Source: Mesoflavibacter sp. (GTDB lineage Bacteria; Pseudomonadota; Alphaproteobacteria; UBA8366; Aestuariispiraceae). From it: a stretch of DNA of 64,000 nucleotides. Position 1 is the stretch's first letter, and each line of letters opens with the position of its first letter. The position numbers and the translations under genes are program-made. The DNA lies in NCBI GenBank assembly GCA_017792345.1, contig CP051228.1:4618148-4682147 (forward strand), in the 5' to 3' direction. Below, one piece after another: positions 1 to 64,000 of this stretch. Under the pieces are notes generated by a model. It was not told the origin of the DNA, did no database searches, and saw only the letters and a list, made by a program, of their open reading frames with translations.

Positions 1-831
1 ATTATCCGGGTGAAGGAGATCGAGGCCGGGCGCGGCGACCTGCGCCCGAACATGCAGCTTTGCATGGACCCGCGCGGCGACAAGATCTCCCTGCCGGGCG
101 AAGCGACGGTGGAACCGACTTTCGGTCTGCCTGCCGTCTGGATCCAGGACAACCAGCGCGAAGAGGCCATGTTCCGGGGCTATACCGTGGTCGACAGCGC
201 AACGGTGATCACCACCCATCTGACCGAGATCATCAAGGACAACATGTCCGAGCTGCTGTCCTATGCGGAGACCCAGAAGCTGTTGGACGAGTTGCCGCAA
301 GCGCAGCAGAAGCTGGTATCCGATCTGATCCCGAGCCAGATCAGCCTGGGCGCGGTGCAGCGTGTTCTGCAAAACCTGCTGAACGAGCGGGTGTCGATCC
401 GCGATCTGCCGACGATCCTGGAAGGCGTATCGGAGGCCGTCGGCTATACCCGGAACCTGACCCAGATCACCGAGCATGTCCGGTCGCGCCTGGCCCGGCA
501 ATTGTCGGACGCCTATACCAACGATGCCGGTTTCGTCGCCCTGGTCACGTTGAGCCCGGCCTGGGAACAGGCCTTCATGGAAAGCATCGTCGGTCAGGGC
601 GAAGAAAAGCAACTGGCTATGGCCCCGTCCAAACTGCAGGAATTCATCAACCTGGTCCGCACCGTCTTTGAGCGTCAGGCGATGCAGGGCGAGACGCCGG
701 CGCTTCTGGTCGGCCCGGCCATCCGGCCCTATGTCCGGTCGGTCATCGAACGGTTCCGTCCGGTCACCGTCGTGATGAGCCAGAACGAAATCCACCCCAA
801 GGCCAAGATCAAGACGGTCGATCAGATCTGA
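1..831 (+). CDS. flhA: Flagellar export gate protein FlhA, C-terminal part (5' end outside window)
   Basis: This is the cytoplasmic C-terminal domain of FlhA, the large inner-membrane component of the flagellar type III export gate, which docks chaperone-substrate complexes. The reading frame is open from base 1, so the transmembrane half lies upstream of the window. About 276 residues remain. They include the family-typical stretches GLPAVWI, GYTVVD, THLTEIIK, RVLQNLLNERVSIRDL and the C-terminal ALLVGPAIRPYVRS, which mark the FlhA cytoplasmic subdomains. A minus-strand hypothetical gene lies just downstream, with flhF and fleN beyond it, a common flagellar neighbourhood. Identification rests on motif recognition and is secure. 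Confidence 0.95.
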   Translation: MIRVKEIEAGRGDLRPNMQLCMDPRGDKISLPGEATVEPTFGLPAVWIQDNQREEAMFRGYTVVDSATVITTHLTEIIKDNMSELLSYAETQKLLDELPQAQQKLVSDLIPSQISLGAVQRVLQNLLNERVSIRDLPTILEGVSEAVGYTRNLTQITEHVRSRLARQLSDAYTNDAGFVALVTLSPAWEQAFMESIVGQGEEKQLAMAPSKLQEFINLVRTVFERQAMQGETPALLVGPAIRPYVRSVIERFRPVTVVMSQNEIHPKAKIKTVDQI

Positions 832-843
832 CCCGGGTTTTTC

Positions 844-1497
844 CTAGGTGAGGATATTCAAAACACCGATGGAACTGCGCGGCGCCTGCCCCAGCAGGCC
901 GGCGACCTCCTGAAGTGCGTCCTGCGCCTTGCCGATATCGCGCCTTAGCGATGGGTCTTTCCTGGCACCGGACTTTGCGACATCCACCAGCCCGGCGATG
1001 CTTGCCCGCAAGGCCAAGGCATCGGCCACGAATTCCTTGTCTTTCGGCTGGTCTGCCTTCGCCTGTTGCAGGATCTCCAATTGGGCGCGCAGTTTCTGTC
1101 GAATGGCGGCGCCGTCATCCTCCGGGGCGATATCCAACGCGTTCCGGTCGAACTGACCGGGCAATCCGAAACCCTGCCCCGGATCGGTATAGTCGCGCAC
1201 GGCGGCCGCCAAATCCTTGCCCATACGGGCCGCTTGCTGCGCCGCCGTCTTGGGGCTGGCCAAGGCAAACCAGCGCATGATGCGCATCTGCTCGCGAAGC
1301 TGCTCCACCCGCTGGGCAGCCAAGGTCTTGCGGGTCTCTTTCGCCTTTTCTAGGGCGGCTTCCAACGTCTGAACCGGCTGCGCCTTCTCGGCGCGCGCCT
1401 TGTCGTTGTTCCGGGACGTTGAAAGAGAGGATTTTGTGCTGGCCTGATCTTTCGATGCCGATGGCACGCCAGCCTGTGTCGATCCTTGAACGATCAT
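844..1497 (-). CDS. Hypothetical Ala/Lys-rich coiled-coil protein in the flagellar cluster
   Basis: I do not recognise this 217-residue protein. From the ATG chosen here it begins MIVQGSTQAGVP, then has a Ser/Lys/Glu-rich segment (about residues 15-60) and a helical, probably coiled-coil region with ARMGKDLAAAVRDYTDPG near the middle. There is no signal peptide or membrane segment. The open frame extends 40 codons further upstream, but that part would run through Cys/Arg-rich codons towards flhF, so the internal ATG is preferred. It lies head-to-head with flhF across about 118 bp. Its position between flhA and flhF suggests a flagellum- or motility-related role, which is inference from context only. 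Confidence 0.7.
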   Translation of the reverse strand: MIVQGSTQAGVPSASKDQASTKSSLSTSRNNDKARAEKAQPVQTLEAALEKAKETRKTLAAQRVEQLREQMRIMRWFALASPKTAAQQAARMGKDLAAAVRDYTDPGQGFGLPGQFDRNALDIAPEDDGAAIRQKLRAQLEILQQAKADQPKDKEFVADALALRASIAGLVDVAKSGARKDPSLRRDIGKAQDALQEVAGLLGQAPRSSIGVLNILT

Positions 1498-1615
1498 GGT
1501 TTCTAACCTTCGTCTCCCGTGCCTTCTGCACGCGCGCGCACTATAACATATTTTGGCCGCCGCATATCTGATTTCGTACTTTCCAGCGACGCGGTCTTCC
1601 TCTAGTCCTTTCAGC

Positions 1616-2608
1616 ATGCGTCTTAAGACTTTTCATGCGGATACGCTTGTTTCGGCGATGGAACTGGTGCGCCAGACACTGGGGCCGAACGCCATCATCG
1701 TGGCCACCCATGAAGACGACGCAAACCGCGGTGCGCGCGTCACCGCCGCGATTGACCCCGACGATCAGGACTTCGATTTCTTCAGCGAGGGCGCGTCGGA
1801 AGAGACGTTGGAACTGCTGACCGAGGTTCTGGAGCGTCATCACGTCCCCAACGGCATCATCGACCGGCTGATCGACGCCGCGACCGACGGAACCGATACC
1901 GAACCGGCATCCGTTTTGGCGGCGGCGCTGACCAAGGTCTTCAAGTTCAAAAGCCTGCCGAGCGGACCCGGCGGGCCGCCGCTGATGCTGATCGGCCCCC
2001 CCGGCGTCGGTAAGACCGTGTCCTGTGCCAAGCTGGCGGCGCGGGTCGCCTTGTCTCACGACAAGGAGGGCGCCCCACCGGTCAATCTGATCGCGGCGGA
2101 TCCCGTACGCGTCGGGGCGGTCGACCAATTGCGCATCTACGCCGAGAAACTGGGCGCGACATTGTACGAGGCCGCCGACGGCCCTGCCCTGGCCAATGTC
2201 CTGACAAAGCTGCGGCGCAGCGAGATGGTGGTCATCGATACGCCGGGCAGTAATCCTTACGAGATGACGGATATCGCCCATCTGGTCGAGCTGGCGGAAG
2301 CCGGGAAGACCGAAACGGTGCTGGTCATCGCCGCCGGACGGGATGCCGACGAAGCGGCGGATCTGGCCGAAGCCTTCCGCCCGGTCGGCCCGACGCGTCT
2401 GCTGGTCACCGGGCTGGACATGGCGAAGCGGTATGGCGCGATTTTGTCAGCCGCCGATGCCGGCGGGCTGCACTTGTCCGAAGTGTCCCTGGCACCGGAA
2501 ATCGGCAAGGGCTTGCAGGCGTTGGACGCGGCCGGACTGGCCCGGCTGTTGCTTCCCGAGGATTTGGCGGCGCAGGATGGCCGCGGTGAAGGAGTGCGCG
2601 CGTCATGA
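1616..2608 (+). CDS. flhF: FlhF-type SRP-family GTPase, flagellar placement
   Basis: FlhF is a signal-recognition-particle-type GTPase that sets flagellar position and number. The 330-residue product has the N-terminal MRLKTFHADT start typical of FlhF, a variable linker, then the NG domain. The P-loop GPPGVGKT is at about residues 127-134 and a DPVRVGAVDQL segment corresponds to the usual DTYRIGAVEQL. Two guanine motifs deviate: the Switch II motif reads DTPGSN (208-213) instead of DTAGR, and G4 reads TGLD (265-268) instead of TKLD. Some alphaproteobacterial FlhF-like proteins may share this. The ATG was chosen because the conserved N-terminus starts there; the open frame runs 21 codons further upstream. 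The stop overlaps the fleN start by 4 bp, so they are co-translated. Confidence 0.9.
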   Translation: MRLKTFHADTLVSAMELVRQTLGPNAIIVATHEDDANRGARVTAAIDPDDQDFDFFSEGASEETLELLTEVLERHHVPNGIIDRLIDAATDGTDTEPASVLAAALTKVFKFKSLPSGPGGPPLMLIGPPGVGKTVSCAKLAARVALSHDKEGAPPVNLIAADPVRVGAVDQLRIYAEKLGATLYEAADGPALANVLTKLRRSEMVVIDTPGSNPYEMTDIAHLVELAEAGKTETVLVIAAGRDADEAADLAEAFRPVGPTRLLVTGLDMAKRYGAILSAADAGGLHLSEVSLAPEIGKGLQALDAAGLARLLLPEDLAAQDGRGEGVRAS

Positions 2609-3357
2609 ACGCGGAGAAACCAACGAACAATCTGATCGCGGTGGCCTCGGGCAAGGGCGGGGTCGGCAAGACATGGTTCGCGATCACGCTGGCCCACGCT
2701 TTGGCACGCGCCGGGCGTAAGGTCCTGCTGTTCGACGGCGATCTGGGTTTGGCCAATATCGACATTCAATTGGGCCTGATGCCGAAGCACGATGTCGGCC
2801 AGGCGATCGCCGGAAAATCACGACTGAGCCAATGTATCGAGCGCTTTCCCGAAGGCAATTTCGACGTCCTGGCCGGGCGGTCGGGCAGTGGCTCTCTGGC
2901 CACGCTGCCGCCGCCCCGAATTGAACGGATCGGCCGGGAACTGACGGCGCTGGCGGGCGGCTATAACCACGTCCTGATCGATCTTGGCGCGGGCGTGGAC
3001 AAGACCGTCCAGATGCTGGCCGCCAAGGCCGCGCGCACCCTGTTGATCATCAATGACGAGCCGACCTCCCTGACCGACGGTTACGCCTTCATCAAACTGG
3101 GCTGGGCCAGCCATCCGGAGATGGAAATCCGCGTCGTGGTCAACGCGGCGGAAAGCGCGAACCGGGGCCGGAGAACCTATGAAACGCTGGCGAAATCCTG
3201 CGAGGGTTTCCTGCACCGCCGTCCCGATCTGGCGGGGATCGTGCGCCGCGACAACCGCGTGCGCGAGGCGATCCGCGCCCAGCAGCCGCTGATCACACGG
3301 TCGCCTACATCCGAGGCCGCGGCCGATGTCGAAGCAATCGCCCGCTCTCTGATTTAG
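2605..3357 (+). CDS. fleN: MinD-like ATPase FleN/FlhG, flagellar number regulator
   Basis: This 250-residue ParA/MinD-family ATPase is the usual partner of FlhF and limits flagellar number. The deviant Walker A motif reads SGKGGVGKT (about residues 15-23), followed by LFDGDLGLANIDIQLGL, the classic switch I region of FleN/MinD. A second acidic stretch, HVLIDLGAGVD, corresponds to Walker B (DxxAG in most relatives), and NDEPTSLTDGYAFIK matches the FleN signature. It overlaps flhF by ATGA, and the pair forms an operon. A GC-rich inverted repeat about 30 bp after the stop may end the transcript. The amphipathic C-terminal helix of MinD is not obvious. Confidence 0.93.
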   Translation: MNAEKPTNNLIAVASGKGGVGKTWFAITLAHALARAGRKVLLFDGDLGLANIDIQLGLMPKHDVGQAIAGKSRLSQCIERFPEGNFDVLAGRSGSGSLATLPPPRIERIGRELTALAGGYNHVLIDLGAGVDKTVQMLAAKAARTLLIINDEPTSLTDGYAFIKLGWASHPEMEIRVVVNAAESANRGRRTYETLAKSCEGFLHRRPDLAGIVRRDNRVREAIRAQQPLITRSPTSEAAADVEAIARSLI

Positions 3358-3388
3358 GCCGTTGGCGCGGAATCTGCATGCACCGTTA

Positions 3389-3414
3389 CCGGGACGCCAG
3401 AACGGACGTCCCGG
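3389..3414 (+). terminator. Inverted repeat after fleN, possible terminator
   Basis: An 8-bp perfect stem (CCGGGACG / CGTCCCGG) with a 10-nt loop starts 32 nt after the fleN stop. It lacks a T-run, so it may be a weak terminator or an RNA-stabilising hairpin separating flhF-fleN from the next transcription unit. Confidence 0.4.
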
Positions 3415-3434
3415 CGACTTTATGGTATAGAGGC

Positions 3435-3455
3435 GGTCGGAGAACCGACCGGAGG
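3435..3455 (+). promoter_or_regulatory. Hairpin directly abutting the ribosome binding site of the FliK-like gene
   Basis: A 6-bp stem with tetraloop (GGTCGG-AGAA-CCGACC, 3435-3450) is immediately followed by the Shine-Dalgarno GGAGG (3451-3455), four bases before the ATG. A hairpin touching the SD could modulate translation initiation of the FliK-like gene. This reading comes only from the visible base pairing. Confidence 0.4.
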
Positions 3456-3459
3456 ACGG

Positions 3460-4965
3460 ATGCAGACACCCATCGTCCCCACCACGGGACCCGCGACGGG
3501 CGGCGGCGCGACTTCGCTGCCTTCCGGCACTGCGACTTTACCCTCATTGCCGCCCAGCCTGGCGACGGCGCTGCAGAATGGCGGCAGCATCGCCGCCCTT
3601 GTCACCGCGAAGCCCGCGGCCGGGCAGTTGACCCTGACCATCCCCGGCGGCCAGACGGTTACCGTTCAGACCCCCCTGCCCCTGCCGGTCGGCACCAATC
3701 TCGCCGTCGCGCTTCAGGCAGCAGGCAGTCCGACGACTTTGTTCCTGCAGCCTCAGACCGGCGGACAAGCGGCAAACGCGGCGCAATTGCCGGGATTTTC
3801 ACCCGGCGCAGCAGGGGGCGGTGCGCCCGCTGCCCAAGCCGCCCAGCCGGCCGTCGTCACGACATTGACGCAAGGTTCCGTCTTCTCCGCCACGGTAACC
3901 GGCCCGCCTCCAACATCCGGCATCCTGCCCACGACCGCCGCCATTCCAACCGGCGCGGCAGTTCCTCCGCAGGCCGGGCCAGGTACGACGCCGCAAGTGC
4001 AGGCCGGCACCCCCGCGCCCGGTGGCGCCCCGACAATCCTTCCCACCGGCACCGGCCTTCAGGTTCGCCTTCTCGGCTTCGCGCCACAGGGGCAACCGCT
4101 CACCGCGAGCGGCATGCCGGGCGCGTTCACCGGAATCGTAACCGGCCAGTCGGCAGGAGGCGCTGTCTCGGTGCAGACGCAGATCGGATCCATGACAGTC
4201 AATCTGCCGTCCACGCCCCCCACCGGGACGCAGTTGCTGCTCAGTACCGTCGGCCCACCGCGCCTGCCCGCCCCTGGTGGCGGCGCGGCAGATCCGGCCG
4301 CCACGCGGTTCCAGGCATTGCAGGATGCGGTCGCCTTGTTGCGGAACGGCGACCCGGCAGCGGCGCAGCGCCTGACCCAATCGCTGATCCCCCAACCCAA
4401 TGCCCAATTCGGCCTTGCCGCCGTCTTCCTGATCGGGGCGATGCGTCAGGGCGGCTTGGACAAATGGCTGGGCGGAGACGGCTTGCGGGCCTTGTCGGAA
4501 GCGGGGGCCAAGAAATCCGGTCTTATGGGCCGGCTGGAAGGGGAAATGACGCAATCGGGCCGTGCCCGCGATTCTTCCGGACAGGAATGGCGCGTCACCA
4601 GCCTGCCCCTTTTGAACGACAGCCAGTTGGAACAGATCCGGCTCTACACACGGCCGCGGCCGGAAGACGGCGACGGCGATGAAGACGGACGCAGCCGCGC
4701 CGACGCGAAACGCTTTGTGATCGAGGCCGAGTTCAGCCGCCTGGGACCGATCCAGTTGGACGGCCTGTCGAAAGAAAAGCAAATCGACCTCATGGTGCGC
4801 AGCAAGAAGCCGTTCGAGGCGGAGGAGCGGGACGCCATTCGTGCCCTGTTCGCCGACACCGTATCCGCCCTCGGACTGGGCGGCCGGATCGATTTCTCCG
4901 TCGTACCGGCGTTCGATCTGTTCCCTGAGGCGGAGACCGGCAAACCGGGAGGGTTCACAGTATGA
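3460..4965 (+). CDS. FliK-like Pro/Ala/Gly-rich flagellar protein
   Basis: This 501-residue protein has a long low-complexity N-terminal half rich in Pro, Ala, Gly and Thr (about residues 1-290) and a compact C-terminal half. That layout is typical of flagellar hook-length control proteins of the FliK type. The C-terminal part contains VIEAEFSRLGPIQLDGL, resembling the conserved FliK substrate-switching domain core (a beta strand followed by LGxxxV/LxL). No signal peptide is visible, as expected for a type III export substrate. An SD GGAGG lies 4 nt before the ATG. The next gene overlaps by ATGA. The FliK assignment is inference from architecture and neighbourhood; annotation pipelines may call it hypothetical. 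Confidence 0.65.
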   Translation: MQTPIVPTTGPATGGGATSLPSGTATLPSLPPSLATALQNGGSIAALVTAKPAAGQLTLTIPGGQTVTVQTPLPLPVGTNLAVALQAAGSPTTLFLQPQTGGQAANAAQLPGFSPGAAGGGAPAAQAAQPAVVTTLTQGSVFSATVTGPPPTSGILPTTAAIPTGAAVPPQAGPGTTPQVQAGTPAPGGAPTILPTGTGLQVRLLGFAPQGQPLTASGMPGAFTGIVTGQSAGGAVSVQTQIGSMTVNLPSTPPTGTQLLLSTVGPPRLPAPGGGAADPAATRFQALQDAVALLRNGDPAAAQRLTQSLIPQPNAQFGLAAVFLIGAMRQGGLDKWLGGDGLRALSEAGAKKSGLMGRLEGEMTQSGRARDSSGQEWRVTSLPLLNDSQLEQIRLYTRPRPEDGDGDEDGRSRADAKRFVIEAEFSRLGPIQLDGLSKEKQIDLMVRSKKPFEAEERDAIRALFADTVSALGLGGRIDFSVVPAFDLFPEAETGKPGGFTV

Positions 4966-5399
4966 GCGATACGACCAATTCCAACACGGCCGCCGAGGCC
5001 CTGGCCCAGGACGCGGAAATCGTGCGCGCCCGCCTGGCGCGGCAATCCAATGTGGAGACCGTGCGCAATCCGCTACCGCGCCTCGATTATCTGTGCAAAG
5101 TCGTCGGATCGACCGTCGACGGCGGCGCATCGCTGGAACTGCGCTATGTGCCGGACAAGCTGCTGCTGCAGGAAGATGCTTTCGGGGTTTACCTGGCCGG
5201 ACTGCCGGATGCAGAGAGTTTGGAATCCCTGGCCGCCATGGTTCTGGACGATCTGAACAACGAGCTTGTCCCGCGCTTCCTGCAAATCCGGGTGCGTGCA
5301 TCGGAGGACGAACTGGATTCGGGCCATGCGGTTCTGATGGAAGACCGCCGTCCGCGTTGGGACAATCCGGCCCTGCTGTCGCGCCTACCGGCGTTCTGA
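4962..5399 (+). CDS. Small QueF-like T-fold protein lacking the catalytic loop
   Basis: This 145-residue product resembles the single-domain 7-cyano-7-deazaguanine reductase QueF (tunnelling fold). VETVRNPLPRLDY (31-43) parallels the QueF N-terminus LExFPNPxPDRDY, LELRYVPDK (58-66) parallels the strand before the YVPD motif, and VLDDLNNELVPRFLQI (94-109) parallels ILDDLxxALDPRxxxV. The substrate-binding Glu of QueF's FHE motif aligns with Glu88. Between DY43 and LEL58 only about 14 residues remain where QueF has about 25, so the catalytic CPxTGQPD loop appears deleted. A queuosine-reductase activity is therefore unlikely, and I infer a ligand-binding or structural T-fold protein. It overlaps the FliK-like gene by ATGA and is probably co-expressed with it. 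Confidence 0.7.
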   Translation: MSDTTNSNTAAEALAQDAEIVRARLARQSNVETVRNPLPRLDYLCKVVGSTVDGGASLELRYVPDKLLLQEDAFGVYLAGLPDAESLESLAAMVLDDLNNELVPRFLQIRVRASEDELDSGHAVLMEDRRPRWDNPALLSRLPAF

Positions 5400-7037
5400 T
5401 TACTGCCGGCGCATAGCCAGTTCAGCCCGGCAGTATCCCGTTTCCTTGAGAATATCCTCGAATTGCCCGCCTTCGATTTTGAAGGAATTCGCAATGGTAC
5501 CCACGCTCCACCCGGGCACACGGGCATGGAATCTGACGCCGCCGCCCTCGTCGATCTTTAGATCGATATATGCGGTGCCAGAATAATTGGACCGCATTGA
5601 TCCTTTGAATGTTCCATCGACTACGTCGATCACCTTTGTGCCTTTCTCGCCCGCGCTGCACCATCGGGCCGAACCGGAATAGCCTCCGATGACCTTCCAG
5701 GTAATGGACCACTGACCGTCATAAGGATGCGACGTCGCGGCCCCGCCCAAAGCGGCGACGCGCGGTTGATTTCCAACCTCCACACGATTTCGAGCGATCG
5801 CTGCGAATGTTCCATCCGGAAATTGGTCCAGATAGGCTTTGTAATCCGATGGATTCGTACTGTTCTTGATACTGTCCCAGAACAAGCGTTCGCGTTCTGA
5901 GTTTTCGTTGGCGGGCGCCATGGCCACGGCGGCACGATTGCTGAGAGATTGCAAAGTCACCTGGGCCAATTGCGCGTAGATGGTGTCCGGAAAACGATCA
6001 ATGACCGTTTGGACAAGGGCCGGGTCTTTGCTGTCCTTCACCGCCTCCCAGACTTGCGCTGCCTGCGCGTGACGCTCCTGCTCAGCCTGACGCTGCGCGG
6101 CCGCGCTGCGTTCCTCAGTCAATTGCCGCACCCGTTCCGTGGCAATACCGGCGAATGTTCCGTCCGGATAGATCGACAAATAGCTTTCGAACATGGCCGG
6201 ATCCGTCGAAGTCGCGATGGACGTCCAATAGGCCACCTCTTCGTCGCGGCTGTCGTCGACGGGCGGTGCTTCGGTAACGGCCGGCGCGGGAGGCGAGAAG
6301 AAGAAATCGCCGGTGAGCGAAGAACTTTCCCAGGGAACCTGCCGGTTGCCGGTTTTCTCCATGACCTCGATGCGCACCTGTTTGAAGACCTGTTCCACAG
6401 CCAAGCCGGGATTCTGAATGCCTCTCGCCAACGCGGCGGTATAGGGGCTATTGCGCCCGGAACCGTCCTCGGCGACATCGCCCGGCGATGTCGAATAGGC
6501 CAGCAACGTGCCGAACGGCGCATCCACCTTGGCGAGACCGCGCCCCGCGGAACGCGAAATGCTTTTGAACGGATTGTTCCGGCAAGCGTCTAGGACCACA
6601 AGGTTTAGCCGGTTTCCAGCGGCATCCAGACTGCGCATCAGCGTTGCCACCTGAAGAGTCTGGATCTCCAGATCGAGTTGATCCGAAATATCCGCATCTA
6701 CCGGGATCAGATAGTTGTCCCCGTTCGCTTGGACGGCATGGCCCGCGTAATAGAACATCCCCACCGTGTCGTTACCCGCCGCTTGCAGATTGCGGCCGAA
6801 CTGCACCACGGCGCGTTGAAACTCGCGGTAAGTCAGGTCTGAAAGATGGGTAACCTGGAAGCCGGAACCACTGAGGACCTTGGCCATCAGTTCGGCGTCA
6901 CGCGAAGGGTTGTCCAACGGACCTACCGCATAACTGCCATTTCCAATGACCAGCGCGAGCCTCTGTTCCGCCACCGCAACCTGTGGCGTCGAAAGAAATA
7001 TGAGGGCCAGAATGACCCAACGATACACGGTTCCCAT
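5400..7037 (-). CDS. Secreted caspase-like (peptidase C14) protein with C-terminal repeats
   Basis: This 545-residue protein starts with a Sec signal peptide (about residues 1-24, ending AVAEQ). A metacaspase/caspase-like p20 domain follows: RLALVIGNGSY begins it, the catalytic His is in FYYAGHA (His100) and the catalytic Cys in VLDACRNNPF (Cys152). After the domain come three related ~35-residue repeats of the form (Y/V/F)W-S-I...-S-Y-PDGTFA-IA--RV, then a ~100-residue C-terminal domain with WSITWKVIGGYSG that I do not recognise. The ATG at 7037 was preferred to an upstream GTG because GGGGGTGACT precedes it. The likely location is the periplasm. Substrate and role are unknown. Confidence 0.85.
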   Translation of the reverse strand: MGTVYRWVILALIFLSTPQVAVAEQRLALVIGNGSYAVGPLDNPSRDAELMAKVLSGSGFQVTHLSDLTYREFQRAVVQFGRNLQAAGNDTVGMFYYAGHAVQANGDNYLIPVDADISDQLDLEIQTLQVATLMRSLDAAGNRLNLVVLDACRNNPFKSISRSAGRGLAKVDAPFGTLLAYSTSPGDVAEDGSGRNSPYTAALARGIQNPGLAVEQVFKQVRIEVMEKTGNRQVPWESSSLTGDFFFSPPAPAVTEAPPVDDSRDEEVAYWTSIATSTDPAMFESYLSIYPDGTFAGIATERVRQLTEERSAAAQRQAEQERHAQAAQVWEAVKDSKDPALVQTVIDRFPDTIYAQLAQVTLQSLSNRAAVAMAPANENSERERLFWDSIKNSTNPSDYKAYLDQFPDGTFAAIARNRVEVGNQPRVAALGGAATSHPYDGQWSITWKVIGGYSGSARWCSAGEKGTKVIDVVDGTFKGSMRSNYSGTAYIDLKIDEGGGVRFHARVPGWSVGTIANSFKIEGGQFEDILKETGYCRAELAMRRQ

Positions 7038-7158
7038 AGTCACCCCCGCCGAAATCTGGTGACCGCCACGCAGACGCGCCCGGCCCGGATGTCAACTTCA
7101 GTGTACTATCGAAACGCCAGGGGGCAAAATTCGCGGGAAAAGCGGGCGAAATTCGAGG

Positions 7159-7551
7159 TCAGCAGCAATCGGGTGGCGCAAGGCGCAGGGCGGTGTATTC
7201 CAGCAACTGGTCTGGATCGGTGAAGGTCGCGATATTGACGCCCCTTCCCCGCGCGACCATGACCGACAGGTCGATCGATTTCTGCGCCTGCTCATCCTGC
7301 GGCACGAACAGCGCGACCGACAATTCGGCGAAACGCGACAGCGCGGCGCCGATCTCTTTGCCGAACTGATGGGCCTCTTCCAGGCTGCAACGCATTTGCG
7401 TGGTGCTGCAATCGACCAGGACCGTGCGCTGCGGCTTAGCATGCAGTGCTGCCGCCAGATCCTTCAACATTGCGAGACGTTCATTCTGCGTCACGCTACC
7501 GGACGTGCTGACGGTCGTCACCCGGTCGGATTCGAAAATACGATACGCCAT
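7159..7551 (-). CDS. SpoIIAA/STAS-like small protein
   Basis: This 130-residue cytoplasmic protein begins MAYRIFESDRVTTV. Alternating strands and helices (TVLVDCSTTQMRCSLEEA, LSVALFVPQDE, GVNIATFTDPDQLLEY) resemble the SpoIIAA-like/STAS fold seen in many alphaproteobacterial proteins of this size. No catalytic motif is evident. It is unusually Cys-tipped (ends DCC). It stands alone on the minus strand between the caspase-like gene and fliJ, with 108-180 bp on each side and no clear terminator. The fold assignment is tentative and no pathway can be inferred. Confidence 0.6.
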   Translation of the reverse strand: MAYRIFESDRVTTVSTSGSVTQNERLAMLKDLAAALHAKPQRTVLVDCSTTQMRCSLEEAHQFGKEIGAALSRFAELSVALFVPQDEQAQKSIDLSVMVARGRGVNIATFTDPDQLLEYTALRLAPPDCC

Positions 7552-7731
7552 TCTGCGTATTCCCTATTTCACTGTGTCATGAAGGGCCGGGAGATAGGCG
7601 TTCGTATGGGGGCTTGTCCAGTGGCGAATGGGACGAAGTTTATATTCGCAAAATTGCGTACATTTCCATGAGAGCGGGGCAAAAAGCGCGACGGAAGCCC
7701 GAAGGCGGCGCAATAAAATTATACCGCGCGG

Positions 7732-8154
7732 TCAGTCATTTTTGCGCCGATGGGCGTTCAAACCCATTTCGTCCAGCACGATTCCTTCACGGCGTTTCTC
7801 GTCTTCGGCGGCCGCCGCATCGCGGTTCTGCTTCGCGATCTCGTACTTTTTCTGATTGGCGAAGGCTTCGGCCAACCGGTCTCGTGCCGCCTCGACACGG
7901 GGTAGGACTTCGGCCAGCGCCGCGTCGAGCGCCTCGCGCCGATGTTTGGCGCGGACCAGGAAGATCCCGAAATTTCCCGACAGTTCCGGTTGCCGCTGGA
8001 TCAACTCGCTCTCGGCCGCGATCGATGCTTCCAGATCCGCAATATCGGCACGGATCTTGTCCTCTTCCGCCAGGACCTTTTGCAGGCCGCGGCGCGCCTC
8101 ATCGACATCGCTGCCGGCAAGACGGATCAGGGTCTCCAGCGTATCGCGCGCCAT
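7732..8154 (-). CDS. fliJ: Flagellar export chaperone/stalk protein FliJ
   Basis: This 140-residue, almost entirely helical protein is rich in Ala, Glu, Arg and Lys with heptad-like spacing (LETLIRLAGSDVDEARRGL at the N-terminus, AEAFANQKKYEIAKQN near the C-terminus). This is the antiparallel coiled coil of FliJ, which projects into the FliI ATPase ring and couples it to the FlhA export gate. It starts at the last base of the fliI stop region, so the two are translationally coupled in the order fliI-fliJ. Length matches the family (about 140-150). The homology is short but the adjacency to fliI makes the call firm. Confidence 0.87.
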   Translation of the reverse strand: MARDTLETLIRLAGSDVDEARRGLQKVLAEEDKIRADIADLEASIAAESELIQRQPELSGNFGIFLVRAKHRREALDAALAEVLPRVEAARDRLAEAFANQKKYEIAKQNRDAAAAEDEKRREGIVLDEMGLNAHRRKND

Positions 8155-9512
8155 CAGCCGTCAGCCGCCGCCGCATCCGCCCCGTCGTAGGTTTCGCCCA
8201 GAACCTCCGCCAGTTCCTGATAGCCCTGTTCCAGGGAGGTGCGCTCCTGCTTACCCTGACCAATGAAGGATTCCAGTGGTCCGTTGAAAGAGATCGCCTC
8301 GTCCACCAGCGGATCGGACCCTTTGCGATAGGCACCCAACCGGATCAATTCCGCCATATCGTCATAGGCGGCCAGCAGGCGCCGCGCCCGGTTCACCAGG
8401 GCGGTCTGCTCCGTCGTGTTGCAATCGGGCATGGTCCTGGACACGGAACGAAGAATGTTCACCGCCGGAAAACGGTTGCGATGGGCGATGTTGCGGTCCA
8501 GCACGATATGGCCGTCCAGAATCCCACGGACGGCATCAGAGATCGGCTCATTGTGATCGTCGCCTTCGACCAGAACCGTGAACAGCCCGGTGATGGTCCC
8601 CTCACCCGATCCCGGCCCGGCGCGCTCCAGCAGGCGGGGAAGTTCAGCGAAGACGGTCGGTGTATAGCCTTTCGTTGCCGGCGGTTCGCCCGCCGACAGG
8701 CCGATCTCGCGCTGCGCCATGGCGAAACGCGTCACGCTGTCCATCAGGCACAGCACATCCTTGCCCTGATCCCGGAAATATTCGGCAACGGACAGGGTCA
8801 CATGGGCGGCTTCGCGGCGCATCAGCGCGGATTCGTCCGATGTGGCGACGACGACGACACTGCGCGCCAATCCTTCCGGGCCCAGCTCGTCCTGAATGAA
8901 CTCCTGAACCTCCCTGCCCCGTTCGCCGATCAGCCCGATGACGATCACTTCCGCCTCTGAGAACCGCGCCATCATGGCCATCAGCACGGATTTCCCGACC
9001 CCGGACCCGGCGAAGATCCCCATGCGCTGCCCCCGGCAGCAGGTCGTGAAGGTGTTAAGGCAACGCACGCCGAGATCGATCTTGGCGCCGGTCCGCCGTC
9101 GTTGATGCGCGGGCACCGGCGTGGCCCGCACGGCGTAGGCCTCCTCCCCCATAGCCAGGGGCCCTAGACCGTCGACAGGCTCCGCGAAGGCATTGATGAC
9201 CCGCCCCAGCCACGCGTCGGAGGGTCGAATCGCGGGCTCGCTGTTCAGGATGACGGCCCGGGTTCCCAGTGCCACACCTTCCAGCGCGCCATAGGGCATG
9301 GCGAGCGCCCGCTTGTCCCGGAAACCGATGACCTCGCACGGAATCATCTTGCCGCGCCGGGCGTGAAGGGTGCAGCGATCCCCGATCGAAAGATGCCCAT
9401 CGACGCCTTCGATTTCCACCAGCATACCCTGCACGGCGGCCACGCGCCCATAGATGGTGCGTGTCGGAATTCGGCTGAAATCGGCGATGAGGTGATCCAG
9501 TACCGTTGTCAT
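8154..9512 (-). CDS. fliI: Flagellum-specific ATPase FliI
   Basis: FliI is the F1-beta-like ATPase of the flagellar type III export apparatus. The 452-residue product has the Walker A motif GSGVGKS at about residues 169-175, preceded by [11 protein letters not shown], and the FliI-specific [21 protein letters not shown] Walker B-like [20 protein letters not shown] and the catalytic-site segment [25 protein letters not shown] follow. Length is usual for the family. It is the first gene of a fliI-fliJ pair on the minus strand, divergent from ctrA across 176 bp, a region that could hold promoters for both. Confidence 0.96.
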
Positions 9513-9688
9513 GGCCCGTCGTGTATCCTGCTGAAATCCCCGACAATCTATCGGATTCTCAGGACATTTCGATGGTTTTCAGCATCTTGCCGCGACGCAA
9601 CCATTTGGCATAGGCGTCGGTATCATGGTATCCCTATAGTCAAGTTCGGTTAACGCGTTCGCGGCGTCGCGAAGACAGGAGCGTGCTC

Positions 9689-10393
9689 ATGCGCATCTTA
9701 CTGGTAGAGGACGACCGCCTCACGGCACAGAGCATTGAGCTGATGCTGTCGTCGGAAGGATATGTCGTCGACCATTCCGAGTTCGGTGAAGACGGGCTGG
9801 AAATTGGTAAGCTCTATGACTACGACCTGATCATCCTGGATCTGATGTTGCCGGATATCGACGGCTATGAAGTGCTGCGCCGGTTGCGGGATTCCCGGGT
9901 CGAGACCCCGGTTCTGATCCTGTCGGGCCTCGCCGAAATGGATCACAAGATCAAGGGTCTGGGCTACGGCGCCGACGACTATCTGACGAAGCCGTTCGAT
10001 AAGCGGGAATTGATGGCGCGCATCCAGGCCATCGTCCGCCGCGCCCGGGGCCATTCGCAATCCACGATCTCGATCGGCTCGCTGAACGTCAATCTGGATT
10101 CCCGGACCGTCGAAATCGACGGCCGGCCGGTTCACCTGACCGGCAAGGAATTCGGGATCATGGAACTTTTGGCCCTGCGCAAGGGGTCCACCCTGACCAA
10201 GGAGATGTTTCTCAACCATCTCTATGGCGGCATGGACGAGCCGGAAGCCAAGATCATCGACGTTTTCGTCTGCAAGCTGCGCAAGAAGCTGGCGACGGCG
10301 GCAGATGGCGACAATTACATCGAAACCGTCTGGGGCCGTGGCTATGTGCTGCGCGATCCCAACGAAGGCAGCGAGCGCAAGAAGGCGGTCTGA
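9689..10393 (+). CDS. ctrA: Cell-cycle response regulator CtrA
   Basis: CtrA is the essential OmpR-type master regulator of alphaproteobacteria; it binds TTAA-N7-TTAA sites and controls flagellar, chemotaxis and division genes. The 234-residue product begins MRILLVEDD, with the phospho-acceptor Asp51 in [10 protein letters not shown], the conserved Lys in [11 protein letters not shown], and a C-terminal winged helix ([27 protein letters not shown]). The ATG was chosen over a GTG two codons earlier because the SD AGGAG at 9677-9681 is 7 nt away and because CtrA proteins start MR(I/V)LL. The C-terminus ends KKAV, with hydrophobic last residues as in ClpXP-degraded CtrA. A TTAAC half-site lies about 35 bp upstream. 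Confidence 0.97.
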
Positions 10394-10403
10394 CGCCGCC
10401 TTC
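10381..10403 (+). terminator. Hairpin overlapping the ctrA stop codon
   Basis: An 8-bp stem (GAAGGCGG / CCGCCTTC) with a 7-nt loop includes the ctrA stop. Only a weak pyrimidine tract follows. It sits between convergent ctrA and the M14 gene and could serve as a bidirectional terminator. Confidence 0.4.
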
Positions 10404-10424
10404 CTCCGCTACCGACAATCCGCC

Positions 10425-11567
10425 TCAATCCTCCAGAAGTGCGCCCTGTTGGCGGTTGGCCAGCGGCTTCCGCCCTGCGACTTTCCCGATACGCTCTCCC
10501 GCCTCGACCAGACGCAGGTCCACGCGGGCGAAGAAGATGCCGTCGGTCTGTGAGCGAAGCTGTGTGCGCGCCTTGGTCGGGTCGGCGGCGGCAATGTCGA
10601 TCAGTTCCGCCAGGACCTGTCCTTCCCGCACCATTTCGCCGACCCCCGCCTTATAGGCCAGCAGGCCGCCCTCCTGAGTCGTGACGGTATCGACCTCTTC
10701 CAGGCGGTAGGGTTCGGGCATGTCCGGCACGGCGGGCGGGTCGCCGGAGATCGCGCCTTGCGCCATCAGGAAGTGATAAATCCCCGTCGCGTCACTGTGA
10801 CCAAGCTCGTCGCTAATGTCATCCTTGCCGCGCAGTTCCAAAGTGCATGCGAAACAGGCCATTGGCAGGCTGTCGCCATGGGTCACCAGATCCCCCATGC
10901 GCCGCCAGACTCCGGCATTGCAATCGTCGAAGGAGAAGCCGCCGGCTTCTTCCTCCAGTAAGACGATTGGGATGCCGCTATAGGCGGCCAGGGCTTGGCC
11001 CTGCTCGGCATGACGGCGGTGGCAATAGATATGCGCCAGGCTTTCGTTGTCGCAATGAATGTCGATCACGTGGTCCGCATCGATGCTAAGCGCCAGAAGT
11101 TGCGCCCGCCAATGGGTGGTGTCCGTCCGGGTCGACAGATCCCCGACCGCCTTCAGCAGCGCGGCGCGCATGGCCGGCACGTCGCGTTCCGCATCGCCGC
11201 TCAGCGTGCCGTTCAGATAGGCGGCCGCGCCGGCGGCGAGATCCGGCCAATTGCGGTTGAAATTGCCCGATCCTTCCAGGGCATAACGTCCCGCGACGGC
11301 ACCGCCAATCCGCTGTGCAAGGCCGATCGGGTTCGCATAAGGCAGCACCACGATCTCGCCTACGATACGGCCTTCCGCATCCGCTTCCGCCAACATCGGG
11401 ATCAGGTGGTTCAACGCCATCAGGCCCGGCCATTCGTCGGCATGCAGCGCCGCCTGAAGATAGGTCTTCGGACGCGCGCCTTCCTGCCCGAACCGATGCA
11501 CGGTCAAGAACCGCTCGGTTCCCGGGGATGGCGATTTCAACGGAATACGGTCGACGCGATGGGTCAT
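10425..11567 (-). CDS. Succinylglutamate desuccinylase/aspartoacylase family (M14-like) protein
   Basis: This 380-residue zinc carboxypeptidase-fold protein has ALHADEWPG, giving the Zn ligands His42 and Glu45 (HxxE), then an Asn/Arg-rich substrate segment NFNRNW and the third likely ligand in VIDIHCDNE. The C-terminal third (VDTVTTQEGGLLAYKAGVGE) looks like the small beta-barrel/biotinyl-like domain of AstE/AspA relatives. Such enzymes deacylate N-acyl amino acids, but the substrate cannot be told here because no astABCD genes are near. It is convergent with ctrA and downstream of the M15-like gene on the same strand (109 bp gap). Confidence 0.85.
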   Translation of the reverse strand: MTHRVDRIPLKSPSPGTERFLTVHRFGQEGARPKTYLQAALHADEWPGLMALNHLIPMLAEADAEGRIVGEIVVLPYANPIGLAQRIGGAVAGRYALEGSGNFNRNWPDLAAGAAAYLNGTLSGDAERDVPAMRAALLKAVGDLSTRTDTTHWRAQLLALSIDADHVIDIHCDNESLAHIYCHRRHAEQGQALAAYSGIPIVLLEEEAGGFSFDDCNAGVWRRMGDLVTHGDSLPMACFACTLELRGKDDISDELGHSDATGIYHFLMAQGAISGDPPAVPDMPEPYRLEEVDTVTTQEGGLLAYKAGVGEMVREGQVLAELIDIAAADPTKARTQLRSQTDGIFFARVDLRLVEAGERIGKVAGRKPLANRQQGALLED

Positions 11568-11676
11568 GTTCCAACTCTTCTGCGATGGGGATGCCGGACG
11601 GTAAGGCGGGCTCTCGGCGCCTTCAAGCCCGACTTTCGTGCCCCTCGGATTTTATAGCCGGCGCTCGCTCGCTCCC

Positions 11677-12294
11677 TCACCCCTTGAACGCGGGGAAATC
11701 CTGATACCATTCTTCGTGACGCCCTGAATGATTGCCCATTCCCGGCTTGGTCAAGCACCCGCGCGGCCGAATGTAACTGTCGATCCGCCCTTCCGGCTCC
11801 TCCCGCCATTGCAGGTTCAAGGCGGCCAGTTTCGGAAAGAACCATTGGCTGTGATACGGCAGATGGTCGTGGATGTACCAGGCGACGCCGCGCCAATCCG
11901 CACCGGCCGCATAGCGGTCGGCGAACCAGGGGATCACGATACTGGCCGTCGCGCCCAATCGCCCATCGGCATCGCGCCTGTCCCAGATATGATGGGCGTA
12001 GTTCGCCTCGTTCCGCGCACAGTTCATGCCGTTCTCATTGCCGAAGCGGTTAACCTGCGGCGACCGATAGCTCGACCGGACAGCAATCCGGCCAAACGTC
12101 TCCTGTAACGGTTCCAGCAACGTCTCGCACAATCCCCGACCGGCCGTGATGGCGACGTCCGGGTCTTCCGGCACATTCGAGAAACCGTGCATCGCGGCGA
12201 CTTCACTGAACAGAAAATCGCGCATGAAGAAGTTTTCGCTCAGGCGGACCCGCCCGAGGTTTTCCAAGGACCGCCACGTGACGGGTTTACGCAT
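11677..12294 (-). CDS. Peptidase M15-like protein, probably non-catalytic
   Basis: This 205-residue protein begins MRKPVTWRSLENLG; a GAGGGAGA ribosome binding site lies just upstream, so this ATG is preferred over a TTG six codons earlier. SSYRSPQVN (in the middle of the protein) followed by YAHHIWDRRDADGRLGATAS resembles the M15/VanY-type D,D-peptidase core (SxxRS ... HxxGxAxD). Here the last motif reads GATAS, without the metal-ligand Asp. The C-terminal part carries VAWYIHDHLPYHSQWFF. No signal peptide is visible. A function beyond a peptidase-like fold cannot be assigned. Confidence 0.65.
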   Translation of the reverse strand: MRKPVTWRSLENLGRVRLSENFFMRDFLFSEVAAMHGFSNVPEDPDVAITAGRGLCETLLEPLQETFGRIAVRSSYRSPQVNRFGNENGMNCARNEANYAHHIWDRRDADGRLGATASIVIPWFADRYAAGADWRGVAWYIHDHLPYHSQWFFPKLAALNLQWREEPEGRIDSYIRPRGCLTKPGMGNHSGRHEEWYQDFPAFKG

Positions 12295-12556
12295 GACAGG
12301 TATCTCCCTCAATTCGGCCTTCAGGCCTTAAGAGGCACCATTCTGGTCAAAGCCGATAAGGTCGCCACCCGATTTTCTGTATGGGGTACCGCGAGGGTTC
12401 GGCCATATGACGCGCGGAGTATTTTTTTGTTACGCCATTTCGCATATGATTTATCTCCGGTGAGGCCGGTTCAATCTTCACACGTTTGCAATTCGCGCAA
12501 AAGCTGTTCACCATCTATCTGCAACTATATGCAAACAACAGAATAGGCGATCTGCA

Positions 12557-14026
12557 ATGACCCTCGATTCACGAGCATTCCAATCGATGGTTGAAGACAT
12601 GCCGATCAACGTCATGACTTGCGACCTCAAGACATTCAAAATCGACTTTCTGAACAAGGCCGCACTCAAGACCCTAAAATCGATACAGCACGCGCTCCCC
12701 GTCCCGGCCGAAAAGCTGATCGGGACCACTATCGACGTATTCCACAAGAACCCTGCTCATCAGCGAAAAATGCTCGCGGATGAAGGAAACCTGCCGCACC
12801 GGACCGTCATATCCATCGGTGGGGAGAAGTTGGATCTTCACATCACGGCGATCCGCGACCGCAAGGGGCAATACTTAGCGCCCATGGTGACCTGGTCGGT
12901 CATCACCGACAAGGTGCGCCGGGATGAGGAAGTCATGGTGCAGCAACAGATGCTGGACCAGATGCCGGTGAATGCCATGATGTGCGAGTTGGAGAACTTC
13001 ACCGTCACCTACGCCAACTCGGCAACCGTGGCGACCCTGGGGAAACTGGAGCATTTGCTGCCGATCAAGGCCAAGGATCTGGTCGGAACGAGCATCGACG
13101 TCTTCCACAAGGCGCCTGAACACCAGCGCCGGCTGTTGCTGGACGAAAAGAACCTGCCCTACCGGACCAAGATCCGCCTGGGCCCGGAAACGCTGGATCT
13201 GCGGGTGTCGGCCATTCACGACAATGGCGGCACTTACATTGCCGCCCTGTTGACCTGGTCGGTCGTGACCACACAGGTCAAGATGGCTGAAGACTTCGAA
13301 ACCAATGTCAAATCGATCGTCGACGGCGTATCGGCGGCGGCCACGGAACTGCAAGCGACATCGGAGACGATGGCGGCTGGCGCGGAGGAAGCCAATGTCC
13401 AGGCGAATACCGTCGCCTCGGCATCAGAACAGCTCGCCAAATCCATCGAGGAAATCAGTAGCCAGGTCGCCAAAGCATCGGAAATCTCCCAAAGCGGGGT
13501 CGAACGCGCCCGGAACTCCAATAAGCAGGTCCAAGGCTTGGCCGAGGCAGCGTCCAAGATCGGCGATGTGGTTAAGCTGATCAACGACATCGCAAGCCAG
13601 ACCAATTTGCTGGCTCTCAACGCTACCATTGAAGCCGCGCGCGCGGGTGAGGCCGGCAAGGGCTTTGCGGTGGTCGCCAGTGAGGTCAAGTCGCTGGCCA
13701 ATCAGACCGCAAAGGCCACCGACGAGATCGGCAGCCAGATCCGCAGTATCCAAACCGCCACCAACGGCGCGGTGGATGCGATCGGCGCGATCATGGGGAT
13801 CATTACCCAGATCAGCGAGATTTCCGGCGCGATCTCCGCCGCGGTGGAGGAACAAGGCGCCGCGACGCAGGAAGTCACGTCCAACATTTCCGGGGTCAGT
13901 CAGGCGTCCAGCGAAACCGGCGCGGCGGCCAACGAAACCCTGCATGCCGCGTCGGAGCTCAGCCGTCAGGCAGAGAAGCTATCGGTCTCGGTCGACGGAT
14001 TCATGCGGGAGATCCGCGAGCTATAA
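12557..14026 (+). CDS. Soluble methyl-accepting chemotaxis protein with tandem PAS-like domains
   Basis: This 489-residue chemoreceptor has no transmembrane segment. Two homologous PAS-like sensor domains come first (about residues 10-120 and 130-240). They share the pattern MP(I/V)N(V/A)M(M/T)C, then LxGT(T/S)IDVFHK(N/A)P(A/E)HQR, and end TWSV(I/V)T. The C-terminal methyl-accepting domain includes the hairpin tip [19 protein letters not shown]. The protein should sense a cytoplasmic or redox/energy signal and control CheA. The upstream 262 bp are AT-rich and contain no gene. A GC hairpin 14 bp after the stop probably ends the transcript. The gene stands alone, with no che genes in the window. 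Confidence 0.93.
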
Positions 14027-14040
14027 CCCCTTGCCTCCAT

Positions 14041-14071
14041 GCCGCCCTTCCCTCCCGGCGGGAACGGCGGC
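14041..14071 (+). terminator. Probable terminator of the PAS chemoreceptor gene
   Basis: A long hairpin (GCCGCC, C-C mismatch, TTCCC, 7-nt loop, GGGAA, GGCGGC) lies 14 bp after the chemoreceptor stop and is followed by TGTCTTTGT. It is a good candidate for an intrinsic terminator although the T-tract is interrupted. Confidence 0.6.
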
Positions 14072-14185
14072 TGTCTTTGTCGAATGTCGCGTTCCGGCCT
14101 TTCGGTGACGAAACCGCGATTGACGCGCGCGCGGACCGGTGCGAAGAGCGTTCGGCGGGGTTCAGTTGTAAGGGCGGAGTGCGAA

Positions 14186-16174
14186 ATGGCCGTGTTGTTG
14201 GGCATCGATACCGGTGGGACCTATACCGATGCCGTCCTATTCGACGACGAAACGCGGACCGTCCTAGCCTCCGCGAAGGCCCTGACCTCCAAGCACGACC
14301 TGTCCGTCTGTGTCCGGGAAGCCACGACCGCCGCGCTGCAATCCGCCCCGGAACTGGACCCGACGCAGATTCGTCTCGTCTCCCTATCGACCACCCTGGC
14401 GACCAACGCGCTGGTGGAACAACACGGCTTTCCCGTCGGTCTGATCCTCATCGGTCAGGACGAAAAGGCGCTGGACCGCGCCGGGCTTCGGTCCGCCATG
14501 GGGAGCGACCCGGTTCTGTTTCTGGAGGGCGGCCACGGTCCGGACGGACATGAACGCGCGCCGCTGAATCTGAAGGACGCGCTGCCGAAGATCGACGCCC
14601 TGGCCGAGAAAGTGTCCGCCGTCGCCATCTGCGGCTATTTCGGGGTCCGCAACCCGACCCATGAAGTTGCCGTGCGCGACGCCGTCCGCGCGCGGATTGA
14701 TCTGCCGGTGACCTGCGCCCATGAAATGGCCAGCGCCCTTGATGCACCGCGCCGCGCCTTGACGGCACTGCTGAACGCACGGCTGGTTCCCCTGATCCAA
14801 CAGCTGATCCGGGCCGTGGAGAGCATGCTGACCGAAAATGGGATCGATGCGCCGTTGATGGTCGTCAAAGGCGACGGATCCCTGATCGCGGCGGAAACGG
14901 CCCTGACCCGCCCGGTGGAAACCATTCTCAGCGGCCCGGCCGCCAGCGTTGTCGGCGCGCAGTTCCTCAGCGGTCGCGAAGATTGCGTCATTTCGGATAT
15001 CGGCGGCACGACCACGGATATCGCCGTGCTGCAGAACGCCCGGCCTGTATTGGCCCCGGACGGCGCCGTTGTCGGCGGCTACCGCACGATGGTCGAGGCC
15101 ATCGCCGTCCACACGATCGGTCTGGGCGGCGACAGCGAGATCGGTCTGGACGATGAAAAGCGCCTGCGGGTCGGGCCGCGCCGCATGGTTCCGATCAGCC
15201 TCCTGGCGCGCGACCACGACACGGTCGTCCAGGTGCTTCAGGCGCAGCTGGCCCGTCCCTGGCCCAAACCCCATGACGGCCGTTTCGCCCTGAAGCTGCG
15301 CGAACGGCGCGGCGGCGCCTTGAGCCGCGGCGAACAGCGGGTTTGGGACGAACTTCAAGACGGACCGAAATCGCTGGAGCAGTTGCTGGCGGCCCGCGCG
15401 CCGGAACAGCCCCTGTTGCGGCTGGTCGACCGGGGCCTGGTCATTCTGTCGGGCTTCACCCCGTCCGACGCGGCGCATGTTCTGGGTCTGCACGCCGATT
15501 GGCATGCCGAGGCGGCGCGCTTGTCCGCCGATCTCAGCGCCCGCACCGAACGCCGCCCGGGCATTCCGCTGGCCGACAGCGGCGAAGATCTTGCCCGCCA
15601 GGTGATCGACCGCCTGACGGTCCAATCCTGCATGGCCGTGGTCGAAACGGTTTTGCCCGACGCACCCGGCCGCAGCGCGCGCCGTTTCATGGAATCCGCC
15701 TTCGCGGCGGATGGCGCGGCCGAGGAACTGGTCGGGTTCGAAGTCCGCCTTCGGCGGCCGCTGATCGGCATCGGCGCCCCGGCGCGCACCTATTACCCCG
15801 AGATCGCGCGGCGTCTGAACACGGAGTTCGACGTCCCGCGCTTTGCCGAGGTCTGCAACGCCGTCGGCGCAGTCGCGGGCGGCGTCAGTCAGCGGGTTCA
15901 AGTGCTGATCACGTCGCCGGCGGAAGGCCTTTTCCGCGTCCACGGATTGGACGGCGTCACCGATTTCCGGAATCTGGAGGAGGCGGCGGCCAGCGCGATA
16001 GGATTGGCCGAGACGGAAGCCCGCGCCCGCGCGATCGACGCCGGCGCCACGGAAATTCAGATTGAAACGACCCGCGACGACCGGGTCGCAACCGTCGCCG
16101 GATCGTTCCAGGTCTTTATCGAAAGCCGAATTGGCGCCACCGCCTTCGGCCGCCCGAAACTGGCCGGCGCATAA
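14186..16174 (+). CDS. Hydantoinase/oxoprolinase family protein (HyuA-like)
   Basis: This 662-residue protein belongs to the ATP-dependent hydantoinase/5-oxoprolinase/acetone carboxylase-beta family, which hydrolyses cyclic amides. The N-terminal ASKHA-type ATP-binding start reads LLGIDTGGTYTD, and the second phosphate loop reads SDIGGTTTDIAVL in the middle. RPVETILSGPAASVVGA is a family signature. The ATG chosen begins MAVLLGIDTGGT, as in relatives; the open frame extends 49 codons upstream through the terminator hairpin of the preceding gene, which argues against the longer start. No hyuB-type partner subunit is adjacent, so it may act alone or with a subunit encoded elsewhere. Confidence 0.88.
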   Translation: MAVLLGIDTGGTYTDAVLFDDETRTVLASAKALTSKHDLSVCVREATTAALQSAPELDPTQIRLVSLSTTLATNALVEQHGFPVGLILIGQDEKALDRAGLRSAMGSDPVLFLEGGHGPDGHERAPLNLKDALPKIDALAEKVSAVAICGYFGVRNPTHEVAVRDAVRARIDLPVTCAHEMASALDAPRRALTALLNARLVPLIQQLIRAVESMLTENGIDAPLMVVKGDGSLIAAETALTRPVETILSGPAASVVGAQFLSGREDCVISDIGGTTTDIAVLQNARPVLAPDGAVVGGYRTMVEAIAVHTIGLGGDSEIGLDDEKRLRVGPRRMVPISLLARDHDTVVQVLQAQLARPWPKPHDGRFALKLRERRGGALSRGEQRVWDELQDGPKSLEQLLAARAPEQPLLRLVDRGLVILSGFTPSDAAHVLGLHADWHAEAARLSADLSARTERRPGIPLADSGEDLARQVIDRLTVQSCMAVVETVLPDAPGRSARRFMESAFAADGAAEELVGFEVRLRRPLIGIGAPARTYYPEIARRLNTEFDVPRFAEVCNAVGAVAGGVSQRVQVLITSPAEGLFRVHGLDGVTDFRNLEEAAASAIGLAETEARARAIDAGATEIQIETTRDDRVATVAGSFQVFIESRIGATAFGRPKLAGA

Positions 16175-16190
16175 CCGGAATTATCCCGGT

Positions 16191-16802
16191 CTAGCCGCTC
16201 TTCTTCTGATACAGCGGAATGGATGCGCCGGCGTCGAGACGCGGCCGATCGGCTTCGACCTCCGTCAACGGTTCGCATTCCTCCAGGCTGGCATGACAGC
16301 GCTCGCTGAGGCGCTGATAGTCCCGGGTGCCTTCCTCCTTCCAGGCGATCTCCTTATCGGTCAACTCGCGCAGGACCTTCGCCGGTGTGCCGGCCACGAG
16401 CATGCGCGGCGGCACTTCGAACCCCGCCTTCACAAAGGCCATGGCGGCGACCATCGCGCTGTCGCCGATCACCGCGCCGTCCATGACCACCGAATTCATG
16501 CCGACCAGGGCGTTCCGGCCGACCCGGCAGCCATGCAGGATCGCGCCATGCCCGATATGACCGTCGACCTCGATCACGCAATCCATGCCGGGGAAGGCGT
16601 GCATAATGCAGTTGTCCTGCAGGTTGGATCCCTCCTCCAGCATCACCCGCCCGAAATCGCCGCGCATCGCCGCGCCGGGCCCGACATAGCATCGCGGGCC
16701 GACGATGGCGTCACCGATCAGAACCGCGGTCGGATGGACAAAGGCGGTCGGATGAATGACGGGGCGCACCCCTTCCAGGGCATAGGTCTTGGGTTTCAGC
16801 AT
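16191..16802 (-). CDS. paaY: Gamma-carbonic-anhydrase-fold protein PaaY
   Basis: This 203-residue left-handed beta-helix (hexapeptide repeat) protein contains the series VHPTAVLIGDAIVG, CYVGPGAAMRGDFGR and HIGHGAILHGCRVGRNALVG with the conserved metal-binding His residues. The length and the C-terminal tail ECEPLTEVE match PaaY, a thioesterase/hydrolase-like accessory of phenylacetate degradation, rather than shorter YrdA/CaiE relatives. The ATG at MLKPKTYALEG was preferred; the open frame has 20 extra upstream codons of unlikely composition. It lies about 16 kb from the paa genes in this window, so linkage is loose. A general gamma-carbonic-anhydrase-like annotation would be the fallback. 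Confidence 0.8.
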   Translation of the reverse strand: MLKPKTYALEGVRPVIHPTAFVHPTAVLIGDAIVGPRCYVGPGAAMRGDFGRVMLEEGSNLQDNCIMHAFPGMDCVIEVDGHIGHGAILHGCRVGRNALVGMNSVVMDGAVIGDSAMVAAMAFVKAGFEVPPRMLVAGTPAKVLRELTDKEIAWKEEGTRDYQRLSERCHASLEECEPLTEVEADRPRLDAGASIPLYQKKSG

Positions 16803-16923
16803 CGGGGGTCTCCATGAACGGTTCCTGCTTCGAAGCGAAGCCGATCGCAGGTCGCATGACAAGACGCGATCACGATTTCAGTGGAAAACCCTGTGGAATT
16901 CCTGTTGAGAAGCTGGGGAAAAC

Positions 16924-16970
16924 ACACAAGATATAGAATTGTCCCTTGCGCGCGCCACCATATCTATTAT
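16924..16970 (+). promoter_or_regulatory. Paired NrdR-like boxes upstream of nrdB
   Basis: Two 16-bp sites, ACACAAGATATAGAAT (16924-16939) and CCACCATATCTATTAT (16955-16970), match 13/16 and 11/16 of the palindromic NrdR-box consensus ACACWATATATWGTGT as I recall it. Their starts are 31 bp apart, about three helical turns, the usual arrangement for the nucleotide-sensing repressor NrdR. They end 44 bp before the nrdB ATG. Confidence 0.7.
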
Positions 16971-17013
16971 TCTCCCGGGTCGATCCACACAACGCCGCCA
17001 TGAAGGGTTAACC

Positions 17014-17973
17014 ATGTCGCTGCTCGATGCCAGCCCGGTCTATAAACCGTTTAACTATCCTTGGGCCTATGAGGCCTGGCTGACGCAACAGCGCATTCAC
17101 TGGTTGCCCGAAGAAGTGCCGCTGGCCGATGACGTCAAGGACTGGCACAAGACGCTGACCAAGGCCGAGCGCAATCTGCTGACCCAGATTTTCCGCTTCT
17201 TCACGCAGGCGGATGTCGAGGTCAACAACTGCTATATGAAGCATTATTCCCAGGTCTTTCAGCCGACCGAAGTGCAGATGATGCTGGCCGCCTTCTCGAA
17301 CATGGAAACCGTCCATGTCGCCGCCTACAGCCATCTGCTGGACACGATCGGCATGCCCGAAGTCGAATACACAGCCTTCATGAAGTACAAGGAAATGAAG
17401 GACAAATACGACTATATGCAGGGCTGGGGCACGTCGACCAAGGAAGACATCGCCAAGACCCTGGCCGTGTTCGGCGGGTTCACGGAGGGCCTGCAGCTCT
17501 TCGCCAGTTTCGCGATGCTTATGAACTTCCCGCGCCACAACAAGATGAAGGGCATGGGCCAGATCGTCAGCTGGTCGGTGCGCGACGAGTCGCTGCATAC
17601 CGCGTCGATCATCCGTCTGTTCAAAACCTTCATTTCCGAAAACCCGGAAATCTGGACCGAATCTTTCCAACGCGACCTGTACAAGGCCTGCGACACGATC
17701 GTCAGCCATGAGGACGCCTTCATCGACCTGGCTTTCGAACTGGGCGCGGTCGAGGGCCTGACCAGCGAAGATGTAAAACGCTACATCCGCTATATCGCGG
17801 ACCGTCGCCTGACCCAATTGGGCCTGCAGCCGATGTATCACACCGACAAGAATCCGCTGCGCTGGATGGACGAGATGCTGAACGGCGTCGAACACACCAA
17901 CTTCTTCGAGAACCGCGCGACGGAATATTCCAAGGCGTCGACCCAGGGTTCCTGGGAAGAAGCGTTCGAATAA
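17014..17973 (+). CDS. nrdB: Class I ribonucleotide reductase beta subunit NrdB
   Basis: This 319-residue radical-generating subunit partners NrdA to make deoxynucleotides. The ferritin-like core shows METVHVAAYSHLL, in which Glu98 and His101 are metal ligands and Tyr105 is in the radical tyrosine position (ExxHxxxY), so the classical Tyr-radical type is expected. ASFAMLMNFPRHNKMKG and VRDESLHTASIIRLFK provide the second Glu/His ligand set. The start at MSLLDASPVYKPFNYPWAYE is the conserved N-terminus; the open frame runs 25 codons further into the NrdR-box region and is rejected. nrdA lies 5.8 kb downstream, separated by seven unrelated genes. A strong terminator follows 115 bp after the stop. 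Confidence 0.95.
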   Translation: MSLLDASPVYKPFNYPWAYEAWLTQQRIHWLPEEVPLADDVKDWHKTLTKAERNLLTQIFRFFTQADVEVNNCYMKHYSQVFQPTEVQMMLAAFSNMETVHVAAYSHLLDTIGMPEVEYTAFMKYKEMKDKYDYMQGWGTSTKEDIAKTLAVFGGFTEGLQLFASFAMLMNFPRHNKMKGMGQIVSWSVRDESLHTASIIRLFKTFISENPEIWTESFQRDLYKACDTIVSHEDAFIDLAFELGAVEGLTSEDVKRYIRYIADRRLTQLGLQPMYHTDKNPLRWMDEMLNGVEHTNFFENRATEYSKASTQGSWEEAFE

Positions 17974-18088
17974 GTCATCCCGGATCGGCTGGCGGCACGG
18001 GGTGATTTTGGCGGCGGACCGGTGGGTCCCAGGCCGACATGGATCTCATTTCCCTGTGCCTCCACGGCCGTGTTTGGGCCGAAAACTG

Positions 18089-18132
18089 AACCCACTTTGG
18101 AAATTCTTTCCTTTGTGGGTTTTTTCTTTTTC
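18089..18132 (+). terminator. Intrinsic terminator downstream of nrdB
   Basis: Stem AACCCAC / GTGGGTT encloses a second stem GGAAA / TTTCC with a 3-nt loop, and is followed by TTTTTCTTTTT. The T-rich tail makes this one of the clearest rho-independent terminators in the window. It insulates nrdB from the PilZ gene. Confidence 0.85.
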
Positions 18133-18181
18133 AGACCGCGCTTAGTATCAATTTTGTCCTGGGCGGTTTTGGAGGGGAATC

Positions 18182-18517
18182 ATGTTCCGGATGGGTGGCT
18201 CGTCATCTAAGAAATCTTCTGATAACCGGCGGTTTCCCCGGTTTTCTTCCGATAAGATCCGGTTCGAGATGGACGGTCGGGAACTACACGTCATCGACAT
18301 TTCCGCGACGGGCATTCAGGTCCGCGGCGCACCCAACTGGATCGCGACAGGACAAGCGCTGATCTTCAACCTGCTGGTGCCGGTGCGGGGCCAGACCCTG
18401 CCGGTCGCAGCGTCAGGCCGCGTCATCCGCAAATTGGGGGACGGTCTGGCCATTCATTACCAAAGCCCGCATCCCAACTGGAAACGGCTCCTGACCGACT
18501 ACCTCGCCCGCAGATAG
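18182..18517 (+). CDS. PilZ domain protein (putative c-di-GMP binding)
   Basis: This 111-residue single-domain PilZ protein carries RRFPRF (the RxxxR-type c-di-GMP motif, about residues 16-21) and DISATGIQV (D/NxSxxG motif). The rest is a beta-barrel with FNLLVPVRGQTLPVAASGRVIRKLG. Such proteins bind c-di-GMP and modulate motility, polysaccharide synthesis or enzyme partners. SD GGAGGGGAATC precedes the ATG. It sits 12 bp upstream of the class IV aminotransferase gene on the same strand and may be co-transcribed with it, though no functional link is obvious. Confidence 0.88.
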   Translation: MFRMGGSSSKKSSDNRRFPRFSSDKIRFEMDGRELHVIDISATGIQVRGAPNWIATGQALIFNLLVPVRGQTLPVAASGRVIRKLGDGLAIHYQSPHPNWKRLLTDYLARR

Positions 18518-18528
18518 TAGAGCTTGCC

Positions 18529-19434
18529 ATGACCTTACCGCCCCCTTCGGACGGAATCGCCTGGATGGGCGGTGACTATCTGCCCCTGGCCGACGCGAAG
18601 ATCGGCGTCACGGATTGGGGGCTGGTCCGGTCCGACGCGACTTATGACGTCGTCTCGGTCTGGGACGGTGCCTTTTTCCGGCTGGAAGATCATCTGACCC
18701 GGTTCGAGGCTTCGATGGCGAAACTGCGCCTGTCGGTGCCGCAAAGCCGGGACGAAATGCGCGAGATTTTGACCGAATGCGTGCGCCGGTCGGGCCTGCG
18801 CCGGTCCTATGTCGCCATGGTCTGCCTTCGCGGGGTCCCAACCCGGGCGAGCCGCATGCCCGGCGCCTGCGCCAATTACTTCGTCGCCTATGCCAGGCCA
18901 TGGGTCTGGGTATTCCCGGAAGCCGTGGTCGAGCGCGGGGCGCATCTGGTCGTCCCGCAATCGGTCCGAATCCCGCCGGAATCCGTCGATCCCCGCGTGA
19001 AGAACTACCATTGGGGCGATATGACCTATGGCCTGTTCGAGGCGGAGGATGCCGGTGCCGACAGCGCCTTGCTGGCAGATGCGGACGGTTTCGTTTGCGA
19101 GGGGCCAGGCTTCAACGTCTTCGCGATCAAGGACGGCGTCGCGGTCACGCCCAATCGAGGTGCGCTGGAAGGGATCACCCGTCAGACCGCCATCGAGGTC
19201 TGCCGGGACTTGGGGATGACGGTCGAGATCCGGCCGATCTCCGTCGACGAGTTCAAGGAAGCGGACGAGGCCTTCGCGACCACGACCGGCGGCGGGATCA
19301 TGCCGATCCGCCGGCTCGACGACCGGGTCTTCAGCAACGATGCGCCGGGTCCGAAGACAATGGAGATTGCGCGCACCTATTGGGCCTGGCACGACCGGCC
19401 GGAGTTTCGCTTGGACGTGCCCTATGGCGTTTGA
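18529..19434 (+). CDS. Class IV PLP aminotransferase (branched-chain/D-amino-acid type)
   Basis: This 301-residue fold-type IV aminotransferase has the PLP lysine in VKNYHWGDM and the phosphate-binding loops FVCEGPGFNVFAI and GALEGITRQTAIE. The N-terminal YLPLADAKIGVTDWGLVRSD and the late segment EAFATTTGGGIMPIRRLD fit the branched-chain aminotransferase-like group. Substrate (branched-chain amino acid, D-alanine or aminodeoxychorismate) cannot be decided from sequence alone. Its 3' end overlaps the following GNAT gene by 11 bp, indicating an operon. Confidence 0.85.
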   Translation: MTLPPPSDGIAWMGGDYLPLADAKIGVTDWGLVRSDATYDVVSVWDGAFFRLEDHLTRFEASMAKLRLSVPQSRDEMREILTECVRRSGLRRSYVAMVCLRGVPTRASRMPGACANYFVAYARPWVWVFPEAVVERGAHLVVPQSVRIPPESVDPRVKNYHWGDMTYGLFEAEDAGADSALLADADGFVCEGPGFNVFAIKDGVAVTPNRGALEGITRQTAIEVCRDLGMTVEIRPISVDEFKEADEAFATTTGGGIMPIRRLDDRVFSNDAPGPKTMEIARTYWAWHDRPEFRLDVPYGV

Positions 19435-19879
19435 AATCCGCCCGGTCGCAGCGGAGGATTTCGAGGCTTGGCTTCCGCTCTGGCAGGGCTATTTGGCATT
19501 CTACGAATCCGACCTGCCCCAGGAACGTACCGATCTGACCTGGTCCCGTATTCTGGATCCGACAAGCCCGATCAATTGTCTGGTCGCGCAAGACGGCAAG
19601 GCCATCGTCGGCTTCGCGACCTTTGTGACCCATCCCAGCACCTGGCTTGAAGTCGGCGACTGCTATCTGGAGGATCTGTTCGTCGCGCCCGACCGCCGGG
19701 GCGGCGGAACGGGTCGTGCGTTAATCGATGCGGTCGCCGTTGCGGCGCGGCAGTTCGGCTGCGAACGGCTCTACTGGACGACCCAATCCGGCAATGACCG
19801 GGCACGGGCGCTCTATGACACGATCGCGGGTCCGTCCGACGTGGTGCGCTACCGCCTGAATCTCACTCGGCGGGGCTGA
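19424..19879 (+). CDS. GNAT family N-acetyltransferase
   Basis: This 151-residue acetyltransferase starts MAFEIRPVAAEDFEAWLPLW, the classic GNAT N-terminus. The acetyl-CoA pyrophosphate-binding motif A reads DLFVAPDRRGGGTGRALIDA, followed by the C-terminal LYWTTQSGNDRARALYD motif B typical of amino-acid or polyamine acetyltransferases. The ATG inside the end of the aminotransferase gene was chosen because the homologous region begins there. The substrate is unknown. Its stop overlaps the convergent hypothetical gene by 17 bp. Confidence 0.88.
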   Translation: MAFEIRPVAAEDFEAWLPLWQGYLAFYESDLPQERTDLTWSRILDPTSPINCLVAQDGKAIVGFATFVTHPSTWLEVGDCYLEDLFVAPDRRGGGTGRALIDAVAVAARQFGCERLYWTTQSGNDRARALYDTIAGPSDVVRYRLNLTRRG

Positions 19880-20708
19880 TCCGCAAGCCGGCCTCGCGCG
19901 GTTCGATCCGCGCCGCGAAATCCAGTTCCGCAAATAGTGTGTCGAGATGTCCGGCGATCCACCAGCTCGGCGCCTTGGTTTCATAGGACAGGACCATCCG
20001 GTCCGCTTCCGCCAGAACAATTGAGCTGCCCAGGTAATAGGGCAGTTCGACCGTCAGAAAATCGACCGTTTCCGCCCTGATCTCCTCAGGCAAATCGCGC
20101 AGATCGATCTGGTAATAGATCGGCACGATCAACCAGGGCGGCGGGACGGCGCCGTAGCCGCGCGGCGGCGCCGGTCCCAGCCGGTCGATGATATCCTCCG
20201 CCGTGTCCCGGAAGAACGGTGTCAGCAGTTCGGCCGCCGCCTCCGCATCCGTGGCCTGTACGGGGTCTGAGGCATAGCGGGCAAGGGTCTCGCCCCGCAC
20301 CACGTCGACCCAATCCATCCGGGCATTCAGGCCGTCGCCCTGGCGGTTCAGCCTGAGGAACAGCACCGAGGCCGGTTCGATCCGTGAGACGTCCCGATCG
20401 CGCGACCGATTGTAGAGGGCAAGATGATCCGCCCGGCCCATGCCGCCGACCAGCAGTTCTCCATTGTTCCAGGCCAATGTCCGCCCGTACTCGACCGGCA
20501 CCCTATAGATGTCGCTTTCCAAAACCTCGGCCAATCGGTCCAGAACGGCCCGGGCGATGGGATCGTCCTGCGGCACAGCGCGGCGCGAAGCGTCGTCAAT
20601 GGCCAGAATGAAGCCTTCCTGCACAGGATAGCGATAGGGAATTTCTTGCGCCGCCGACGCCATGGCCGGCAGCACGGCAAACACAATCGCGATAATGGCA
20701 CGCAGCAT
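19863..20708 (-). CDS. Hypothetical exported protein
   Basis: I do not recognise this 281-residue protein. From the ATG chosen it has a Sec signal peptide (MLRAIIAIVFAVLPAMASA, cleavage near residue 20), then a mature part without further membrane spans. Visible segments include LAWNNGELLVGGMGRADHLA, SVLFLRLNRQGDGLNARMDW and WLIVPIYYQIDLRDL. The open frame extends 71 codons upstream without a plausible start context. It precedes nothing on its strand except the convergent GNAT gene. Periplasmic location is the only inference I can support. Confidence 0.7.
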   Translation of the reverse strand: MLRAIIAIVFAVLPAMASAAQEIPYRYPVQEGFILAIDDASRRAVPQDDPIARAVLDRLAEVLESDIYRVPVEYGRTLAWNNGELLVGGMGRADHLALYNRSRDRDVSRIEPASVLFLRLNRQGDGLNARMDWVDVVRGETLARYASDPVQATDAEAAAELLTPFFRDTAEDIIDRLGPAPPRGYGAVPPPWLIVPIYYQIDLRDLPEEIRAETVDFLTVELPYYLGSSIVLAEADRMVLSYETKAPSWWIAGHLDTLFAELDFAARIEPREAGLRISPAE

Positions 20709-20742
20709 GGACAAACCGCTCCCGCTCGATGGACTAGGTCTC

Positions 20743-21549
20743 TCAGCTATACTTAAGCGTGATCCCGCCATCGACCAGCAGTTCCAGGCCGGTAACGTAT
20801 TTGGATTCGTCAGAAGCCAGGAAAAGCGCGGCATAGGCCACGTCCCACGCATCGCCCATATGCCCCATTGGGCACTGCGAATCGCGAATCTTCCACATCT
20901 CTTCGACATTGCCGTCGGCATAGGTGCCCGCCAGCCCAGCCGATTTCTCCACCATCGGGGTCTTCATCAATCCGGGCAGAACCGCATTCACGCGAATGCC
21001 CTTGGACGCGTATTCCGCCGCGACGGTCTTGGTCAGATGGTTCATCGCGGCCTTGGTCGCGTAATAGGTCGCATAGGGCACGCCGGTATAGCGGATCGAC
21101 GCGATGGACGAGATGTTGATGATCGAACCGCCGCCCTGCGCCTCCATGACCGGCAGAACATGTTTCAAAGTCAGATAACAGCCCTTCAGGTTGACGTCGA
21201 AAATCCGGTCCCATTCGTCTTCCGCCAGATCGACGACACTGCCGACATGCGCCAATCCGACATTGTAGTCGACGATGTCGACCCGGCCGAAGGCGGATAG
21301 ACAGGCCTCAACCATCGCCTTGACCTGATCCTGCCGGACGACATCGACCTGCACGGCTTCGGCACGCCCCCCTTCCTCTCGGATGATCCGGGCAGTCTCC
21401 TCCGCAGCGGCCAGGTTGACGTCGGCGCAGAGCACTTCCGCCCCTTCCCTTGCGAAGAGCACGGCCGCAGCCTTGCCATTTCCCCAGCCGGGCCCGATCG
21501 ACCCCGCGCCTACGACCAATGCCGCCTTGCCCTTCAACCGATCCGCCAT
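20743..21549 (-). CDS. Short-chain dehydrogenase/reductase
   Basis: This 268-residue classical SDR has an N-terminal Rossmann fold with a slightly altered glycine motif, VVGAGSIGPGWGNGKA, the NAD-type acidic residue after strand 2 (VLCADVNL) and the YNVG segment in place of NNAG. The catalytic set is present: Ser in NISSIAS and Tyr/Lys in YYATKAAMNH. The C-terminal SDESKYVTGLELLVDGGI is standard. The ATG at MADRLKGKAAL was chosen on homology; 21 additional upstream codons are open. The substrate is unknown. A single NrdR-like box lies 114 bp upstream of its start, in the region shared with gcrA. Confidence 0.9.
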   Translation of the reverse strand: MADRLKGKAALVVGAGSIGPGWGNGKAAAVLFAREGAEVLCADVNLAAAEETARIIREEGGRAEAVQVDVVRQDQVKAMVEACLSAFGRVDIVDYNVGLAHVGSVVDLAEDEWDRIFDVNLKGCYLTLKHVLPVMEAQGGGSIINISSIASIRYTGVPYATYYATKAAMNHLTKTVAAEYASKGIRVNAVLPGLMKTPMVEKSAGLAGTYADGNVEEMWKIRDSQCPMGHMGDAWDVAYAALFLASDESKYVTGLELLVDGGITLKYS

Positions 21550-21662
21550 CGCGCGCCGCTCCCCTGTTCTGTTGATTCGACGCATTATCCGAATGCACCG
21601 CCCGAATGGCAACGCGAGGCCGTTCGGAAGTGCTGTTCCGCTTGGACATTGTACCGCCCGAC

Positions 21663-21678
21663 ATACAAGATATTGTGG
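21663..21678 (+). promoter_or_regulatory. Solitary NrdR-like box between the SDR gene and gcrA
   Basis: ATACAAGATATTGTGG matches 13/16 of the NrdR-box consensus recalled above. No second site is visible 31-32 bp to either side, unlike the three paired sites in the window. It may be a chance match or an auxiliary site. Confidence 0.4.
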
Positions 21679-21693
21679 CTGGAAACTGACCCC

Positions 21694-21909
21694 GATTCGC
21701 GGCGGATTCCCGGGTCCCGGCGCGATTCACGCCTGACACTTCTCTTCAGGCCGCCGATTCACGGGTTGACCGGTGCTTGGAATCGCGGCGCGCCAAAGAG
21801 AATCCGGCCCGAATCGATTTTTCGCTTGAGAGTCCGAAATACGCCGTATATTGTGCCCGCACACACCGACGACACAAGATATATTGGGTTTCCGCACGGA
21901 GTCTGACTC
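21694..21909. promoter_or_regulatory. Cluster of ten GANTC (CcrM-type) sites upstream of gcrA
   Basis: Within the 461-bp gene-free stretch between the SDR gene and gcrA, GANTC occurs at 21694, 21705, 21724, 21756, 21780, 21800, 21811, 21830, 21899 and 21905, with one more at 21574. About one is expected per 256 bp by chance. Triplets 21694/21705/21724 and 21800/21811/21830 have identical 11+19 bp spacing. A possible promoter (TTGAGA 21826-21831, TATATT 21847-21852) lies inside the cluster. The rest of the stretch (21550-21660 and 21910-22010) shows no gene or other clear signal. Confidence 0.75.
21841..21887 (+). promoter_or_regulatory. Paired NrdR-like boxes upstream of gcrA
   Basis: ACGCCGTATATTGTGC (21841-21856, 12/16) and ACACAAGATATATTGG (21872-21887, 13/16) match the NrdR-box consensus, with starts 31 bp apart, the same geometry as at nrdB and nrdA. 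The first box covers a possible -10 element (TATATT). The next gene on this strand is gcrA, 124 bp beyond the second box. Confidence 0.65.
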
Positions 21910-22010
21910 CCTGCGATCAATGGATCTACGTCCAAAGGTGGCGCATAGACGAATGGCGCGGCACGGCTTGGCCAGACGCCGGCCCGCCCAAGAGCAGGAG
22001 ACGGTCTATC

Positions 22011-22343
22011 ATGGATTGGACGGACGAGCGGGTCACCCTCCTCAAGGGAATGTGGACCAACGGCTACACCGCGCGGCAGATCGCGGAGAAACTCGGCGGG
22101 GTCACGCGCAACGCCGTGATCGGCAAGGCGCACCGCCTCGGCCTCTCCTCGCGTCCGACGCAGGTCAAGCGGCACACGCCGCTGCCGATCCCGAATGTCG
22201 TCGAGCGGCATTGCCAATGGCCGATCGGTCATCCGGGTTCCGATGATTTCCATTTCTGCGGCAAGAACGCGGTGCCGGGGAAACCCTATTGCGAAAAGCA
22301 TTGCTCCGTCGCCTACCGTCGTAAGGACGACAACGCCGCCTAA
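22011..22343 (+). CDS. gcrA: Cell-cycle transcription factor GcrA
   Basis: GcrA is an alphaproteobacterial regulator that binds sigma70-RNA polymerase and CcrM-methylated GANTC promoters to drive S-phase genes. At 110 residues this is a compact member. The N-terminal DNA-binding region is diagnostic (MDWTDERVTLLKGMWTNG, ARQIAEKLGGVTRNAVIGKA, HRLGLSSRP). A Cys/His-rich C-terminal part (CQWPIGHPG, FHFCGKNAVPGKPYCEKHC) forms the polymerase-interacting domain. SD AGGAG lies 10 nt before the ATG. The open frame continues 78 codons upstream, but that part spans the promoter region and is not coding. The promoter has a dense GANTC cluster and NrdR-like boxes. Confidence 0.95.
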   Translation: MDWTDERVTLLKGMWTNGYTARQIAEKLGGVTRNAVIGKAHRLGLSSRPTQVKRHTPLPIPNVVERHCQWPIGHPGSDDFHFCGKNAVPGKPYCEKHCSVAYRRKDDNAA

Positions 22344-22396
22344 TCCGGTCGGGTCGGACCTGTCCGGCCCGGACCGCTGCCGGAGCCCGCACCCGC

Positions 22397-23488
22397 ATGA
22401 CGGACCAGACGGACACCCCGCCGCGAAGTTTGGCGAATATTCGGGTCATCAGCGTCTTTTCCGCCTTCGCGCTCGTCGCGCTTCTGGTTTATTTGATGGT
22501 GATCGCGGAGGCTATTCTCCTGCCCTTCGTGATCGCCATTTTTATTGTCATCCTGTTGGATTCGCTGGCCGTTCGAATCACTCGCCTGTCGATCGCCGGA
22601 CGCTCCCTGCCCGCCTGGGCCGCGATGACATTGTCCATTCTGATCTTCATTCTGGCCTTCGTGGCGCTGGGCAACCTGATCCGCAGCAACATCGCCGCGG
22701 TCAGCGCCGCCGTTCCGGAATACGAGGAGAATATCCGCGCCCTTACCGACAAGGGGTTGGCCTTGGTCGGCGCCACCGAACTGCCCAGCATCCGCGACCT
22801 GATCAATCAGATCGACGTCGGCAAGACCTTGGGCAGCACCGTTTCAGCCCTTGCGTCGGTGACGGGCAACGCACTGACGGTCCTGTTCTATGTCGTCTTC
22901 ATCCTGCTGGAACAGGTCACCTTCGGGCGCAAGGTGGAGGCCCTGTTCACCAAAACAGACGACCGCGCCCGTGCGCGCGAGATGATCGGCCGCATTACGA
23001 AGGACATTCAGACCTATATCGGATTGAAGACCTTTGTCAGTGCGATCACCGGGGTCCTCAGCTACATCGTCATGGCCTTGGTCGGGGTCGACTTCGCCGG
23101 ATTCTGGGCCGTTCTGATCTTCATCCTGAACTACATCCCCTATGTCGGGTCGCTCGCCGGCGTTGCCTTCCCGGCGGTCCTGACCCTGGTGCAGTTCACG
23201 TCCCCGATTCCCTTTGTCATCACGACCGTTGTTCTGACCAGCGTACAATTGGTGGTCGGGAACGCCATCGAACCGCGTTTGATGGGGCGGTCGCTCAATC
23301 TCAGCCCGCTTGTCATCCTTTTGTCGCTGGCGGTGTTTGGTCAGATCTGGGGCATTGTGGGCATGGTTCTGTCCATGCCCTTCATGGTGATTGCCATGAT
23401 CGTCTGCGCGGGTTTCCAGGCCACGCGGCCGATCGCGGTCGTGCTTTCGGCGACCGGCAATGTCGACCGAAAGGATGACGCAGCCTAG
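22397..23488 (+). CDS. AI-2E family (PerM-type) membrane transporter
   Basis: This 363-residue polytopic inner-membrane protein has clear hydrophobic segments near the N-terminus (VISVFSAFALVALLVYLMV, ILLPFVIAIFIVILLDSLAV), a soluble middle helical region, and a C-terminal block with the AI-2E signature segments GFWAVLIFILNYIPYVGS and PLVILLSLAVFGQIWGI. Members export autoinducer-2 or act as Na+/H+ antiporters or permeases of unknown substrate. It lies 53 bp downstream of gcrA on the same strand and may be co-transcribed with it. Confidence 0.9.
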   Translation: MTDQTDTPPRSLANIRVISVFSAFALVALLVYLMVIAEAILLPFVIAIFIVILLDSLAVRITRLSIAGRSLPAWAAMTLSILIFILAFVALGNLIRSNIAAVSAAVPEYEENIRALTDKGLALVGATELPSIRDLINQIDVGKTLGSTVSALASVTGNALTVLFYVVFILLEQVTFGRKVEALFTKTDDRARAREMIGRITKDIQTYIGLKTFVSAITGVLSYIVMALVGVDFAGFWAVLIFILNYIPYVGSLAGVAFPAVLTLVQFTSPIPFVITTVVLTSVQLVVGNAIEPRLMGRSLNLSPLVILLSLAVFGQIWGIVGMVLSMPFMVIAMIVCAGFQATRPIAVVLSATGNVDRKDDAA

Positions 23489-23546
23489 GCCCCTCAACGT
23501 GCCGAAATCGTTGCGCAATCGAGTCATTTTTCCGTCACTTTTGCCT

Positions 23547-23574
23547 TTGACACGGACTCTCACTTCGCTATATC
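23547..23574 (+). promoter_or_regulatory. Probable sigma70 promoter of nrdA with an internal GANTC site
   Basis: TTGACA (23547-23552) and TATATC (23569-23574) are separated by 16 bp. A GACTC site (23555-23559) falls in the spacer, another GAGTC is at 23521-23525, and the first NrdR box covers the -10. The leader to the nrdA start is about 210 nt. Confidence 0.6.
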
Positions 23575-23612
23575 TTGTGTCCCGCAGCGAAACGAGCCGC
23601 TATATTGTGGGT
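23565..23612 (+). promoter_or_regulatory. Paired NrdR-like boxes upstream of nrdA
   Basis: TCGCTATATCTTGTGT (23565-23580, 13/16) and CCGCTATATTGTGGGT (23597-23612, 11/16) match the NrdR-box consensus, with starts 32 bp apart. They overlap and follow the -10 of the probable nrdA promoter, a repressing position. Confidence 0.75.
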
Positions 23613-23622
23613 GAAAAACAAG

Positions 23623-23659
23623 TTATCCACAGACAATTCGGTCCACAGGCTGTGAATAT
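23623..23659 (+). promoter_or_regulatory. DnaA-box pair in the nrdA leader
   Basis: TTATCCACA (23623-23631) is a perfect DnaA box, and TGTGAATAT (23651-23659) matches 8/9 of the reverse complement. DnaA sites are known in the Escherichia coli nrdAB promoter, so replication-linked control is plausible. Both lie downstream of the NrdR boxes, in the untranslated leader. Confidence 0.55.
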
Positions 23660-23788
23660 CGGGACGACGGATCCCGAGGAGAGGCCGAAAATCCAAGGCT
23701 TCCCGAGAATGGGAAAGCGGTTTCGGTTGGGGATAACGGACAGAACTGAAGCGGGCCCTCGCGGCCACAACAGTTGGGGGTAAGACAC

Positions 23789-25774
23789 GTGCCGGACGGA
23801 TCCATCAAGTCTTCCAACCAGGACGATATCCTGCGAGACCTCGACCGCACCATCGACAAGGCCGCAAAGGGCACCCGCCCCATGCGCCCGCAGGAAGAAG
23901 CGGACCTGGACCGCAAGTTGCGCGACATTAAGCAGAATGAGCGCGGCATCCGGGTCAAGGTGGATCGCAGCCGCGACGGTTTGCTGACGGAGTTTGGCAA
24001 GGCAACGCTGTCCGACCGGTATCTGATGCCCGGCGAAAGCTTCCAGGACATGTTCGCTCGCGTCGCGATGCATTTCGCCGACGATTCCGGCCATGCCCAA
24101 CGCCTCTACGATTACATTTCCAAGCTCTGGTTCATGCCCGCAACGCCGGTTCTGTCGAATGGCGGCACGAAACGCGGTCTGCCGATCAGCTGCTTCCTGA
24201 ACGAGAGCACCGACAGTCTGGAAGGCATCGTCGGCCTGTGGAACGAAAACGTCTGGCTGGCGGCGCGTGGCGGCGGAATCGGCAGCTACTGGGGCAACCT
24301 GCGCTCTATCGGTGAGACCGTCGGCGGCAACGGCAAGACGTCGGGCGTCGTTCCCTTCATCCGGGTCATGGATTCCCTGACGCTGGCCATCAGCCAGGGC
24401 TCCCTGCGGCGCGGTTCGGCGGCGGTCTATCTGCCGATCTGGCATCCGGAAGTCGAAGAATTCATCGAAATCCGCCGCCCGACCGGGGGTGACCCGAACC
24501 GCAAGGCGCTGAACCTGCACCACGGAATCGTCATTACCGACGATTTCATGCGCGCGGTCGAGAATGACGAAGAATGGAAGCTGGTCTCGCCGAAGGACAA
24601 GGCGACGATCCGCAAGGTGCGCGCCCGCGACCTGTGGATCCGCATCCTGACCGCACGGATCGAAACCGGCGAGCCCTATATCCTGTACGGCGATCACGTG
24701 AACCGCGCGATCCCGGAACACCAGAAACTCGCAGGCCTGACGGTCAAGACGTCGAATCTGTGTTCTGAGATCACGCTGCCGACCGGCGTCGACCATCACG
24801 GCGAACAGCGCACGGCGGTCTGCTGCCTGTCCTCCCTGAACCTCGAGAAATATCTCGATTGGGAGCAGGAAGACGCATTCGTCCCGGATGTCATGCGCTT
24901 CCTCGACAATGTCCTGCAGGACTTCATCGACAACGCGCCGGACGACTTCTCCCGTGCGAAATACGCCGCCATGCGGGAACGGTCGGTGGGCCTCGGCACG
25001 ATGGGCTATCATTCCTTCCTGCAGGCCATGATGATCCCGATGGAAGGCGTCATGGCCAAGGTCTGGAATACGCGGATGTTCAAACATATCCGCGCCCAGG
25101 CCGACAAAGCCTCGCGCGAACTCGCCGCCGAACGCGGTGCCTGCCCGGACGCGGCCGAATTCGGCATTCAGGAGCGGTTCTCCAACAAGCTGGCCATCGC
25201 GCCGACCGCGTCGATTTCGATTATCTGCGGCGGCACGTCGCCGGGCATCGAGCCGATCGCGGCGAACAGTTATACCCATAAGACGCTCAGCGGTTCCTTC
25301 ACCGTGCGCAACCGGCATCTGAAGGCCTTGCTGGCGGAAAAGGGTAAGGACGACGACGACACATGGTCGTCGATCTCTGTCAATGAAGGCTCGGTACAGC
25401 ACCTCGACTTCCTAACCGATGACGAGAAGGACGTCTTCAAGACCGCCTTTGAAATCGACCAGCGCTGGCTGATCGACCATGCCGGCGACCGGGCGCCCTT
25501 CATCTGCCAGGCGCAGTCGCTGAACGTCTTCCTGCCGGCGAATGTCCATAAGCGGGAATTGCACCAGATCCATTTCCGTGCCTGGAAGAAGGGCGTGAAG
25601 AGCCTCTACTATTGTCGCTCCAAATCGATCCAGCGCGCCGAGGCGGATGACACGGTCCGCGTCAACATGGCGGGCAGCGGCGCGGTGGCGATCCCGATGG
25701 CCGGCCGCGTCAACAGCCGCGATCTGCCGAAGGCGGTTCAGCCGGAATACGAGGAATGCCTGAGCTGCCAGTGA
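23789..25774 (+). CDS. nrdA: Class I ribonucleotide reductase alpha subunit NrdA (no ATP-cone)
   Basis: This 661-residue catalytic subunit reduces ribonucleoside diphosphates with NrdB. The ten-stranded barrel motifs are present: PATPVLSNGGTKRGLPISCF (first redox Cys), NLCSEITLP (the thiyl-radical finger-loop Cys), CCLSSLNLEKYLDW (second redox Cys region), and APTASISIICGGTSPGIEP. The C-terminus ends YEECLSCQ, the CxxC shuttle pair. The N-terminal region has no ATP-cone, so activity regulation by dATP at that site should be absent. GTG is preferred as start (GGGGG SD 8 nt upstream); a TTG lies five codons earlier. A strong terminator follows the stop. The gene is separated from nrdB but shares NrdR-box control. 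Confidence 0.95.
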   Translation: MPDGSIKSSNQDDILRDLDRTIDKAAKGTRPMRPQEEADLDRKLRDIKQNERGIRVKVDRSRDGLLTEFGKATLSDRYLMPGESFQDMFARVAMHFADDSGHAQRLYDYISKLWFMPATPVLSNGGTKRGLPISCFLNESTDSLEGIVGLWNENVWLAARGGGIGSYWGNLRSIGETVGGNGKTSGVVPFIRVMDSLTLAISQGSLRRGSAAVYLPIWHPEVEEFIEIRRPTGGDPNRKALNLHHGIVITDDFMRAVENDEEWKLVSPKDKATIRKVRARDLWIRILTARIETGEPYILYGDHVNRAIPEHQKLAGLTVKTSNLCSEITLPTGVDHHGEQRTAVCCLSSLNLEKYLDWEQEDAFVPDVMRFLDNVLQDFIDNAPDDFSRAKYAAMRERSVGLGTMGYHSFLQAMMIPMEGVMAKVWNTRMFKHIRAQADKASRELAAERGACPDAAEFGIQERFSNKLAIAPTASISIICGGTSPGIEPIAANSYTHKTLSGSFTVRNRHLKALLAEKGKDDDDTWSSISVNEGSVQHLDFLTDDEKDVFKTAFEIDQRWLIDHAGDRAPFICQAQSLNVFLPANVHKRELHQIHFRAWKKGVKSLYYCRSKSIQRAEADDTVRVNMAGSGAVAIPMAGRVNSRDLPKAVQPEYEECLSCQ

Positions 25775-25801
25775 CGGCTTGAACGGTCCATTTCAAAACG
25801 C

Positions 25802-25833
25802 AAAAAGCTCCCGCAAATGCGGGAGCTTTTTTT
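25802..25833. terminator. Bidirectional intrinsic terminator between nrdA and the ornithine aminotransferase gene
   Basis: Perfect 8-bp stem GCTCCCGC / GCGGGAGC with AAAT loop, flanked by AAAAA and TTTTTTT, so it can terminate on both strands. It lies 27 bp after the nrdA stop. Confidence 0.92.
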
Positions 25834-25835
25834 GC

Positions 25836-25911
25836 GCTCCTGCGAAAGCAGGAGCCTTCGGCGGTCCGCCGCCAATGTCGGATTAGAGACGGTTCCTGCT
25901 TTCGCAGGAAC
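25836..25911. repeat. Inverted pair of REP-like palindromes
   Basis: GCTCCTGC-GAAA-GCAGGAGC (25836-25855) and GTTCCTGC-TTTC-GCAGGAAC (25892-25911) are two hairpins in opposite orientation, separated by 36 bp that contain a smaller GGCGG/CCGCC inverted repeat. The architecture resembles REP/BIME elements that occur in 3' intergenic regions. It lies between two converging genes. Confidence 0.6.
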
Positions 25912-25924
25912 ACATCCCAGAACC

Positions 25925-27133
25925 TTAGCCCGTCAGAACGGAATTGATCCGTTCCAGGGCCCAATCGACTTCGTCACGGCTGACGGTCAGCGGCGGGGCG
26001 AAGCGGATCGTGTGTTCATGGGTCTCTTTAGCGAGCACGCCCTTGTCCTTGAGCCCGTAACAGTATTTGCGAGCGCCTCCGGCCTCCGGATGAAACTCGA
26101 CCGCCAGCATCAGGCCGCGGCCGCGAACTTCCTTGATCGCGTTGTTGCGGATGCCCTTCAGTTCTTCCAGGAAATAGGCGCCCTGTTTCTCGGAGTTCTC
26201 GATCATGCCCTCTTCGACCAGGACCTTCAGCGCCTCGCGCGCGATCGCGCAGGCCAGCGGGTTGCCGCCGAACGTGCTGCCATGCTGGCCAGGCTGCAGA
26301 ACGCCCAGAACCTCGGAATTCGAAAGCACGGCCGAGATCGGGTAGAACCCGCCGGACAGCGCCTTGCCGACGAGGGTCAGATCCGCCTCTACGCCTTCAT
26401 GTTCCTCGGCCAGCAGTTTGCCGGTCCGGCCCAGCCCGGTCTGAATTTCATCCAGGATCAGGGTGACATTGTGCCGGGTGCAAAGCTCCCGCGCCGCCCG
26501 CAGATACCCGTTCGGCGGGATGATCACCCCGGCCTCGCCCTGGATCGGCTCGACCAGGAAGGCGACGGTATTCGGCGTGATCGCCGCTTCCAGCGCCTCT
26601 GCATCGCCAAAGGGAACGACCTTGAAGCCCGGCGCGAAGGGGCCGAAATTCTTGCGCGCGCTGGGATCGGTCGAGAAACCGACGATGCTGAGCGTACGGC
26701 CGTGGAAGTTGTCGCGGCAGACGATGATCTCCGCCTTGTCCTCCGGCACGCCCTTCACTTCATAGCCCCATTTGCGCACGCATTTGATCGCGCTCTCGAC
26801 CGCCTCGGCGCCGCTGTTCATCGGTAGGACTTTCGACGAGTTGGTCAGCGCGCAAATCTCTTCATAGAAGGGCGCAAGCTGGTCATTGCGGAAGGCGCGC
26901 GACGTCAGGGTCAGTTTGCTGGCCTGTTCCATCATCGCCTTGAAGATGCGCGGATGGCAGTGGCCCTGGTTGACCGCCGAATAAGCGGCCAGACAATCGA
27001 GATATTTCTTTCCGTCGACATCCCAGACCCAGCAGCCCTCCCCCTTCGTCAGGATGACGTCGAGCGGCTTGTAGTTATGGGCGCCGAGTTCGGATTCGAC
27101 GGCGAGGAAATCGGTGGAGGCGATGGCGTTCAT
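25925..27133 (-). CDS. rocD: Ornithine aminotransferase
   Basis: This class III PLP aminotransferase converts ornithine and 2-oxoglutarate to glutamate-5-semialdehyde and glutamate. The 402-residue product has the PLP-binding [17 protein letters not shown] and the Schiff-base lysine in [19 protein letters not shown]-terminal [20 protein letters not shown] is characteristic of RocD rather than of acetylornithine transaminases. It follows the arginase gene by 13 bp on the same strand, and together they form the arginine to ornithine to glutamate-semialdehyde route. A divergent Lrp-type gene upstream of arginase is the probable regulator. Confidence 0.94.
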
Positions 27134-27146
27134 GGCTTTAGCTTTC

Positions 27147-28109
27147 TCAAAGTGCCGCGTCGTGGCGGCTGAGGATCTGTTGGCCGAACAGGCTCTCGAC
27201 GAGTTCGACGGTCAGGTTCGCCGTCGCGTTCTTCACGTCGTAGGCGGGGTTCAATTCCATCAGATCCAGGGATTTCATCAGGCCGCTGTCATGGATCATC
27301 TCCATGCACAATTGGGCTTCGCGATAGGTGGGGCCGCCCGGAACGGTCGTTCCGACGCCGGGTGCAATGGACGGGTCCAGGAAATCGACATCGAAGCTGA
27401 CATGGACATGGCCCCCCAACGCGGCCAATCGGTCCAGCGCCTCGTTCATGGTCTGGCGCATGCCGTTCTCGTCGATGCGGCGCATGTCGTGAACTTCCAT
27501 GCCCGACGCGACGACCAGTTTCTTTTCGATCGCATCGACGGACCGGATGCCGACCTGAACCACCCGTTTCGGGTTCAGGAACGGTTTCGACGGTCCCAGC
27601 CCGGTCAGACCGTCCGGTCCGTGCCCGGCGGCCACCGCCAGGGGCATGCCGTGAATGTTGCCGCTGGGAGAGACATCGGCCGTGTTGTAGTCGGCATGGG
27701 CGTCCAGCCACAGTACGGAATATTCCTCGCCCCGTTCCGCGCAATAATGCGCCAGACCGGCCAGCGAGCCGATCGCCAGGCAATGATCCCCGCCCAGCAG
27801 GATCGGCATCTTGCCGTCCTTCAGAATGCCGTGGACCCCATCCCGCACAGCCGCACACCAGGCGATCACTTCCGGCAGATGGCGGTAGCCGTCGACCGGG
27901 GGAAGGTCCGGATTTACCGGCCCATGCAGATTGCCGCGATCCTCGACCGAACAGCCCATTCGCTGAAGCGCCTGCATCAGCCCGGCGACCCGCAGGGCTT
28001 CCGGCCCCATCGATCCGCCCCGATGGCCGGCACCAATGTCGCTCGGCGCGCCGATCAACGCGACGTCCGGCTTCTTCACAGTAGATTCTGTTGCGATGGC
28101 GATGGTCAT
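27147..28109 (-). CDS. rocF: Arginase
   Basis: Arginase hydrolyses arginine to ornithine and urea using a binuclear Mn centre. The 320-residue ureohydrolase has all metal motifs: [22 protein letters not shown] and [38 protein letters not shown] at the N-terminus and [19 protein letters not shown] near the end fit true arginases more than agmatinases. The ATG was preferred to a TTG one codon earlier. First gene of the arginase-ornithine aminotransferase operon, with a half-site array in the divergent promoter region. Confidence 0.95.
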
Positions 28110-28146
28110 CAAAGAGCCCTCTATTGCGGAATTTCATGGATTATGC

Positions 28147-28203
28147 CAGAAAGCCGTCAGAATTTCCCATTTATCTGACCTGGGCATTCGGCAGAATCTG
28201 CCG
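28147..28203. promoter_or_regulatory. Phased CAGA/TCTG half-site array, candidate Lrp-type operator
   Basis: The 126-bp divergent region contains CAGA at 28147 and 28158, TCTG at 28174, and the 15-bp perfect palindrome CGGCAGAATCTGCCG (28189-28203). GTCAGA (28156-28161) and TCTGAC (28174-28179) form an inverted repeat with a 12-bp gap. Multiple phased half-sites are typical for Lrp/AsnC octamers. It ends 32 bp before the Lrp-gene ATG. Confidence 0.6.
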
Positions 28204-28235
28204 CTGACACCCCGCCTGACGAAAGGTTCTCCGGC

Positions 28236-28718
28236 ATGGCGCTAGACCGCATCGACCGAAAGATCGTGATGGAGATTCAACGCGATGGCCGGATCAGCAA
28301 TCAGGCCCTCGCCGACCGGATCGGCCTGTCGCCGAGCCCGTGTCTTCAACGGTTCCGGCGGTTGGAAAAGGACGGGGTCATCGGCCCCTTCTATGCCCAG
28401 GTCGATCTGGACCGCCTATGCCCCAATGTCATGGTTCTGACGACGGTCAGCCTGGACACGGCCGGGCATGAGGACTACCGCGCCTTCGAAACACTGGTCG
28501 CCGGCATCCCGGAAATCATTCAATGCTTCAAGGTCAGCGGCGATTTCGACTATCTGCTGTGGTTCGTCTGTCGCAGCGTCGCCGACTATCACCGGATCAG
28601 CGAGAAGCAGATCGAGGACGGCCCGGCGAAGGTCCGCATCGCCAGTCATGTCGTCCTCGACCGGACCAAGGACTTCAAAGGAATGCCGTTGGAAAGCCTG
28701 TTGGCCGGCGCAAGCTAG
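28236..28718 (+). CDS. Lrp/AsnC family transcriptional regulator (likely arginine/ornithine responsive)
   Basis: This 160-residue regulator has the N-terminal AsnC-type helix-turn-helix (LDRIDRKIVMEIQRDGRISN, ALADRIGLSPSPCLQRFRRL) and a C-terminal RAM ligand domain with VSGDFDYLLWFVCRSVADY. It is divergent from the arginase-ornithine aminotransferase operon, the classical layout for an activator that responds to arginine or ornithine (as for PutR or BkdR on their targets). Autoregulation through the half-site array between the genes is plausible. The ligand is inferred from context only. Confidence 0.9.
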   Translation: MALDRIDRKIVMEIQRDGRISNQALADRIGLSPSPCLQRFRRLEKDGVIGPFYAQVDLDRLCPNVMVLTTVSLDTAGHEDYRAFETLVAGIPEIIQCFKVSGDFDYLLWFVCRSVADYHRISEKQIEDGPAKVRIASHVVLDRTKDFKGMPLESLLAGAS

Positions 28719-28719
28719 A

Positions 28720-29877
28720 TCACAGGACGGACAGCGCCTGGTTCAGATCCGCGATCAGATCGTCGGCGCGCTCGATCCCCGCCGACACCCGGATCAGGTT
28801 GTCCGGGGTCTCGGTCACGATGCCATGCTCCGACGTCTTGCGGTGCTCGATCAGGCTTTCAACGCCGCCCAGCGACGTCGCCGGCTTCAGCAGGCGGCAG
28901 GCCAGGACCAGCTTGATCGCCTCTTCCTTGCCGCCGCGCGGTTGGAAGGACAGCATGCCGCCGAACCCGCCCTGCATCTGCGCCGCCGCGACCGCATGGC
29001 CGGGATCGTCCTGCAGGCCGGGATAGCGCACGGTCTCGACTTTCGGATGGTCCTTCAGGAATTGGGCGAGCTTAATCGCATTTTCGCATTGGCGTTCCAC
29101 CCGCAGATACAGCGTGCGCATGCCGCGGATCAGCAGATAGGCTTCCATCGCGCCCAGCATCGGTCCCGCGAATTTGCGATGGGCGACGATGCGTTCCCAG
29201 AGCGGGGATTTCTCACGGCAGGCAAGCATGCCCGCCAATACGTCGGAATGACCCGCCAGATACTTGGTGGCCGCGTGACAGACCAGATCCGCTCCCAGCT
29301 CCAGCGGCCGGGTCAGAACGGGCGTTGCGCAGGTGGAATCGACGCCCAGCGCCGCGCCGCCGTCATGGGCGATCCTCGCGGCCTGGGCGATGTCGATGAC
29401 GGACCACATCGGATTGGCCGGCGTCTCGATCCAAACCAGCTTCGTCTTGCCGGGCTGCATCGCCGCCTTCAGCGCCGCCAGGTCGTTGTTGGGGAAGAAG
29501 GAATAGCTGATGCCGCGCGCCTCGGCGAAATGTTCCAGCCAGGCGATGACACCATGATAGACGGTGCGGGCACACACGACATGATCGCCCGCCTGAAGCG
29601 CATGGAAGGCGGCGGTGCAGGCAGCCATCCCCGACCCGAAACTCAGCGCCGCATCGGCACCTTCCAGCGCACACAGCAGGGCTTCGGCATGTGCGGCGGT
29701 CGGACAATCCGGACGGATATAGACATTATCCCGCGGCCCGTAATCGTCGCGCCGGGTGAAGGTCGTCGCGAATTGAACCGGCGGCACGACGGCGCCCGTG
29801 CTCTCGTCTTCCCAGCCCAGCGCCTGCGCGGCCAGCGTTTCCGGCGACAGGGAATTTGCGCCCTTGCGATCGGTCAT
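28720..29877 (-). CDS. metC: Cystathionine beta-lyase (PLP, Cys/Met metabolism family)
   Basis: This 385-residue enzyme cleaves cystathionine to homocysteine, pyruvate and ammonia. The PLP lysine is in VCHAATKYLAGHSDVLAG. Other family marks are ALSFGSGMAACTAAFHAL, the tyrosine in VYHGVI that binds PLP phosphate, and WIETPANPMWSVIDI. The C-terminal SLGGVESLIEHR substrate-carboxylate loop is present. The gene stands between the convergent Lrp-family gene (1 bp gap) and a divergent DUF1330 gene. A cystathionine gamma-synthase or -lyase cannot be excluded, since the family members differ subtly. Confidence 0.88.
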   Translation of the reverse strand: MTDRKGANSLSPETLAAQALGWEDESTGAVVPPVQFATTFTRRDDYGPRDNVYIRPDCPTAAHAEALLCALEGADAALSFGSGMAACTAAFHALQAGDHVVCARTVYHGVIAWLEHFAEARGISYSFFPNNDLAALKAAMQPGKTKLVWIETPANPMWSVIDIAQAARIAHDGGAALGVDSTCATPVLTRPLELGADLVCHAATKYLAGHSDVLAGMLACREKSPLWERIVAHRKFAGPMLGAMEAYLLIRGMRTLYLRVERQCENAIKLAQFLKDHPKVETVRYPGLQDDPGHAVAAAQMQGGFGGMLSFQPRGGKEEAIKLVLACRLLKPATSLGGVESLIEHRKTSEHGIVTETPDNLIRVSAGIERADDLIADLNQALSVL

Positions 29878-29996
29878 TGCGGGGTCTCCCGGTAAAGAAT
29901 GGCGGTCCGGCCGGAATTCGGATTGCCCTTCCGGCGGAATGGAGGCGACACTGCCCCTGCACCACAGGCAAGGTCAAATCAAAAGGGAGGTCCACC

Positions 29997-30302
29997 GTGA
30001 AGGCCTATTTCATCGCGAACATCACCGTCACCAACCCGGAAGCCTTCAAGGAATATCAGGTCGCCGTTCCGCCGACGATCGCGGCCTACGGCGGGCGTTA
30101 CCTGATCCGGGGCGGTGCGGCGGAGCAGGTCGAAGGCGATTGGATGCCGAACCGAATCGTCGTCCTGGAATTTCCCGATAAGGAAACCGCAAAAAAATGG
30201 TACAATTCCCCGGAGTATCAGAAGGTCCTGTCGGTCCGGCTGGCCAACGCCACAGGCTCTGCGATCCTGGTTGAAGGGATCGACCCAAGTGCCTTCGCCT
30301 GA
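29997..30302 (+). CDS. DUF1330 family protein
   Basis: This 101-residue protein belongs to the DUF1330 ferredoxin-like (dimeric alpha-beta barrel) family: KAYFIANITVTNPEAFKEY at the start, RYLIRGG in the middle and VVLEFPDKETAKKWYNSPEY near the end. Function in the family is unknown. GTG is the start: SD GGGAGG lies 7 nt upstream and homologues begin (M/V)KAYxIA. It is the first of three small plus-strand genes before the lipase gene. Confidence 0.9.
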   Translation: MKAYFIANITVTNPEAFKEYQVAVPPTIAAYGGRYLIRGGAAEQVEGDWMPNRIVVLEFPDKETAKKWYNSPEYQKVLSVRLANATGSAILVEGIDPSAFA

Positions 30303-30397
30303 CGGATCCGCGCCGCGTGGCCTAATCCGGTCGCGGCCTCTCCATCGTATTGGAAAGCGGGACCAACATGACGCAACCGACTTTTCAGGAGGTTCGA

Positions 30398-30592
30398 ATG
30401 TCGTATTTCGCTTTTGCCAATCTGAACGACCGCGACCTGCATGCGATCAAGGAGTTGGAAACCAAGCTGGGCCGCCCGCTGGTCGCGTTGAAAGAGGTCG
30501 AGATGGCGCCGGCCCAGTTGGACGAGAGTGCGCTGTCCCAGGTCCGGGACCTGGAAGGCAAGCTCGGCGTGGCCCTGGTCGCGGTTAACTGA
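30398..30592 (+). CDS. Small protein with an internal ~20-residue duplication
   Basis: This 64-residue protein of unknown function starts MSYFAFANLNDRDL. A strong SD AGGAGG lies just before this ATG, although the frame is open further upstream. Two repeats are visible: LHAIKELETKLGRPLVALKEVE and, 14 residues later, LSQVRDLEGKLGVALVAVN, sharing the pattern L..(I/V)(K/R)(E/D)LE.KLG..LVA. Both copies look like a short amphipathic helix followed by a strand. No signal or membrane segment is present. It lies 106 bp before the TerB-like gene. Confidence 0.7.
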   Translation: MSYFAFANLNDRDLHAIKELETKLGRPLVALKEVEMAPAQLDESALSQVRDLEGKLGVALVAVN

Positions 30593-30698
30593 ACGGCGCC
30601 ACGGGCCGGATCGTTTGGGGGCATCCTTGCGTCCCCCTTGTGCCGGGCTGTGCCTCGGATATGATCGGGGCCGTCTTGGTGAAGGGAGATTGTCGGTT

Positions 30699-31124
30699 AT
30701 GTTCCTGAATGAATTGTCCGATCCGCAAAAGAAAATGTTCATGGCCCTCGCCAAGCGCATGGTCCTCGCGGATTGGCGGCTGGAGGAGCATGAGAAGGCC
30801 GCGATCGAACGGGTTGAGGCCGAGTTGGGACAGTCCCTGGCCGTCGACCCGAAAGACCTGATGACCAATGACAATTTGTCCGTCCTGGACACGCCGCGCG
30901 CCAAGCGGATCGTGCTGTACGAATTGCTGGTCCTGGCCCAGGCCGATCTGAAAATCGACGCATCCGAACGCCACGTCTTCGACGACCTGGCGGACGAGTT
31001 GAAGATCAGCCAGGACCATATGGATCAGTTGGAAGTGCTGTCCGCCGACGGCTATTCCCTGATGCTGGTGAACGCGGCGGACGGTGCCCACCGCGCCAGC
31101 GTCAACGAAATCCTCGACGCCTAA
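30699..31124 (+). CDS. TerB-like helical protein
   Basis: This 141-residue all-helical protein resembles the TerB/DjlA-like tellurite-resistance fold: MFMALAKRMVLADWRLEEHE has the early helix with acidic residues, and LVLAQADLKIDASERHVFDD the second helical pair with a D-x-x-x-x-x-E metal-like pattern. The SD GAAGGGAGA precedes the ATG. The function of such stand-alone TerB-like proteins is unknown, and no other ter genes are present, so tellurite resistance is not implied. Confidence 0.65.
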   Translation: MFLNELSDPQKKMFMALAKRMVLADWRLEEHEKAAIERVEAELGQSLAVDPKDLMTNDNLSVLDTPRAKRIVLYELLVLAQADLKIDASERHVFDDLADELKISQDHMDQLEVLSADGYSLMLVNAADGAHRASVNEILDA

Positions 31125-31132
31125 GAACCAAG

Positions 31133-32365
31133 TCAGTCACCCGGAATTTTCGGCAGCCCGACAGTCAGTACCAGCCCCTCCAGATAGGCGGCGATGTGCT
31201 GATGGAGCATTTCCGGTACAAAGCCAATCAGCGAGTCGGGGTGGCTGGTCGCCGTCCCCTTCAACATCGATCCCGGTAGTGTCCAGTACGCCATACCCGA
31301 TGCTTGAGCCCGGTTCATTGCCGGATTGACGATCGCGTCGACACCGGCCGGATCGGGATCGGTTGGGTCCTTTTTGTAAAGTCCCGCTATGGACGGCATC
31401 ATCGGGGATTGATTGCCGTCGTAATCCGAATGCTGAGTCAGCGCCCAGGCATGAGGCACGACATCCAGAGAATTCCATATCCGCGCGTTTAGGAGCTGAT
31501 AGCCCGTTCCGGAACCGCCCAGCGGATTGGCCGGCGCCAGCTTCTCCGCGTACCATGTGACGATGGCCTGATTCCCCGGGGTCGCCCCGGCAGTCGGATA
31601 AGCATAAATGCCCTTGCCGAACCGCGAGCATATCTCTTCCAGCCGCTCGACGGCATAAAGCGCCATCATTGGTGTCAGCGCCGCGGCGAGACTATGGCCG
31701 GCGAATACCAGCATGGACCCGTTTGCATCCCGGGACAGGTCTAACGACGCCAAAGCCTGCACGATCGTTTGTCCCGCGCCGGGCGCCCAGTTCGGCGCCA
31801 CGAGTTCCGTCCAGACATCGTGAAGGCCATGCGCCGTGGCGGCGGAGATGTATGGAAATCCGTCGTCGCCCGTCCCCGAAAGTTGCACCGCAAGGCTGGA
31901 AGGATCGGCCGAAGGGTCCAATTTCTGCCATTGGACGACACGGTTCACGTCGCCGTCCTGAACGAAAATATCGTCCATGGACGCCGGGTTGGTCGCCGCC
32001 ACGCCGACGACATAGATGGCGGGGCGGTTTGGATATGCGTTGTCGACTTGCTCACACCGGGCAATGAAAGCCGCGTTGGTCGCGTCATACAATCCAGTAT
32101 GTTTGATCGACGCGGTGGGATAGACCGCCGGCCCCCAAACCAACTGCCAATCGCCGATGCACGGGGGAACATCCGCCATGACCGACGACGGCTCCCATTT
32201 CTTGTCGCCGTCCGGCGTGCCCGCTCCGGTCATGTAATGGGACAGAATCCACGACAGTTTCTTTACCAGGACATCCCTATCGTCGTGGTCCGTCATGACC
32301 CGGTTGGCCAGCATCGACATCGAAAAAATGCGCTGATACGGATCGTATACCGGAAAACCGCCCAT
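31133..32365 (-). CDS. Class 3 lipase-like alpha/beta hydrolase
   Basis: This 410-residue protein carries the nucleophile elbow VFAGHSLAAALTPMMALYA (GHSLA, typical of class 3 lipases), followed by a KGIYAYPTAGATPGNQAI strand and the late segment WNSLDVVPHAW, where the catalytic Asp is expected. No signal peptide or transmembrane segment is visible. Base composition appears less GC-rich than in flanking genes. It converges on the TerB-like gene with an 8-bp gap, and no lipase chaperone is nearby. Substrate and localisation are unknown. Confidence 0.78.
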   Translation of the reverse strand: MGGFPVYDPYQRIFSMSMLANRVMTDHDDRDVLVKKLSWILSHYMTGAGTPDGDKKWEPSSVMADVPPCIGDWQLVWGPAVYPTASIKHTGLYDATNAAFIARCEQVDNAYPNRPAIYVVGVAATNPASMDDIFVQDGDVNRVVQWQKLDPSADPSSLAVQLSGTGDDGFPYISAATAHGLHDVWTELVAPNWAPGAGQTIVQALASLDLSRDANGSMLVFAGHSLAAALTPMMALYAVERLEEICSRFGKGIYAYPTAGATPGNQAIVTWYAEKLAPANPLGGSGTGYQLLNARIWNSLDVVPHAWALTQHSDYDGNQSPMMPSIAGLYKKDPTDPDPAGVDAIVNPAMNRAQASGMAYWTLPGSMLKGTATSHPDSLIGFVPEMLHQHIAAYLEGLVLTVGLPKIPGD

Positions 32366-32461
32366 TGCCGCTCTCCTGCCTGCGGTGATCGCCGAACCGC
32401 ATTGTGCAGAGCGCTACAATTTTTACTACCCAAAAGAGTCGTTAAGGTTAATATGCAATCA

Positions 32462-34150
32462 TTATGACGTTTCCGTTACGGGTTCCACATGTACCCGCGT
32501 TTCCGCGACCCGGAAGCGGCCGGCCACAAAGGCCGCATCCACGAGGGACGCGTTTGCCGCCGGGTTGGCGCCGCTGGCGTGATAGTCGCTGAAGGCCGCC
32601 GTCTGATTGACGAAGACGCCGCCGGTCAGATTGACGCTCAGCAGCACGCCTAGCTCCTCGCCCAGTCCTTCAGCCGCTTCCAGCACCGCCGGGCGGTCCG
32701 AATAGATGGCGGACGTGATTGCGCCCTTGGCGGCGACCGTCGAGCGCCAGGCCTCCAGCGCCCCGTCGATACCGTCGCAGGCGACGATGAAGGTGATCGG
32801 GCCGAACAGCTCGTTCTCGTACTTCTCGCGCTCGGCGGCGTCGATTTGCAGGATCAGGGGCGTATGCACCCGGGCGTCCGGGAAATCCGGATGATCGATC
32901 TTCTGGCTGTCCAACAGCACCTTACCCATCCCGCGCGCGCTTGCGATGCGGTCCGCCGTGGCCTCGGCCTGAATTGCGCCCAGGACGTGGACGGCGCGGG
33001 CCGGGTCGCTGTTGAACTTGCCGACCGCACCGGCGATGGCGGCCGCCGCCGCGTCGAAACTCATCGTCTCGCCGCCGACCTTAATTCCGTCGCGCGGGAT
33101 GAAGATATTCTGCGGCGTCGTGCACATCTGGCCGGAATAGAGCGACAGGGTGAAGGCCAAGTTGCGGCACATGCCCTTGAAATCGCTGAAATCGTCCACC
33201 ACGACGGCGTTCACCCCGGCCTTCTCCGTATAGACGGCGGCCTGACGGCAATTCTCTTCCAGCCACTCGCCGAATGCATTCGAACCGGTGAAGTCGACGA
33301 TCTTCACTTCCGGCCGCGTGCAAAGATCCTGTCCGACAGGGTTCGCCCGCGTGTCGGTCAGCAACAGCACCAGGTTCGGATCGAACCCGGCCTCGGACAG
33401 AACATCGCGCATGATCCGCGCCGAAATCGCCAGCGGCAGCACGGCCGTCGGATGCGGCTTGATAATGACCGGATTACCCGTCGCCAGGGACGCCATGATG
33501 CCCGGGTAACCGTTCCAGGTCGGGAAGGTCGAAACGCCGATCGTCACCGCGATGCCCTTCGGCATGATGCGGTACTTCTTGTCCAACAGCAGCGGCGGGT
33601 TCTTGCCTTGGGACTTCTCCCAACGAACGGCGCCCGGTATGGCGGACTGAAGCTGATAGGCTGTCGCAACCGCTTCAAGCCCCCGGTCCTGCGCGTGCGG
33701 ACCGCCGGCCTGGAACGCCATCATGAAGGCCTGCCCGGTGGTGTGCATCACCGCATGGGCCATCTCAAAACTGCGCTTGTTGATCCGGTGCAGGATTTCC
33801 AGGCAGACGCCCGCACGCACATCCGGCCCCGCGTCGCGCCAGGCCTTCGCCCCGGACCGGGAGGCCTTCATCGCCAAATCGACCGGCAGCAGCGGATAGG
33901 ACAGGTTCAAAGGAATGCCGTAAGGCGAGACTTCGTCCGACGCAACTTCGCCTTCCGAGGGATGACCGGGAAGATCAAACGCCTTGCCCAGATAGCCGTT
34001 GAATGCGGCTTCCCCATCGGCCGCGGCGGTTTCGCCATAGATCGACCCGCTGGCCCGTTCGGGATAGGGTGTCCAGTAATCCCGTTTCCGCATGGCGTCG
34101 AGCGCCTGAGTCAGCGTGTCGCGATGGGCGTCGAAAAAGCTGTTTGCCAT
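32462..34150 (-). CDS. paaN: Phenylacetic acid degradation protein PaaN (aldehyde dehydrogenase superfamily)
   Basis: This 562-residue aldehyde-dehydrogenase-like protein is typical of PaaN, thought to substitute for the ring-opening dehydrogenase function of PaaZ in bacteria that lack the fusion protein. Motifs include the substrate/NAD segment GVSTFPTWNGYPGIMASLAT, VDFTGSNAFGEWLEENC, and YSGQMCTTPQNIFIP, which holds the catalytic Cys. The start at MANSFFDAHRDTL is the family start. It is divergent from paaGIJKX across 141 bp holding a candidate PaaX operator. The ring epoxidase genes paaABCDE are not in this window. Confidence 0.9.
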   Translation of the reverse strand: MANSFFDAHRDTLTQALDAMRKRDYWTPYPERASGSIYGETAAADGEAAFNGYLGKAFDLPGHPSEGEVASDEVSPYGIPLNLSYPLLPVDLAMKASRSGAKAWRDAGPDVRAGVCLEILHRINKRSFEMAHAVMHTTGQAFMMAFQAGGPHAQDRGLEAVATAYQLQSAIPGAVRWEKSQGKNPPLLLDKKYRIMPKGIAVTIGVSTFPTWNGYPGIMASLATGNPVIIKPHPTAVLPLAISARIMRDVLSEAGFDPNLVLLLTDTRANPVGQDLCTRPEVKIVDFTGSNAFGEWLEENCRQAAVYTEKAGVNAVVVDDFSDFKGMCRNLAFTLSLYSGQMCTTPQNIFIPRDGIKVGGETMSFDAAAAAIAGAVGKFNSDPARAVHVLGAIQAEATADRIASARGMGKVLLDSQKIDHPDFPDARVHTPLILQIDAAEREKYENELFGPITFIVACDGIDGALEAWRSTVAAKGAITSAIYSDRPAVLEAAEGLGEELGVLLSVNLTGGVFVNQTAAFSDYHASGANPAANASLVDAAFVAGRFRVAETRVHVEPVTETS

Positions 34151-34203
34151 GCGTGGTCACTCCCGATTTATGGTTATGCGGCACCGGTTCCGGCGGCGCG
34201 ATG

Positions 34204-34242
34204 TGATACCAAATTCCTTGCGCGCTGTCTAATCTTGTATCA
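34204..34242. promoter_or_regulatory. Candidate PaaX operator between paaN and paaG
   Basis: TGATAC (34204-34209) and GTATCA (34237-34242) form a perfect inverted repeat with a 27-bp spacer, in the divergent promoter region. As I recall, PaaX of Escherichia coli recognises a TGATTC-N27-GAATCA-type arrangement, so arm sequence and spacing both agree closely. Confidence 0.6.
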
Positions 34243-34291
34243 TTTTGACCGCCAATCAATTCAGCCGAAACGGGCTCAGGGAGGCAGACGC

Positions 34292-35086
34292 ATGCGTTAC
34301 GAAACCATTCTCCTCGACATCGCGGACGGCGTCGCGACAATCACCTTGAATCGCCCGGACAAGCTGAATTCCTTCAACGATCAAATGCATGCCGAAATTC
34401 GCGACGCGCTGAACCAGGCGCAGGCGGACAAGGCGGTGCGCTGTGTCATTCTGACCGGTGCCGGACGTGGCTTCTGCGCGGGTCAGGACCTGTCCGACCG
34501 GCAAATGGGCAACGATGACGGCGCTAAGATCGACCTCGGCGACACGATTGAGCGCCTATACAATCCGCTGGTCCGCACCATTGCGGGCCTGGAGATGCCT
34601 GTGATCTGCGCCGTCAACGGCATCGCCGCCGGTGCCGGGGCGAACGTCGCGCTGAGTTGCGACATCGTTCTGGCCGCACGGTCGGCCGCTTTCCTGGAGC
34701 CGTTCTGCAAGCTGGGCCTGGTTCCGGACGCGGGCGGCACCTGGTCGCTGACCCACCGGGTCGGCGTGGCGCGGGCCAAGGGCCTGGCATTGTTGGGCGA
34801 CAAGCTGCCGGCGGAAAAGGCGGAGCAATGGGGCCTGATCTGGAAATGTGTCGACGATGACGCGTTGATGGACGAGGCGAAGACGATTGCCGCGCAATTG
34901 GCCGCCGGACCGACCGTCGGATACGGCTTCATCAAACAGGCGATCCATGCAGCGGTCGACAACGACCTCGACACCCAACTTGACCTGGAACGCGATCTGC
35001 AGCGTCAGGCCGGCCGGACGGCGGATTACCGCGAAGGGGTCTCGGCCTTCCTGGAAAAACGCAAACCCGTCTTCAAAGGGGAGTAA
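34292..35086 (+). CDS. paaG: Enoyl-CoA hydratase/isomerase PaaG
   Basis: This 264-residue crotonase-fold enzyme catalyses isomerisation of the ring-epoxide of phenylacetyl-CoA to the oxepin and a later double-bond shift. Family marks are TLNRPDKLNSFNDQMHAEI, the oxyanion hole GRGFCAGQDLSDRQ, and the second oxyanion-hole segment AVNGIAAGAGANVALSCDIV. PaaG-specific features are the GQDLSDR stretch and FLEPFCKLGLVPDAGGTW. SD GGGAGG lies 7 nt before the ATG. First gene of the paaGIJKX operon. Confidence 0.93.
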   Translation: MRYETILLDIADGVATITLNRPDKLNSFNDQMHAEIRDALNQAQADKAVRCVILTGAGRGFCAGQDLSDRQMGNDDGAKIDLGDTIERLYNPLVRTIAGLEMPVICAVNGIAAGAGANVALSCDIVLAARSAAFLEPFCKLGLVPDAGGTWSLTHRVGVARAKGLALLGDKLPAEKAEQWGLIWKCVDDDALMDEAKTIAAQLAAGPTVGYGFIKQAIHAAVDNDLDTQLDLERDLQRQAGRTADYREGVSAFLEKRKPVFKGE

Positions 35087-35093
35087 ACCCGCC

Positions 35094-35552
35094 GTGAGCG
35101 ACGACCCGACACCCCAAGAGGTCGCCGAGAAGGCCGCCGAAGCCATGTTGGCGGCCGATGCGGCGACGCGCGGCCTCGGCATGTCGGTGGACGCGATCGG
35201 TCCCGGCTACGCCAAACTGTCGATGACGGTGCGCGACGACATGTTGAACGGTCACAAGACCTGCCATGGCGGGTTTCTGTTCGCCCTTGCCGACAGCGCT
35301 TTCGCCTTCGGCTGCAATGCCTATAACAAGGTAACCGTCGCCCAGGGCTGCGAGATCGACTATCTGCGCCCCGGACGGCTGAACGACAGGCTGACCGCGG
35401 AATGCCGCGAACAGGCCCTGGAAGGCCGCAGCGGCGTTTACGATGTCCGCATCACCAATCAGGACGGCGCGACCGTCGCCCTGTTCCGGGGCAAGTCCCG
35501 CCGGATCAAGGGCGTGATCGTCCCGGGCCTGACACCCGACGCAGAGGAATAA
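35094..35552 (+). CDS. paaI: Phenylacetyl-CoA pathway thioesterase PaaI
   Basis: This 152-residue hotdog-fold thioesterase probably releases CoA from dead-end ring-hydroxylated intermediates. The conserved catalytic core reads LNGHKTCHGGFLFALADSAFA (with the Asn/Asp-His-Gly motif), followed by AQGCEIDYLRPGRLNDRL. The start is GTG just after the paaG stop (7-bp gap); no better ATG exists. It is followed by paaJ after 3 bp. Confidence 0.92.
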   Translation: MSDDPTPQEVAEKAAEAMLAADAATRGLGMSVDAIGPGYAKLSMTVRDDMLNGHKTCHGGFLFALADSAFAFGCNAYNKVTVAQGCEIDYLRPGRLNDRLTAECREQALEGRSGVYDVRITNQDGATVALFRGKSRRIKGVIVPGLTPDAEE

Positions 35553-35555
35553 TTC

Positions 35556-36761
35556 ATGACCGACGCCTTCATTTGCGACGCCATCCGTACGCCCATCGGC
35601 CGTTATGGCGGGGCCCTGTCCCCGGTGCGGGCCGACGACCTGGGTGCGCATCCCATCGCGGCGCTTCTGACACGCAATCCGAAGGTAGACGCGGCGACCA
35701 TCGACGATGTGATCTATGGCTGCGCCAACCAGGCGGGCGAGGACAATCGCAATGTCGCGCGCATGGCGGCTCTGCTGGCCGGTCTGCCGGAAAGCGTACC
35801 GGGCACGACCATGAACCGGCTCTGCGGGTCGGGCATGGATGCCGTCGGAACGGCCGCGCGGGCCATCCGCGCCGGGGATGCGTCCCTGATGATCGCGGGC
35901 GGCGTCGAAAGCATGAGCCGCGCGCCCTTCGTCATGGGCAAGGCGGACACCGCCTTTTCCCGCAATGCCGAAATCCACGACACCACGATCGGCTGGCGCT
36001 TCGTCAACAAGCTGATGAAGGAGCGTTACGGAATCGATTCCATGCCGGAGACTGCGGAGAACGTCGCCGAGGATTTCCAAATCTCCCGCGCGGATCAGGA
36101 CGCCTTCGCGGCCCGCTCCCAGGACCGCGCTGTGGCGGCGCAGGAGAACGGGCGGCTTGGCGTCGAAATCGCACCGGTCTCCATTCCCCAGCGCAAGGGC
36201 GACCCGATCGTGGTCGACCGCGATGAGCATCCCCGCCCCGGAACCAGCGCTGAGAAACTTGGCAAACTGCCGACGCCCTTCCGCAAGGATGGCAGTGTCA
36301 CCGCCGGCAACGCGTCCGGCGTCAATGACGGCGCGGCCGCCCTGTTCGTCGCGTCGGAAGCCGCCGCCGCCGCCAACGGCCTGACGCCGCGCGCGCGCGT
36401 TCTGGGCATGGCCACGGCCGGTGTCGCGCCGCGCATCATGGGATACGGCCCCGCCCCGGCCAGCGAGAAGCTGCTGGAGCGACTGGGCCTGAAGATCGGC
36501 GATATCGACGTCATCGAACTGAATGAGGCCTTCGCTGCCCAGGCCCTGGCCGTGACGCGGCGGTTGGGGCTTCCCGACGATGCCGAACACGTCAATCCGA
36601 ATGGCGGCGCCATCGCGCTTGGCCACCCGCTTGGCATGTCCGGCGCGCGGCTGATCCTGACGGCTGTGGAGGAGTTGCATCGCCGGGACGCACGCTATGC
36701 CCTGTGCACCATGTGTATCGGCGTCGGCCAGGGCATCGCGACCGTACTGGAAAAGGTATAA
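35556..36761 (+). CDS. paaJ: 3-oxoadipyl-CoA/3-oxo-5,6-dehydrosuberyl-CoA thiolase PaaJ
   Basis: This 401-residue thiolase performs the thiolytic steps at the end of the phenylacetate pathway, giving acetyl-CoA and succinyl-CoA. The nucleophilic Cys is Cys90 in TTMNRLCGSGMDAVG; the second catalytic pair is His in GGAIALGHPLGMSGAR and Cys in LCTMCIGVGQG near the C-terminus. It resembles PcaF/PaaE-type thiolases (about 400 residues). Gap to paaK is 3 bp, indicating one transcript. Confidence 0.94.
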   Translation: MTDAFICDAIRTPIGRYGGALSPVRADDLGAHPIAALLTRNPKVDAATIDDVIYGCANQAGEDNRNVARMAALLAGLPESVPGTTMNRLCGSGMDAVGTAARAIRAGDASLMIAGGVESMSRAPFVMGKADTAFSRNAEIHDTTIGWRFVNKLMKERYGIDSMPETAENVAEDFQISRADQDAFAARSQDRAVAAQENGRLGVEIAPVSIPQRKGDPIVVDRDEHPRPGTSAEKLGKLPTPFRKDGSVTAGNASGVNDGAAALFVASEAAAAANGLTPRARVLGMATAGVAPRIMGYGPAPASEKLLERLGLKIGDIDVIELNEAFAAQALAVTRRLGLPDDAEHVNPNGGAIALGHPLGMSGARLILTAVEELHRRDARYALCTMCIGVGQGIATVLEKV

Positions 36762-36764
36762 CGC

Positions 36765-38060
36765 ATGAGCGAACGGATTCCCGGCCTGCACCCGATCGAA
36801 ACCGCCAGCATCGACGAAATCCGGTCGCTGCAGTTGGACCGGCTGCGCGCGACCCTGAACCACGCCTATTCGAAGATCCGGCATTACAAGGAAAGCTTCG
36901 ATGCAGCGGGCGTCCATCCGGACGACCTTCGGGACCTGTCGGATCTGGCAAAGTTTCCCTTCCTGGTGAAGGACGATCTGCGGGCCAATTATCCGTTCGG
37001 CATGTTCGCCTATCCCACCAGCGAACTGGCGCGCATTCACGCCTCTTCCGGCACGACCGGGAAACCCACCGTCGTCGGCTATACGGCGAATGATGTCTCC
37101 ATGTGGGCCGATGTCATGGCCCGGTCGATGTATGCCGCAGGCGCGCGGCCGGGCATGAAGGTTCACATCGCCTATGGCTATGGCCTGTTCACCGGCGGTT
37201 TGGGCGCGCATTACGGGGCGGAACGGCTGGGCGCGATGGTCATTCCGATGTCGGGCGGTCAAACCGAAAAACAGGTTCAGCTGATCGCGGATTTCGAACC
37301 GGACGTCATCATGGTGACCCCGTCCTATATGCTGGCCCTGGCCGACGAAATGGATCGCCAGGGACTGACCAAGGACAAATGCAGCATCCGCTACGGCATC
37401 TTCGGCGCCGAGCCATGGACGAATGAGATGCGGTCTTCGATCGAGGCGCGGACGGGCCTGTCCGCCGTCGACATTTACGGCCTTTCGGAGGTCATCGGCC
37501 CCGGTGTCGCCAATGAATGCGTCGAGACCAAGGACGGGCTGCATATCTGGGAAGATCACTTCTATCCGGAAATCATTAATCCCGAGACCGGGGCGGTTCT
37601 GCCGGACGGGGAATTCGGCGAGTTGGTTTTCACCAGCCTGACCAAGGAAGCCCTTCCGATCATCCGCTACCGCACCCGCGATCTGACCCGGTTGATGCCG
37701 GGTACGGCGCGGTCCATGCGCCGTATGGAGAAAGTGACGGGCCGCAGCGACGACATGCTGATTATTCGGGGCGTCAATGTCTTCCCGACCCAGATCGAGG
37801 AACTCATCCTGAAGGACGCCCGTCTGGCGCCGCATTACCAGCTGGAAATCGGTAAGGATGGATCGATGGACACCCTGACGATCAATGTCGAGGGCAAGCC
37901 CGGCTGTGATGACGGAACCCGCGCCGCGGCCGCGAAGGACCTTTCCCATCTGGTGAAGTCCTATATCGGTGTGACCGCGGCCGTGAACGTCCTGAACGAG
38001 GGCGCGGTCGAACGCTCCTTCGGCAAGGCGAAGCGGGTCGTCGATCTGCGGAAATCCTGA
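36765..38060 (+). CDS. paaK: Phenylacetate-CoA ligase PaaK
   Basis: This 431-residue AMP-forming ligase activates phenylacetate to phenylacetyl-CoA, the first step of the pathway. The ATP-binding P-loop reads ASSGTTGKPTVVGYT (about residues 93-107), followed by VHIAYGYGLFTGGLGAHYGA and DIYGLSEVIGPGVANEC, which are diagnostic of PaaK. The C-terminal domain has RSDDMLIIRGVNVFPTQIEE. It sits fourth in paaGIJKX, ahead of the regulator. Confidence 0.96.
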   Translation: MSERIPGLHPIETASIDEIRSLQLDRLRATLNHAYSKIRHYKESFDAAGVHPDDLRDLSDLAKFPFLVKDDLRANYPFGMFAYPTSELARIHASSGTTGKPTVVGYTANDVSMWADVMARSMYAAGARPGMKVHIAYGYGLFTGGLGAHYGAERLGAMVIPMSGGQTEKQVQLIADFEPDVIMVTPSYMLALADEMDRQGLTKDKCSIRYGIFGAEPWTNEMRSSIEARTGLSAVDIYGLSEVIGPGVANECVETKDGLHIWEDHFYPEIINPETGAVLPDGEFGELVFTSLTKEALPIIRYRTRDLTRLMPGTARSMRRMEKVTGRSDDMLIIRGVNVFPTQIEELILKDARLAPHYQLEIGKDGSMDTLTINVEGKPGCDDGTRAAAAKDLSHLVKSYIGVTAAVNVLNEGAVERSFGKAKRVVDLRKS

Positions 38061-38069
38061 TCCGATCCG

Positions 38070-38948
38070 ATGACCGCCGCCGCTTGTGCCCTGCTGCAAC
38101 TGCTCTCGACGGACCGGCCGCGCGCCAAATCCCTGATCGTCACGGTCTATGGCGATTCCATCCTGCCGTTCGGCGGCGGTTGCTGGCTGGGGGCGCTGAT
38201 CGATCTGGTCGAACCGCTGGGCCTGAATGAGCGCGTGACCCGCACCGCGGTATTCCGACTGGTCCAGGACGGGATTCTGGAGGCGGAGCGGGTTGGCCGC
38301 CGCAGCCGCTATACCTTGACCCGCGTCGGCCGACGTCAGTTCGATTCCGCCCAGGCCCGCATCTATGCCTCCGAGCCGCCCCGGCGCGACGGCCGCTGGA
38401 CCCTGGTCGCCCTGCCGGACGCCCTGTCCGCCGGGGAAAGGGAATCCCTGGCACGGGAACTGGGCTGGCTCGGCTTCGCCCGGTTGGCGCCGGGTCTGCT
38501 GGGGACAGCACGCGGCGACGCATCGGAGCAGGTCATTACCGTGCTATCGGAACTGAACAGTGCGGGCGACTGCGCCGTCTTCTCAGCGGAGTCGAAATCC
38601 GACGACACCCTGCCCGGACTGGCGGCCAAGGCCTGGCCCCTGGAAGAAATCGCGGCGGACTACGCGGAATTTCTGGACCTGTTCGAACCCTTGCGCGACG
38701 ACGCGGCGGGATTGTCCCCGGAAGACGCCTTCGTCGCGCGAACCTTGCTGATCCACGCCTATCGCCGGGCGCTGCTGCGCGATCCTGCCCTGCCCGACCT
38801 ATTATTGCCCCCAGGATGGCCGGGCCACGATGCCAGGGCACTTGCTCGGGACCTTTACCGGGCATTGCAGCCCGCCGCCCAATCCCACTTGAAACGCGTC
38901 CTGTCCGAGGAAGCCGCCAACGGTGTCTCAATTCAGCGGTTCAAATAG
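38070..38948 (+). CDS. paaX: Phenylacetate operon repressor PaaX
   Basis: PaaX represses paa genes until phenylacetyl-CoA binds. The 292-residue product begins with an extended helical region, then a winged helix (RVTRTAVFRLVQDGILEAERVGRRSRYTLT split across residues 50-85), followed by the central PaaX domain RDGRWTLVALPD and the C-terminal LRDDAAGLSPEDAFVARTLLI. It ends the paa operon (9 bp after paaK), so it is probably autoregulated via the operator before paaG. Family length matches (about 300). Confidence 0.92.
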   Translation: MTAAACALLQLLSTDRPRAKSLIVTVYGDSILPFGGGCWLGALIDLVEPLGLNERVTRTAVFRLVQDGILEAERVGRRSRYTLTRVGRRQFDSAQARIYASEPPRRDGRWTLVALPDALSAGERESLARELGWLGFARLAPGLLGTARGDASEQVITVLSELNSAGDCAVFSAESKSDDTLPGLAAKAWPLEEIAADYAEFLDLFEPLRDDAAGLSPEDAFVARTLLIHAYRRALLRDPALPDLLLPPGWPGHDARALARDLYRALQPAAQSHLKRVLSEEAANGVSIQRFK

Positions 38949-39067
38949 CGCAACTGCGACAAATGTGACCGTTCGATGGCGCGCCACCTTGCCATTCCCG
39001 CCTTCCCAACTAAGATGCGCCGACCAATCGAATATTCATCCCTGCCGGGACAGAGAGTGCACCGACC

Positions 39068-39280
39068 ATGAACGACCAAACCTTGGCGCGCCATTCCGTC
39101 CCGGATGAGGACATCGAACTTTTCGCGACGGGCCTGTTTCGCGCACGCGGGATTGCTGCCCGCGATGTGGCGCTGGAACGCGCGAAGGGGTTCCAGGACG
39201 CCGGCGATTTCGAAGGGCACAATGTCTGGAAGGATGTCGCCGACCGCGTGACGAAGTTCCGGAATCGCCCCGCCTCCTGA
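39068..39280 (+). CDS. Small hypothetical protein
   Basis: This 70-residue protein (starts MNDQTLARHSVPDEDIELF) has a charged helical make-up with RARGIAARDVALERA in the middle and a Trp/Lys-rich end. I see no known domain, membrane segment or signal. It lies between paaX (119 bp upstream) and the TauD-type gene (104 bp downstream). Coding potential is supported by consistent G/C in third positions but it is short. Confidence 0.55.
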   Translation: MNDQTLARHSVPDEDIELFATGLFRARGIAARDVALERAKGFQDAGDFEGHNVWKDVADRVTKFRNRPAS

Positions 39281-39384
39281 ACCGTCGCTTCCTGACGAAG
39301 GCCTTCAGACCGGCGCCGCCACAACCGGCATTGCCGATTTCCGACATATCGGCCTAAGGTCCCGGTTCGAAAGGAACCGGATCC

Positions 39385-40230
39385 ATGAATATCGACCCCA
39401 TCGCGGGCTATCTCGGCGCGGAAATCACCGGAATCGACCTGTCCGCACCGATCGACGGTGAAACGGCGGCGGCGCTGCGCCGCCTGCTGGGTCAGTACCT
39501 CGTTCTGGTGCTGCCCGGTCAATCCTTGGACATCCCTTCCCTGAAGCGGGCAACGCGGGTCTTCGGCGACATCCTGACCGTACCCTATGTCGCCGGTTCC
39601 GATCAGGATCCGGAAGTCATCGCGGTCCTGAAGGAAGCCGACGAATGCGATATCGAGGTATTCGGCGGCGATTGGCACTCGGATTTCAGCTTTCTGGACG
39701 AACCGCCCGGCGGCTCGCTGCTGCAATCTGTCGAGGTGCCGCCCTATGGCGGCGACACGCTGTGGTCCAGTCAGACCGGCGCCTATGACCGCCTTCCAAA
39801 AGACCTGAAGGCCGTTGTCGACGGCCGGCTCGCCGTCCATCTCGGCGCGCCCTACGGCAAGAAGCACGCACCGCCCAAGGACATGGCGGTGTCCCGCAGC
39901 ATCAAGATGCACCGAGGCGACGAAAGCGCGGACCGGCCTCGCCTGCATCCCATCGTCCGCACCCATCCCGAGAGCGGCCGCAAGGCCCTGTTCGTCAATC
40001 CGACCTATACGGTGGCCATTTACGGTCTTCCGGACGACGAAAGTCGAGACGTGCTGGCGCGATTGATGAAGCATTGCCTGCGGCCGGACTTCACCATGCG
40101 GCACCGCTGGCGACCCGGCGATCTGTGCATCTGGGACAACCGGATGACCATGCATTACGCGATCAACGATTACGACGGTCACCGCCGCCTGATGTACCGG
40201 ACAACCTTTGCTGGAGAGCGCCCCCGATGA
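39385..40230 (+). CDS. TauD/TfdA family Fe(II)/2-oxoglutarate dioxygenase
   Basis: This 281-residue dioxygenase carries the facial-triad motif GDWHSDFSF (His98, Asp100) and the second His in NRMTMHYAINDYDGHRRLMYR, where the Arg for 2-oxoglutarate also lies. The N-terminal GAEITGIDLSAPIDGET is standard for the family (TauD, TfdA, carnitine/taurine-like hydroxylases). The substrate cannot be decided. Its end overlaps the methyltransferase gene by ATGA, so the two are an operon. Confidence 0.93.
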   Translation: MNIDPIAGYLGAEITGIDLSAPIDGETAAALRRLLGQYLVLVLPGQSLDIPSLKRATRVFGDILTVPYVAGSDQDPEVIAVLKEADECDIEVFGGDWHSDFSFLDEPPGGSLLQSVEVPPYGGDTLWSSQTGAYDRLPKDLKAVVDGRLAVHLGAPYGKKHAPPKDMAVSRSIKMHRGDESADRPRLHPIVRTHPESGRKALFVNPTYTVAIYGLPDDESRDVLARLMKHCLRPDFTMRHRWRPGDLCIWDNRMTMHYAINDYDGHRRLMYRTTFAGERPR

Positions 40231-40970
40231 CGGGCCCGGACCCGTCCTATACCGATCCGCGCCTGGCGCAGGTCTATGATTCCCTGAACCCCTGGCGCGA
40301 GGATCAAAGCTTCTACGCCGATCTCATCGGGCCGGAGCCATGCCGCGTACTGGATGTCGGTTGCGGGACGGGGACGTTGGCGGTGGAACTGGCGAGGCGG
40401 GGCCATGATGTGACCGGTGCGGATCCGGCGGCGGCCATGCTGGACATCGCCCGCGCGAAGCCCTTCGGCGACCGGGTGACCTGGGTTCAGACCGAGGCAC
40501 AAGCCCTCGATCTGGGCGCCGAGTTCGACCGCATATTGCTATCCGGTCACGCCTTTCAGGTCTTTCTGGACGACGCCGCGATCCTGGCCGCCCTGCGCGC
40601 TTTCAGGCGCCATTTGGCACCGGACGGCATTCTGGCCTTCGAAACGCGCAATCCGGCTTTCGAGAGCTGGCGAAGCTGGAACCCGGAGGAAAGCCAGGAA
40701 ATCGTCGATGTGCCGGAAATTGGACCGGTGACGGTCCACAACGCCGTTGTCAGCGGATCGCGCAATCGGGTGACCTATGAGACCCATTTCGCCTTTCCGG
40801 ACGGGACGCGGCATGTCGGCATCGGGACACTGAACTACGCGGAGGCGCCGGACCTTGTCCGGACGCTGAAAGCAAGCGGTTTCGCCGAGCCAGACCTGTA
40901 CGGCTACTGGGACCGCCGGCCGATCGGCCCCGGAGAGCGGGAAATCATCGTCGTGGCACGGCCCGCCTAA
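40227..40970 (+). CDS. Class I SAM-dependent methyltransferase
   Basis: This 247-residue methyltransferase has the SAM-binding motif I RVLDVGCGTGTLAVEL, then GADPAAAMLDIARAK (motif II acidic residue) and a helix-rich C-terminal portion with ALRAFRRHLAPDGILAFETR (motif of the type-11/25 family). The start ATG overlaps the dioxygenase stop. The substrate is unknown. A strong hairpin directly after the stop ends the operon. Confidence 0.9.
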   Translation: MTGPDPSYTDPRLAQVYDSLNPWREDQSFYADLIGPEPCRVLDVGCGTGTLAVELARRGHDVTGADPAAAMLDIARAKPFGDRVTWVQTEAQALDLGAEFDRILLSGHAFQVFLDDAAILAALRAFRRHLAPDGILAFETRNPAFESWRSWNPEESQEIVDVPEIGPVTVHNAVVSGSRNRVTYETHFAFPDGTRHVGIGTLNYAEAPDLVRTLKASGFAEPDLYGYWDRRPIGPGEREIIVVARPA

Positions 40971-41007
40971 GAGGCGTAGGCGTTAAAATGGAAACGCCGA
41001 CGCCTCT
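40970..41007. terminator. Long hairpin downstream of the methyltransferase gene
   Basis: Stem AGAGGCGT / ACGCCTCT, one mismatch, then GGCGTT / AACGCC with an 8-nt loop, beginning at the last base of the stop codon. It should terminate the dioxygenase-methyltransferase transcript before aroQ. The T-tract is short. Confidence 0.7.
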
Positions 41008-41080
41008 AGTTGCCGCGCTTCTGCGATTCCGCTAACCTCTGCCGCTATCGCGTTGCAATTCTTGGGGAAACCGTAATCAC

Positions 41081-41530
41081 ATGGCCGCAAGCCGCGTCCT
41101 GGTCCTGAACGGACCGAACCTGAACATGCTGGGCAAGCGTGAACCGTCCATCTACGGCGCGACCACCTTGACCGATGTCGAAGCAATGTGCGTCGAGGCC
41201 GCCCCTGCTCTGGGTCTGAGTGCGGACTGCCGCCAATCCAACCATGAAGGCGTGCTGATCGACTGGTGCCACGAAGCGCGGGAGAGCCATCAAGGCATTA
41301 TCATCAATGCCGGCGGCTTCACCCACACCTCCGTCGCCCTGCGAGATGCCTTGTCGGCGGCGGAATTGCCGGTGGTGGAGGTCCATATCTCCAACATCCA
41401 CGCACGCGAAAGTTTCCGGCATTCCAGCCTGATCGCGCCGATCGCGGTGGGCATGATTTGCGGGCTGGGAACCATTGGCTACCGGTTGGCGCTGGAAGCG
41501 ATGTCCGAGATTTTGGGCGGCGACCGTTAG
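41081..41530 (+). CDS. aroQ: Type II 3-dehydroquinate dehydratase
   Basis: This enzyme dehydrates 3-dehydroquinate in the shikimate pathway. The 149-residue product has the catalytic Tyr region [18 protein letters not shown], the substrate segment [16 protein letters not shown], and [18 protein letters not shown] with the catalytic His. Length matches the dodecameric type II family. It heads the common alphaproteobacterial order aroQ-accB-accC-aat. Confidence 0.96.
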
Positions 41531-41609
41531 GTCTGGCGTCTTTTCTGTCCGTGCGAAGCCCTGTACAAGGGGCGCAACGGAACATCACGAAAAGGGGTGG
41601 GTTGGCCTC

Positions 41610-42059
41610 ATGGCGAAACTCGACGTCGATATCGAACTGATCGGCAAACTGGCCGATTTGATGGAAGAAAAAGGCCTGACCGAGCTGGTCGTCGAAGAAG
41701 ATGAGAACAAGCTGCGCCTGCAGCGCGGCGGCGGAGCGGTCTATGCGGCGGCTCCCGCCTTTGCTCCGCCCGTGGGGGCGGCTCCCGCGGCAGACGCGCC
41801 CGCGGCGGCCGATGCGGCCAGCCATCCCGGCGCAGTGACCTCTCCCATGGTCGGCACCATCTACATGGCGCCGCAGCCGGGCGCGGCCAATTTCATTTCG
41901 GTCGGCAGCCAGGTTACCGAAGGTCAGACATTGCTGATCATCGAGGCGATGAAGGTCATGAACCAGATCCCTGCGCCGAAAGCGGGCAAGGTTACGCAAA
42001 TCCTGGTCGCCGATGGCCACCCCGTCGAATTCGGCGAGCCGTTGGTCATCATCGAATAA
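41610..42059 (+). CDS. accB: Acetyl-CoA carboxylase biotin carboxyl carrier protein
   Basis: This 149-residue BCCP has an N-terminal helical domain, an Ala/Pro-rich linker (about residues 45-75) and a biotinyl domain with the biotinylation site EAMKVMN (Lys115). It carries carboxybiotin between AccC and the carboxyltransferase in the first committed step of fatty-acid synthesis. SD AAAGGGG is about 15 nt upstream. The upstream frame is open but homology starts [11 protein letters not shown]. It is followed by accC after 25 bp. Confidence 0.96.
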
Positions 42060-42084
42060 TGCGCGATAGCGGGATCTGACGGCC

Positions 42085-43425
42085 ATGTTTGAAAAAGTCC
42101 TGATCGCCAATCGCGGCGAAATCGCCCTTCGCATCCACCGTGCATGCAAGGAAATGGGCATCCAGACCGTCGCCATCCATTCGACGGCCGACGCGGATGC
42201 CATGCATGTCCGCCTGGCGGATGAGGCGATCTGCATCGGGCCGCCGGCGCCGAAGGACAGCTATCTGAACATTCCGGCGATCCTGACGGCGGCGACGCTG
42301 ACCCGGGCGGACGCGATCCATCCGGGCGTCGGTTTCCTGTCGGAAAACGCCCGCTTCGCCGAAATGGTCGAAGATCACGGCATCACCTTCATCGGCCCGA
42401 CGCCGGCCCATATGCGCGTCATGGGCGATAAGGTCGCGGCGAAGGACGAGGCCAAGCGCCTGGGCATCCCCGTCGTGCCGGGATCGGACGGGTCCGTCGA
42501 CACCGAGGCCGAAGCCCTGAAGCTGGCTGAGGAAATCGGGTTCCCGCTGATCATCAAAGCGGCCGCCGGCGGCGGCGGGCGCGGCATGAAGGTCGCGAAC
42601 AAGCTGGCCGACGTGGCCCAGGCCTGGGCGATCTGCCGGACGGAGGCCAAGGCGGCCTTCGGCGACGACACCGTCTATATGGAGCGTTATCTGAGCCGCC
42701 CGCGCCATATCGAGGTGCAGGTCCTCGGCGACGGCCAGGGCAATTGCGTCAACCTGGGTGAGCGTGACTGTTCGATCCAGCGCCGCCACCAGAAGGTCAT
42801 CGAGGAAGCCCCCTCCCCGGCCCTGAACGCATCTCAGCGCAAGAGCATCGGCGATACGGTCAACAAGGCCATCGGCGAAATGGGCTATCGCGGCGCCGGC
42901 ACCATCGAGTTCCTGTACGAAGACGGCGAATTCTTCTTTATCGAGATGAATACCCGCCTGCAGGTCGAACACCCGATTTCCGAGATGGTCTGCGGCATCG
43001 ATCTGGTGCGCGAGCAGATCAAGGTCGCCGCCGGCATGCCGCTCGCGTTCAAGCAAAGCGACATCGAAATCTCCGGCCATGCCATTGAATGCCGCGTGAC
43101 GGCGGAACATCCTGAAACCTTCATGCCGACGCCGGGCAAGATCACCGATTATCACGCGCCGGGCGGCCTGGGCGTCCGCGTCGACAGCCAGCTTTATTCC
43201 GGCTACCGCGTGCCGCCCTATTACGACAGCCTTGTATCGAAACTGGTCGTGCACGGCGCCAACCGCAACGAATGCCTGATGCGTCTGCGGCGCGCGCTGG
43301 ACGAGTATGTGATCGGCGGGATCCAGACAACGATCCCACTGCATCAGAAAATCATTGCGGAACGACCGTTTATCGACGGAGACTACGACATCCACTGGCT
43401 GGAAAAGTGGATGGGCCTGAAATAG
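42085..43425 (+). CDS. accC: Acetyl-CoA carboxylase biotin carboxylase subunit
   Basis: This 446-residue ATP-grasp enzyme carboxylates the biotin on AccB. Marks include KVLIANRGEIALRIHRACKE, the glycine-rich ATP loop KAAAGGGGRGMKVANK, YMERYLSRPRHIEVQ, and the catalytic FIEMNTRLQVEHPISEMVCG. Length is standard. It is a strict partner of accB in the same operon. Confidence 0.97.
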   Translation: MFEKVLIANRGEIALRIHRACKEMGIQTVAIHSTADADAMHVRLADEAICIGPPAPKDSYLNIPAILTAATLTRADAIHPGVGFLSENARFAEMVEDHGITFIGPTPAHMRVMGDKVAAKDEAKRLGIPVVPGSDGSVDTEAEALKLAEEIGFPLIIKAAAGGGGRGMKVANKLADVAQAWAICRTEAKAAFGDDTVYMERYLSRPRHIEVQVLGDGQGNCVNLGERDCSIQRRHQKVIEEAPSPALNASQRKSIGDTVNKAIGEMGYRGAGTIEFLYEDGEFFFIEMNTRLQVEHPISEMVCGIDLVREQIKVAAGMPLAFKQSDIEISGHAIECRVTAEHPETFMPTPGKITDYHAPGGLGVRVDSQLYSGYRVPPYYDSLVSKLVVHGANRNECLMRLRRALDEYVIGGIQTTIPLHQKIIAERPFIDGDYDIHWLEKWMGLK

Positions 43426-43485
43426 GCCGAAGGCAGAGCACCGTCATCGGCCGCAACGTGGAGACGCCCTTGTTGCCGAGGCATT

Positions 43486-44142
43486 ATGGAACCGCTTGAT
43501 CTCACGCCGGACATGCTGTTGCGGGCCTATGCGATCGGCGTTTTTCCGATGGCCGAGGATCGCGACGACCCGGACCTTTTCTGGATCGACCCGCGAATCC
43601 GGGGTGTCATTCCGCTCGACGAATTCCACATACCGCGCCGGCTGCGCAAGTCGATCCGGTCGAACCGGTTCCGCGTCACCTTCAACCGCGATTTTGAAGG
43701 CATTATGGATGGCTGCGCGGAATCGACGGAGCGGCGGCCGCGGACCTGGATCAACGACAAGATCCTGACGCTCTATACCGCCCTGCACCGCATGAACCAC
43801 GCCCATTCGGTCGAGGTCTGGGACGGAGATCGCTTGGTCGGCGGGCTTTACGGCGTCACGCTGGGAAGCGCCTTCTTCGGGGAAAGCATGTTCTCGCGCG
43901 AACGGGACGCCAGCAAGATCGCCCTGACCCATCTGGTGGCCCGTCTGACCTTCGCTGGGTTCCGCCTGTTGGACACGCAGTTCGTCACCAAGCACCTGCA
44001 AAAGTTCGGCGCCAAGGAAGTTCCGCGCAGCGAGTATCGTGCCCTGCTGGCCGAGGCCCTGAACCATGAGGCCGAGTTCTTCCACGGCTATTCCGACGGC
44101 GAAATCATCGGCTATCTGGACGGCCTGCCGTCGGAGAAATGA
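43486..44142 (+). CDS. aat: Leucyl/phenylalanyl-tRNA-protein transferase
   Basis: Aat adds Leu or Phe to proteins with N-terminal Arg or Lys, marking them for ClpS/ClpAP degradation (N-end rule). The 218-residue product has the family segments [59 protein letters not shown] and [17 protein letters not shown], and the end [18 protein letters not shown]. It overlaps the following GNAT gene by ATGA. Confidence 0.96.
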
Positions 44143-44684
44143 CGAACCGCGTTAAATCCCGGAGTTCGGCCGCCCCTTCCGCATCTGTCACCTTGAGAGA
44201 GTTCCGCACCGCCGACAGGGAGTGGGTCGCGGCCGCCAATATCCGTCACTATACGGAGGTCGAGGGGTTCGACGCCTCCTTCTCCCGGGCGGTCGGTAGC
44301 GCACTCGATATGTTGGTAGCGGGCCGTAACGAAGAGGGCGGCAAGTTCCTGATCGCCGAACGGAAGGATGTTTCAACCCCGGCCGGATGTATCTTCTTCA
44401 GCGCCGAAACGCCGGAAACCGGTCGAATCCGACTGTTCTATCTGGATGAAGCCCTTCGCGGCCGGGGTATCGGGAAGCACATGCTGGACCAGATCCGCGA
44501 TCATGCCTGCCGTCACGCCTTCAAATCGATCCGCGTCTCCACATTCGACCGCCATGAGGCGGCCTGCCACCTCTATCGGGTTGCTGGATTCAGGGGCATA
44601 GAGCACGACAGCGCAGTCGCCTTCGGACAGAGATTGCGGCAGATCGATTTCGAGTTGGATCTAACCGGCCAGGAAGACGCCTAA
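44139..44684 (+). CDS. GNAT family N-acetyltransferase
   Basis: This 181-residue protein has a GNAT fold: [18 protein letters not shown] at the start and motif A in [20 protein letters not shown], followed by [20 protein letters not shown], the C-terminal acetyl-CoA motif B. The overlap with aat suggests co-transcription but not a shared function. The stop overlaps the convergent cupin gene by 4 bp. Confidence 0.85.
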
Positions 44685-45166
44685 AGGTCGACCCGTTCGT
44701 CCTTCACCTCGTTCCGTTTTCTCATGTTGAAGCGGCCTGAGTAAATCGGTCGTTCGCCGGTCGTCGGACCGGGATACTGGACGATGAAGATCTCGCCCCC
44801 CGTTTCCGTCTTGAACTCGCCCTCGAAATGCGGATCGGGGTGGAACAGCACGGATCCGGGACGGCAGATTTCCCCGTCGATTTCGAACTCGCCCTTCAGA
44901 ATGTGCCAGACCTGGGCGAAGCCGTGATAGTGCTCCGGATGGTAGGCGCCGGGCTCCAGCCTCAGAATCCCGGCATTCGGACGGGTGGGATTGTCCGGTT
45001 CGGGATGGAACAGCATCTTTCCGGTTTCGCCGGGCCAGCGGATCGTCTCCCATTCAAAATCGTCCAGATGCTTCACGATATAGGGCTTATGATCCTTCCG
45101 GGATGCTTCCCGGCTGGTTTTCAAACCCGCATTCTGCTCCGCCGTATCGGGTGTGTCCTTACTCAT
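44681..45166 (-). CDS. Cupin-domain protein
   Basis: This 161-residue protein has a single cupin barrel: GILRLEPGAYHPEHYHGFAQ gives the His-x-x-His/Glu metal motif 1, and PGSVLFHPDPHFEGEF the motif 2 region. Members may bind metals and act as dioxygenases or sugar isomerases, but this one is not assigned. It overlaps the XRE-cupin regulator gene by 8 bp and is the likely operon partner and target. Confidence 0.8.
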   Translation of the reverse strand: MSKDTPDTAEQNAGLKTSREASRKDHKPYIVKHLDDFEWETIRWPGETGKMLFHPEPDNPTRPNAGILRLEPGAYHPEHYHGFAQVWHILKGEFEIDGEICRPGSVLFHPDPHFEGEFKTETGGEIFIVQYPGPTTGERPIYSGRFNMRKRNEVKDERVDL

Positions 45167-45833
45167 CCGCGTTTCCTCCTTTGCCAGCCCTGAGAGCCGG
45201 TCGTTTCGTTACACGGTGGGCAGGCCGCCACCAGTCGAAGGCAGCCTGAGTGTTGTTTGACGCACTGACCGTCATCAGGACATGCGCCACCGAAGAGCCG
45301 CAGTTTCGGGCCCGGTGGGGCAGCACGGAGTCGATATAGATCCCGTCCCCGGCGCCAAGATGATGGCTTTCATCGGCGACCTCGAAGATCACTTCGCCGC
45401 TGATGACAAAACAATGTTCCTGTCCGGGATGGGACACGAAGGATTCCATCCGTTCGTCCTTCGGGAAGACCAGGTAGAACACTTCCATGTCGTCCTGGAG
45501 GTTCCCTCCCCCGACGCAACGCCACCTGTATCCGGTCGTTTCGACGACGGCGAGATCCCGATCACTTTCGCGATGAACCGCAATCCTGGTCTTCAGTCCA
45601 TTCCCCTGCAAACCGACGAACAGTTCGGATATGTCGAACTGCAAAGCCGCACAGATTTGCAGCAGGTTGGCGATCGAGGCGGAGGCCTGTCCCCGTTCCA
45701 GCCGGGACAGGAAACTCTCCGACAGGAGGCACTGTGCCGACAGTTGGCTCAAGGTCAGCCCGAGTTCCTTACGGGCCGCACCAACCCGTGCACCGATGGT
45801 TTCGTTGATAGAAGGGAAAGGGTCATTTTGCAT
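45159..45833 (-). CDS. XRE-cupin transcriptional regulator
   Basis: This 224-residue regulator combines an N-terminal Xre/Cro helix-turn-helix (IGARVGAARKELGLTLSQLS, LLSESFLSRLERGQASASIA) with a C-terminal cupin_2 sensor (HCFVISGEVIFEVADESHH, GDGIYIDSVLPHRARN). Related proteins regulate amino-acid or polyamine catabolism. The ATG used is MQNDPFPSINE; a TTG start lies 3 codons upstream. No SD is visible, and a consensus promoter ends 8 nt before the ATG, so the mRNA is probably leaderless. It is transcribed divergently from nothing nearby; its operon partner is the cupin gene. Confidence 0.88.
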   Translation of the reverse strand: MQNDPFPSINETIGARVGAARKELGLTLSQLSAQCLLSESFLSRLERGQASASIANLLQICAALQFDISELFVGLQGNGLKTRIAVHRESDRDLAVVETTGYRWRCVGGGNLQDDMEVFYLVFPKDERMESFVSHPGQEHCFVISGEVIFEVADESHHLGAGDGIYIDSVLPHRARNCGSSVAHVLMTVSASNNTQAAFDWWRPAHRVTKRPALRAGKGGNADE

Positions 45834-45841
45834 ATGGTACA

Positions 45842-45868
45842 ATTATACTTGCATTACATGCATGTCAA
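45842..45868 (-). promoter_or_regulatory. Near-consensus promoter of the XRE-cupin gene with a TGCA dyad
   Basis: Minus strand: TTGACA (45863-45868) and TATAAT (45842-45847), both perfect hexamers, 15 bp apart. Between them lies TGCATTACATGCA (45850-45862, TGCA-N5-TGCA), a probable autoregulatory operator. Confidence 0.65.
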
Positions 45869-45921
45869 TCTCATGCTCTGCCCGTTCAGAGGGACGCATC
45901 TGAGTCCCCATAAGAACGAAG

Positions 45922-45947
45922 AAGCCCCGCCGAAGGGCGAGGCTTTC
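45922..45947 (-). terminator. Terminator downstream of the dienelactone hydrolase gene
   Basis: Stem AAGCCCCGCC / GGCGAGGCTT with GAAG loop and one mismatch, about 60 bp past the stop of the minus-strand hydrolase gene, with a T-rich continuation on that strand. Confidence 0.65.
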
Positions 45948-46005
45948 CGTATAGATGCGATCACGCCAAGGACCGGGAGGTGAAACGCGGATCCTGGCCG
46001 ATCAG

Positions 46006-46926
46006 CTATGTCAGATGCTGTTTGAAAAAGTCGATCGTACGGGTCCAGGCAATCGTCGCCTGTTCTTCGTTGTAGCGTGGCGTCGAAGTATTGTGGAAAC
46101 CATGCATGGTCCCTGGATAGGTATGCATCTCGAACGCCTTGCCATTGGCCGTCAGCGCCTCCGCATAGGCCGGCATGCCATCGTTGATCCGGGGATCGTC
46201 TTCGGCATTCTGAATCATCAAAGGCGCGGTAATCTTCGGCACATCGGCCGTCATCGCCGCCATGCCGTAATATGGTACGCCCGCATTCAGCGCATCGCCC
46301 ATTTCCACCGCGAAGGCGTTGACCACGCCGCCGCCGAAACAGAAACCTGTCGCACCGAGCTTCCCCGTCGACAACGGATGAGACTTCACGAAGTTCGCCC
46401 CATTCAGCAGGTCCGTAAAGAGCTTCATCTTGTCGAGTTCGGCCTGCATGACCTTGCCGTCCTCGTCGTTGCCGGGATAGCCGCCAACCGGCGCCAGGCC
46501 ATCCGGCGCGAAGGCGAGGAACCCCTCAATCCCAAGACGACGTGCAACATCTTCGATATAGGGGTTGAGGCCCCGGTTCTCATGGATGACGACGACGGCC
46601 GGGAATGGGCCATCCCCTTGCGGTTTGACGAGATAACCCCGCATCTCGCCCGACGTACCGCCCGGCGACGCATAGGTTTCATAGGTCGCCTTGATACGGG
46701 GGTCGGTGAATTTGACGATCGCGGCCTCCGCATAGCGCGGCAATAAGGACTGGACCATTGCAACGCCGCCAACGATCCCAAGTGCGGCCGCCCGCGACAG
46801 GAATGTCCGCCGATCCATGGCGGTATGGCAGAACTCGTCATAAAGATCGAAAATCCGAGGATCGATCTCTTGGGCATTTTTGGACCGAGTTTCGGGAACC
46901 ACATCAGACTCAATTTGATCAAGCAT
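46006..46926 (-). CDS. Tat-exported dienelactone hydrolase family protein
   Basis: This 306-residue alpha/beta hydrolase has a twin-arginine signal preceded by an unusually long N-region: MDRRTFLSRAAALGIVGG, with RR at residues 39-40. The DLH catalytic set is present: VVVIHENRGLNPYIEDVARR, nucleophile Cys196 in TGFCFGGG, Asp in NAEDDPRIND and His275 in PGTMHGFHN. Such enzymes open lactones from aromatic breakdown (carboxymethylenebutenolidase). It lies between the cupin regulators and boxB, so a role in aromatic catabolism is plausible but unproven. Confidence 0.88.
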   Translation of the reverse strand: MLDQIESDVVPETRSKNAQEIDPRIFDLYDEFCHTAMDRRTFLSRAAALGIVGGVAMVQSLLPRYAEAAIVKFTDPRIKATYETYASPGGTSGEMRGYLVKPQGDGPFPAVVVIHENRGLNPYIEDVARRLGIEGFLAFAPDGLAPVGGYPGNDEDGKVMQAELDKMKLFTDLLNGANFVKSHPLSTGKLGATGFCFGGGVVNAFAVEMGDALNAGVPYYGMAAMTADVPKITAPLMIQNAEDDPRINDGMPAYAEALTANGKAFEMHTYPGTMHGFHNTSTPRYNEEQATIAWTRTIDFFKQHLT

Positions 46927-47083
46927 GAACCCCTCCTATGTGACGTCACGGTGGACAGGATGGAAACGCGATATAGAACCGCCGGAAACTGTATCCATTG
47001 AGAGTGGCATTTTCGAGGGGCTGCAGATCAGAAGAATTGCCCTCGCCCTCGGTCACGTTACCCGGAAACGCGGCAAAAACGAA

Positions 47084-47110
47084 GAAAGCCCCGCTGAGAG
47101 CGGGGCTTTC
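47084..47110. terminator. Bidirectional intrinsic terminator after boxB
   Basis: Perfect 12-bp stem GAAAGCCCCGCT / AGCGGGGCTTTC with GAG loop, 26 bp past the boxB stop on the minus strand. It separates boxCB from the divergent hydrolase promoter region. Confidence 0.9.
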
Positions 47111-47135
47111 GACAATGGCTTACCCTGATCAACAA

Positions 47136-48563
47136 TCAGTGAACGCGGACGTATTCGTACTCGATGCTCTGATTGTTGATCCCGCGGTCCGGCGGTGCGA
47201 TCCAGGATGCGACCTTGCCCGGTTCCATGACAGGCTTCATCAGGCTCTTCACATAAGCGCGGTCGGCTTCGGAAGGCAGGAACTCCGTCTTGCGGCGCTC
47301 GTACTCTTCGGCAGAGATCTGCTTGCCCGCCGGATCCATGCTCATGTTGGCCCAGGGACCGATCGAACGGCGGAACCGCTGGCTCGGCAGGGTGATTTCG
47401 AAATCGAACCCGGCCTTCTTGATCAGCCGGTTCCAGCGGGTCAGGCCGACCATGCAATCCTTGATATAGGCCTGACGCACGACCTCGTTCATCGCATTGC
47501 GCATCGGAATGCTTTCCGAGATCGGCTTGCCTTTCTCGTCCGGTACTTCGAGGTCGAAATTGCTGTCGCGGCAGATATGGTCTTCGAAACGCGCCTCGTC
47601 CGGGCGGCCCTTCACGCCGCTGGCGAAATAGCTCGCCGCGTTGGAGGACTTCTCCGACCCAAACAGGTCGAGGCAGGACGAGAACCAGAAGTTCACGTAA
47701 CGCTGCAACAGGTGCAGGTCGATGGCGCCGGCCTTGCGGATCACTTCCGGATCGTCGCTGCCGGTTTCCTTCATCACTTCCAGCGCCCGCTTGATGATGC
47801 GGCCAATGCCCGTCTCGCCAACGAACATATGGTGCGCCTCTTCGGTCAGCATGAACTGGCAGGTGCGCGCCAGCGGGTCGAAAGAGCTCTCGGCCAGGCA
47901 CTTGAGCTGGAACTTTCCGTCCCGATCCGTGAAATAGGTGAACATGAAGAAGCTCAGCCAGTCGTCGATCGGCTCGTTGAACGTGCTGAGAATGCGCGGA
48001 TTGTCGACATCGCCGGAATGACGCATCAGCAGTTCTTCGGCCTCTTCACGACCGTCACGGCCGAAATAGGCGTGCAGCAGATAGACCATGGCCCAGAGGT
48101 GACGGCCTTCCTCAACATTCACCTGGAACAGGTTGCGCAGATCATAGAGTGACGGGCAGGTCTGGCCCAGCATGCGCTGCTGTTCGACCGACGCGGGCTC
48201 GGTGTCGCCCTGGGTGGTGATCAGATTGCGCAGCACGGCGCGGTGCTCACCGGGGACTTCCTGCCAGACCGGCTTGCCGAATTCGTCGCCGAAGCCGACC
48301 GTACGATCCATGTCGCGATCCGCCAGGAAGATGCCCCAGCGGTATTCCGGCATCTTCACATGGCCGAAATGGGCCCAGCCCTTGGCATCCACGGAAACGG
48401 CAGTGCGCAGATAGACGTCGTGGCCCATGAAGCCTTCCGGCCCCAGATCTTGCCACCAGTTCAGGAATTTCGGCTGCCAATGCTCCAGCGCGCGCTGCAG
48501 ACGGCGGTCGGTGTTCAGGTCGACATTGTTGGGGATACGCTCTTGGTAATCGATCGCGGCCAT
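47136..48563 (-). CDS. boxB: Benzoyl-CoA 2,3-epoxidase subunit BoxB
   Basis: BoxB is the diiron oxygenase that epoxidises benzoyl-CoA in the aerobic box pathway. The 475-residue product begins MAAIDYQERIPNNVDLNTDR. The diiron helices are visible in FQVNVEEGRHLWAMVYLLHAYFG (ExxRH... pattern) and MLTEEAHHMFVGETGI (ExxHH). WFSSCLDLFGSEKSSNAASY is also diagnostic. Its reductase BoxA and the benzoate-CoA ligase are not in the window. It follows boxC after 31 bp. Confidence 0.96.
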   Translation of the reverse strand: MAAIDYQERIPNNVDLNTDRRLQRALEHWQPKFLNWWQDLGPEGFMGHDVYLRTAVSVDAKGWAHFGHVKMPEYRWGIFLADRDMDRTVGFGDEFGKPVWQEVPGEHRAVLRNLITTQGDTEPASVEQQRMLGQTCPSLYDLRNLFQVNVEEGRHLWAMVYLLHAYFGRDGREEAEELLMRHSGDVDNPRILSTFNEPIDDWLSFFMFTYFTDRDGKFQLKCLAESSFDPLARTCQFMLTEEAHHMFVGETGIGRIIKRALEVMKETGSDDPEVIRKAGAIDLHLLQRYVNFWFSSCLDLFGSEKSSNAASYFASGVKGRPDEARFEDHICRDSNFDLEVPDEKGKPISESIPMRNAMNEVVRQAYIKDCMVGLTRWNRLIKKAGFDFEITLPSQRFRRSIGPWANMSMDPAGKQISAEEYERRKTEFLPSEADRAYVKSLMKPVMEPGKVASWIAPPDRGINNQSIEYEYVRVH

Positions 48564-48594
48564 GATTCGGGCTCCCTCTTTCTTCGGTCTTGGC

Positions 48595-50253
48595 TCAGAC
48601 GCGTTTCCAGTCGAAATCGGCCTTCGAGCCGGTTCCGAAGAGTTTCAGCGCGCCCTTTTCGCCGACGGCGTTGGGGCGGATAAAGATCCAGTTCTGCCAG
48701 GCGGACAACCGGCCGAAGACCTTCGTCAGCATGGTCTCGTGGCCACCGAAGCGCAGATTGGCTTCCATGCCCGTCAACGCGTCCGGCGACAGCGACGCGC
48801 GCTCTTCGATGGCAATGCGCAATTCGTCGTCCCAGTCCAGATCGTCCGGTGCGAAAGTCACCAGACCGATTTCCTCGGCGACCGGGCCGACCAACGGCTC
48901 GCCCTGGCGCTTCTTCAATTGGTCGTGGATGTCGTCCTCGGCCGGATAGCGGGTCTGCAGGCGCGTTAGGCCATTGACCTCCTCCAGCGGGCCGAAATTC
49001 ATGTCGCCCAGGATGATGGCAGGCGCATTCTCTTCATCGTCCGGCAGGTCCAGCATATAGGACCGGTCGGCACTGAGGGCCAGTTCCAGTAGGCTGCCGG
49101 CGAAGCAGCTGCCTTCGTCGATCACGGCGAACATGCTGCGCGACGTGACGTCCAGGCGGGCGAAGGTGCGGCGCATCATGCCCATGACCTCGGTCACGAA
49201 CCAATTGTCCAGGTTCTTCAGGACGGCGGCGTCGGCTTCCAGCACTCGGGCGGCGTCGCCTTCGGTCTTCAACAGCCACAGGCCGACCTCTTCATGGTTG
49301 GTGCGCAGTATCAGGATGGCGTCATCCAGTTCACGCGCCATGGCCAGCGGCCACCAATCCATGCCCTGCTTCAGGATCGTGTCGATGTCGGACGGAACCT
49401 TCTCGGTCGGCGCCTTAACGGTGATCGTCACTGTGCGGCCATCGGCATCCAGCTTCACATCGACATTCGGATAGCTATACCCGTCGTCCCGAACATCGCG
49501 CTTCACCGGCGTCATTTTCACGCCTTCAGCCTGATCGGGGCGCTTGCTTTCCTTCGCCAGCTCGGCGGCGCGCTCGCGGACCTTCTCCATGAAGACCTGC
49601 TTGGGGGCGATATGGTCGACCAAGCGCCATTCCTTGGCGCGTTGGCCGCGAACGCCCTCGGTCGACGTGCAGAAGACGTCGGCCAGATCGCGGCGCATCT
49701 TGCGCTTATCGGTCAGGCGCGTCAGGCCACCCGTGCCCGGCAAAACGCCCAGCAGCGGCACTTCCGGCAGGCTGACAGCACTGGACCGGTCGTCGATCAG
49801 GAAAATCTCGTCACAAGCCAGGGCCATTTCATAGCCACCGCCCGCGGTCACGCCATTGCACCCGGCCACGAACTTCAGACCGGAATGCTTGGAGCTGTCT
49901 TCCATCGAATTCCGTGTCTCGTTGGTGAACTTGCAGAAGTTCACTTTCCAGCCGTGGGTCGAGGTCCCTAGCATGTAAATGTTGGCACCGGCACAGAACA
50001 TGCGGTCCAGACCGGAGGTCAGGATGACTGACTTCACGGACGGGTGTTCGAACCGCACGCGCTGCAGCGCGTCGTGCAGCTCCATATCCACACCCAGATC
50101 GTAGGAATTCAGCTTGAGCTGATAGCCCGGGCGGATGCCCCCGTCCTCATCGACGGTCAGGGTCAGCGTGGCGATCTCGCCGTCCACATCCAGCGACCAA
50201 TGCTTATAGCTTTCGGGGTCGCGATCGTAGGTGATGAGGTTTTCATATGCCAT
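48595..50253 (-). CDS. boxC: Benzoyl-CoA-dihydrodiol lyase BoxC
   Basis: BoxC opens the benzoyl-CoA epoxide ring hydrolytically to an aldehyde-CoA. The 552-residue protein has a crotonase-type core within a much larger polypeptide: VILTSGLDRMFCAGANIYML (oxyanion hole), KFVAGCNGVTAGGGYEMALACDEI and the double-crotonase C-terminal half ending GSKADFDWKRV. The start at MAYENLITYDRDPESYKHWS is the family start (SD GAAGGGA); the frame runs 51 codons upstream across the operators. First gene of boxCB, with two TGCA-N6-TGCA sites upstream. Confidence 0.95.
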   Translation of the reverse strand: MAYENLITYDRDPESYKHWSLDVDGEIATLTLTVDEDGGIRPGYQLKLNSYDLGVDMELHDALQRVRFEHPSVKSVILTSGLDRMFCAGANIYMLGTSTHGWKVNFCKFTNETRNSMEDSSKHSGLKFVAGCNGVTAGGGYEMALACDEIFLIDDRSSAVSLPEVPLLGVLPGTGGLTRLTDKRKMRRDLADVFCTSTEGVRGQRAKEWRLVDHIAPKQVFMEKVRERAAELAKESKRPDQAEGVKMTPVKRDVRDDGYSYPNVDVKLDADGRTVTITVKAPTEKVPSDIDTILKQGMDWWPLAMARELDDAILILRTNHEEVGLWLLKTEGDAARVLEADAAVLKNLDNWFVTEVMGMMRRTFARLDVTSRSMFAVIDEGSCFAGSLLELALSADRSYMLDLPDDEENAPAIILGDMNFGPLEEVNGLTRLQTRYPAEDDIHDQLKKRQGEPLVGPVAEEIGLVTFAPDDLDWDDELRIAIEERASLSPDALTGMEANLRFGGHETMLTKVFGRLSAWQNWIFIRPNAVGEKGALKLFGTGSKADFDWKRV

Positions 50254-50329
50254 GGAAATATCCCTTCCCGATTGGCCGAGGAACGGCGCCTGCGGCCCAT
50301 TAGCGGATGTCCTCCGCCCTTCGTTATCA

Positions 50330-50397
50330 TGCACTATAATGCATTTTGACGAATTGGCAAGATGAAACCGGCACAATAATTCATGCACTAGAGTGCA
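50330..50397. promoter_or_regulatory. Two BoxR-type operators (TGCA-N6-TGCA) upstream of boxC
   Basis: TGCACTATAATGCA (50330-50343) and TGCACTAGAGTGCA (50384-50397) have starts 54 bp apart. BoxR, the benzoyl-CoA repressor of Azoarcus, is known to bind TGCA-N6-TGCA. The first site overlaps a TTATAG -10-like element on the minus strand, consistent with repression. Confidence 0.7.
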
Positions 50398-50481
50398 CGA
50401 ACCCACGGATCCGAGAGGTCCGGTGCGATGATGCCGAAGGGATCAGTTAGGCTGGAAACCGTTTGGATTACGGAGCCCACA

Positions 50482-51189
50482 TTACGATTTGTGCTGGTAG
50501 TCCCGAACGAAGCGTGTGGAAATCATCTCGGCGGCCGCGTCGATCTGAGACTTCAGCCTGTAAGGCCCTTCACAAACCAGGAAAATGGGGAACTCCGGGT
50601 CAGAGCCAAACATATCCGCCACAATGTGATACTGTTCGAGCGGCGCACCACCGGTCGTGCCGGCCGACCCAAATCCCCCGGAAAACCGGGATATCAGGTG
50701 CTGCGGACGCCCTTTCTCCACAGAGATGCTGTTCAGTTCGATATTGCCTACCGAGTTGCGAACCCCGCGCTTCAGAACAAAACCCACCAGCGAATGCTCG
50801 CCATTCACCCGTCCTTCAATAGCCAGCGGGTTGACGGTCAAATCGCAGATCGGCCGATGGGCCGGCCAGATATTCGGGAACCCGGCGGCTACGGTATCCA
50901 TGGTGATTTGGTAGTTTTCGTAGCCGAAAATAGTGGGGGTCACCTTGGTGACCGACCAGGTCGTCGGATGTTCGAAAGACGAAACACCCTGATATGTGAC
51001 AGGCTCCTGCAAGCCTGTCGATGCGGGCGCCTGTGATGATGCGGTGGCCGGATGAGACTGGGCGAAACTGTCTAGGCCCTGGCACCCTGATAGAAGAGTC
51101 ACCAGGCCGATAACGCACAACGTCCAAGTTAGGTTTTTGGACAAGGCATCACCCGAACGCGTCAAAACCGTTGAGTTGACCAACATCAT
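50482..51189 (-). CDS. Hypothetical lipoprotein
   Basis: This protein of about 235 residues has a lipobox (IGLVTLLSGC) behind a hydrophobic segment, so it is probably a lipoprotein. The mature part begins QGLDSFAQSHPATASSQ (Ser/Ala/Thr-rich), then a beta-rich domain with FEHPTTWSVTKVTPTIFGY and ends RFVRDYQHKS. The start is uncertain: ATG here has a GTGAGG-type SD, while a TTG 45 bp downstream would give a more typical signal (MSKNLTW). Base composition is less GC-rich than the neighbours. Function unknown. It is 7 bp downstream of a second lipoprotein gene. Confidence 0.6.
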   Translation of the reverse strand: MMLVNSTVLTRSGDALSKNLTWTLCVIGLVTLLSGCQGLDSFAQSHPATASSQAPASTGLQEPVTYQGVSSFEHPTTWSVTKVTPTIFGYENYQITMDTVAAGFPNIWPAHRPICDLTVNPLAIEGRVNGEHSLVGFVLKRGVRNSVGNIELNSISVEKGRPQHLISRFSGGFGSAGTTGGAPLEQYHIVADMFGSDPEFPIFLVCEGPYRLKSQIDAAAEMISTRFVRDYQHKS

Positions 51190-51196
51190 CCATGCC

Positions 51197-51832
51197 TCAC
51201 TTAGCAGCAACGCTGTCGGAAATTCGGTCGGCCAGAGCCATTACGAGGTTCTCGTAACGGTCCTGGAAGTAGCAATCGAGTATCGCAAGTTTCTTATCAC
51301 CGCTTGCATCGGCAACATCCGACACTTGCGCAAAGGTCTGCATTTCCTGCGTGGTTGTTTTCTGGGAGATAAGTATCCCGCCCTTGTAAACACTGGTTTT
51401 GAGCTTGGCATCGAATACGCCGGAAATTCTGCCATGCACGGTTTTCGCCATTTCAGGAGGAACTTCTTCCAACTTCAGTTTTGGCGCCACTTCGTAGACC
51501 TTCCCAATCGTTGAAGACATGAAGCGCCATAGCAGTTTATCATGGTCGATATTGCCATCCGGCACTTTCTCAATGTGCAGGTAGCAGTTCGTGCCCTTTC
51601 GCAATGCGGAACTGGCCCGATTGTCCATGAACGCCATCCGTTTCACGCTGAACTCGTAAATCGGCTCGCCCGTTTTGCCTTTTGCTTCGACAGTGAAATT
51701 GTCCGGATACTGAAAAGAATAATGTTCGTCGGCATAAGTTTTATTGACGCTGACCATCTGCGGGATTTGAGAGCATCCCACAAGTGAAAGAAATAGAAGA
51801 GCCGGCACGGCAATCCGTGTAACTGCAAGCAT
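51197..51832 (-). CDS. Hypothetical lipoprotein
   Basis: This 211-residue protein has a lipoprotein signal (MLAVTRIAVPALLFLSLVGC, Cys20) and a Lys/Asp-rich mature part: YADEHYSFQYPDNFTVEA, NCYLHIEKVPDGNIDHDKLL. The ATG with SD GGGGGG is preferred over 17 further upstream codons. It precedes the other lipoprotein gene (7 bp) and resembles it in the overall layout of a short lipid-anchored beta-rich domain, though no convincing sequence repeat is seen. Function unknown. Confidence 0.65.
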   Translation of the reverse strand: MLAVTRIAVPALLFLSLVGCSQIPQMVSVNKTYADEHYSFQYPDNFTVEAKGKTGEPIYEFSVKRMAFMDNRASSALRKGTNCYLHIEKVPDGNIDHDKLLWRFMSSTIGKVYEVAPKLKLEEVPPEMAKTVHGRISGVFDAKLKTSVYKGGILISQKTTTQEMQTFAQVSDVADASGDKKLAILDCYFQDRYENLVMALADRISDSVAAK

Positions 51833-51940
51833 GAACGCCCCCCAAAAATCCCACCCGTGCGGCCCTACAAGGACCAAATCCAATCATGAACCGGCATACG
51901 ATCAACCGACCGGGGAGTCAAAACCGTTCGCCACCTGCGG

Positions 51941-53020
51941 CTATTGAGGAATGTATTTCCCGTCCTCGTTGGAAAACAAGCGGACTGCATCCGGGTCAGC
52001 ACTGAGAACCAGCGATTTACCGCTGGGGAGGCCGGTTCCGGATGGCAGCCTTGCGGTAATCAGAGGACCAGCCTCCGAAAGGCGCGTATGCAGCAAGACA
52101 TCTGCCCCTAGATGCTCGACCAGTTCGACGCGGACCGGCACTTGGATCGACGAACCGGTGCCAATTGTCAGGTGTTCCGGTCTAATCCCAAGCGTGACTC
52201 CCGCCGGGGGCGCGACATCCATCAAGGATGCGGGCAGAGCGACCCTTCCACCGCCGTCGACCAAGAGGCTTCCATTTTCCAATCGACCCGGTAGCAAATT
52301 CATGGCCGGCGTACCGATGAAGCCCGCTACGAACAGGGTTTCCGGCCGCTCATAGAGTTCCAGCGGCGTGCCGATCTGTTCGGCGACGCCCTGGTTCAGG
52401 ACGATCAACCGGTCGCCCAGGGTCATCGCCTCGACCTGATCGTGGGTGACGTAGAGGCTGGTCACGCCCAGACGGCGCTGCAGGCGTTTGATCTCGACGC
52501 GCATATGGACGCGCAGCTTGGCATCCAGATTGGACAGCGGCTCGTCAAACAGGAAGGCCTTCGGCTCCCGGACGATGGCGCGTCCCATGGCGACGCGCTG
52601 TCTTTGCCCGCCCGAGAGCTGGCGTGGCTTGCGTTCCAGATACTCGCCGATCTCCAGAATGGCGGCGGCCTCGTCCACGCGGCGGCGGATCTCGTCCTTC
52701 GACACGCGGCGATTCTTCAACCCATAGGCCAGATTGTCGAAGACCGACATATGCGGATAGAGCGCATAGTTCTGGAACACCATCGCCACATCCCGGTCTG
52801 ATGGCGAAACGTCGTTGATGCGCTTACCGTCGATGGCGATCTCGCCCTCGGTGACGCTCTCCAATCCGGCGACCATGCGCAGCAGGGTGGACTTGCCGCA
52901 GCCGGACGGGCCCAACAGGACGACCAACTCGCCGTCCTGCACATCGATGGATACGCCGCGGACCGCATGCGCGCCGTTGTCATAGCGTTTCTCGACGGAG
53001 CGGATGGAAATTTCGGACAT
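51941..53020 (-). CDS. ugpC: sn-glycerol-3-phosphate ABC transporter ATP-binding protein UgpC
   Basis: This 359-residue ABC ATPase is of the MalK/UgpC type: Walker [14 protein letters not shown] (GPSGCGKST at 37-45), signature [17 protein letters not shown], Walker [17 protein letters not shown] and a C-terminal OB-like regulatory domain with [11 protein letters not shown]. It energises the UgpAE permease. The ATG at [16 protein letters not shown] is the family start; 44 upstream codons are rejected. Last gene of ugpBAEC. Confidence 0.92.
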
Positions 53021-53021
53021 A

Positions 53022-53864
53022 CTATTTCTCGCTTTCCAACAGACCGCGCACGAACCAGCGCTGGAAGAACAGGACCACCAGAACCGGCGGCAGGGTCGCC
53101 AAGACGGCGAGCGCGAAGGCTTCCTGGAACTGCGGGATCTGCCCGCCTTCATAGACGACCTGGAACGCCTGCTTGATGCCGATGACGATGGTGTAGAGCT
53201 GATCGTCCGTGGTCATGATCAGGGGCCAGAGATACTGGTTCCAGCCGACCACGAACATGATGATGAAGATCGCCGCGATCATGGTCTTGGACAGCGGCAC
53301 CAGGATATCGATGAAGAAGCGGAACGGCCCCGCCCCGTCGATCCGCGCCGCCTCCAGCAACTCGTCCGGCACCGACTTGAAGAACTGCCGGAAGAAAAAC
53401 GTCCCCGTGGCCGACGCGATCAATGGCACGATCAGGCCGGTATAGGTGTTCAACAGCCCCATCTTCGCGACGACCTCATAGGACGGCACGATCCGCACCT
53501 CCAGCGGCAGCAGCAGGGTCAGGAAGATGACCCAGAACATCGGCAGCGCCAGCGGAAAGCGGAAATAGACGATGGCATAGGCGGCCAGCATCGAAATCGC
53601 GATCTTGCCGACGGCAAAACCCAGGCCGAGGACCAGACTGTTGATCAGCATCTTCGCGGCCGTCGACGTCTTGGTGACGCCGCCGGTCTCGAACAGGACC
53701 GCGCTGTAGGTTTCCAGGAAGCGGTCGCCGAACCAGAATTGCAGGCCTTCGCGCAGCAACGTTTCCGGCGCATGGGTCGAGCTGGCAAAGGCGACCCAGA
53801 GCGGCGTGACCAGAAACAGGACGCCCGCGATCAGGATCAGATGGGTCACGATGGTGCGCAGCAT
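53022..53864 (-). CDS. ugpE: sn-glycerol-3-phosphate ABC transporter permease UgpE
   Basis: This 280-residue inner-membrane permease has an N-terminal signal-anchor ([20 protein letters not shown]) and about six hydrophobic segments, with the ABC coupling-loop motif [27 protein letters not shown] (EAA motif). The start ATG shares one base with the ugpA stop (TGATG). ugpC follows within 2 bp, so all are co-transcribed. Confidence 0.93.
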
Positions 53865-54742
53865 CAGTAATGGACCTTCCGTTCGATGAAGCGGAACTGG
53901 AACACGGTCAGGGCCAGCACCATCAGCAGCAGCACGACCGACTGCGCCGAACTGCCGCCCAGATCGGCCCCCAGGAAGCCGTCCTTGTAGACCTTGTAGA
54001 CCAGGGTGTTGGTCGCCCCGCCCGGTCCGCCGCGCGTGGTCACGTCGATGATCCCGAAGGTTTCGAAGAAGGCGTAGGTGATGTTGATCACCAGAAGGAA
54101 GAAAGTGGTCGGCGCCAGCAGCGGGAAGGTGATGGTCCAGAACCGCTTTTCCGGACTGCGGCAATCCAGGACGGCCGCTTCCTGCACCGATTTCGGGATG
54201 CTCTGCAGGCCGGCCAGGAAGAAGATGAAATTGACGGAAACCTGTTTCCAGATCGCGATCAGCGAAACCATGAAGGCCGCGTCGAAACCGTCCGTACCGC
54301 GTTCGAAATCCCAGCCCATGCCGTTCAGCAGGAAATGCAGATCCCCGACCAGCGGGTTGAACAGGACATGCCCGATCAGCCCGGCCACCGCCGGCGCGAC
54401 GGCATAGGCCCAGATCAACAGCGTCTTATAGGTCGACGCGCCGCGAATGACCTCATTCGCCTTAACCGCCAGCAAAAGCGCCAGGCCCAACGACCCAAAG
54501 GCGACGATGGCGGAGAACACAACGGTGAAGACGGCGGATTTCACCCAATCCCGGTCCAGGACCATGTCCTCGTAGTTCCGGAACCAGACGAACTGGCTGG
54601 ACAGGCCGAACGCGTCTTCCAGAAGAAAGGATTGATAGACGGCCTGCGCCGCCGGCCAAAGGAAGAAAATGAATATGATCCCGACCTGCGGCAGCAGGAA
54701 GAGATATGGGATCGGCGATCTTTCAAATTGAACGCGCTTCAT
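53864..54742 (-). CDS. ugpA: sn-glycerol-3-phosphate ABC transporter permease UgpA
   Basis: This 292-residue permease begins MKRVQFERSPIPYLFLLPQ and has several membrane segments plus the EAA coupling motif VQEAAVLDCRSPEKRFWTITFPLLAPTTF (split here across two reading stretches). The tail ALTVFQFRFIERKVHY is typical of UgpA. It is separated from ugpB by a 108-bp gap with a hairpin. Confidence 0.93.
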   Translation of the reverse strand: MKRVQFERSPIPYLFLLPQVGIIFIFFLWPAAQAVYQSFLLEDAFGLSSQFVWFRNYEDMVLDRDWVKSAVFTVVFSAIVAFGSLGLALLLAVKANEVIRGASTYKTLLIWAYAVAPAVAGLIGHVLFNPLVGDLHFLLNGMGWDFERGTDGFDAAFMVSLIAIWKQVSVNFIFFLAGLQSIPKSVQEAAVLDCRSPEKRFWTITFPLLAPTTFFLLVINITYAFFETFGIIDVTTRGGPGGATNTLVYKVYKDGFLGADLGGSSAQSVVLLLMVLALTVFQFRFIERKVHY

Positions 54743-54798
54743 GAGATGTCACGAGCCCCCCGGCCCAGTTTCGCCCGACTTTGCCCCCGATACCGCGC

Positions 54799-54828
54799 AG
54801 GCGGCGCACCGGTTACCCGATGCGCCGC
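54799..54828. other. Intercistronic hairpin between ugpB and ugpA
   Basis: Stem GGCGGCGCA / TGCGCCGCC (9 bp) with a 12-nt loop, 22 bp past the ugpB stop on the minus strand. It lacks a T-tract and probably stabilises the abundant ugpB message or attenuates read-through to ugpAEC. Confidence 0.55.
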
Positions 54829-54849
54829 CGCAACACGACGAAAGGAGGA

Positions 54850-56154
54850 TCAGTTATAGGTGTCGTGGAAGCGGTCGAGCAGTTCGTTCGATTCGGCTTC
54901 GATGGCCTGGAAGGCCTCGTCCACGGACGCTTCGCCGTTCAGCAGGCGCTCGTAGTTCTTGTACATGACTTCGCGGATTTGGACGTAGTAGCCCAGGCGA
55001 TAGCCCTTGGTCCATTCGCCGGTCGGCTGAGACAGCTGCAGGATACCGACTTCGGCGTCCGGGGCTTCATTGTAGTAACCGGCTTTCTTGGCCAGTTCAT
55101 AGGCGCCGGTCGTGATCGGAACGTAACCGGTTTCCTTGTGCCAGAAGAACTGGGTTTCCGCTTTGGTCATGTAATCGAAGAACTTGGCAACGGCCTTGTA
55201 TTCCGGATCTTCGTGACCGGAGAAGGCGAACAGCGCCGCGCCGCCGATGAAGGTGCCTTTCGGCTCTTCGATGATCGACTTCCAATACGGCAGATAGGTC
55301 GTGCCGAAATCGAAATCGGCCGATTTGCGCAGGCCGCCGAACGATCCCGAGGAGCCCAGCCACATGGCGGTCTTGCCCTGGACGAACGCATCCTGGTTTT
55401 CGCCCCAGCCGCGGCCGTAATAGCCGTACCAGCCCTTGTCGAGCCATTCCTTGACCTTGGTCCAGTGACCCTTCATGTGGTCGTTGTTGTACAGGATGTC
55501 GACATCGGTCGAATCGAAACCGTTATTCGCCGTCGCCATCTGGATGTTGTGACGGGAATGGAAGTTCTCCGAGAAGATCCACGGGCTGTGGCTCTGCGAC
55601 AGCGGCACATAGCCGGCTTCGACCAGCTTCGGCGCGATGGCTTCGAATTCTTCCCAGGTCTGCGGCGCTTCGACACCGGCCTTCGCCAGGGCTTCCTTGT
55701 TCACATAGAGCAGCGGCGTGGAAGAGTTGAACGGCATGCCGATCATCTTGCCGTCGCTATCGGCATAGAAATAGCGGACGCCGGTGATGTAGTTTTCGAT
55801 GTCGAAACCGACGCCGTGATCCTTCAACAGGTCGGCAACCGGATAGACCGCGCCCGGCGCGTTGATGATCGTCGCCGCGCCGGCGTCGAACACCTGGATG
55901 ATGTGGGGCTGTTCGCCCGCCCGGAAGGCGGCGATCCCGGCCGTCATCGTATCTTCATAGCCGCCCTTGTAGATCGAGGTCAGCTTGACGTCGCTCTGGC
56001 TGGCGTTGAACTCCGCGGTCATTTCATCGACCACTTCGCCCAGACGGCCGCCCATCGCGTGCCACATCGTGATTTCAGTGGGTTCCGCCTGGGCAATGCC
56101 CGTGAACCCCATGCCCGCTGCCATGGCCGCGGCGAAAAGAGTGCTGCGTCGCAT
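54850..56154 (-). CDS. ugpB: sn-glycerol-3-phosphate ABC transporter substrate-binding protein UgpB
   Basis: This 434-residue periplasmic protein has a Sec signal peptide (MRRSTLFAAAMAAGMGFTGI, cleavage after AQA) and the UgpB start EITMWHAMGGRLGEVVDEM, with FNASQSDVKLTSIYKGGYED following. GSSGSFGGLRKSADFDFGTT and the GAALFAFSG segment are typical. The ATG was chosen over a GTG two codons earlier because GGGGAG is spaced well. It is the ligand-binding component for glycerol-3-phosphate or its diesters; a related phosphodiester substrate is possible. Confidence 0.93.
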   Translation of the reverse strand: MRRSTLFAAAMAAGMGFTGIAQAEPTEITMWHAMGGRLGEVVDEMTAEFNASQSDVKLTSIYKGGYEDTMTAGIAAFRAGEQPHIIQVFDAGAATIINAPGAVYPVADLLKDHGVGFDIENYITGVRYFYADSDGKMIGMPFNSSTPLLYVNKEALAKAGVEAPQTWEEFEAIAPKLVEAGYVPLSQSHSPWIFSENFHSRHNIQMATANNGFDSTDVDILYNNDHMKGHWTKVKEWLDKGWYGYYGRGWGENQDAFVQGKTAMWLGSSGSFGGLRKSADFDFGTTYLPYWKSIIEEPKGTFIGGAALFAFSGHEDPEYKAVAKFFDYMTKAETQFFWHKETGYVPITTGAYELAKKAGYYNEAPDAEVGILQLSQPTGEWTKGYRLGYYVQIREVMYKNYERLLNGEASVDEAFQAIEAESNELLDRFHDTYN

Positions 56155-56402
56155 CCGCACTTTCTCCCCTAGATGTCGAAAGGAACTCGATTAGGAATGG
56201 TGGCGGACCGGGTCGCCGGGCCGCCTGCGCGGTTTCACCACCTTTGGCGCGCAGGTTGAGCGCGAGGTCTACAGACGCTCTGCGACAATGGTGTGTCGGC
56301 ATTGTTACGGACTGCTTATCGGTGTGTTGCGATTTCGTGTCGCGACGGCCGGGTCACAGGCTTATCACTAGACCTATGCCGCCGTGCGGTTAGCATGGCG
56401 CC

Positions 56403-56783
56403 ATGACACGGGACGAATTCGATAGTCTTTGCGCTGCGCTTCCCGGCACGACACATGTCGTGCAATGGGGCGGTGCGTCCGTTTGGAAAGTCGGCGGCAA
56501 GATCTTTGCGATCTGCGGTCCCTGGGGGGACGGCGCGCATCAGAAGATCAGCTTCAAATGCAGCCGGTTCAGTTATGAAATTCTGACGCAGCAGACCGGC
56601 ATCGTCCCCGCCCCCTATCTCGCCCGCGCGGAATGGGTCCAGGTGCAGGCCCCCGACGCCCTGACGGATGACGAACTGCGTGCCTATATCGAACAGGCAC
56701 ATGGGATCATTGCGGCGAAGCTGACGAAATCCCTGCGTCTGTCCCTTGGATTGACCGATGCCGGGGAGCGGACGGCCCCATGA
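56403..56783 (+). CDS. MmcQ/YjbR family protein
   Basis: This 126-residue protein has the CyaY-like MmcQ/YjbR fold: MTRDEFDSLCAALPGTTHVV, then WGGASVWKVGGKIFAICGPW and SFKCSRFSYEILTQQTGIVPAPYLARAEWVQ. Members are annotated DNA-binding but their function is poorly understood. The stop overlaps the RNase T2 start (ATGA). Upstream 248 bp to ugpB hold no gene; they may hold divergent promoters. Confidence 0.88.
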   Translation: MTRDEFDSLCAALPGTTHVVQWGGASVWKVGGKIFAICGPWGDGAHQKISFKCSRFSYEILTQQTGIVPAPYLARAEWVQVQAPDALTDDELRAYIEQAHGIIAAKLTKSLRLSLGLTDAGERTAP

Positions 56784-57529
56784 GCACACGCCGGTTGGGC
56801 ATTTGTCATGCCTTAGCGGGCCTGACCTTTTTGGTCTGTGCCCTGTACCAACCCGAAGCGGCACGGGCGGAAGATCAGGACCTCGTCCTCGCAGTGTCCT
56901 GGCAGCCGGGCTTCTGCGAAACGAAACCCAATTTGCCGGAATGCCGGACCCAGACGGCAAGCCGATTCGACGCGACCCATTTCACGCTGCACGGATTGTG
57001 GCCGCAGCCGCGCGGCAATGACTATTGCGGCGTCACGCCCGAAATCGTCGCTCTGGATCGCCCCGAGAGCTGGAAATTGCTGCCGGCGATGTCCCTGCCC
57101 GACTCGCTGCGAGAAGAATTGGCGGAGGCGATGCCCGGGACGCAATCCGGATTGGACCGGCACGAATGGATCAAACACGGCACCTGCTATCACCCCCGCG
57201 ATCCGGAAAGCTACTTCGCCCATTCCCTGACGTTGCTTAAGGAACTGAACGGATCGCCGGTCCGCCACCTGTTCCAAGGTGCAATTGGAAACACCGTCAC
57301 GGCCGAAGACATTCGCAACGCGTTCAACGAGGCTTTTGGCTCGGGCGCCGGAGAACGCGTGGAGATCGTCTGCCGGGAGTTGGGGCCGGCGACGCTCATA
57401 GTCGAACTGCGCATCGCATTGGCGGGGCAACCGGGTGAGGAGAGCTTAAGCTCCCTGATTGCGGCGGCCCCTCCACGTGCGGGCGGCTGCGACGGCGGCC
57501 TTGTCGACGCCGTGGGCTTCGACCGATAG
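56780..57529 (+). CDS. Ribonuclease T2 family protein, exported
   Basis: This 249-residue secreted endoribonuclease has a Sec signal peptide (about residues 1-30, ARAE cut) and both catalytic blocks: CAS I FTLHGLWPQ (His71) and CAS II HEWIKHGTC (His128, Glu129, His133). Cysteines in FCETKPNLPEC and DYCG suggest disulfides. It should degrade RNA in the periplasm or medium, as RNase I does in enterobacteria. It is translationally coupled to mmcQ and converges on the chemoreceptor gene (12 bp). Confidence 0.93.
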   Translation: MSTRRLGICHALAGLTFLVCALYQPEAARAEDQDLVLAVSWQPGFCETKPNLPECRTQTASRFDATHFTLHGLWPQPRGNDYCGVTPEIVALDRPESWKLLPAMSLPDSLREELAEAMPGTQSGLDRHEWIKHGTCYHPRDPESYFAHSLTLLKELNGSPVRHLFQGAIGNTVTAEDIRNAFNEAFGSGAGERVEIVCRELGPATLIVELRIALAGQPGEESLSSLIAAAPPRAGGCDGGLVDAVGFDR

Positions 57530-57541
57530 GCAACCCCGTCT

Positions 57542-59500
57542 TTAGGTTTCGCGTACCTTCAACAGGAACGTTTCGACCAGACTGTTCAGAAGGCGCGATT
57601 GTGTCGCGACCTCCCCGCTGTCGACACGGACCTGTTTCGCGGTTTTGTCGGCGACACCGACAGAGGTAGACACACCATCGATGTTCTGGGTGACCATGCT
57701 TGTCCCCTGTGCCGCTTCTTCGACATTGCGGGCGATTTCCTGAGTGGCGCTGGTCTGCTGCTCAATGGCCGCCGCAATTGCCGCCGCGACTTCATTCACT
57801 TTCTCGATTGTCCCGGCAATGGTGGTGATCGCATCCACGGCGGACCGGGTGTTCTGCTGGACCTTGGCGATCTGACCGCCGATCGCCTCGGTCGCGCGAC
57901 CGGTCTGGCTCGCCAGCGACTTCACCTCCTCGGCGACGACGGCAAACCCCTTTCCGGCCTCGCCCGCGCGCGCCGCTTCGATCGTCGCGTTGAGCGCCAG
58001 CAAGTTGGTTTGATCCGCAATCTCGTTGATCAGTTTGACCGCTTCCTCGATCTGTTCAGCGGAAACGGCCAAGTCCTTGACGATCACATCGGTCTGCCGC
58101 GCCTGGTCGACAGCTTCCCGCGTTACCTGAGTGGACAGCGTGATTTGCGAGCCGATCTCCCGGATAGACGCCGTCAATTGATCGGTTGCCGCCGCAACAG
58201 TCTGGACATTGGTCGACGCTTCCTGCGCTGCGGCTGCCACCGCGCTGGCCTGCCCCGCCGCCTTTTCCGTCACAGTGCTCATTTCGTCGGAGTTGCGCCC
58301 AAGCTGGGCGACCGACCGGTCGACCGTTGACAGCGCCTGGGTCGATCGGGATTCGAAGTCCTGGGTAATCCGCTGCAGCAACTCCGCCCGTTCGGCCTTC
58401 GCCTTGGCATCCGCCTCACGCAGGGCCGAGGCCCGCTCCGCCTCCTGCATCGCCTCCTTGAAGACGTCCACCGATTGCGCCATGCGGCCCATCTCGTTGG
58501 TGTAATCCGTCGCGGGGATCGGCGTATCCTTTTCCCCCGCAGCCAGTTGCGCCATCGCGTCGGTCATGGCCGCAATCGGGCGCGAGACAGCGCTGATGAT
58601 CATCACGGCCAATACGCCCATAAGAACGGCCGCGCCGACGATAACCGAGATCACGACCGCCTGAACCGTCCGCGCCGCATCCTCCGCCGATTCCAGCGAT
58701 TGGCGGGCGGTGTTGTCGTAATGGGCCAGGATCTCATCGAAGGCAGGCTGGATTGCGGCAAACAGGTCGGACAGTTCCCCCTCCTGCTCGACCAGTTGCA
58801 GACGCAGACCCGCGACCCCGTTGAAATCGCTCAGATAGGATTGCATCAACTTCGTGATGTCGGATCGCACTTCGGACGGGACATTCGAATTCGGCAACGC
58901 CTCCTCGAACTCCGCAAACCGGGCCGGCATGCGCTCGACATATTTCGGGTCCAGACGCAGCAGAAAGTCTTTCTCGTGGCGGCGCATCATCAGCATGATG
59001 ACCGTCAGCCGGTCGTCACTGTATTCCTTCAGCCGCTCTTCGACGTTATGGACGGAGGCACGCAACGTGCCCATGCGGGCTTCCTCCTCATTCAGGCCGA
59101 TTTCCTTCCAAGCACGGGTCACGGTTTCGAATTGCGCCTCATAGGTCCGCAATCCTGCCAGCACATCGCGCGTCAGATGGGCGACGGCGGGGTCTTCAAA
59201 CAGTTCGAGATTTTCATATATCTCGACCATCACCGCCGCATGCTTGGCGATATAGCTGTCGTCTTTGCGGATCAGGAAGTCCTTCTCCCGTCGCCGGGCG
59301 TTCAGGAACCCATAGGCGACCTCCCGTGTGATGGACTGGGAATCGCGCGCTGCGTCCGCCTCCGCCTGCAGATCCGATTGGTAGATGCTGCCCGCAATGA
59401 CCGTAACGGCAACGGCCGTAAAACTGATCGCGGCGACCGCGGCCAGAGCAGCGATCTGTGTGCGGATACTGGCGGATTTGAAGAAACCTGTGCCTGACAT
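57542..59500 (-). CDS. Transmembrane methyl-accepting chemotaxis protein with HBM-type sensor domain
   Basis: This 652-residue chemoreceptor has TM1 at about residues 16-38, a long helical periplasmic domain, TM2 at about 281-304, a HAMP domain ([20 protein letters not shown]) and a methyl-accepting domain with the tip [19 protein letters not shown]. The periplasmic region contains two RRxEKDFL(I/L)R motifs (EKDFL at about 72-76 and 176-180), the mark of the helical bimodular (HBM) sensor, which in Pseudomonas binds organic acids such as TCA intermediates. The ligand here is unknown. Confidence 0.93.
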
Positions 59501-59607
59501 TGCCCATACTCCCCTGTCGGGCGCGGCAGCCTATGCCTTCATTGCTTAGGCTCATGCGCATACGGGAGTAGTGACTCGAATTGCTAAACATTCGATTAAT
59601 AAAATGC

Positions 59608-59641
59608 CATCGGCGAGAACGCGGCCGCGCCGCGTCCGCCG
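59608..59641 (-). terminator. Terminator of the autotransporter-barrel gene
   Basis: Outer stem CGGCG/CGCCG and inner stem ACGCGGC / GCCGCGT around a CGC loop, 9 bp past the stop on the minus strand, followed by ATGGCATTTTATT. Confidence 0.7.
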
Positions 59642-59649
59642 ACGGTCGG

Positions 59650-61590
59650 TCAGAACAACACGGTGAAATTCAGCTTGGTATACGTGCGCCAGGGGCCGTT
59701 ATCGCCCGCTGCGGCGGATGCGTTCGAATAGGCGCGGGCGAAATTGGACCGCAGATCGAGGCGCGCAGAGCTGGAATTGTTCCACAATCTGGCGCCAACC
59801 GTCGTATTCATCGCGTCTATGGAAGACCCGAGAGAGAGGGAGGGCGCCAACTGGTTCGCGCCGAAGAGGTCGACCGCGAAGGTCCGGGCCACGGTGCCCG
59901 AAATCGACGATTCCGAATAGTCGTCCAACCCCACGACCGTGGACGCGTCGACGGAAGCCTGCAATGCCAGGTCGACATCGATCAATCGGAGGCCGCCCCC
60001 AACTTCACCGGACTCGCCGTCACCATTGGTCGTGTCGAGGAATTCGTAGACAAGCGCACTGGAGAGATAGGGTTCGACTAACAGTCCGCCGCCCGCGTCG
60101 ATCTCATAGGCCGCTTCGCCATCCAACTGAACATATCCGGAATTTGTTACGGTCGAGCTGAAGAAGGTTCCGCCGGAGTCGGTATAGGATTCGTCACGCC
60201 GCATGGAACGCGTGAAGGACAGGGATCCGGTGACCCTCATTTCCGGGATCTGTGCCAGATTGCCGTGTGCGGCGGCGCTGACCGACGCGAAACCGGAATA
60301 GGCCGACGTACTGGAATTGATCTGCGTCGATGAGATGTTGGAGGCGCGATCGACGTCATGGAAGCCGAGCCCGGCGGTAACGGTCAGGTCCAACCATGAT
60401 TTGGGCTTGTACAGAAGATAGGGCGCCAACGTGTAGGACAGATCCCGATAGGTGCCGTCGTCGGATGTCACATCCAGGTCGGATTCCGCGACATTCAAGA
60501 AGACACCGGACAGGAGACGGTCGGTGAACCAATAATCCGCGCCGACCGATAGCGACAGGGTATCGCCGTCGAACCTACGATCGTCGCCGACATTGTTGCG
60601 CGTATTCTCGATGCTGCTGACGCTTCCCTGCATCCAAAGGCTGGCGCGCAGGTCCCGCCGGAACTGTGCCGGCTCCGTCGGGCTGGGCGTGCTGTCGCCC
60701 TGACCTGCCGACGCCTTGACCACTGCCGCGGTGTCAAAGGCCAAATAAGGAATCAGGAACTTGAGGGCCTGACGCGTGTCGTTCGTGCCGACATTCCGAT
60801 CACCCCAATCGGTATCCTGAGACAATGCGGACGGCAGCCGCCGCGTCCAACGTTCGTTTCGATCATCGTCGAACGCAGATTCGAAATGGTATGCGGCGCG
60901 CCCGCCAGTCTCAGCCGCGGCGCTGTTGACGCTCAAGGCCGTATCGGGCTCGCCCCCGTCATTTAACACGATCCCGGAAACGCTCCTATTGGACCGGAAC
61001 CGCAACAGGTGGAGCATCAAATTGTCCAGCGCCTGTTTGGTTTTCTGCTTGTTGACCCGAACCGCGATATCCGCCGCGCTGGTGGACGAGTTCGCGGTTC
61101 CGGCCACGCCCGGGCAGAACGGGTTCAACTGGCTGAGGTCCACGGTGATCGTTACCGCCGGGGTCAGGTTGAACGTCGCGCCATCGGCCTGGGACTGGGC
61201 ACCAACGGCGGTATCCAGGACCATGAAACGGAAAGGACCGGCGGTCGGCTGCACGAATGTCTGGAAGTTGATGACACCGCCGGCGACATTCCCACCCGCC
61301 GCGTTCACGCTGCTGAAATTGCCGTCGATGATGATGTTGTTGCCGTCGACCATATAGAATTCATAGTGGTCGAGCCCGCCGCCATCGTCGGTGTCCCCGA
61401 CGAATTGCGAGTTGATCTGGATCGAGAACAGGCTCTGGTTCGCCAGGGAGCATTGCCCGTTTTGTGTCCCGCCAAAGTTAATGACGGTACCAGAGAAACC
61501 CGTGAAGTTGATTGCTTCCGCGCGGTCTATACTGAAGAAAGAGAATAACGCGGAAAACGCGAGAAATATAGATCTCTTACAATACTTCAT
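59650..61590 (-). CDS. Autotransporter-barrel outer membrane protein
   Basis: This 646-residue protein has a signal peptide (MKYCKRSIFLAFSALFSFFS, cut near AEA26), a beta-rich N-terminal domain (about 27-175, starting INFTGFSGTVINFGGTQ), a Lys/Arg-rich linker, and a C-terminal beta-barrel (about 312-646) with alternating aromatic strands such as LSLSVGADYWFTDRLLSG and the terminal Phe of NFTVLF, the Omp85-recognised C-terminus. It fits an autotransporter with a short passenger. The ATG chosen has the cleaner signal; 7 upstream codons are also open. Passenger function unknown. Confidence 0.85.
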   Translation of the reverse strand: MKYCKRSIFLAFSALFSFFSIDRAEAINFTGFSGTVINFGGTQNGQCSLANQSLFSIQINSQFVGDTDDGGGLDHYEFYMVDGNNIIIDGNFSSVNAAGGNVAGGVINFQTFVQPTAGPFRFMVLDTAVGAQSQADGATFNLTPAVTITVDLSQLNPFCPGVAGTANSSTSAADIAVRVNKQKTKQALDNLMLHLLRFRSNRSVSGIVLNDGGEPDTALSVNSAAAETGGRAAYHFESAFDDDRNERWTRRLPSALSQDTDWGDRNVGTNDTRQALKFLIPYLAFDTAAVVKASAGQGDSTPSPTEPAQFRRDLRASLWMQGSVSSIENTRNNVGDDRRFDGDTLSLSVGADYWFTDRLLSGVFLNVAESDLDVTSDDGTYRDLSYTLAPYLLYKPKSWLDLTVTAGLGFHDVDRASNISSTQINSSTSAYSGFASVSAAAHGNLAQIPEMRVTGSLSFTRSMRRDESYTDSGGTFFSSTVTNSGYVQLDGEAAYEIDAGGGLLVEPYLSSALVYEFLDTTNGDGESGEVGGGLRLIDVDLALQASVDASTVVGLDDYSESSISGTVARTFAVDLFGANQLAPSLSLGSSIDAMNTTVGARLWNNSSSARLDLRSNFARAYSNASAAAGDNGPWRTYTKLNFTVLF

Positions 61591-61634
61591 CCCCGAACCG
61601 CCCCCATCCATTCCAATCCCCGCATTTAAACTAG

Positions 61635-61656
61635 TTGTGATTCTGATCTCTCACAA
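61635..61656. promoter_or_regulatory. TTGTGA-N10-TCACAA inverted repeat upstream of the autotransporter gene
   Basis: A perfect 6-bp inverted repeat with a 10-bp spacer, 45 bp upstream of the minus-strand start codon. The spacing does not fit CRP (N6). It is a candidate operator of unknown regulator. The remaining 170 bp up to tRNA-Phe show no gene. Confidence 0.4.
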
Positions 61657-61826
61657 CGGGAAAGGGCGCTCGAATAGGGTGTTTTGAATATGCATCCTGC
61701 GACCTTAGAATTGTTCCAAGGTCAATAAGCCGTCCCAGCAAGGCCGACACAGGATGGTGACAGCGTCCGGGATGGGCCAACCCGAAAGGGAACGTCCGCA
61801 CCAATCTCTTCAAATTCAGGGGAAAG

Positions 61827-61903
61827 ATGGTGCCCAGGGGAGGAATCGAACCACCGACACTGCGATTTTCAATCGCATGCTCTACCAACTGAGCTACCTG
61901 GGC
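61827..61903 (-). tRNA. tRNA-Phe (GAA)
   Basis: The minus strand folds into a complete tRNA: acceptor GCCCAGG / CCTGGGC, D-arm with AGCTCAGTTGGTAGAGC, anticodon loop TTGAAAA (GAA, phenylalanine), and T-arm GGTTCGATTCC. The 3' CCA is encoded at 61827-61829. It lies 89 bp downstream of yacG, the usual alphaproteobacterial position. Confidence 0.97.
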
Positions 61904-61992
61904 AGGCTCTGACGGACCGTGTCGTCCGCGAGCGCGAGAGGGTGTTTAAGAGGTTTGAGGGCGAGTTGCAACCCTGTTTCAGCCCCGTGACT

Positions 61993-62235
61993 TCAGAATT
62001 TTTCCCGGTCCGGCGGCCAGCGGTTTTCCCTTTCGTCCGTACGGGGATCGTTTGCCATATCGTCCGGCGCCTCGTCCGTTTCGATCCGATAGGCACCGCC
62101 CAGCCAGCGGTGCAGATCGACATCCTGGCACCGTTTCGAACAGAAGGGCTTCACATCGTCAGCGGGCGGGCTGCCGCAGATCGGGCATTTCAGTTTCTTG
62201 CGCTTGTCGATGCGCGTGCGCTCCGGATCCAGCAT
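61993..62235 (-). CDS. yacG: DNA gyrase inhibitor YacG (zinc ribbon)
   Basis: This 80-residue protein has a four-Cys zinc ribbon (LKCPICG: Cys17, Cys20; FCSKRC: Cys32, Cys36) followed by DVDLHRWLGGAYRIE, the YacG signature, and an acidic tail that contacts GyrB. In E. coli it inhibits gyrase DNA binding. It follows rng (3-bp gap), as in many alphaproteobacteria. Confidence 0.93.
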   Translation of the reverse strand: MLDPERTRIDKRKKLKCPICGSPPADDVKPFCSKRCQDVDLHRWLGGAYRIETDEAPDDMANDPRTDERENRWPPDREKF

Positions 62236-62238
62236 GCC

Positions 62239-63615
62239 TCAAGCCTCCATGCGCACATCGGGACGCGGCGCGCCGGGACGCAGGGTCAGCGGCTGTCCCA
62301 AGCGGCGCTCGGTCTCCGCCAAGGCCGGCTTCAGCGGCCCTTTGAACAGGGCGGCGGCGGCGTCCGACAGATCGGCCACCGGCTTCCCCGCCCCCTTGAG
62401 GCGCAGCGCCCGGCGCAGGATGTCGGCCGCCTCGGCGTCGGGCGCTGATTTAAGCGCCTGGACCGGACTGACGCAAAGCTGGGCCAGGCTGGGCCCGATG
62501 CGCTGACGCGTGATCTCGACCAGCCCGGCGGCCGAGATCCCCAGCACGTCGGCATGGCCCTCCCCGCCTTTCAGGCGGCTGCGCAGCATGTCCAGCAGGG
62601 CCTTCATCTTGCCGCGCTGCTTGACGCCCGCGAAGTCGATGACAATCAGACCGCTGATCCGGCGCAGCAGAATCTGGCGTGCAATTTCATCCGCCGCGCG
62701 TCGGTTCAGGCGGTGCAGCGCTTCATCCTTCATCGTAGCGCCCGCCTCGCCCGACCCCATATCGACGTCGATTGCGGTCAGGGCCTTGGTCTCCTGAATG
62801 GTGACGCGCCCGCCGCCAGTCAGCGGCACCTCGGTTCCCAACGCCTCTTCCAGAATATCCGACAGGCCGGCCGCATCGAAAATCGGCGTCGTCGACTGAT
62901 GAAAAGCCAACCCTTCCGCCAAATCCGGATAGCGTTCCCGGACCAAGGCCTCGGCCGCCGCGAAATCCAGCCGGTCGTCCAGCGCGACCCGCGCATCGGG
63001 GCCGGCTTCGCGCAGACAGAAGTCGACGAATCCCGGCGCTTCCATCAGCAGGGCCGGTGCCTTCGCGGCCGATTTCCGCGATTGCAGGTCGGTCCAGAGC
63101 GCACGCAGACGCCCTGCTTCCTCCGCCAGAGCCTCGCCCGGAACGGACGCAGCCGGTCCCCGCAGGATCAGATCGGTCGGATCCTGGATCGCAGATTCCG
63201 CCGCAGCCAAAGCCTCAGCCCGGCGCTTGCCCTGGCCCAACGACCGGGCGCATTGCAGCCCGCCGCCGCGCCCCGGCTGCAGGGCGACGTATCGTCCCCA
63301 AAGAACGATCTGCCGAACCACGGCCGGGCCCTTGTCGTCATGGGAGTCGCGGGCGACCTGGACCAGCAGGGTCTCGCCCTCCTCCACCTCACGGGCCTTG
63401 GCCAACAAGACTTGCGGCCCGATCCCGAGATCCAGGAACGCCCCGCCCATGCGTTTGTCGACCGACCGCACGCGCGCCAGATAGACGGCACCGGTCAGGC
63501 GCTGCCGCGTCGCGCGGTCGATGTCGATGGCGACCGCCCGTCCGTCGGCGTCAAGATGCCCGGCCCGGCGTTCGGCAGGGCTGCCTTCGATATAGATTTC
63601 CGCCGCTCCGCTCAT
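62239..63615 (-). CDS. rng: Ribonuclease G/E family endoribonuclease
   Basis: This 458-residue endoribonuclease has an N-terminal S1-like region (GAVYLARVRSVDKRMGGAFLDLG) and the RNase H-like catalytic core with ALTAIDVDMGSGEAGATM and LIVIDFAGVKQRGKM, which supply the Mg-binding Asp pair. The length fits RNase G rather than the longer RNase E scaffold. It processes rRNA and decays mRNA. Its start overlaps the maf stop by 4 bp. Confidence 0.93.
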   Translation of the reverse strand: MSGAAEIYIEGSPAERRAGHLDADGRAVAIDIDRATRQRLTGAVYLARVRSVDKRMGGAFLDLGIGPQVLLAKAREVEEGETLLVQVARDSHDDKGPAVVRQIVLWGRYVALQPGRGGGLQCARSLGQGKRRAEALAAAESAIQDPTDLILRGPAASVPGEALAEEAGRLRALWTDLQSRKSAAKAPALLMEAPGFVDFCLREAGPDARVALDDRLDFAAAEALVRERYPDLAEGLAFHQSTTPIFDAAGLSDILEEALGTEVPLTGGGRVTIQETKALTAIDVDMGSGEAGATMKDEALHRLNRRAADEIARQILLRRISGLIVIDFAGVKQRGKMKALLDMLRSRLKGGEGHADVLGISAAGLVEITRQRIGPSLAQLCVSPVQALKSAPDAEAADILRRALRLKGAGKPVADLSDAAAALFKGPLKPALAETERRLGQPLTLRPGAPRPDVRMEA

Positions 63616-64000
63616 CGCGCTATTCCGATCCCAGTAAGCAGTTTATGCGTTTCGTGCAGGCACAGGCCCACGACATTCGTGTAGGAGCCGCCGATCCGGC
63701 GTATCAAGGTGGCCGCGCGGCCCTGAATGGCATAGCCGCCCGCCTTGCCGTCCCATTCGCCGGACGCGATATAGGCGTCGATCTCCGCCGCCTCCAGCCG
63801 TTTGAACACGACGGCCGTCTCGACCACCCTGGACCGGACCCGGCCGTCCGGCCCGATCAACGCGATGCCGCCATACACGATATGCCGCCGCCCCGAAAGC
63901 CGCGACAAGCATCGCCGTGCGGTTTCGGCATCTTCCGCCTTGGGCAGAATGCGCCGACCGACGGCGACGACGGTATCGGCGGCCAGGATGGCGCAGCCCG
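63612..64000 (-). CDS. maf: Maf-like nucleotide pyrophosphatase (5' end outside window)
   Basis: This is the C-terminal part of a Maf/YhdE-family nucleotide pyrophosphatase, which hydrolyses non-canonical or specific NTPs. The gene enters from the right edge, so the N-terminal SxSPRR motif is missing. Visible family marks are ILAADTVVAV (the catalytic Asp region), GWDGKAGGYAIQGRAA (the GxYAIQG motif) and SYTNVVGLCLHET. It precedes rng in the conserved maf-rng-yacG order, with a 4-bp overlap. Confidence 0.94.
   Translation of the reverse strand, partial: GCAILAADTVVAVGRRILPKAEDAETARRCLSRLSGRRHIVYGGIALIGPDGRVRSRVVETAVVFKRLEAAEIDAYIASGEWDGKAGGYAIQGRAATLIRRIGGSYTNVVGLCLHETHKLLTGIGIAR

Follow-up and report, generated by a model that had tools for sequence, protein, structure and literature searches.

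Upstream of gcrA, in the stretch of 64,000 nucleotides that was analyzed as a whole (hereafter, the window), GANTC sites are packed into a short region of a genome in which this pentamer is otherwise sparse, and the question raised by this locus is what such a concentration is for. The original prediction read it as a possible methylation-state sensor that controls gcrA itself, with a response graded by many sites rather than set by one. The comparative analysis reported here points to a composite arrangement, in which the GANTC cluster is combined with a predicted promoter and with putative operators for NrdR, a repressor that responds to DNA building blocks and acts on ribonucleotide reductase genes. 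The gene in question (window 22011-22343, plus strand) encodes a GcrA cell cycle regulator of 110 aa (PF07750, E = 1.5e-38) that matches 7ye1_G, a GcrA chain of solved structure, in both of its regions, and is present in a single copy, at 4.64 Mb of a genome consisting of one contig of 4,907,657 bp.

The GANTC cluster and its conservation

All ten GANTC sites originally reported within 216 bp are present. Eight of these form the main group (21694-21834; starts at 21694, 21705, 21724, 21756, 21780, 21800, 21811 and 21830), the individual members of which are kept in a fraction of 0.4 to 1.0 of five congeners, and the two sites farther downstream (21899-21909; starts at 21899 and 21905) are less conserved (0.2 and 0.6 of the five, respectively). 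The ten starts span positions -317 to -106 relative to the gcrA start codon at 22011; an eleventh site is found at 21574. The density had been judged against one expected site per 256 bp, which overstates the true background: a sample of 800 kb, or 16% of this genome, contains 1,563 GANTC (1.95 per kb), and the pentamer is strongly avoided in the window, with 122 occurrences where dinucleotide shuffles average 350. The cluster nevertheless remains far above background. With the Poisson rate taken from the first 400 kb of the sample, the chance that 216 bp contain ten sites is 2e-11, or about 5e-6 when scaled to the genome, and the maximum for any 216-bp stretch away from the gcrA region, in the sample and the window, is five sites.

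Comparison with ordinary intergenic DNA, proposed as a check on the cluster, sets it apart. In the sample, under a crude open reading frame cover, the GANTC rate is only slightly higher in non-coding than in coding DNA (2.51 versus 1.90 per kb). Of the 303 non-coding segments defined by this cover, the one with the most GANTC contains six sites in 303 bp; nothing like the cluster is thus seen in the non-coding part of the sample. That next richest segment (L120:13987-14289 of the own genome, G000, at ~4.004 Mb) lies ~15 kb from nrdR. Six GANTC also occur in a segment at ~1.757 Mb (L111:16988-17375), near what looks like an mnmG/gidA gene; because it is close to parB, this segment is near the likely origin. 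Separately, one sampled region (L113, 2.24-2.26 Mb) has a G+C content of 47.5%, compared with 60-66% in the rest of the sample, and perhaps represents acquired DNA.

The duplicated triplet of sites spaced by 11 and 19 bp, another element of the original prediction, is exact. When ten sites were placed randomly, a duplicate of this type appeared in 1.25% of the trials for adjacent triplets and in 4.0% for any triplets spanning at most 60 bp. The promoter-proximal triplet is retained, as 11+19 or 11+20, in five of the six genus genomes, and the distal 11+19 triplet in two of the six. Support for the proposed spacing by whole helical turns is modest, with p = 0.012 at 10.5 bp in the own genome and, among the congeners, 0.142 at locus L085 and below 0.05 in the other four; because sites are shared across the genus, its genomes do not count as independent, and the phasing is suggestive rather than decisive. 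We set aside an inverted repeat pairing sites 1-2 with sites 6-7, which is largely a consequence of the equal spacing of near-palindromic sites and has arms that differ in most congeners.

Conservation in close relatives, the other check that had been proposed, is evident, with 8 to 10 sites present in all five other genus genomes searched. Within 350 bp upstream of gcrA, the own genome and the five congeners carry 10, 10, 10, 9, 8 and 10 GANTC, and eight other genomes of the family carry 4, 6, 5, 2, 5, 2, 4 and 4. Mean retention per window site across the five congeners is 0.74, compared with 0.14 for 248 control 5-mers from the same region (p = 8e-8), and six of the ten sites are retained in at least 0.8 of the congeners, in upstream regions that are 51-60% identical between the more distant members of the genus and 80-86% identical within two closer groups. 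Class-wide, we used 134 non-redundant alphaproteobacterial gcrA upstream regions (400 bp; 15 of 149 sequences were removed as redundant, L001-L003 as duplicates of family genomes, and L045 and L052 for their short upstream sequence). GANTC enrichment is not a hallmark of the class, the mean across these regions being 2.16 versus 1.50 in shuffles. At least four sites occur in 25 of them (8.95 in shuffles) and at least seven in eight (0.10 in shuffles), five of these eight coming from the genus. The GANTC cluster is real, under selection and largely specific to this lineage; weaker versions of it recur elsewhere.

Predicted promoter and NrdR boxes at gcrA

By consensus match alone, the gcrA core promoter is predicted at 21826-21854 (plus strand), where TTGAGA (21826-21831) and TATTGT (21849-21854) are separated by a 17-bp spacer. 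The GANTC at 21830 overlaps the predicted -35 hexamer. In the alignment, the best-kept blocks besides GANTC are the core promoter and AT-rich palindromes such as ACAAGATATTGTG, and palindromes of this kind also precede the nearby ribonucleotide reductase gene. NrdR is encoded in the genome (TIGR00244, 185 bits versus a cut-off of 124.65).

To locate NrdR-type boxes, a 16-bp matrix was trained on the regions upstream of nrdZ, as we call the 661-aa ribonucleotide reductase of the window (PF02867; 14 genomes), and of nrdJ, a class II ribonucleotide reductase of ~1,250 aa (PF08471; 13 genomes), leaving out L167, which lies at a contig end. The matrix was started from four 16-mers, of which two were modelled on observed boxes and one resembled a gcrA box; because such seeds carry a risk of circularity, it was rerun with two generic seeds and with the own genus left out. 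The matrix places a predicted box B (21841-21856; score 11.3) over the -10 hexamer and a predicted box C (21872-21887; score 17.0) 31 bp downstream of B. At this offset, about three helical turns, the pair scores 28.3, or 28.2 without the own genus in training. Box B is weak and, because it overlaps the -10 element, part of its conservation may be that of the promoter.

A predicted distal box A (21663-21678; score 19.4) lies beyond the GANTC cluster as seen from gcrA and is present in all six genus genomes; for context, only two of 799,400 sampled positions score 16 or higher. Box A was not seen in the eight other family genomes, and no partner box was found 31 bp from it. Across the genus, boxes A and B are 178, 179, 190, 201, 201 and 200 bp apart, equivalent to 16.95 to 19.14 turns of 10.5 bp; with about three independent lengths among these, the whole-turn spacing is weak evidence for a loop between them.

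Among all pairs at offsets of 30-33 in the 800 kb and the window, the top scores are those at nrdB (32.0; PF00268, untrained), gcrA (28.3), nrdZ (26.7; trained) and an HNH gene (25.3). In the rerun, which used generic seeds and left out the own genus, these became 31.1, 28.2, 25.1 and 25.0, leaving the ranking unchanged. In all 14 family genomes, the gcrA region scores above 19.3, which marks the 99.9th percentile among 3,160 own-genome windows. At L085, the top pair is not over the promoter, and the promoter pair there scores 20.0; the top pairs of L093 and L094 are shifted with respect to the promoter pair.

Several observations concern the neighboring genes and other loci. The nrdB pair (window 16924-16970, offset 31) precedes the gene for the ribonucleotide reductase small chain, which starts at ~17014, and serves as an untrained positive control. 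In the nrdZ promoter region (window 23565-23631), the paired boxes, with an offset of 32, are located at 23565 and 23597, and the sole perfect DnaA box of the window, TTATCCACA, occupies 23623-23631. In the genus, nrdZ adjoins gcrA; in the other family genomes, it is located elsewhere. The pair at L107:19381-19427 (G000, ~759.4 kb) lies upstream of a minus-strand HNH endonuclease gene, a possible further target. A second, divergent GcrA-like open frame, with 48% identity over residues 2-104, is found at L097 (G005:C61), in a family genome with 7% contamination. An RNA element at the cluster was rejected: a search of the 18-26 kb portion of the window gave five matches, each of them near 25.8 kb and none reaching the gathering score. 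These sub-threshold Rfam matches (25778-25947, both strands; Leu_leader and others), located after nrdZ, probably reflect a terminator-like inverted repeat.

The gcrA boxes share their motif with those at nrdB and nrdZ of the same genome and resemble the NrdR-repressed ribonucleotide reductase promoters described in PMC12051234 in that two near-palindromic 16-bp boxes with a 15-bp spacer lie over a predicted promoter. Unlike in those promoters, the predicted target at gcrA is a cell-cycle regulator rather than an enzyme of dNTP synthesis, and the region has an extra distal box, with the GANTC cluster between the boxes (PMC12051234).

Box pairs of this type extend well beyond the family. A pair scoring at least 20 is present in 56 of the 134 gcrA upstream regions, compared with 0.27 expected from dinucleotide shuffles, and in 44 of the 121 regions from outside the family. 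At this score, offset 31 is found in 41 regions, 32 in 16, 29 in 12, and 33 and 19 in 10 each; each of the remaining offsets from 18 to 59 accounts for at most eight. Offsets 31 and 32 correspond to spacers of 15 and 16 bp, and the measured spacer optimum for NrdR is 15-17 bp (PMC12051234). Against a different null, the other windows of the same loci, which are mostly coding DNA (the dinucleotide shuffle is the stricter, composition control), a pair above the 99% level was found in 38 of 78 regions in a first scan of 80 loci (L045 and L052, with too little upstream sequence, were left out) and in 29 of 60 in a class-wide draw, for which 192 genomes were searched, 124 had a match and 60 of these were taken. 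About half of the gcrA regions had no significant pair (40 of 78 and 31 of 60, respectively), among them all five Thalassospira loci and all three loci titled Kordiimonas. A pair scoring 25.4 lies upstream of gcrA at L226, whose product is the closest in the class sample to the GcrA of Caulobacter (46 of the first 51 residues). The position of GANTC relative to the box pair has a common peak, at -11, within the family only; outside the family, no single offset of GANTC from the pair has a count above 4.

A proposed composite control region and its alternatives

On balance, we lean toward the view that gcrA has a composite control region, formed by the GANTC cluster, the predicted promoter and the NrdR-type operators, which would be tuned by both the methylation state and the dNTP pool. 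CcrM would methylate the sites of the cluster, and the fully methylated gcrA promoter would be less active, as reported in Agrobacterium tumefaciens. NrdR with bound dATP would occupy boxes B and C, over the predicted -10 element and start, and block RNA polymerase, such that an ample dNTP supply would lower the transcription of gcrA along with that of the ribonucleotide reductase genes. Possibly, box A would be brought to boxes B and C by a loop that spans the GANTC cluster. We put at about even the chances of the broader proposition that NrdR also controls gcrA in much of Alphaproteobacteria, with dATP directly setting the amount of GcrA; in the genus, the boxes bracket the ten-site cluster at near whole-turn spacing, and the state of the putative loop could depend on methylation.

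The methylation component has a precedent. The genome encodes one CcrM-like methylase, the single PF01555 match, which also has a RAMA domain; its best NCBIfam model is CcrM (E = 2.6e-189), with a score of 628 bits that falls under the curated cut-off of 830. In A. tumefaciens, six GANTC lie within 250 bp upstream of gcrA, and a reporter of this promoter (PG) is weaker with active CcrM, in Escherichia coli as well (PMC11514494); the authors propose that replication, through transient hemimethylation, activates gcrA. The two systems are alike in the strong over-representation of GANTC directly upstream of gcrA, in encoding a CcrM-like methylase and in the proposed methylation feedback on gcrA (PMC11514494). 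They differ in that ten sites in 216 bp are present here compared with six in 250 bp there, in the late replication of the locus studied here, and in the nrd genes, which the main text of PMC11514494 does not mention (0 occurrences). Because a methylation-sensitive, GANTC-rich gcrA promoter has been published for A. tumefaciens, the sensor idea, though plausible, cannot be called new. Counts of GANTC upstream of cell-cycle genes had been given in an earlier comparative study, from which its authors drew no conclusion on control (PMC2877005).

Chromosomal position bears on how such a sensor could work. In all three family genomes that are single contigs (G000, the own genome; G012; and G002), gcrA is located at 83, 78 and 79%, respectively, of the distance from parB to the antipode, and the GC skew of the own genome places the terminus near 4.3 Mb and a skew switch near 1.9 Mb. 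The gcrA locus replicates late. A long hemimethylated phase is therefore unlikely; the phase would be brief if CcrM activity falls at the close of S phase, and CcrM of Caulobacter is described in PMC11514494 as acting at its very end. Under the same condition, the gcrA promoter would be fully methylated during most of S phase. Of the original prediction, then, the methylation-sensitive control of gcrA stands as plausible, given the kept cluster, the CcrM-like gene and the A. tumefaciens precedent; late replication complicates it, and the NrdR-type operators had been overlooked.

A possible, if rather doubtful, alternative is feedback by GcrA and CcrM without NrdR, whereby GcrA and sigma70 RNA polymerase on the methylated cluster would control GcrA's own promoter, the NrdR-like boxes being mere promoter elements. 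GcrA is described as binding methylated GANTC at promoters (PMC7987155), the sites are helically phased in most congeners, and the core promoter with GANTC on its -35 hexamer (TTGAGANTC...CGTATATTGTG) is found in 10 of the 14 family genomes. The GcrA/CcrM-dependent promoters of Caulobacter and Brevundimonas similarly have GANTC at the core promoter (PMC7987155); the ten sites seen here set the present locus apart from them. However, YGAKTCK, the extended form of GANTC proposed for GcrA, albeit not found in Brevundimonas (PMC7987155), fits just two of the ten sites present here, the one on the -35 hexamer not among them. Furthermore, the methylation effect in A. tumefaciens is also seen in E. 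coli, from which the authors infer independence from alphaproteobacterial regulators (PMC11514494), and the spike of box pairs at 31 bp would be left unexplained.

It is unlikely that the paired boxes bind, instead of NrdR, another factor with shared targets, for example, a regulator of DNA precursor and cell-cycle genes. The assignment to NrdR relies on resemblance and on the target genes, with a matrix seeded from an NrdR consensus, which leaves room for this alternative. Against it, the motif occurs at nrdZ, nrdJ and nrdB, which are ribonucleotide reductase genes of three different kinds, the offset of the boxes fits NrdR, and NrdR is encoded in the genome.

Still less probable is that the cluster serves the chromosome rather than transcription, whether as an origin, as a segregation site or by titrating CcrM or GcrA. 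The number and phasing of the sites do seem to go beyond the needs of one promoter; however, the cluster stays beside gcrA even where the upstream flanking gene differs (L001, L002 or L003 versus the window). A replication origin at the cluster was rejected because dnaA (1.60 Mb), parB (1.76 Mb) and the skew switch (~1.9 Mb) all lie far from gcrA (4.64 Mb). Finally, an accident of base composition or drift, to which the slightly denser GANTC in non-coding DNA and the sampling of 16% of the genome might be thought to lend weight, is highly improbable given the genome-scaled probability of about 5e-6 and the retention of the sites, against that of the control 5-mers, in the congeners.

With the composite control region as the preferred reading, the cluster appears to be a conserved control region of a kind already known in another species, and the predicted NrdR operators would be its new part.

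NrdR, gcrA and a possible dNTP signal

The NrdR regulon has been described as one of deoxyribonucleotide synthesis (PMC5343134), a description outside which gcrA, a cell-cycle regulator, falls. Our full-text searches of open-access literature yielded no report of NrdR acting on gcrA, and the link is absent from the sections of PMC12186491, PMC5343134, PMC4989314, PMC3840689, PMC10483419 and PMC2500167 available to us. The new part of the claim is a cell-cycle gene as a predicted target of NrdR.

A Caulobacter study of 2025 reports that replication starts later when dNTPs are raised, an effect independent of CtrA whose mechanism the authors call undefined (PMC12186491); the word GcrA is absent from its main text. 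In the same study, deletion of nrdR led to wider spreading on soft agar, additive with the effect of fssC, which the authors attribute to more dNTPs (PMC12186491). This phenotype is the opposite of that predicted by a simple brake in which NrdR represses gcrA. If NrdR represses gcrA in Caulobacter, its loss should raise gcrA, and the NrdR-gcrA link therefore cannot be the whole cause of the dNTP-dependent delay.

The putative class-wide link between NrdR and gcrA is the part of this work that merits experiment. If true, a cell-cycle gene would join a regulon described as that of deoxyribonucleotide synthesis. Control of gcrA by NrdR, if it occurs in many Alphaproteobacteria, would amount to a direct, testable wire from the dNTP level to a master cell-cycle regulator, at a type of gcrA promoter that, in one relative, A. 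tumefaciens, also responds to methylation.
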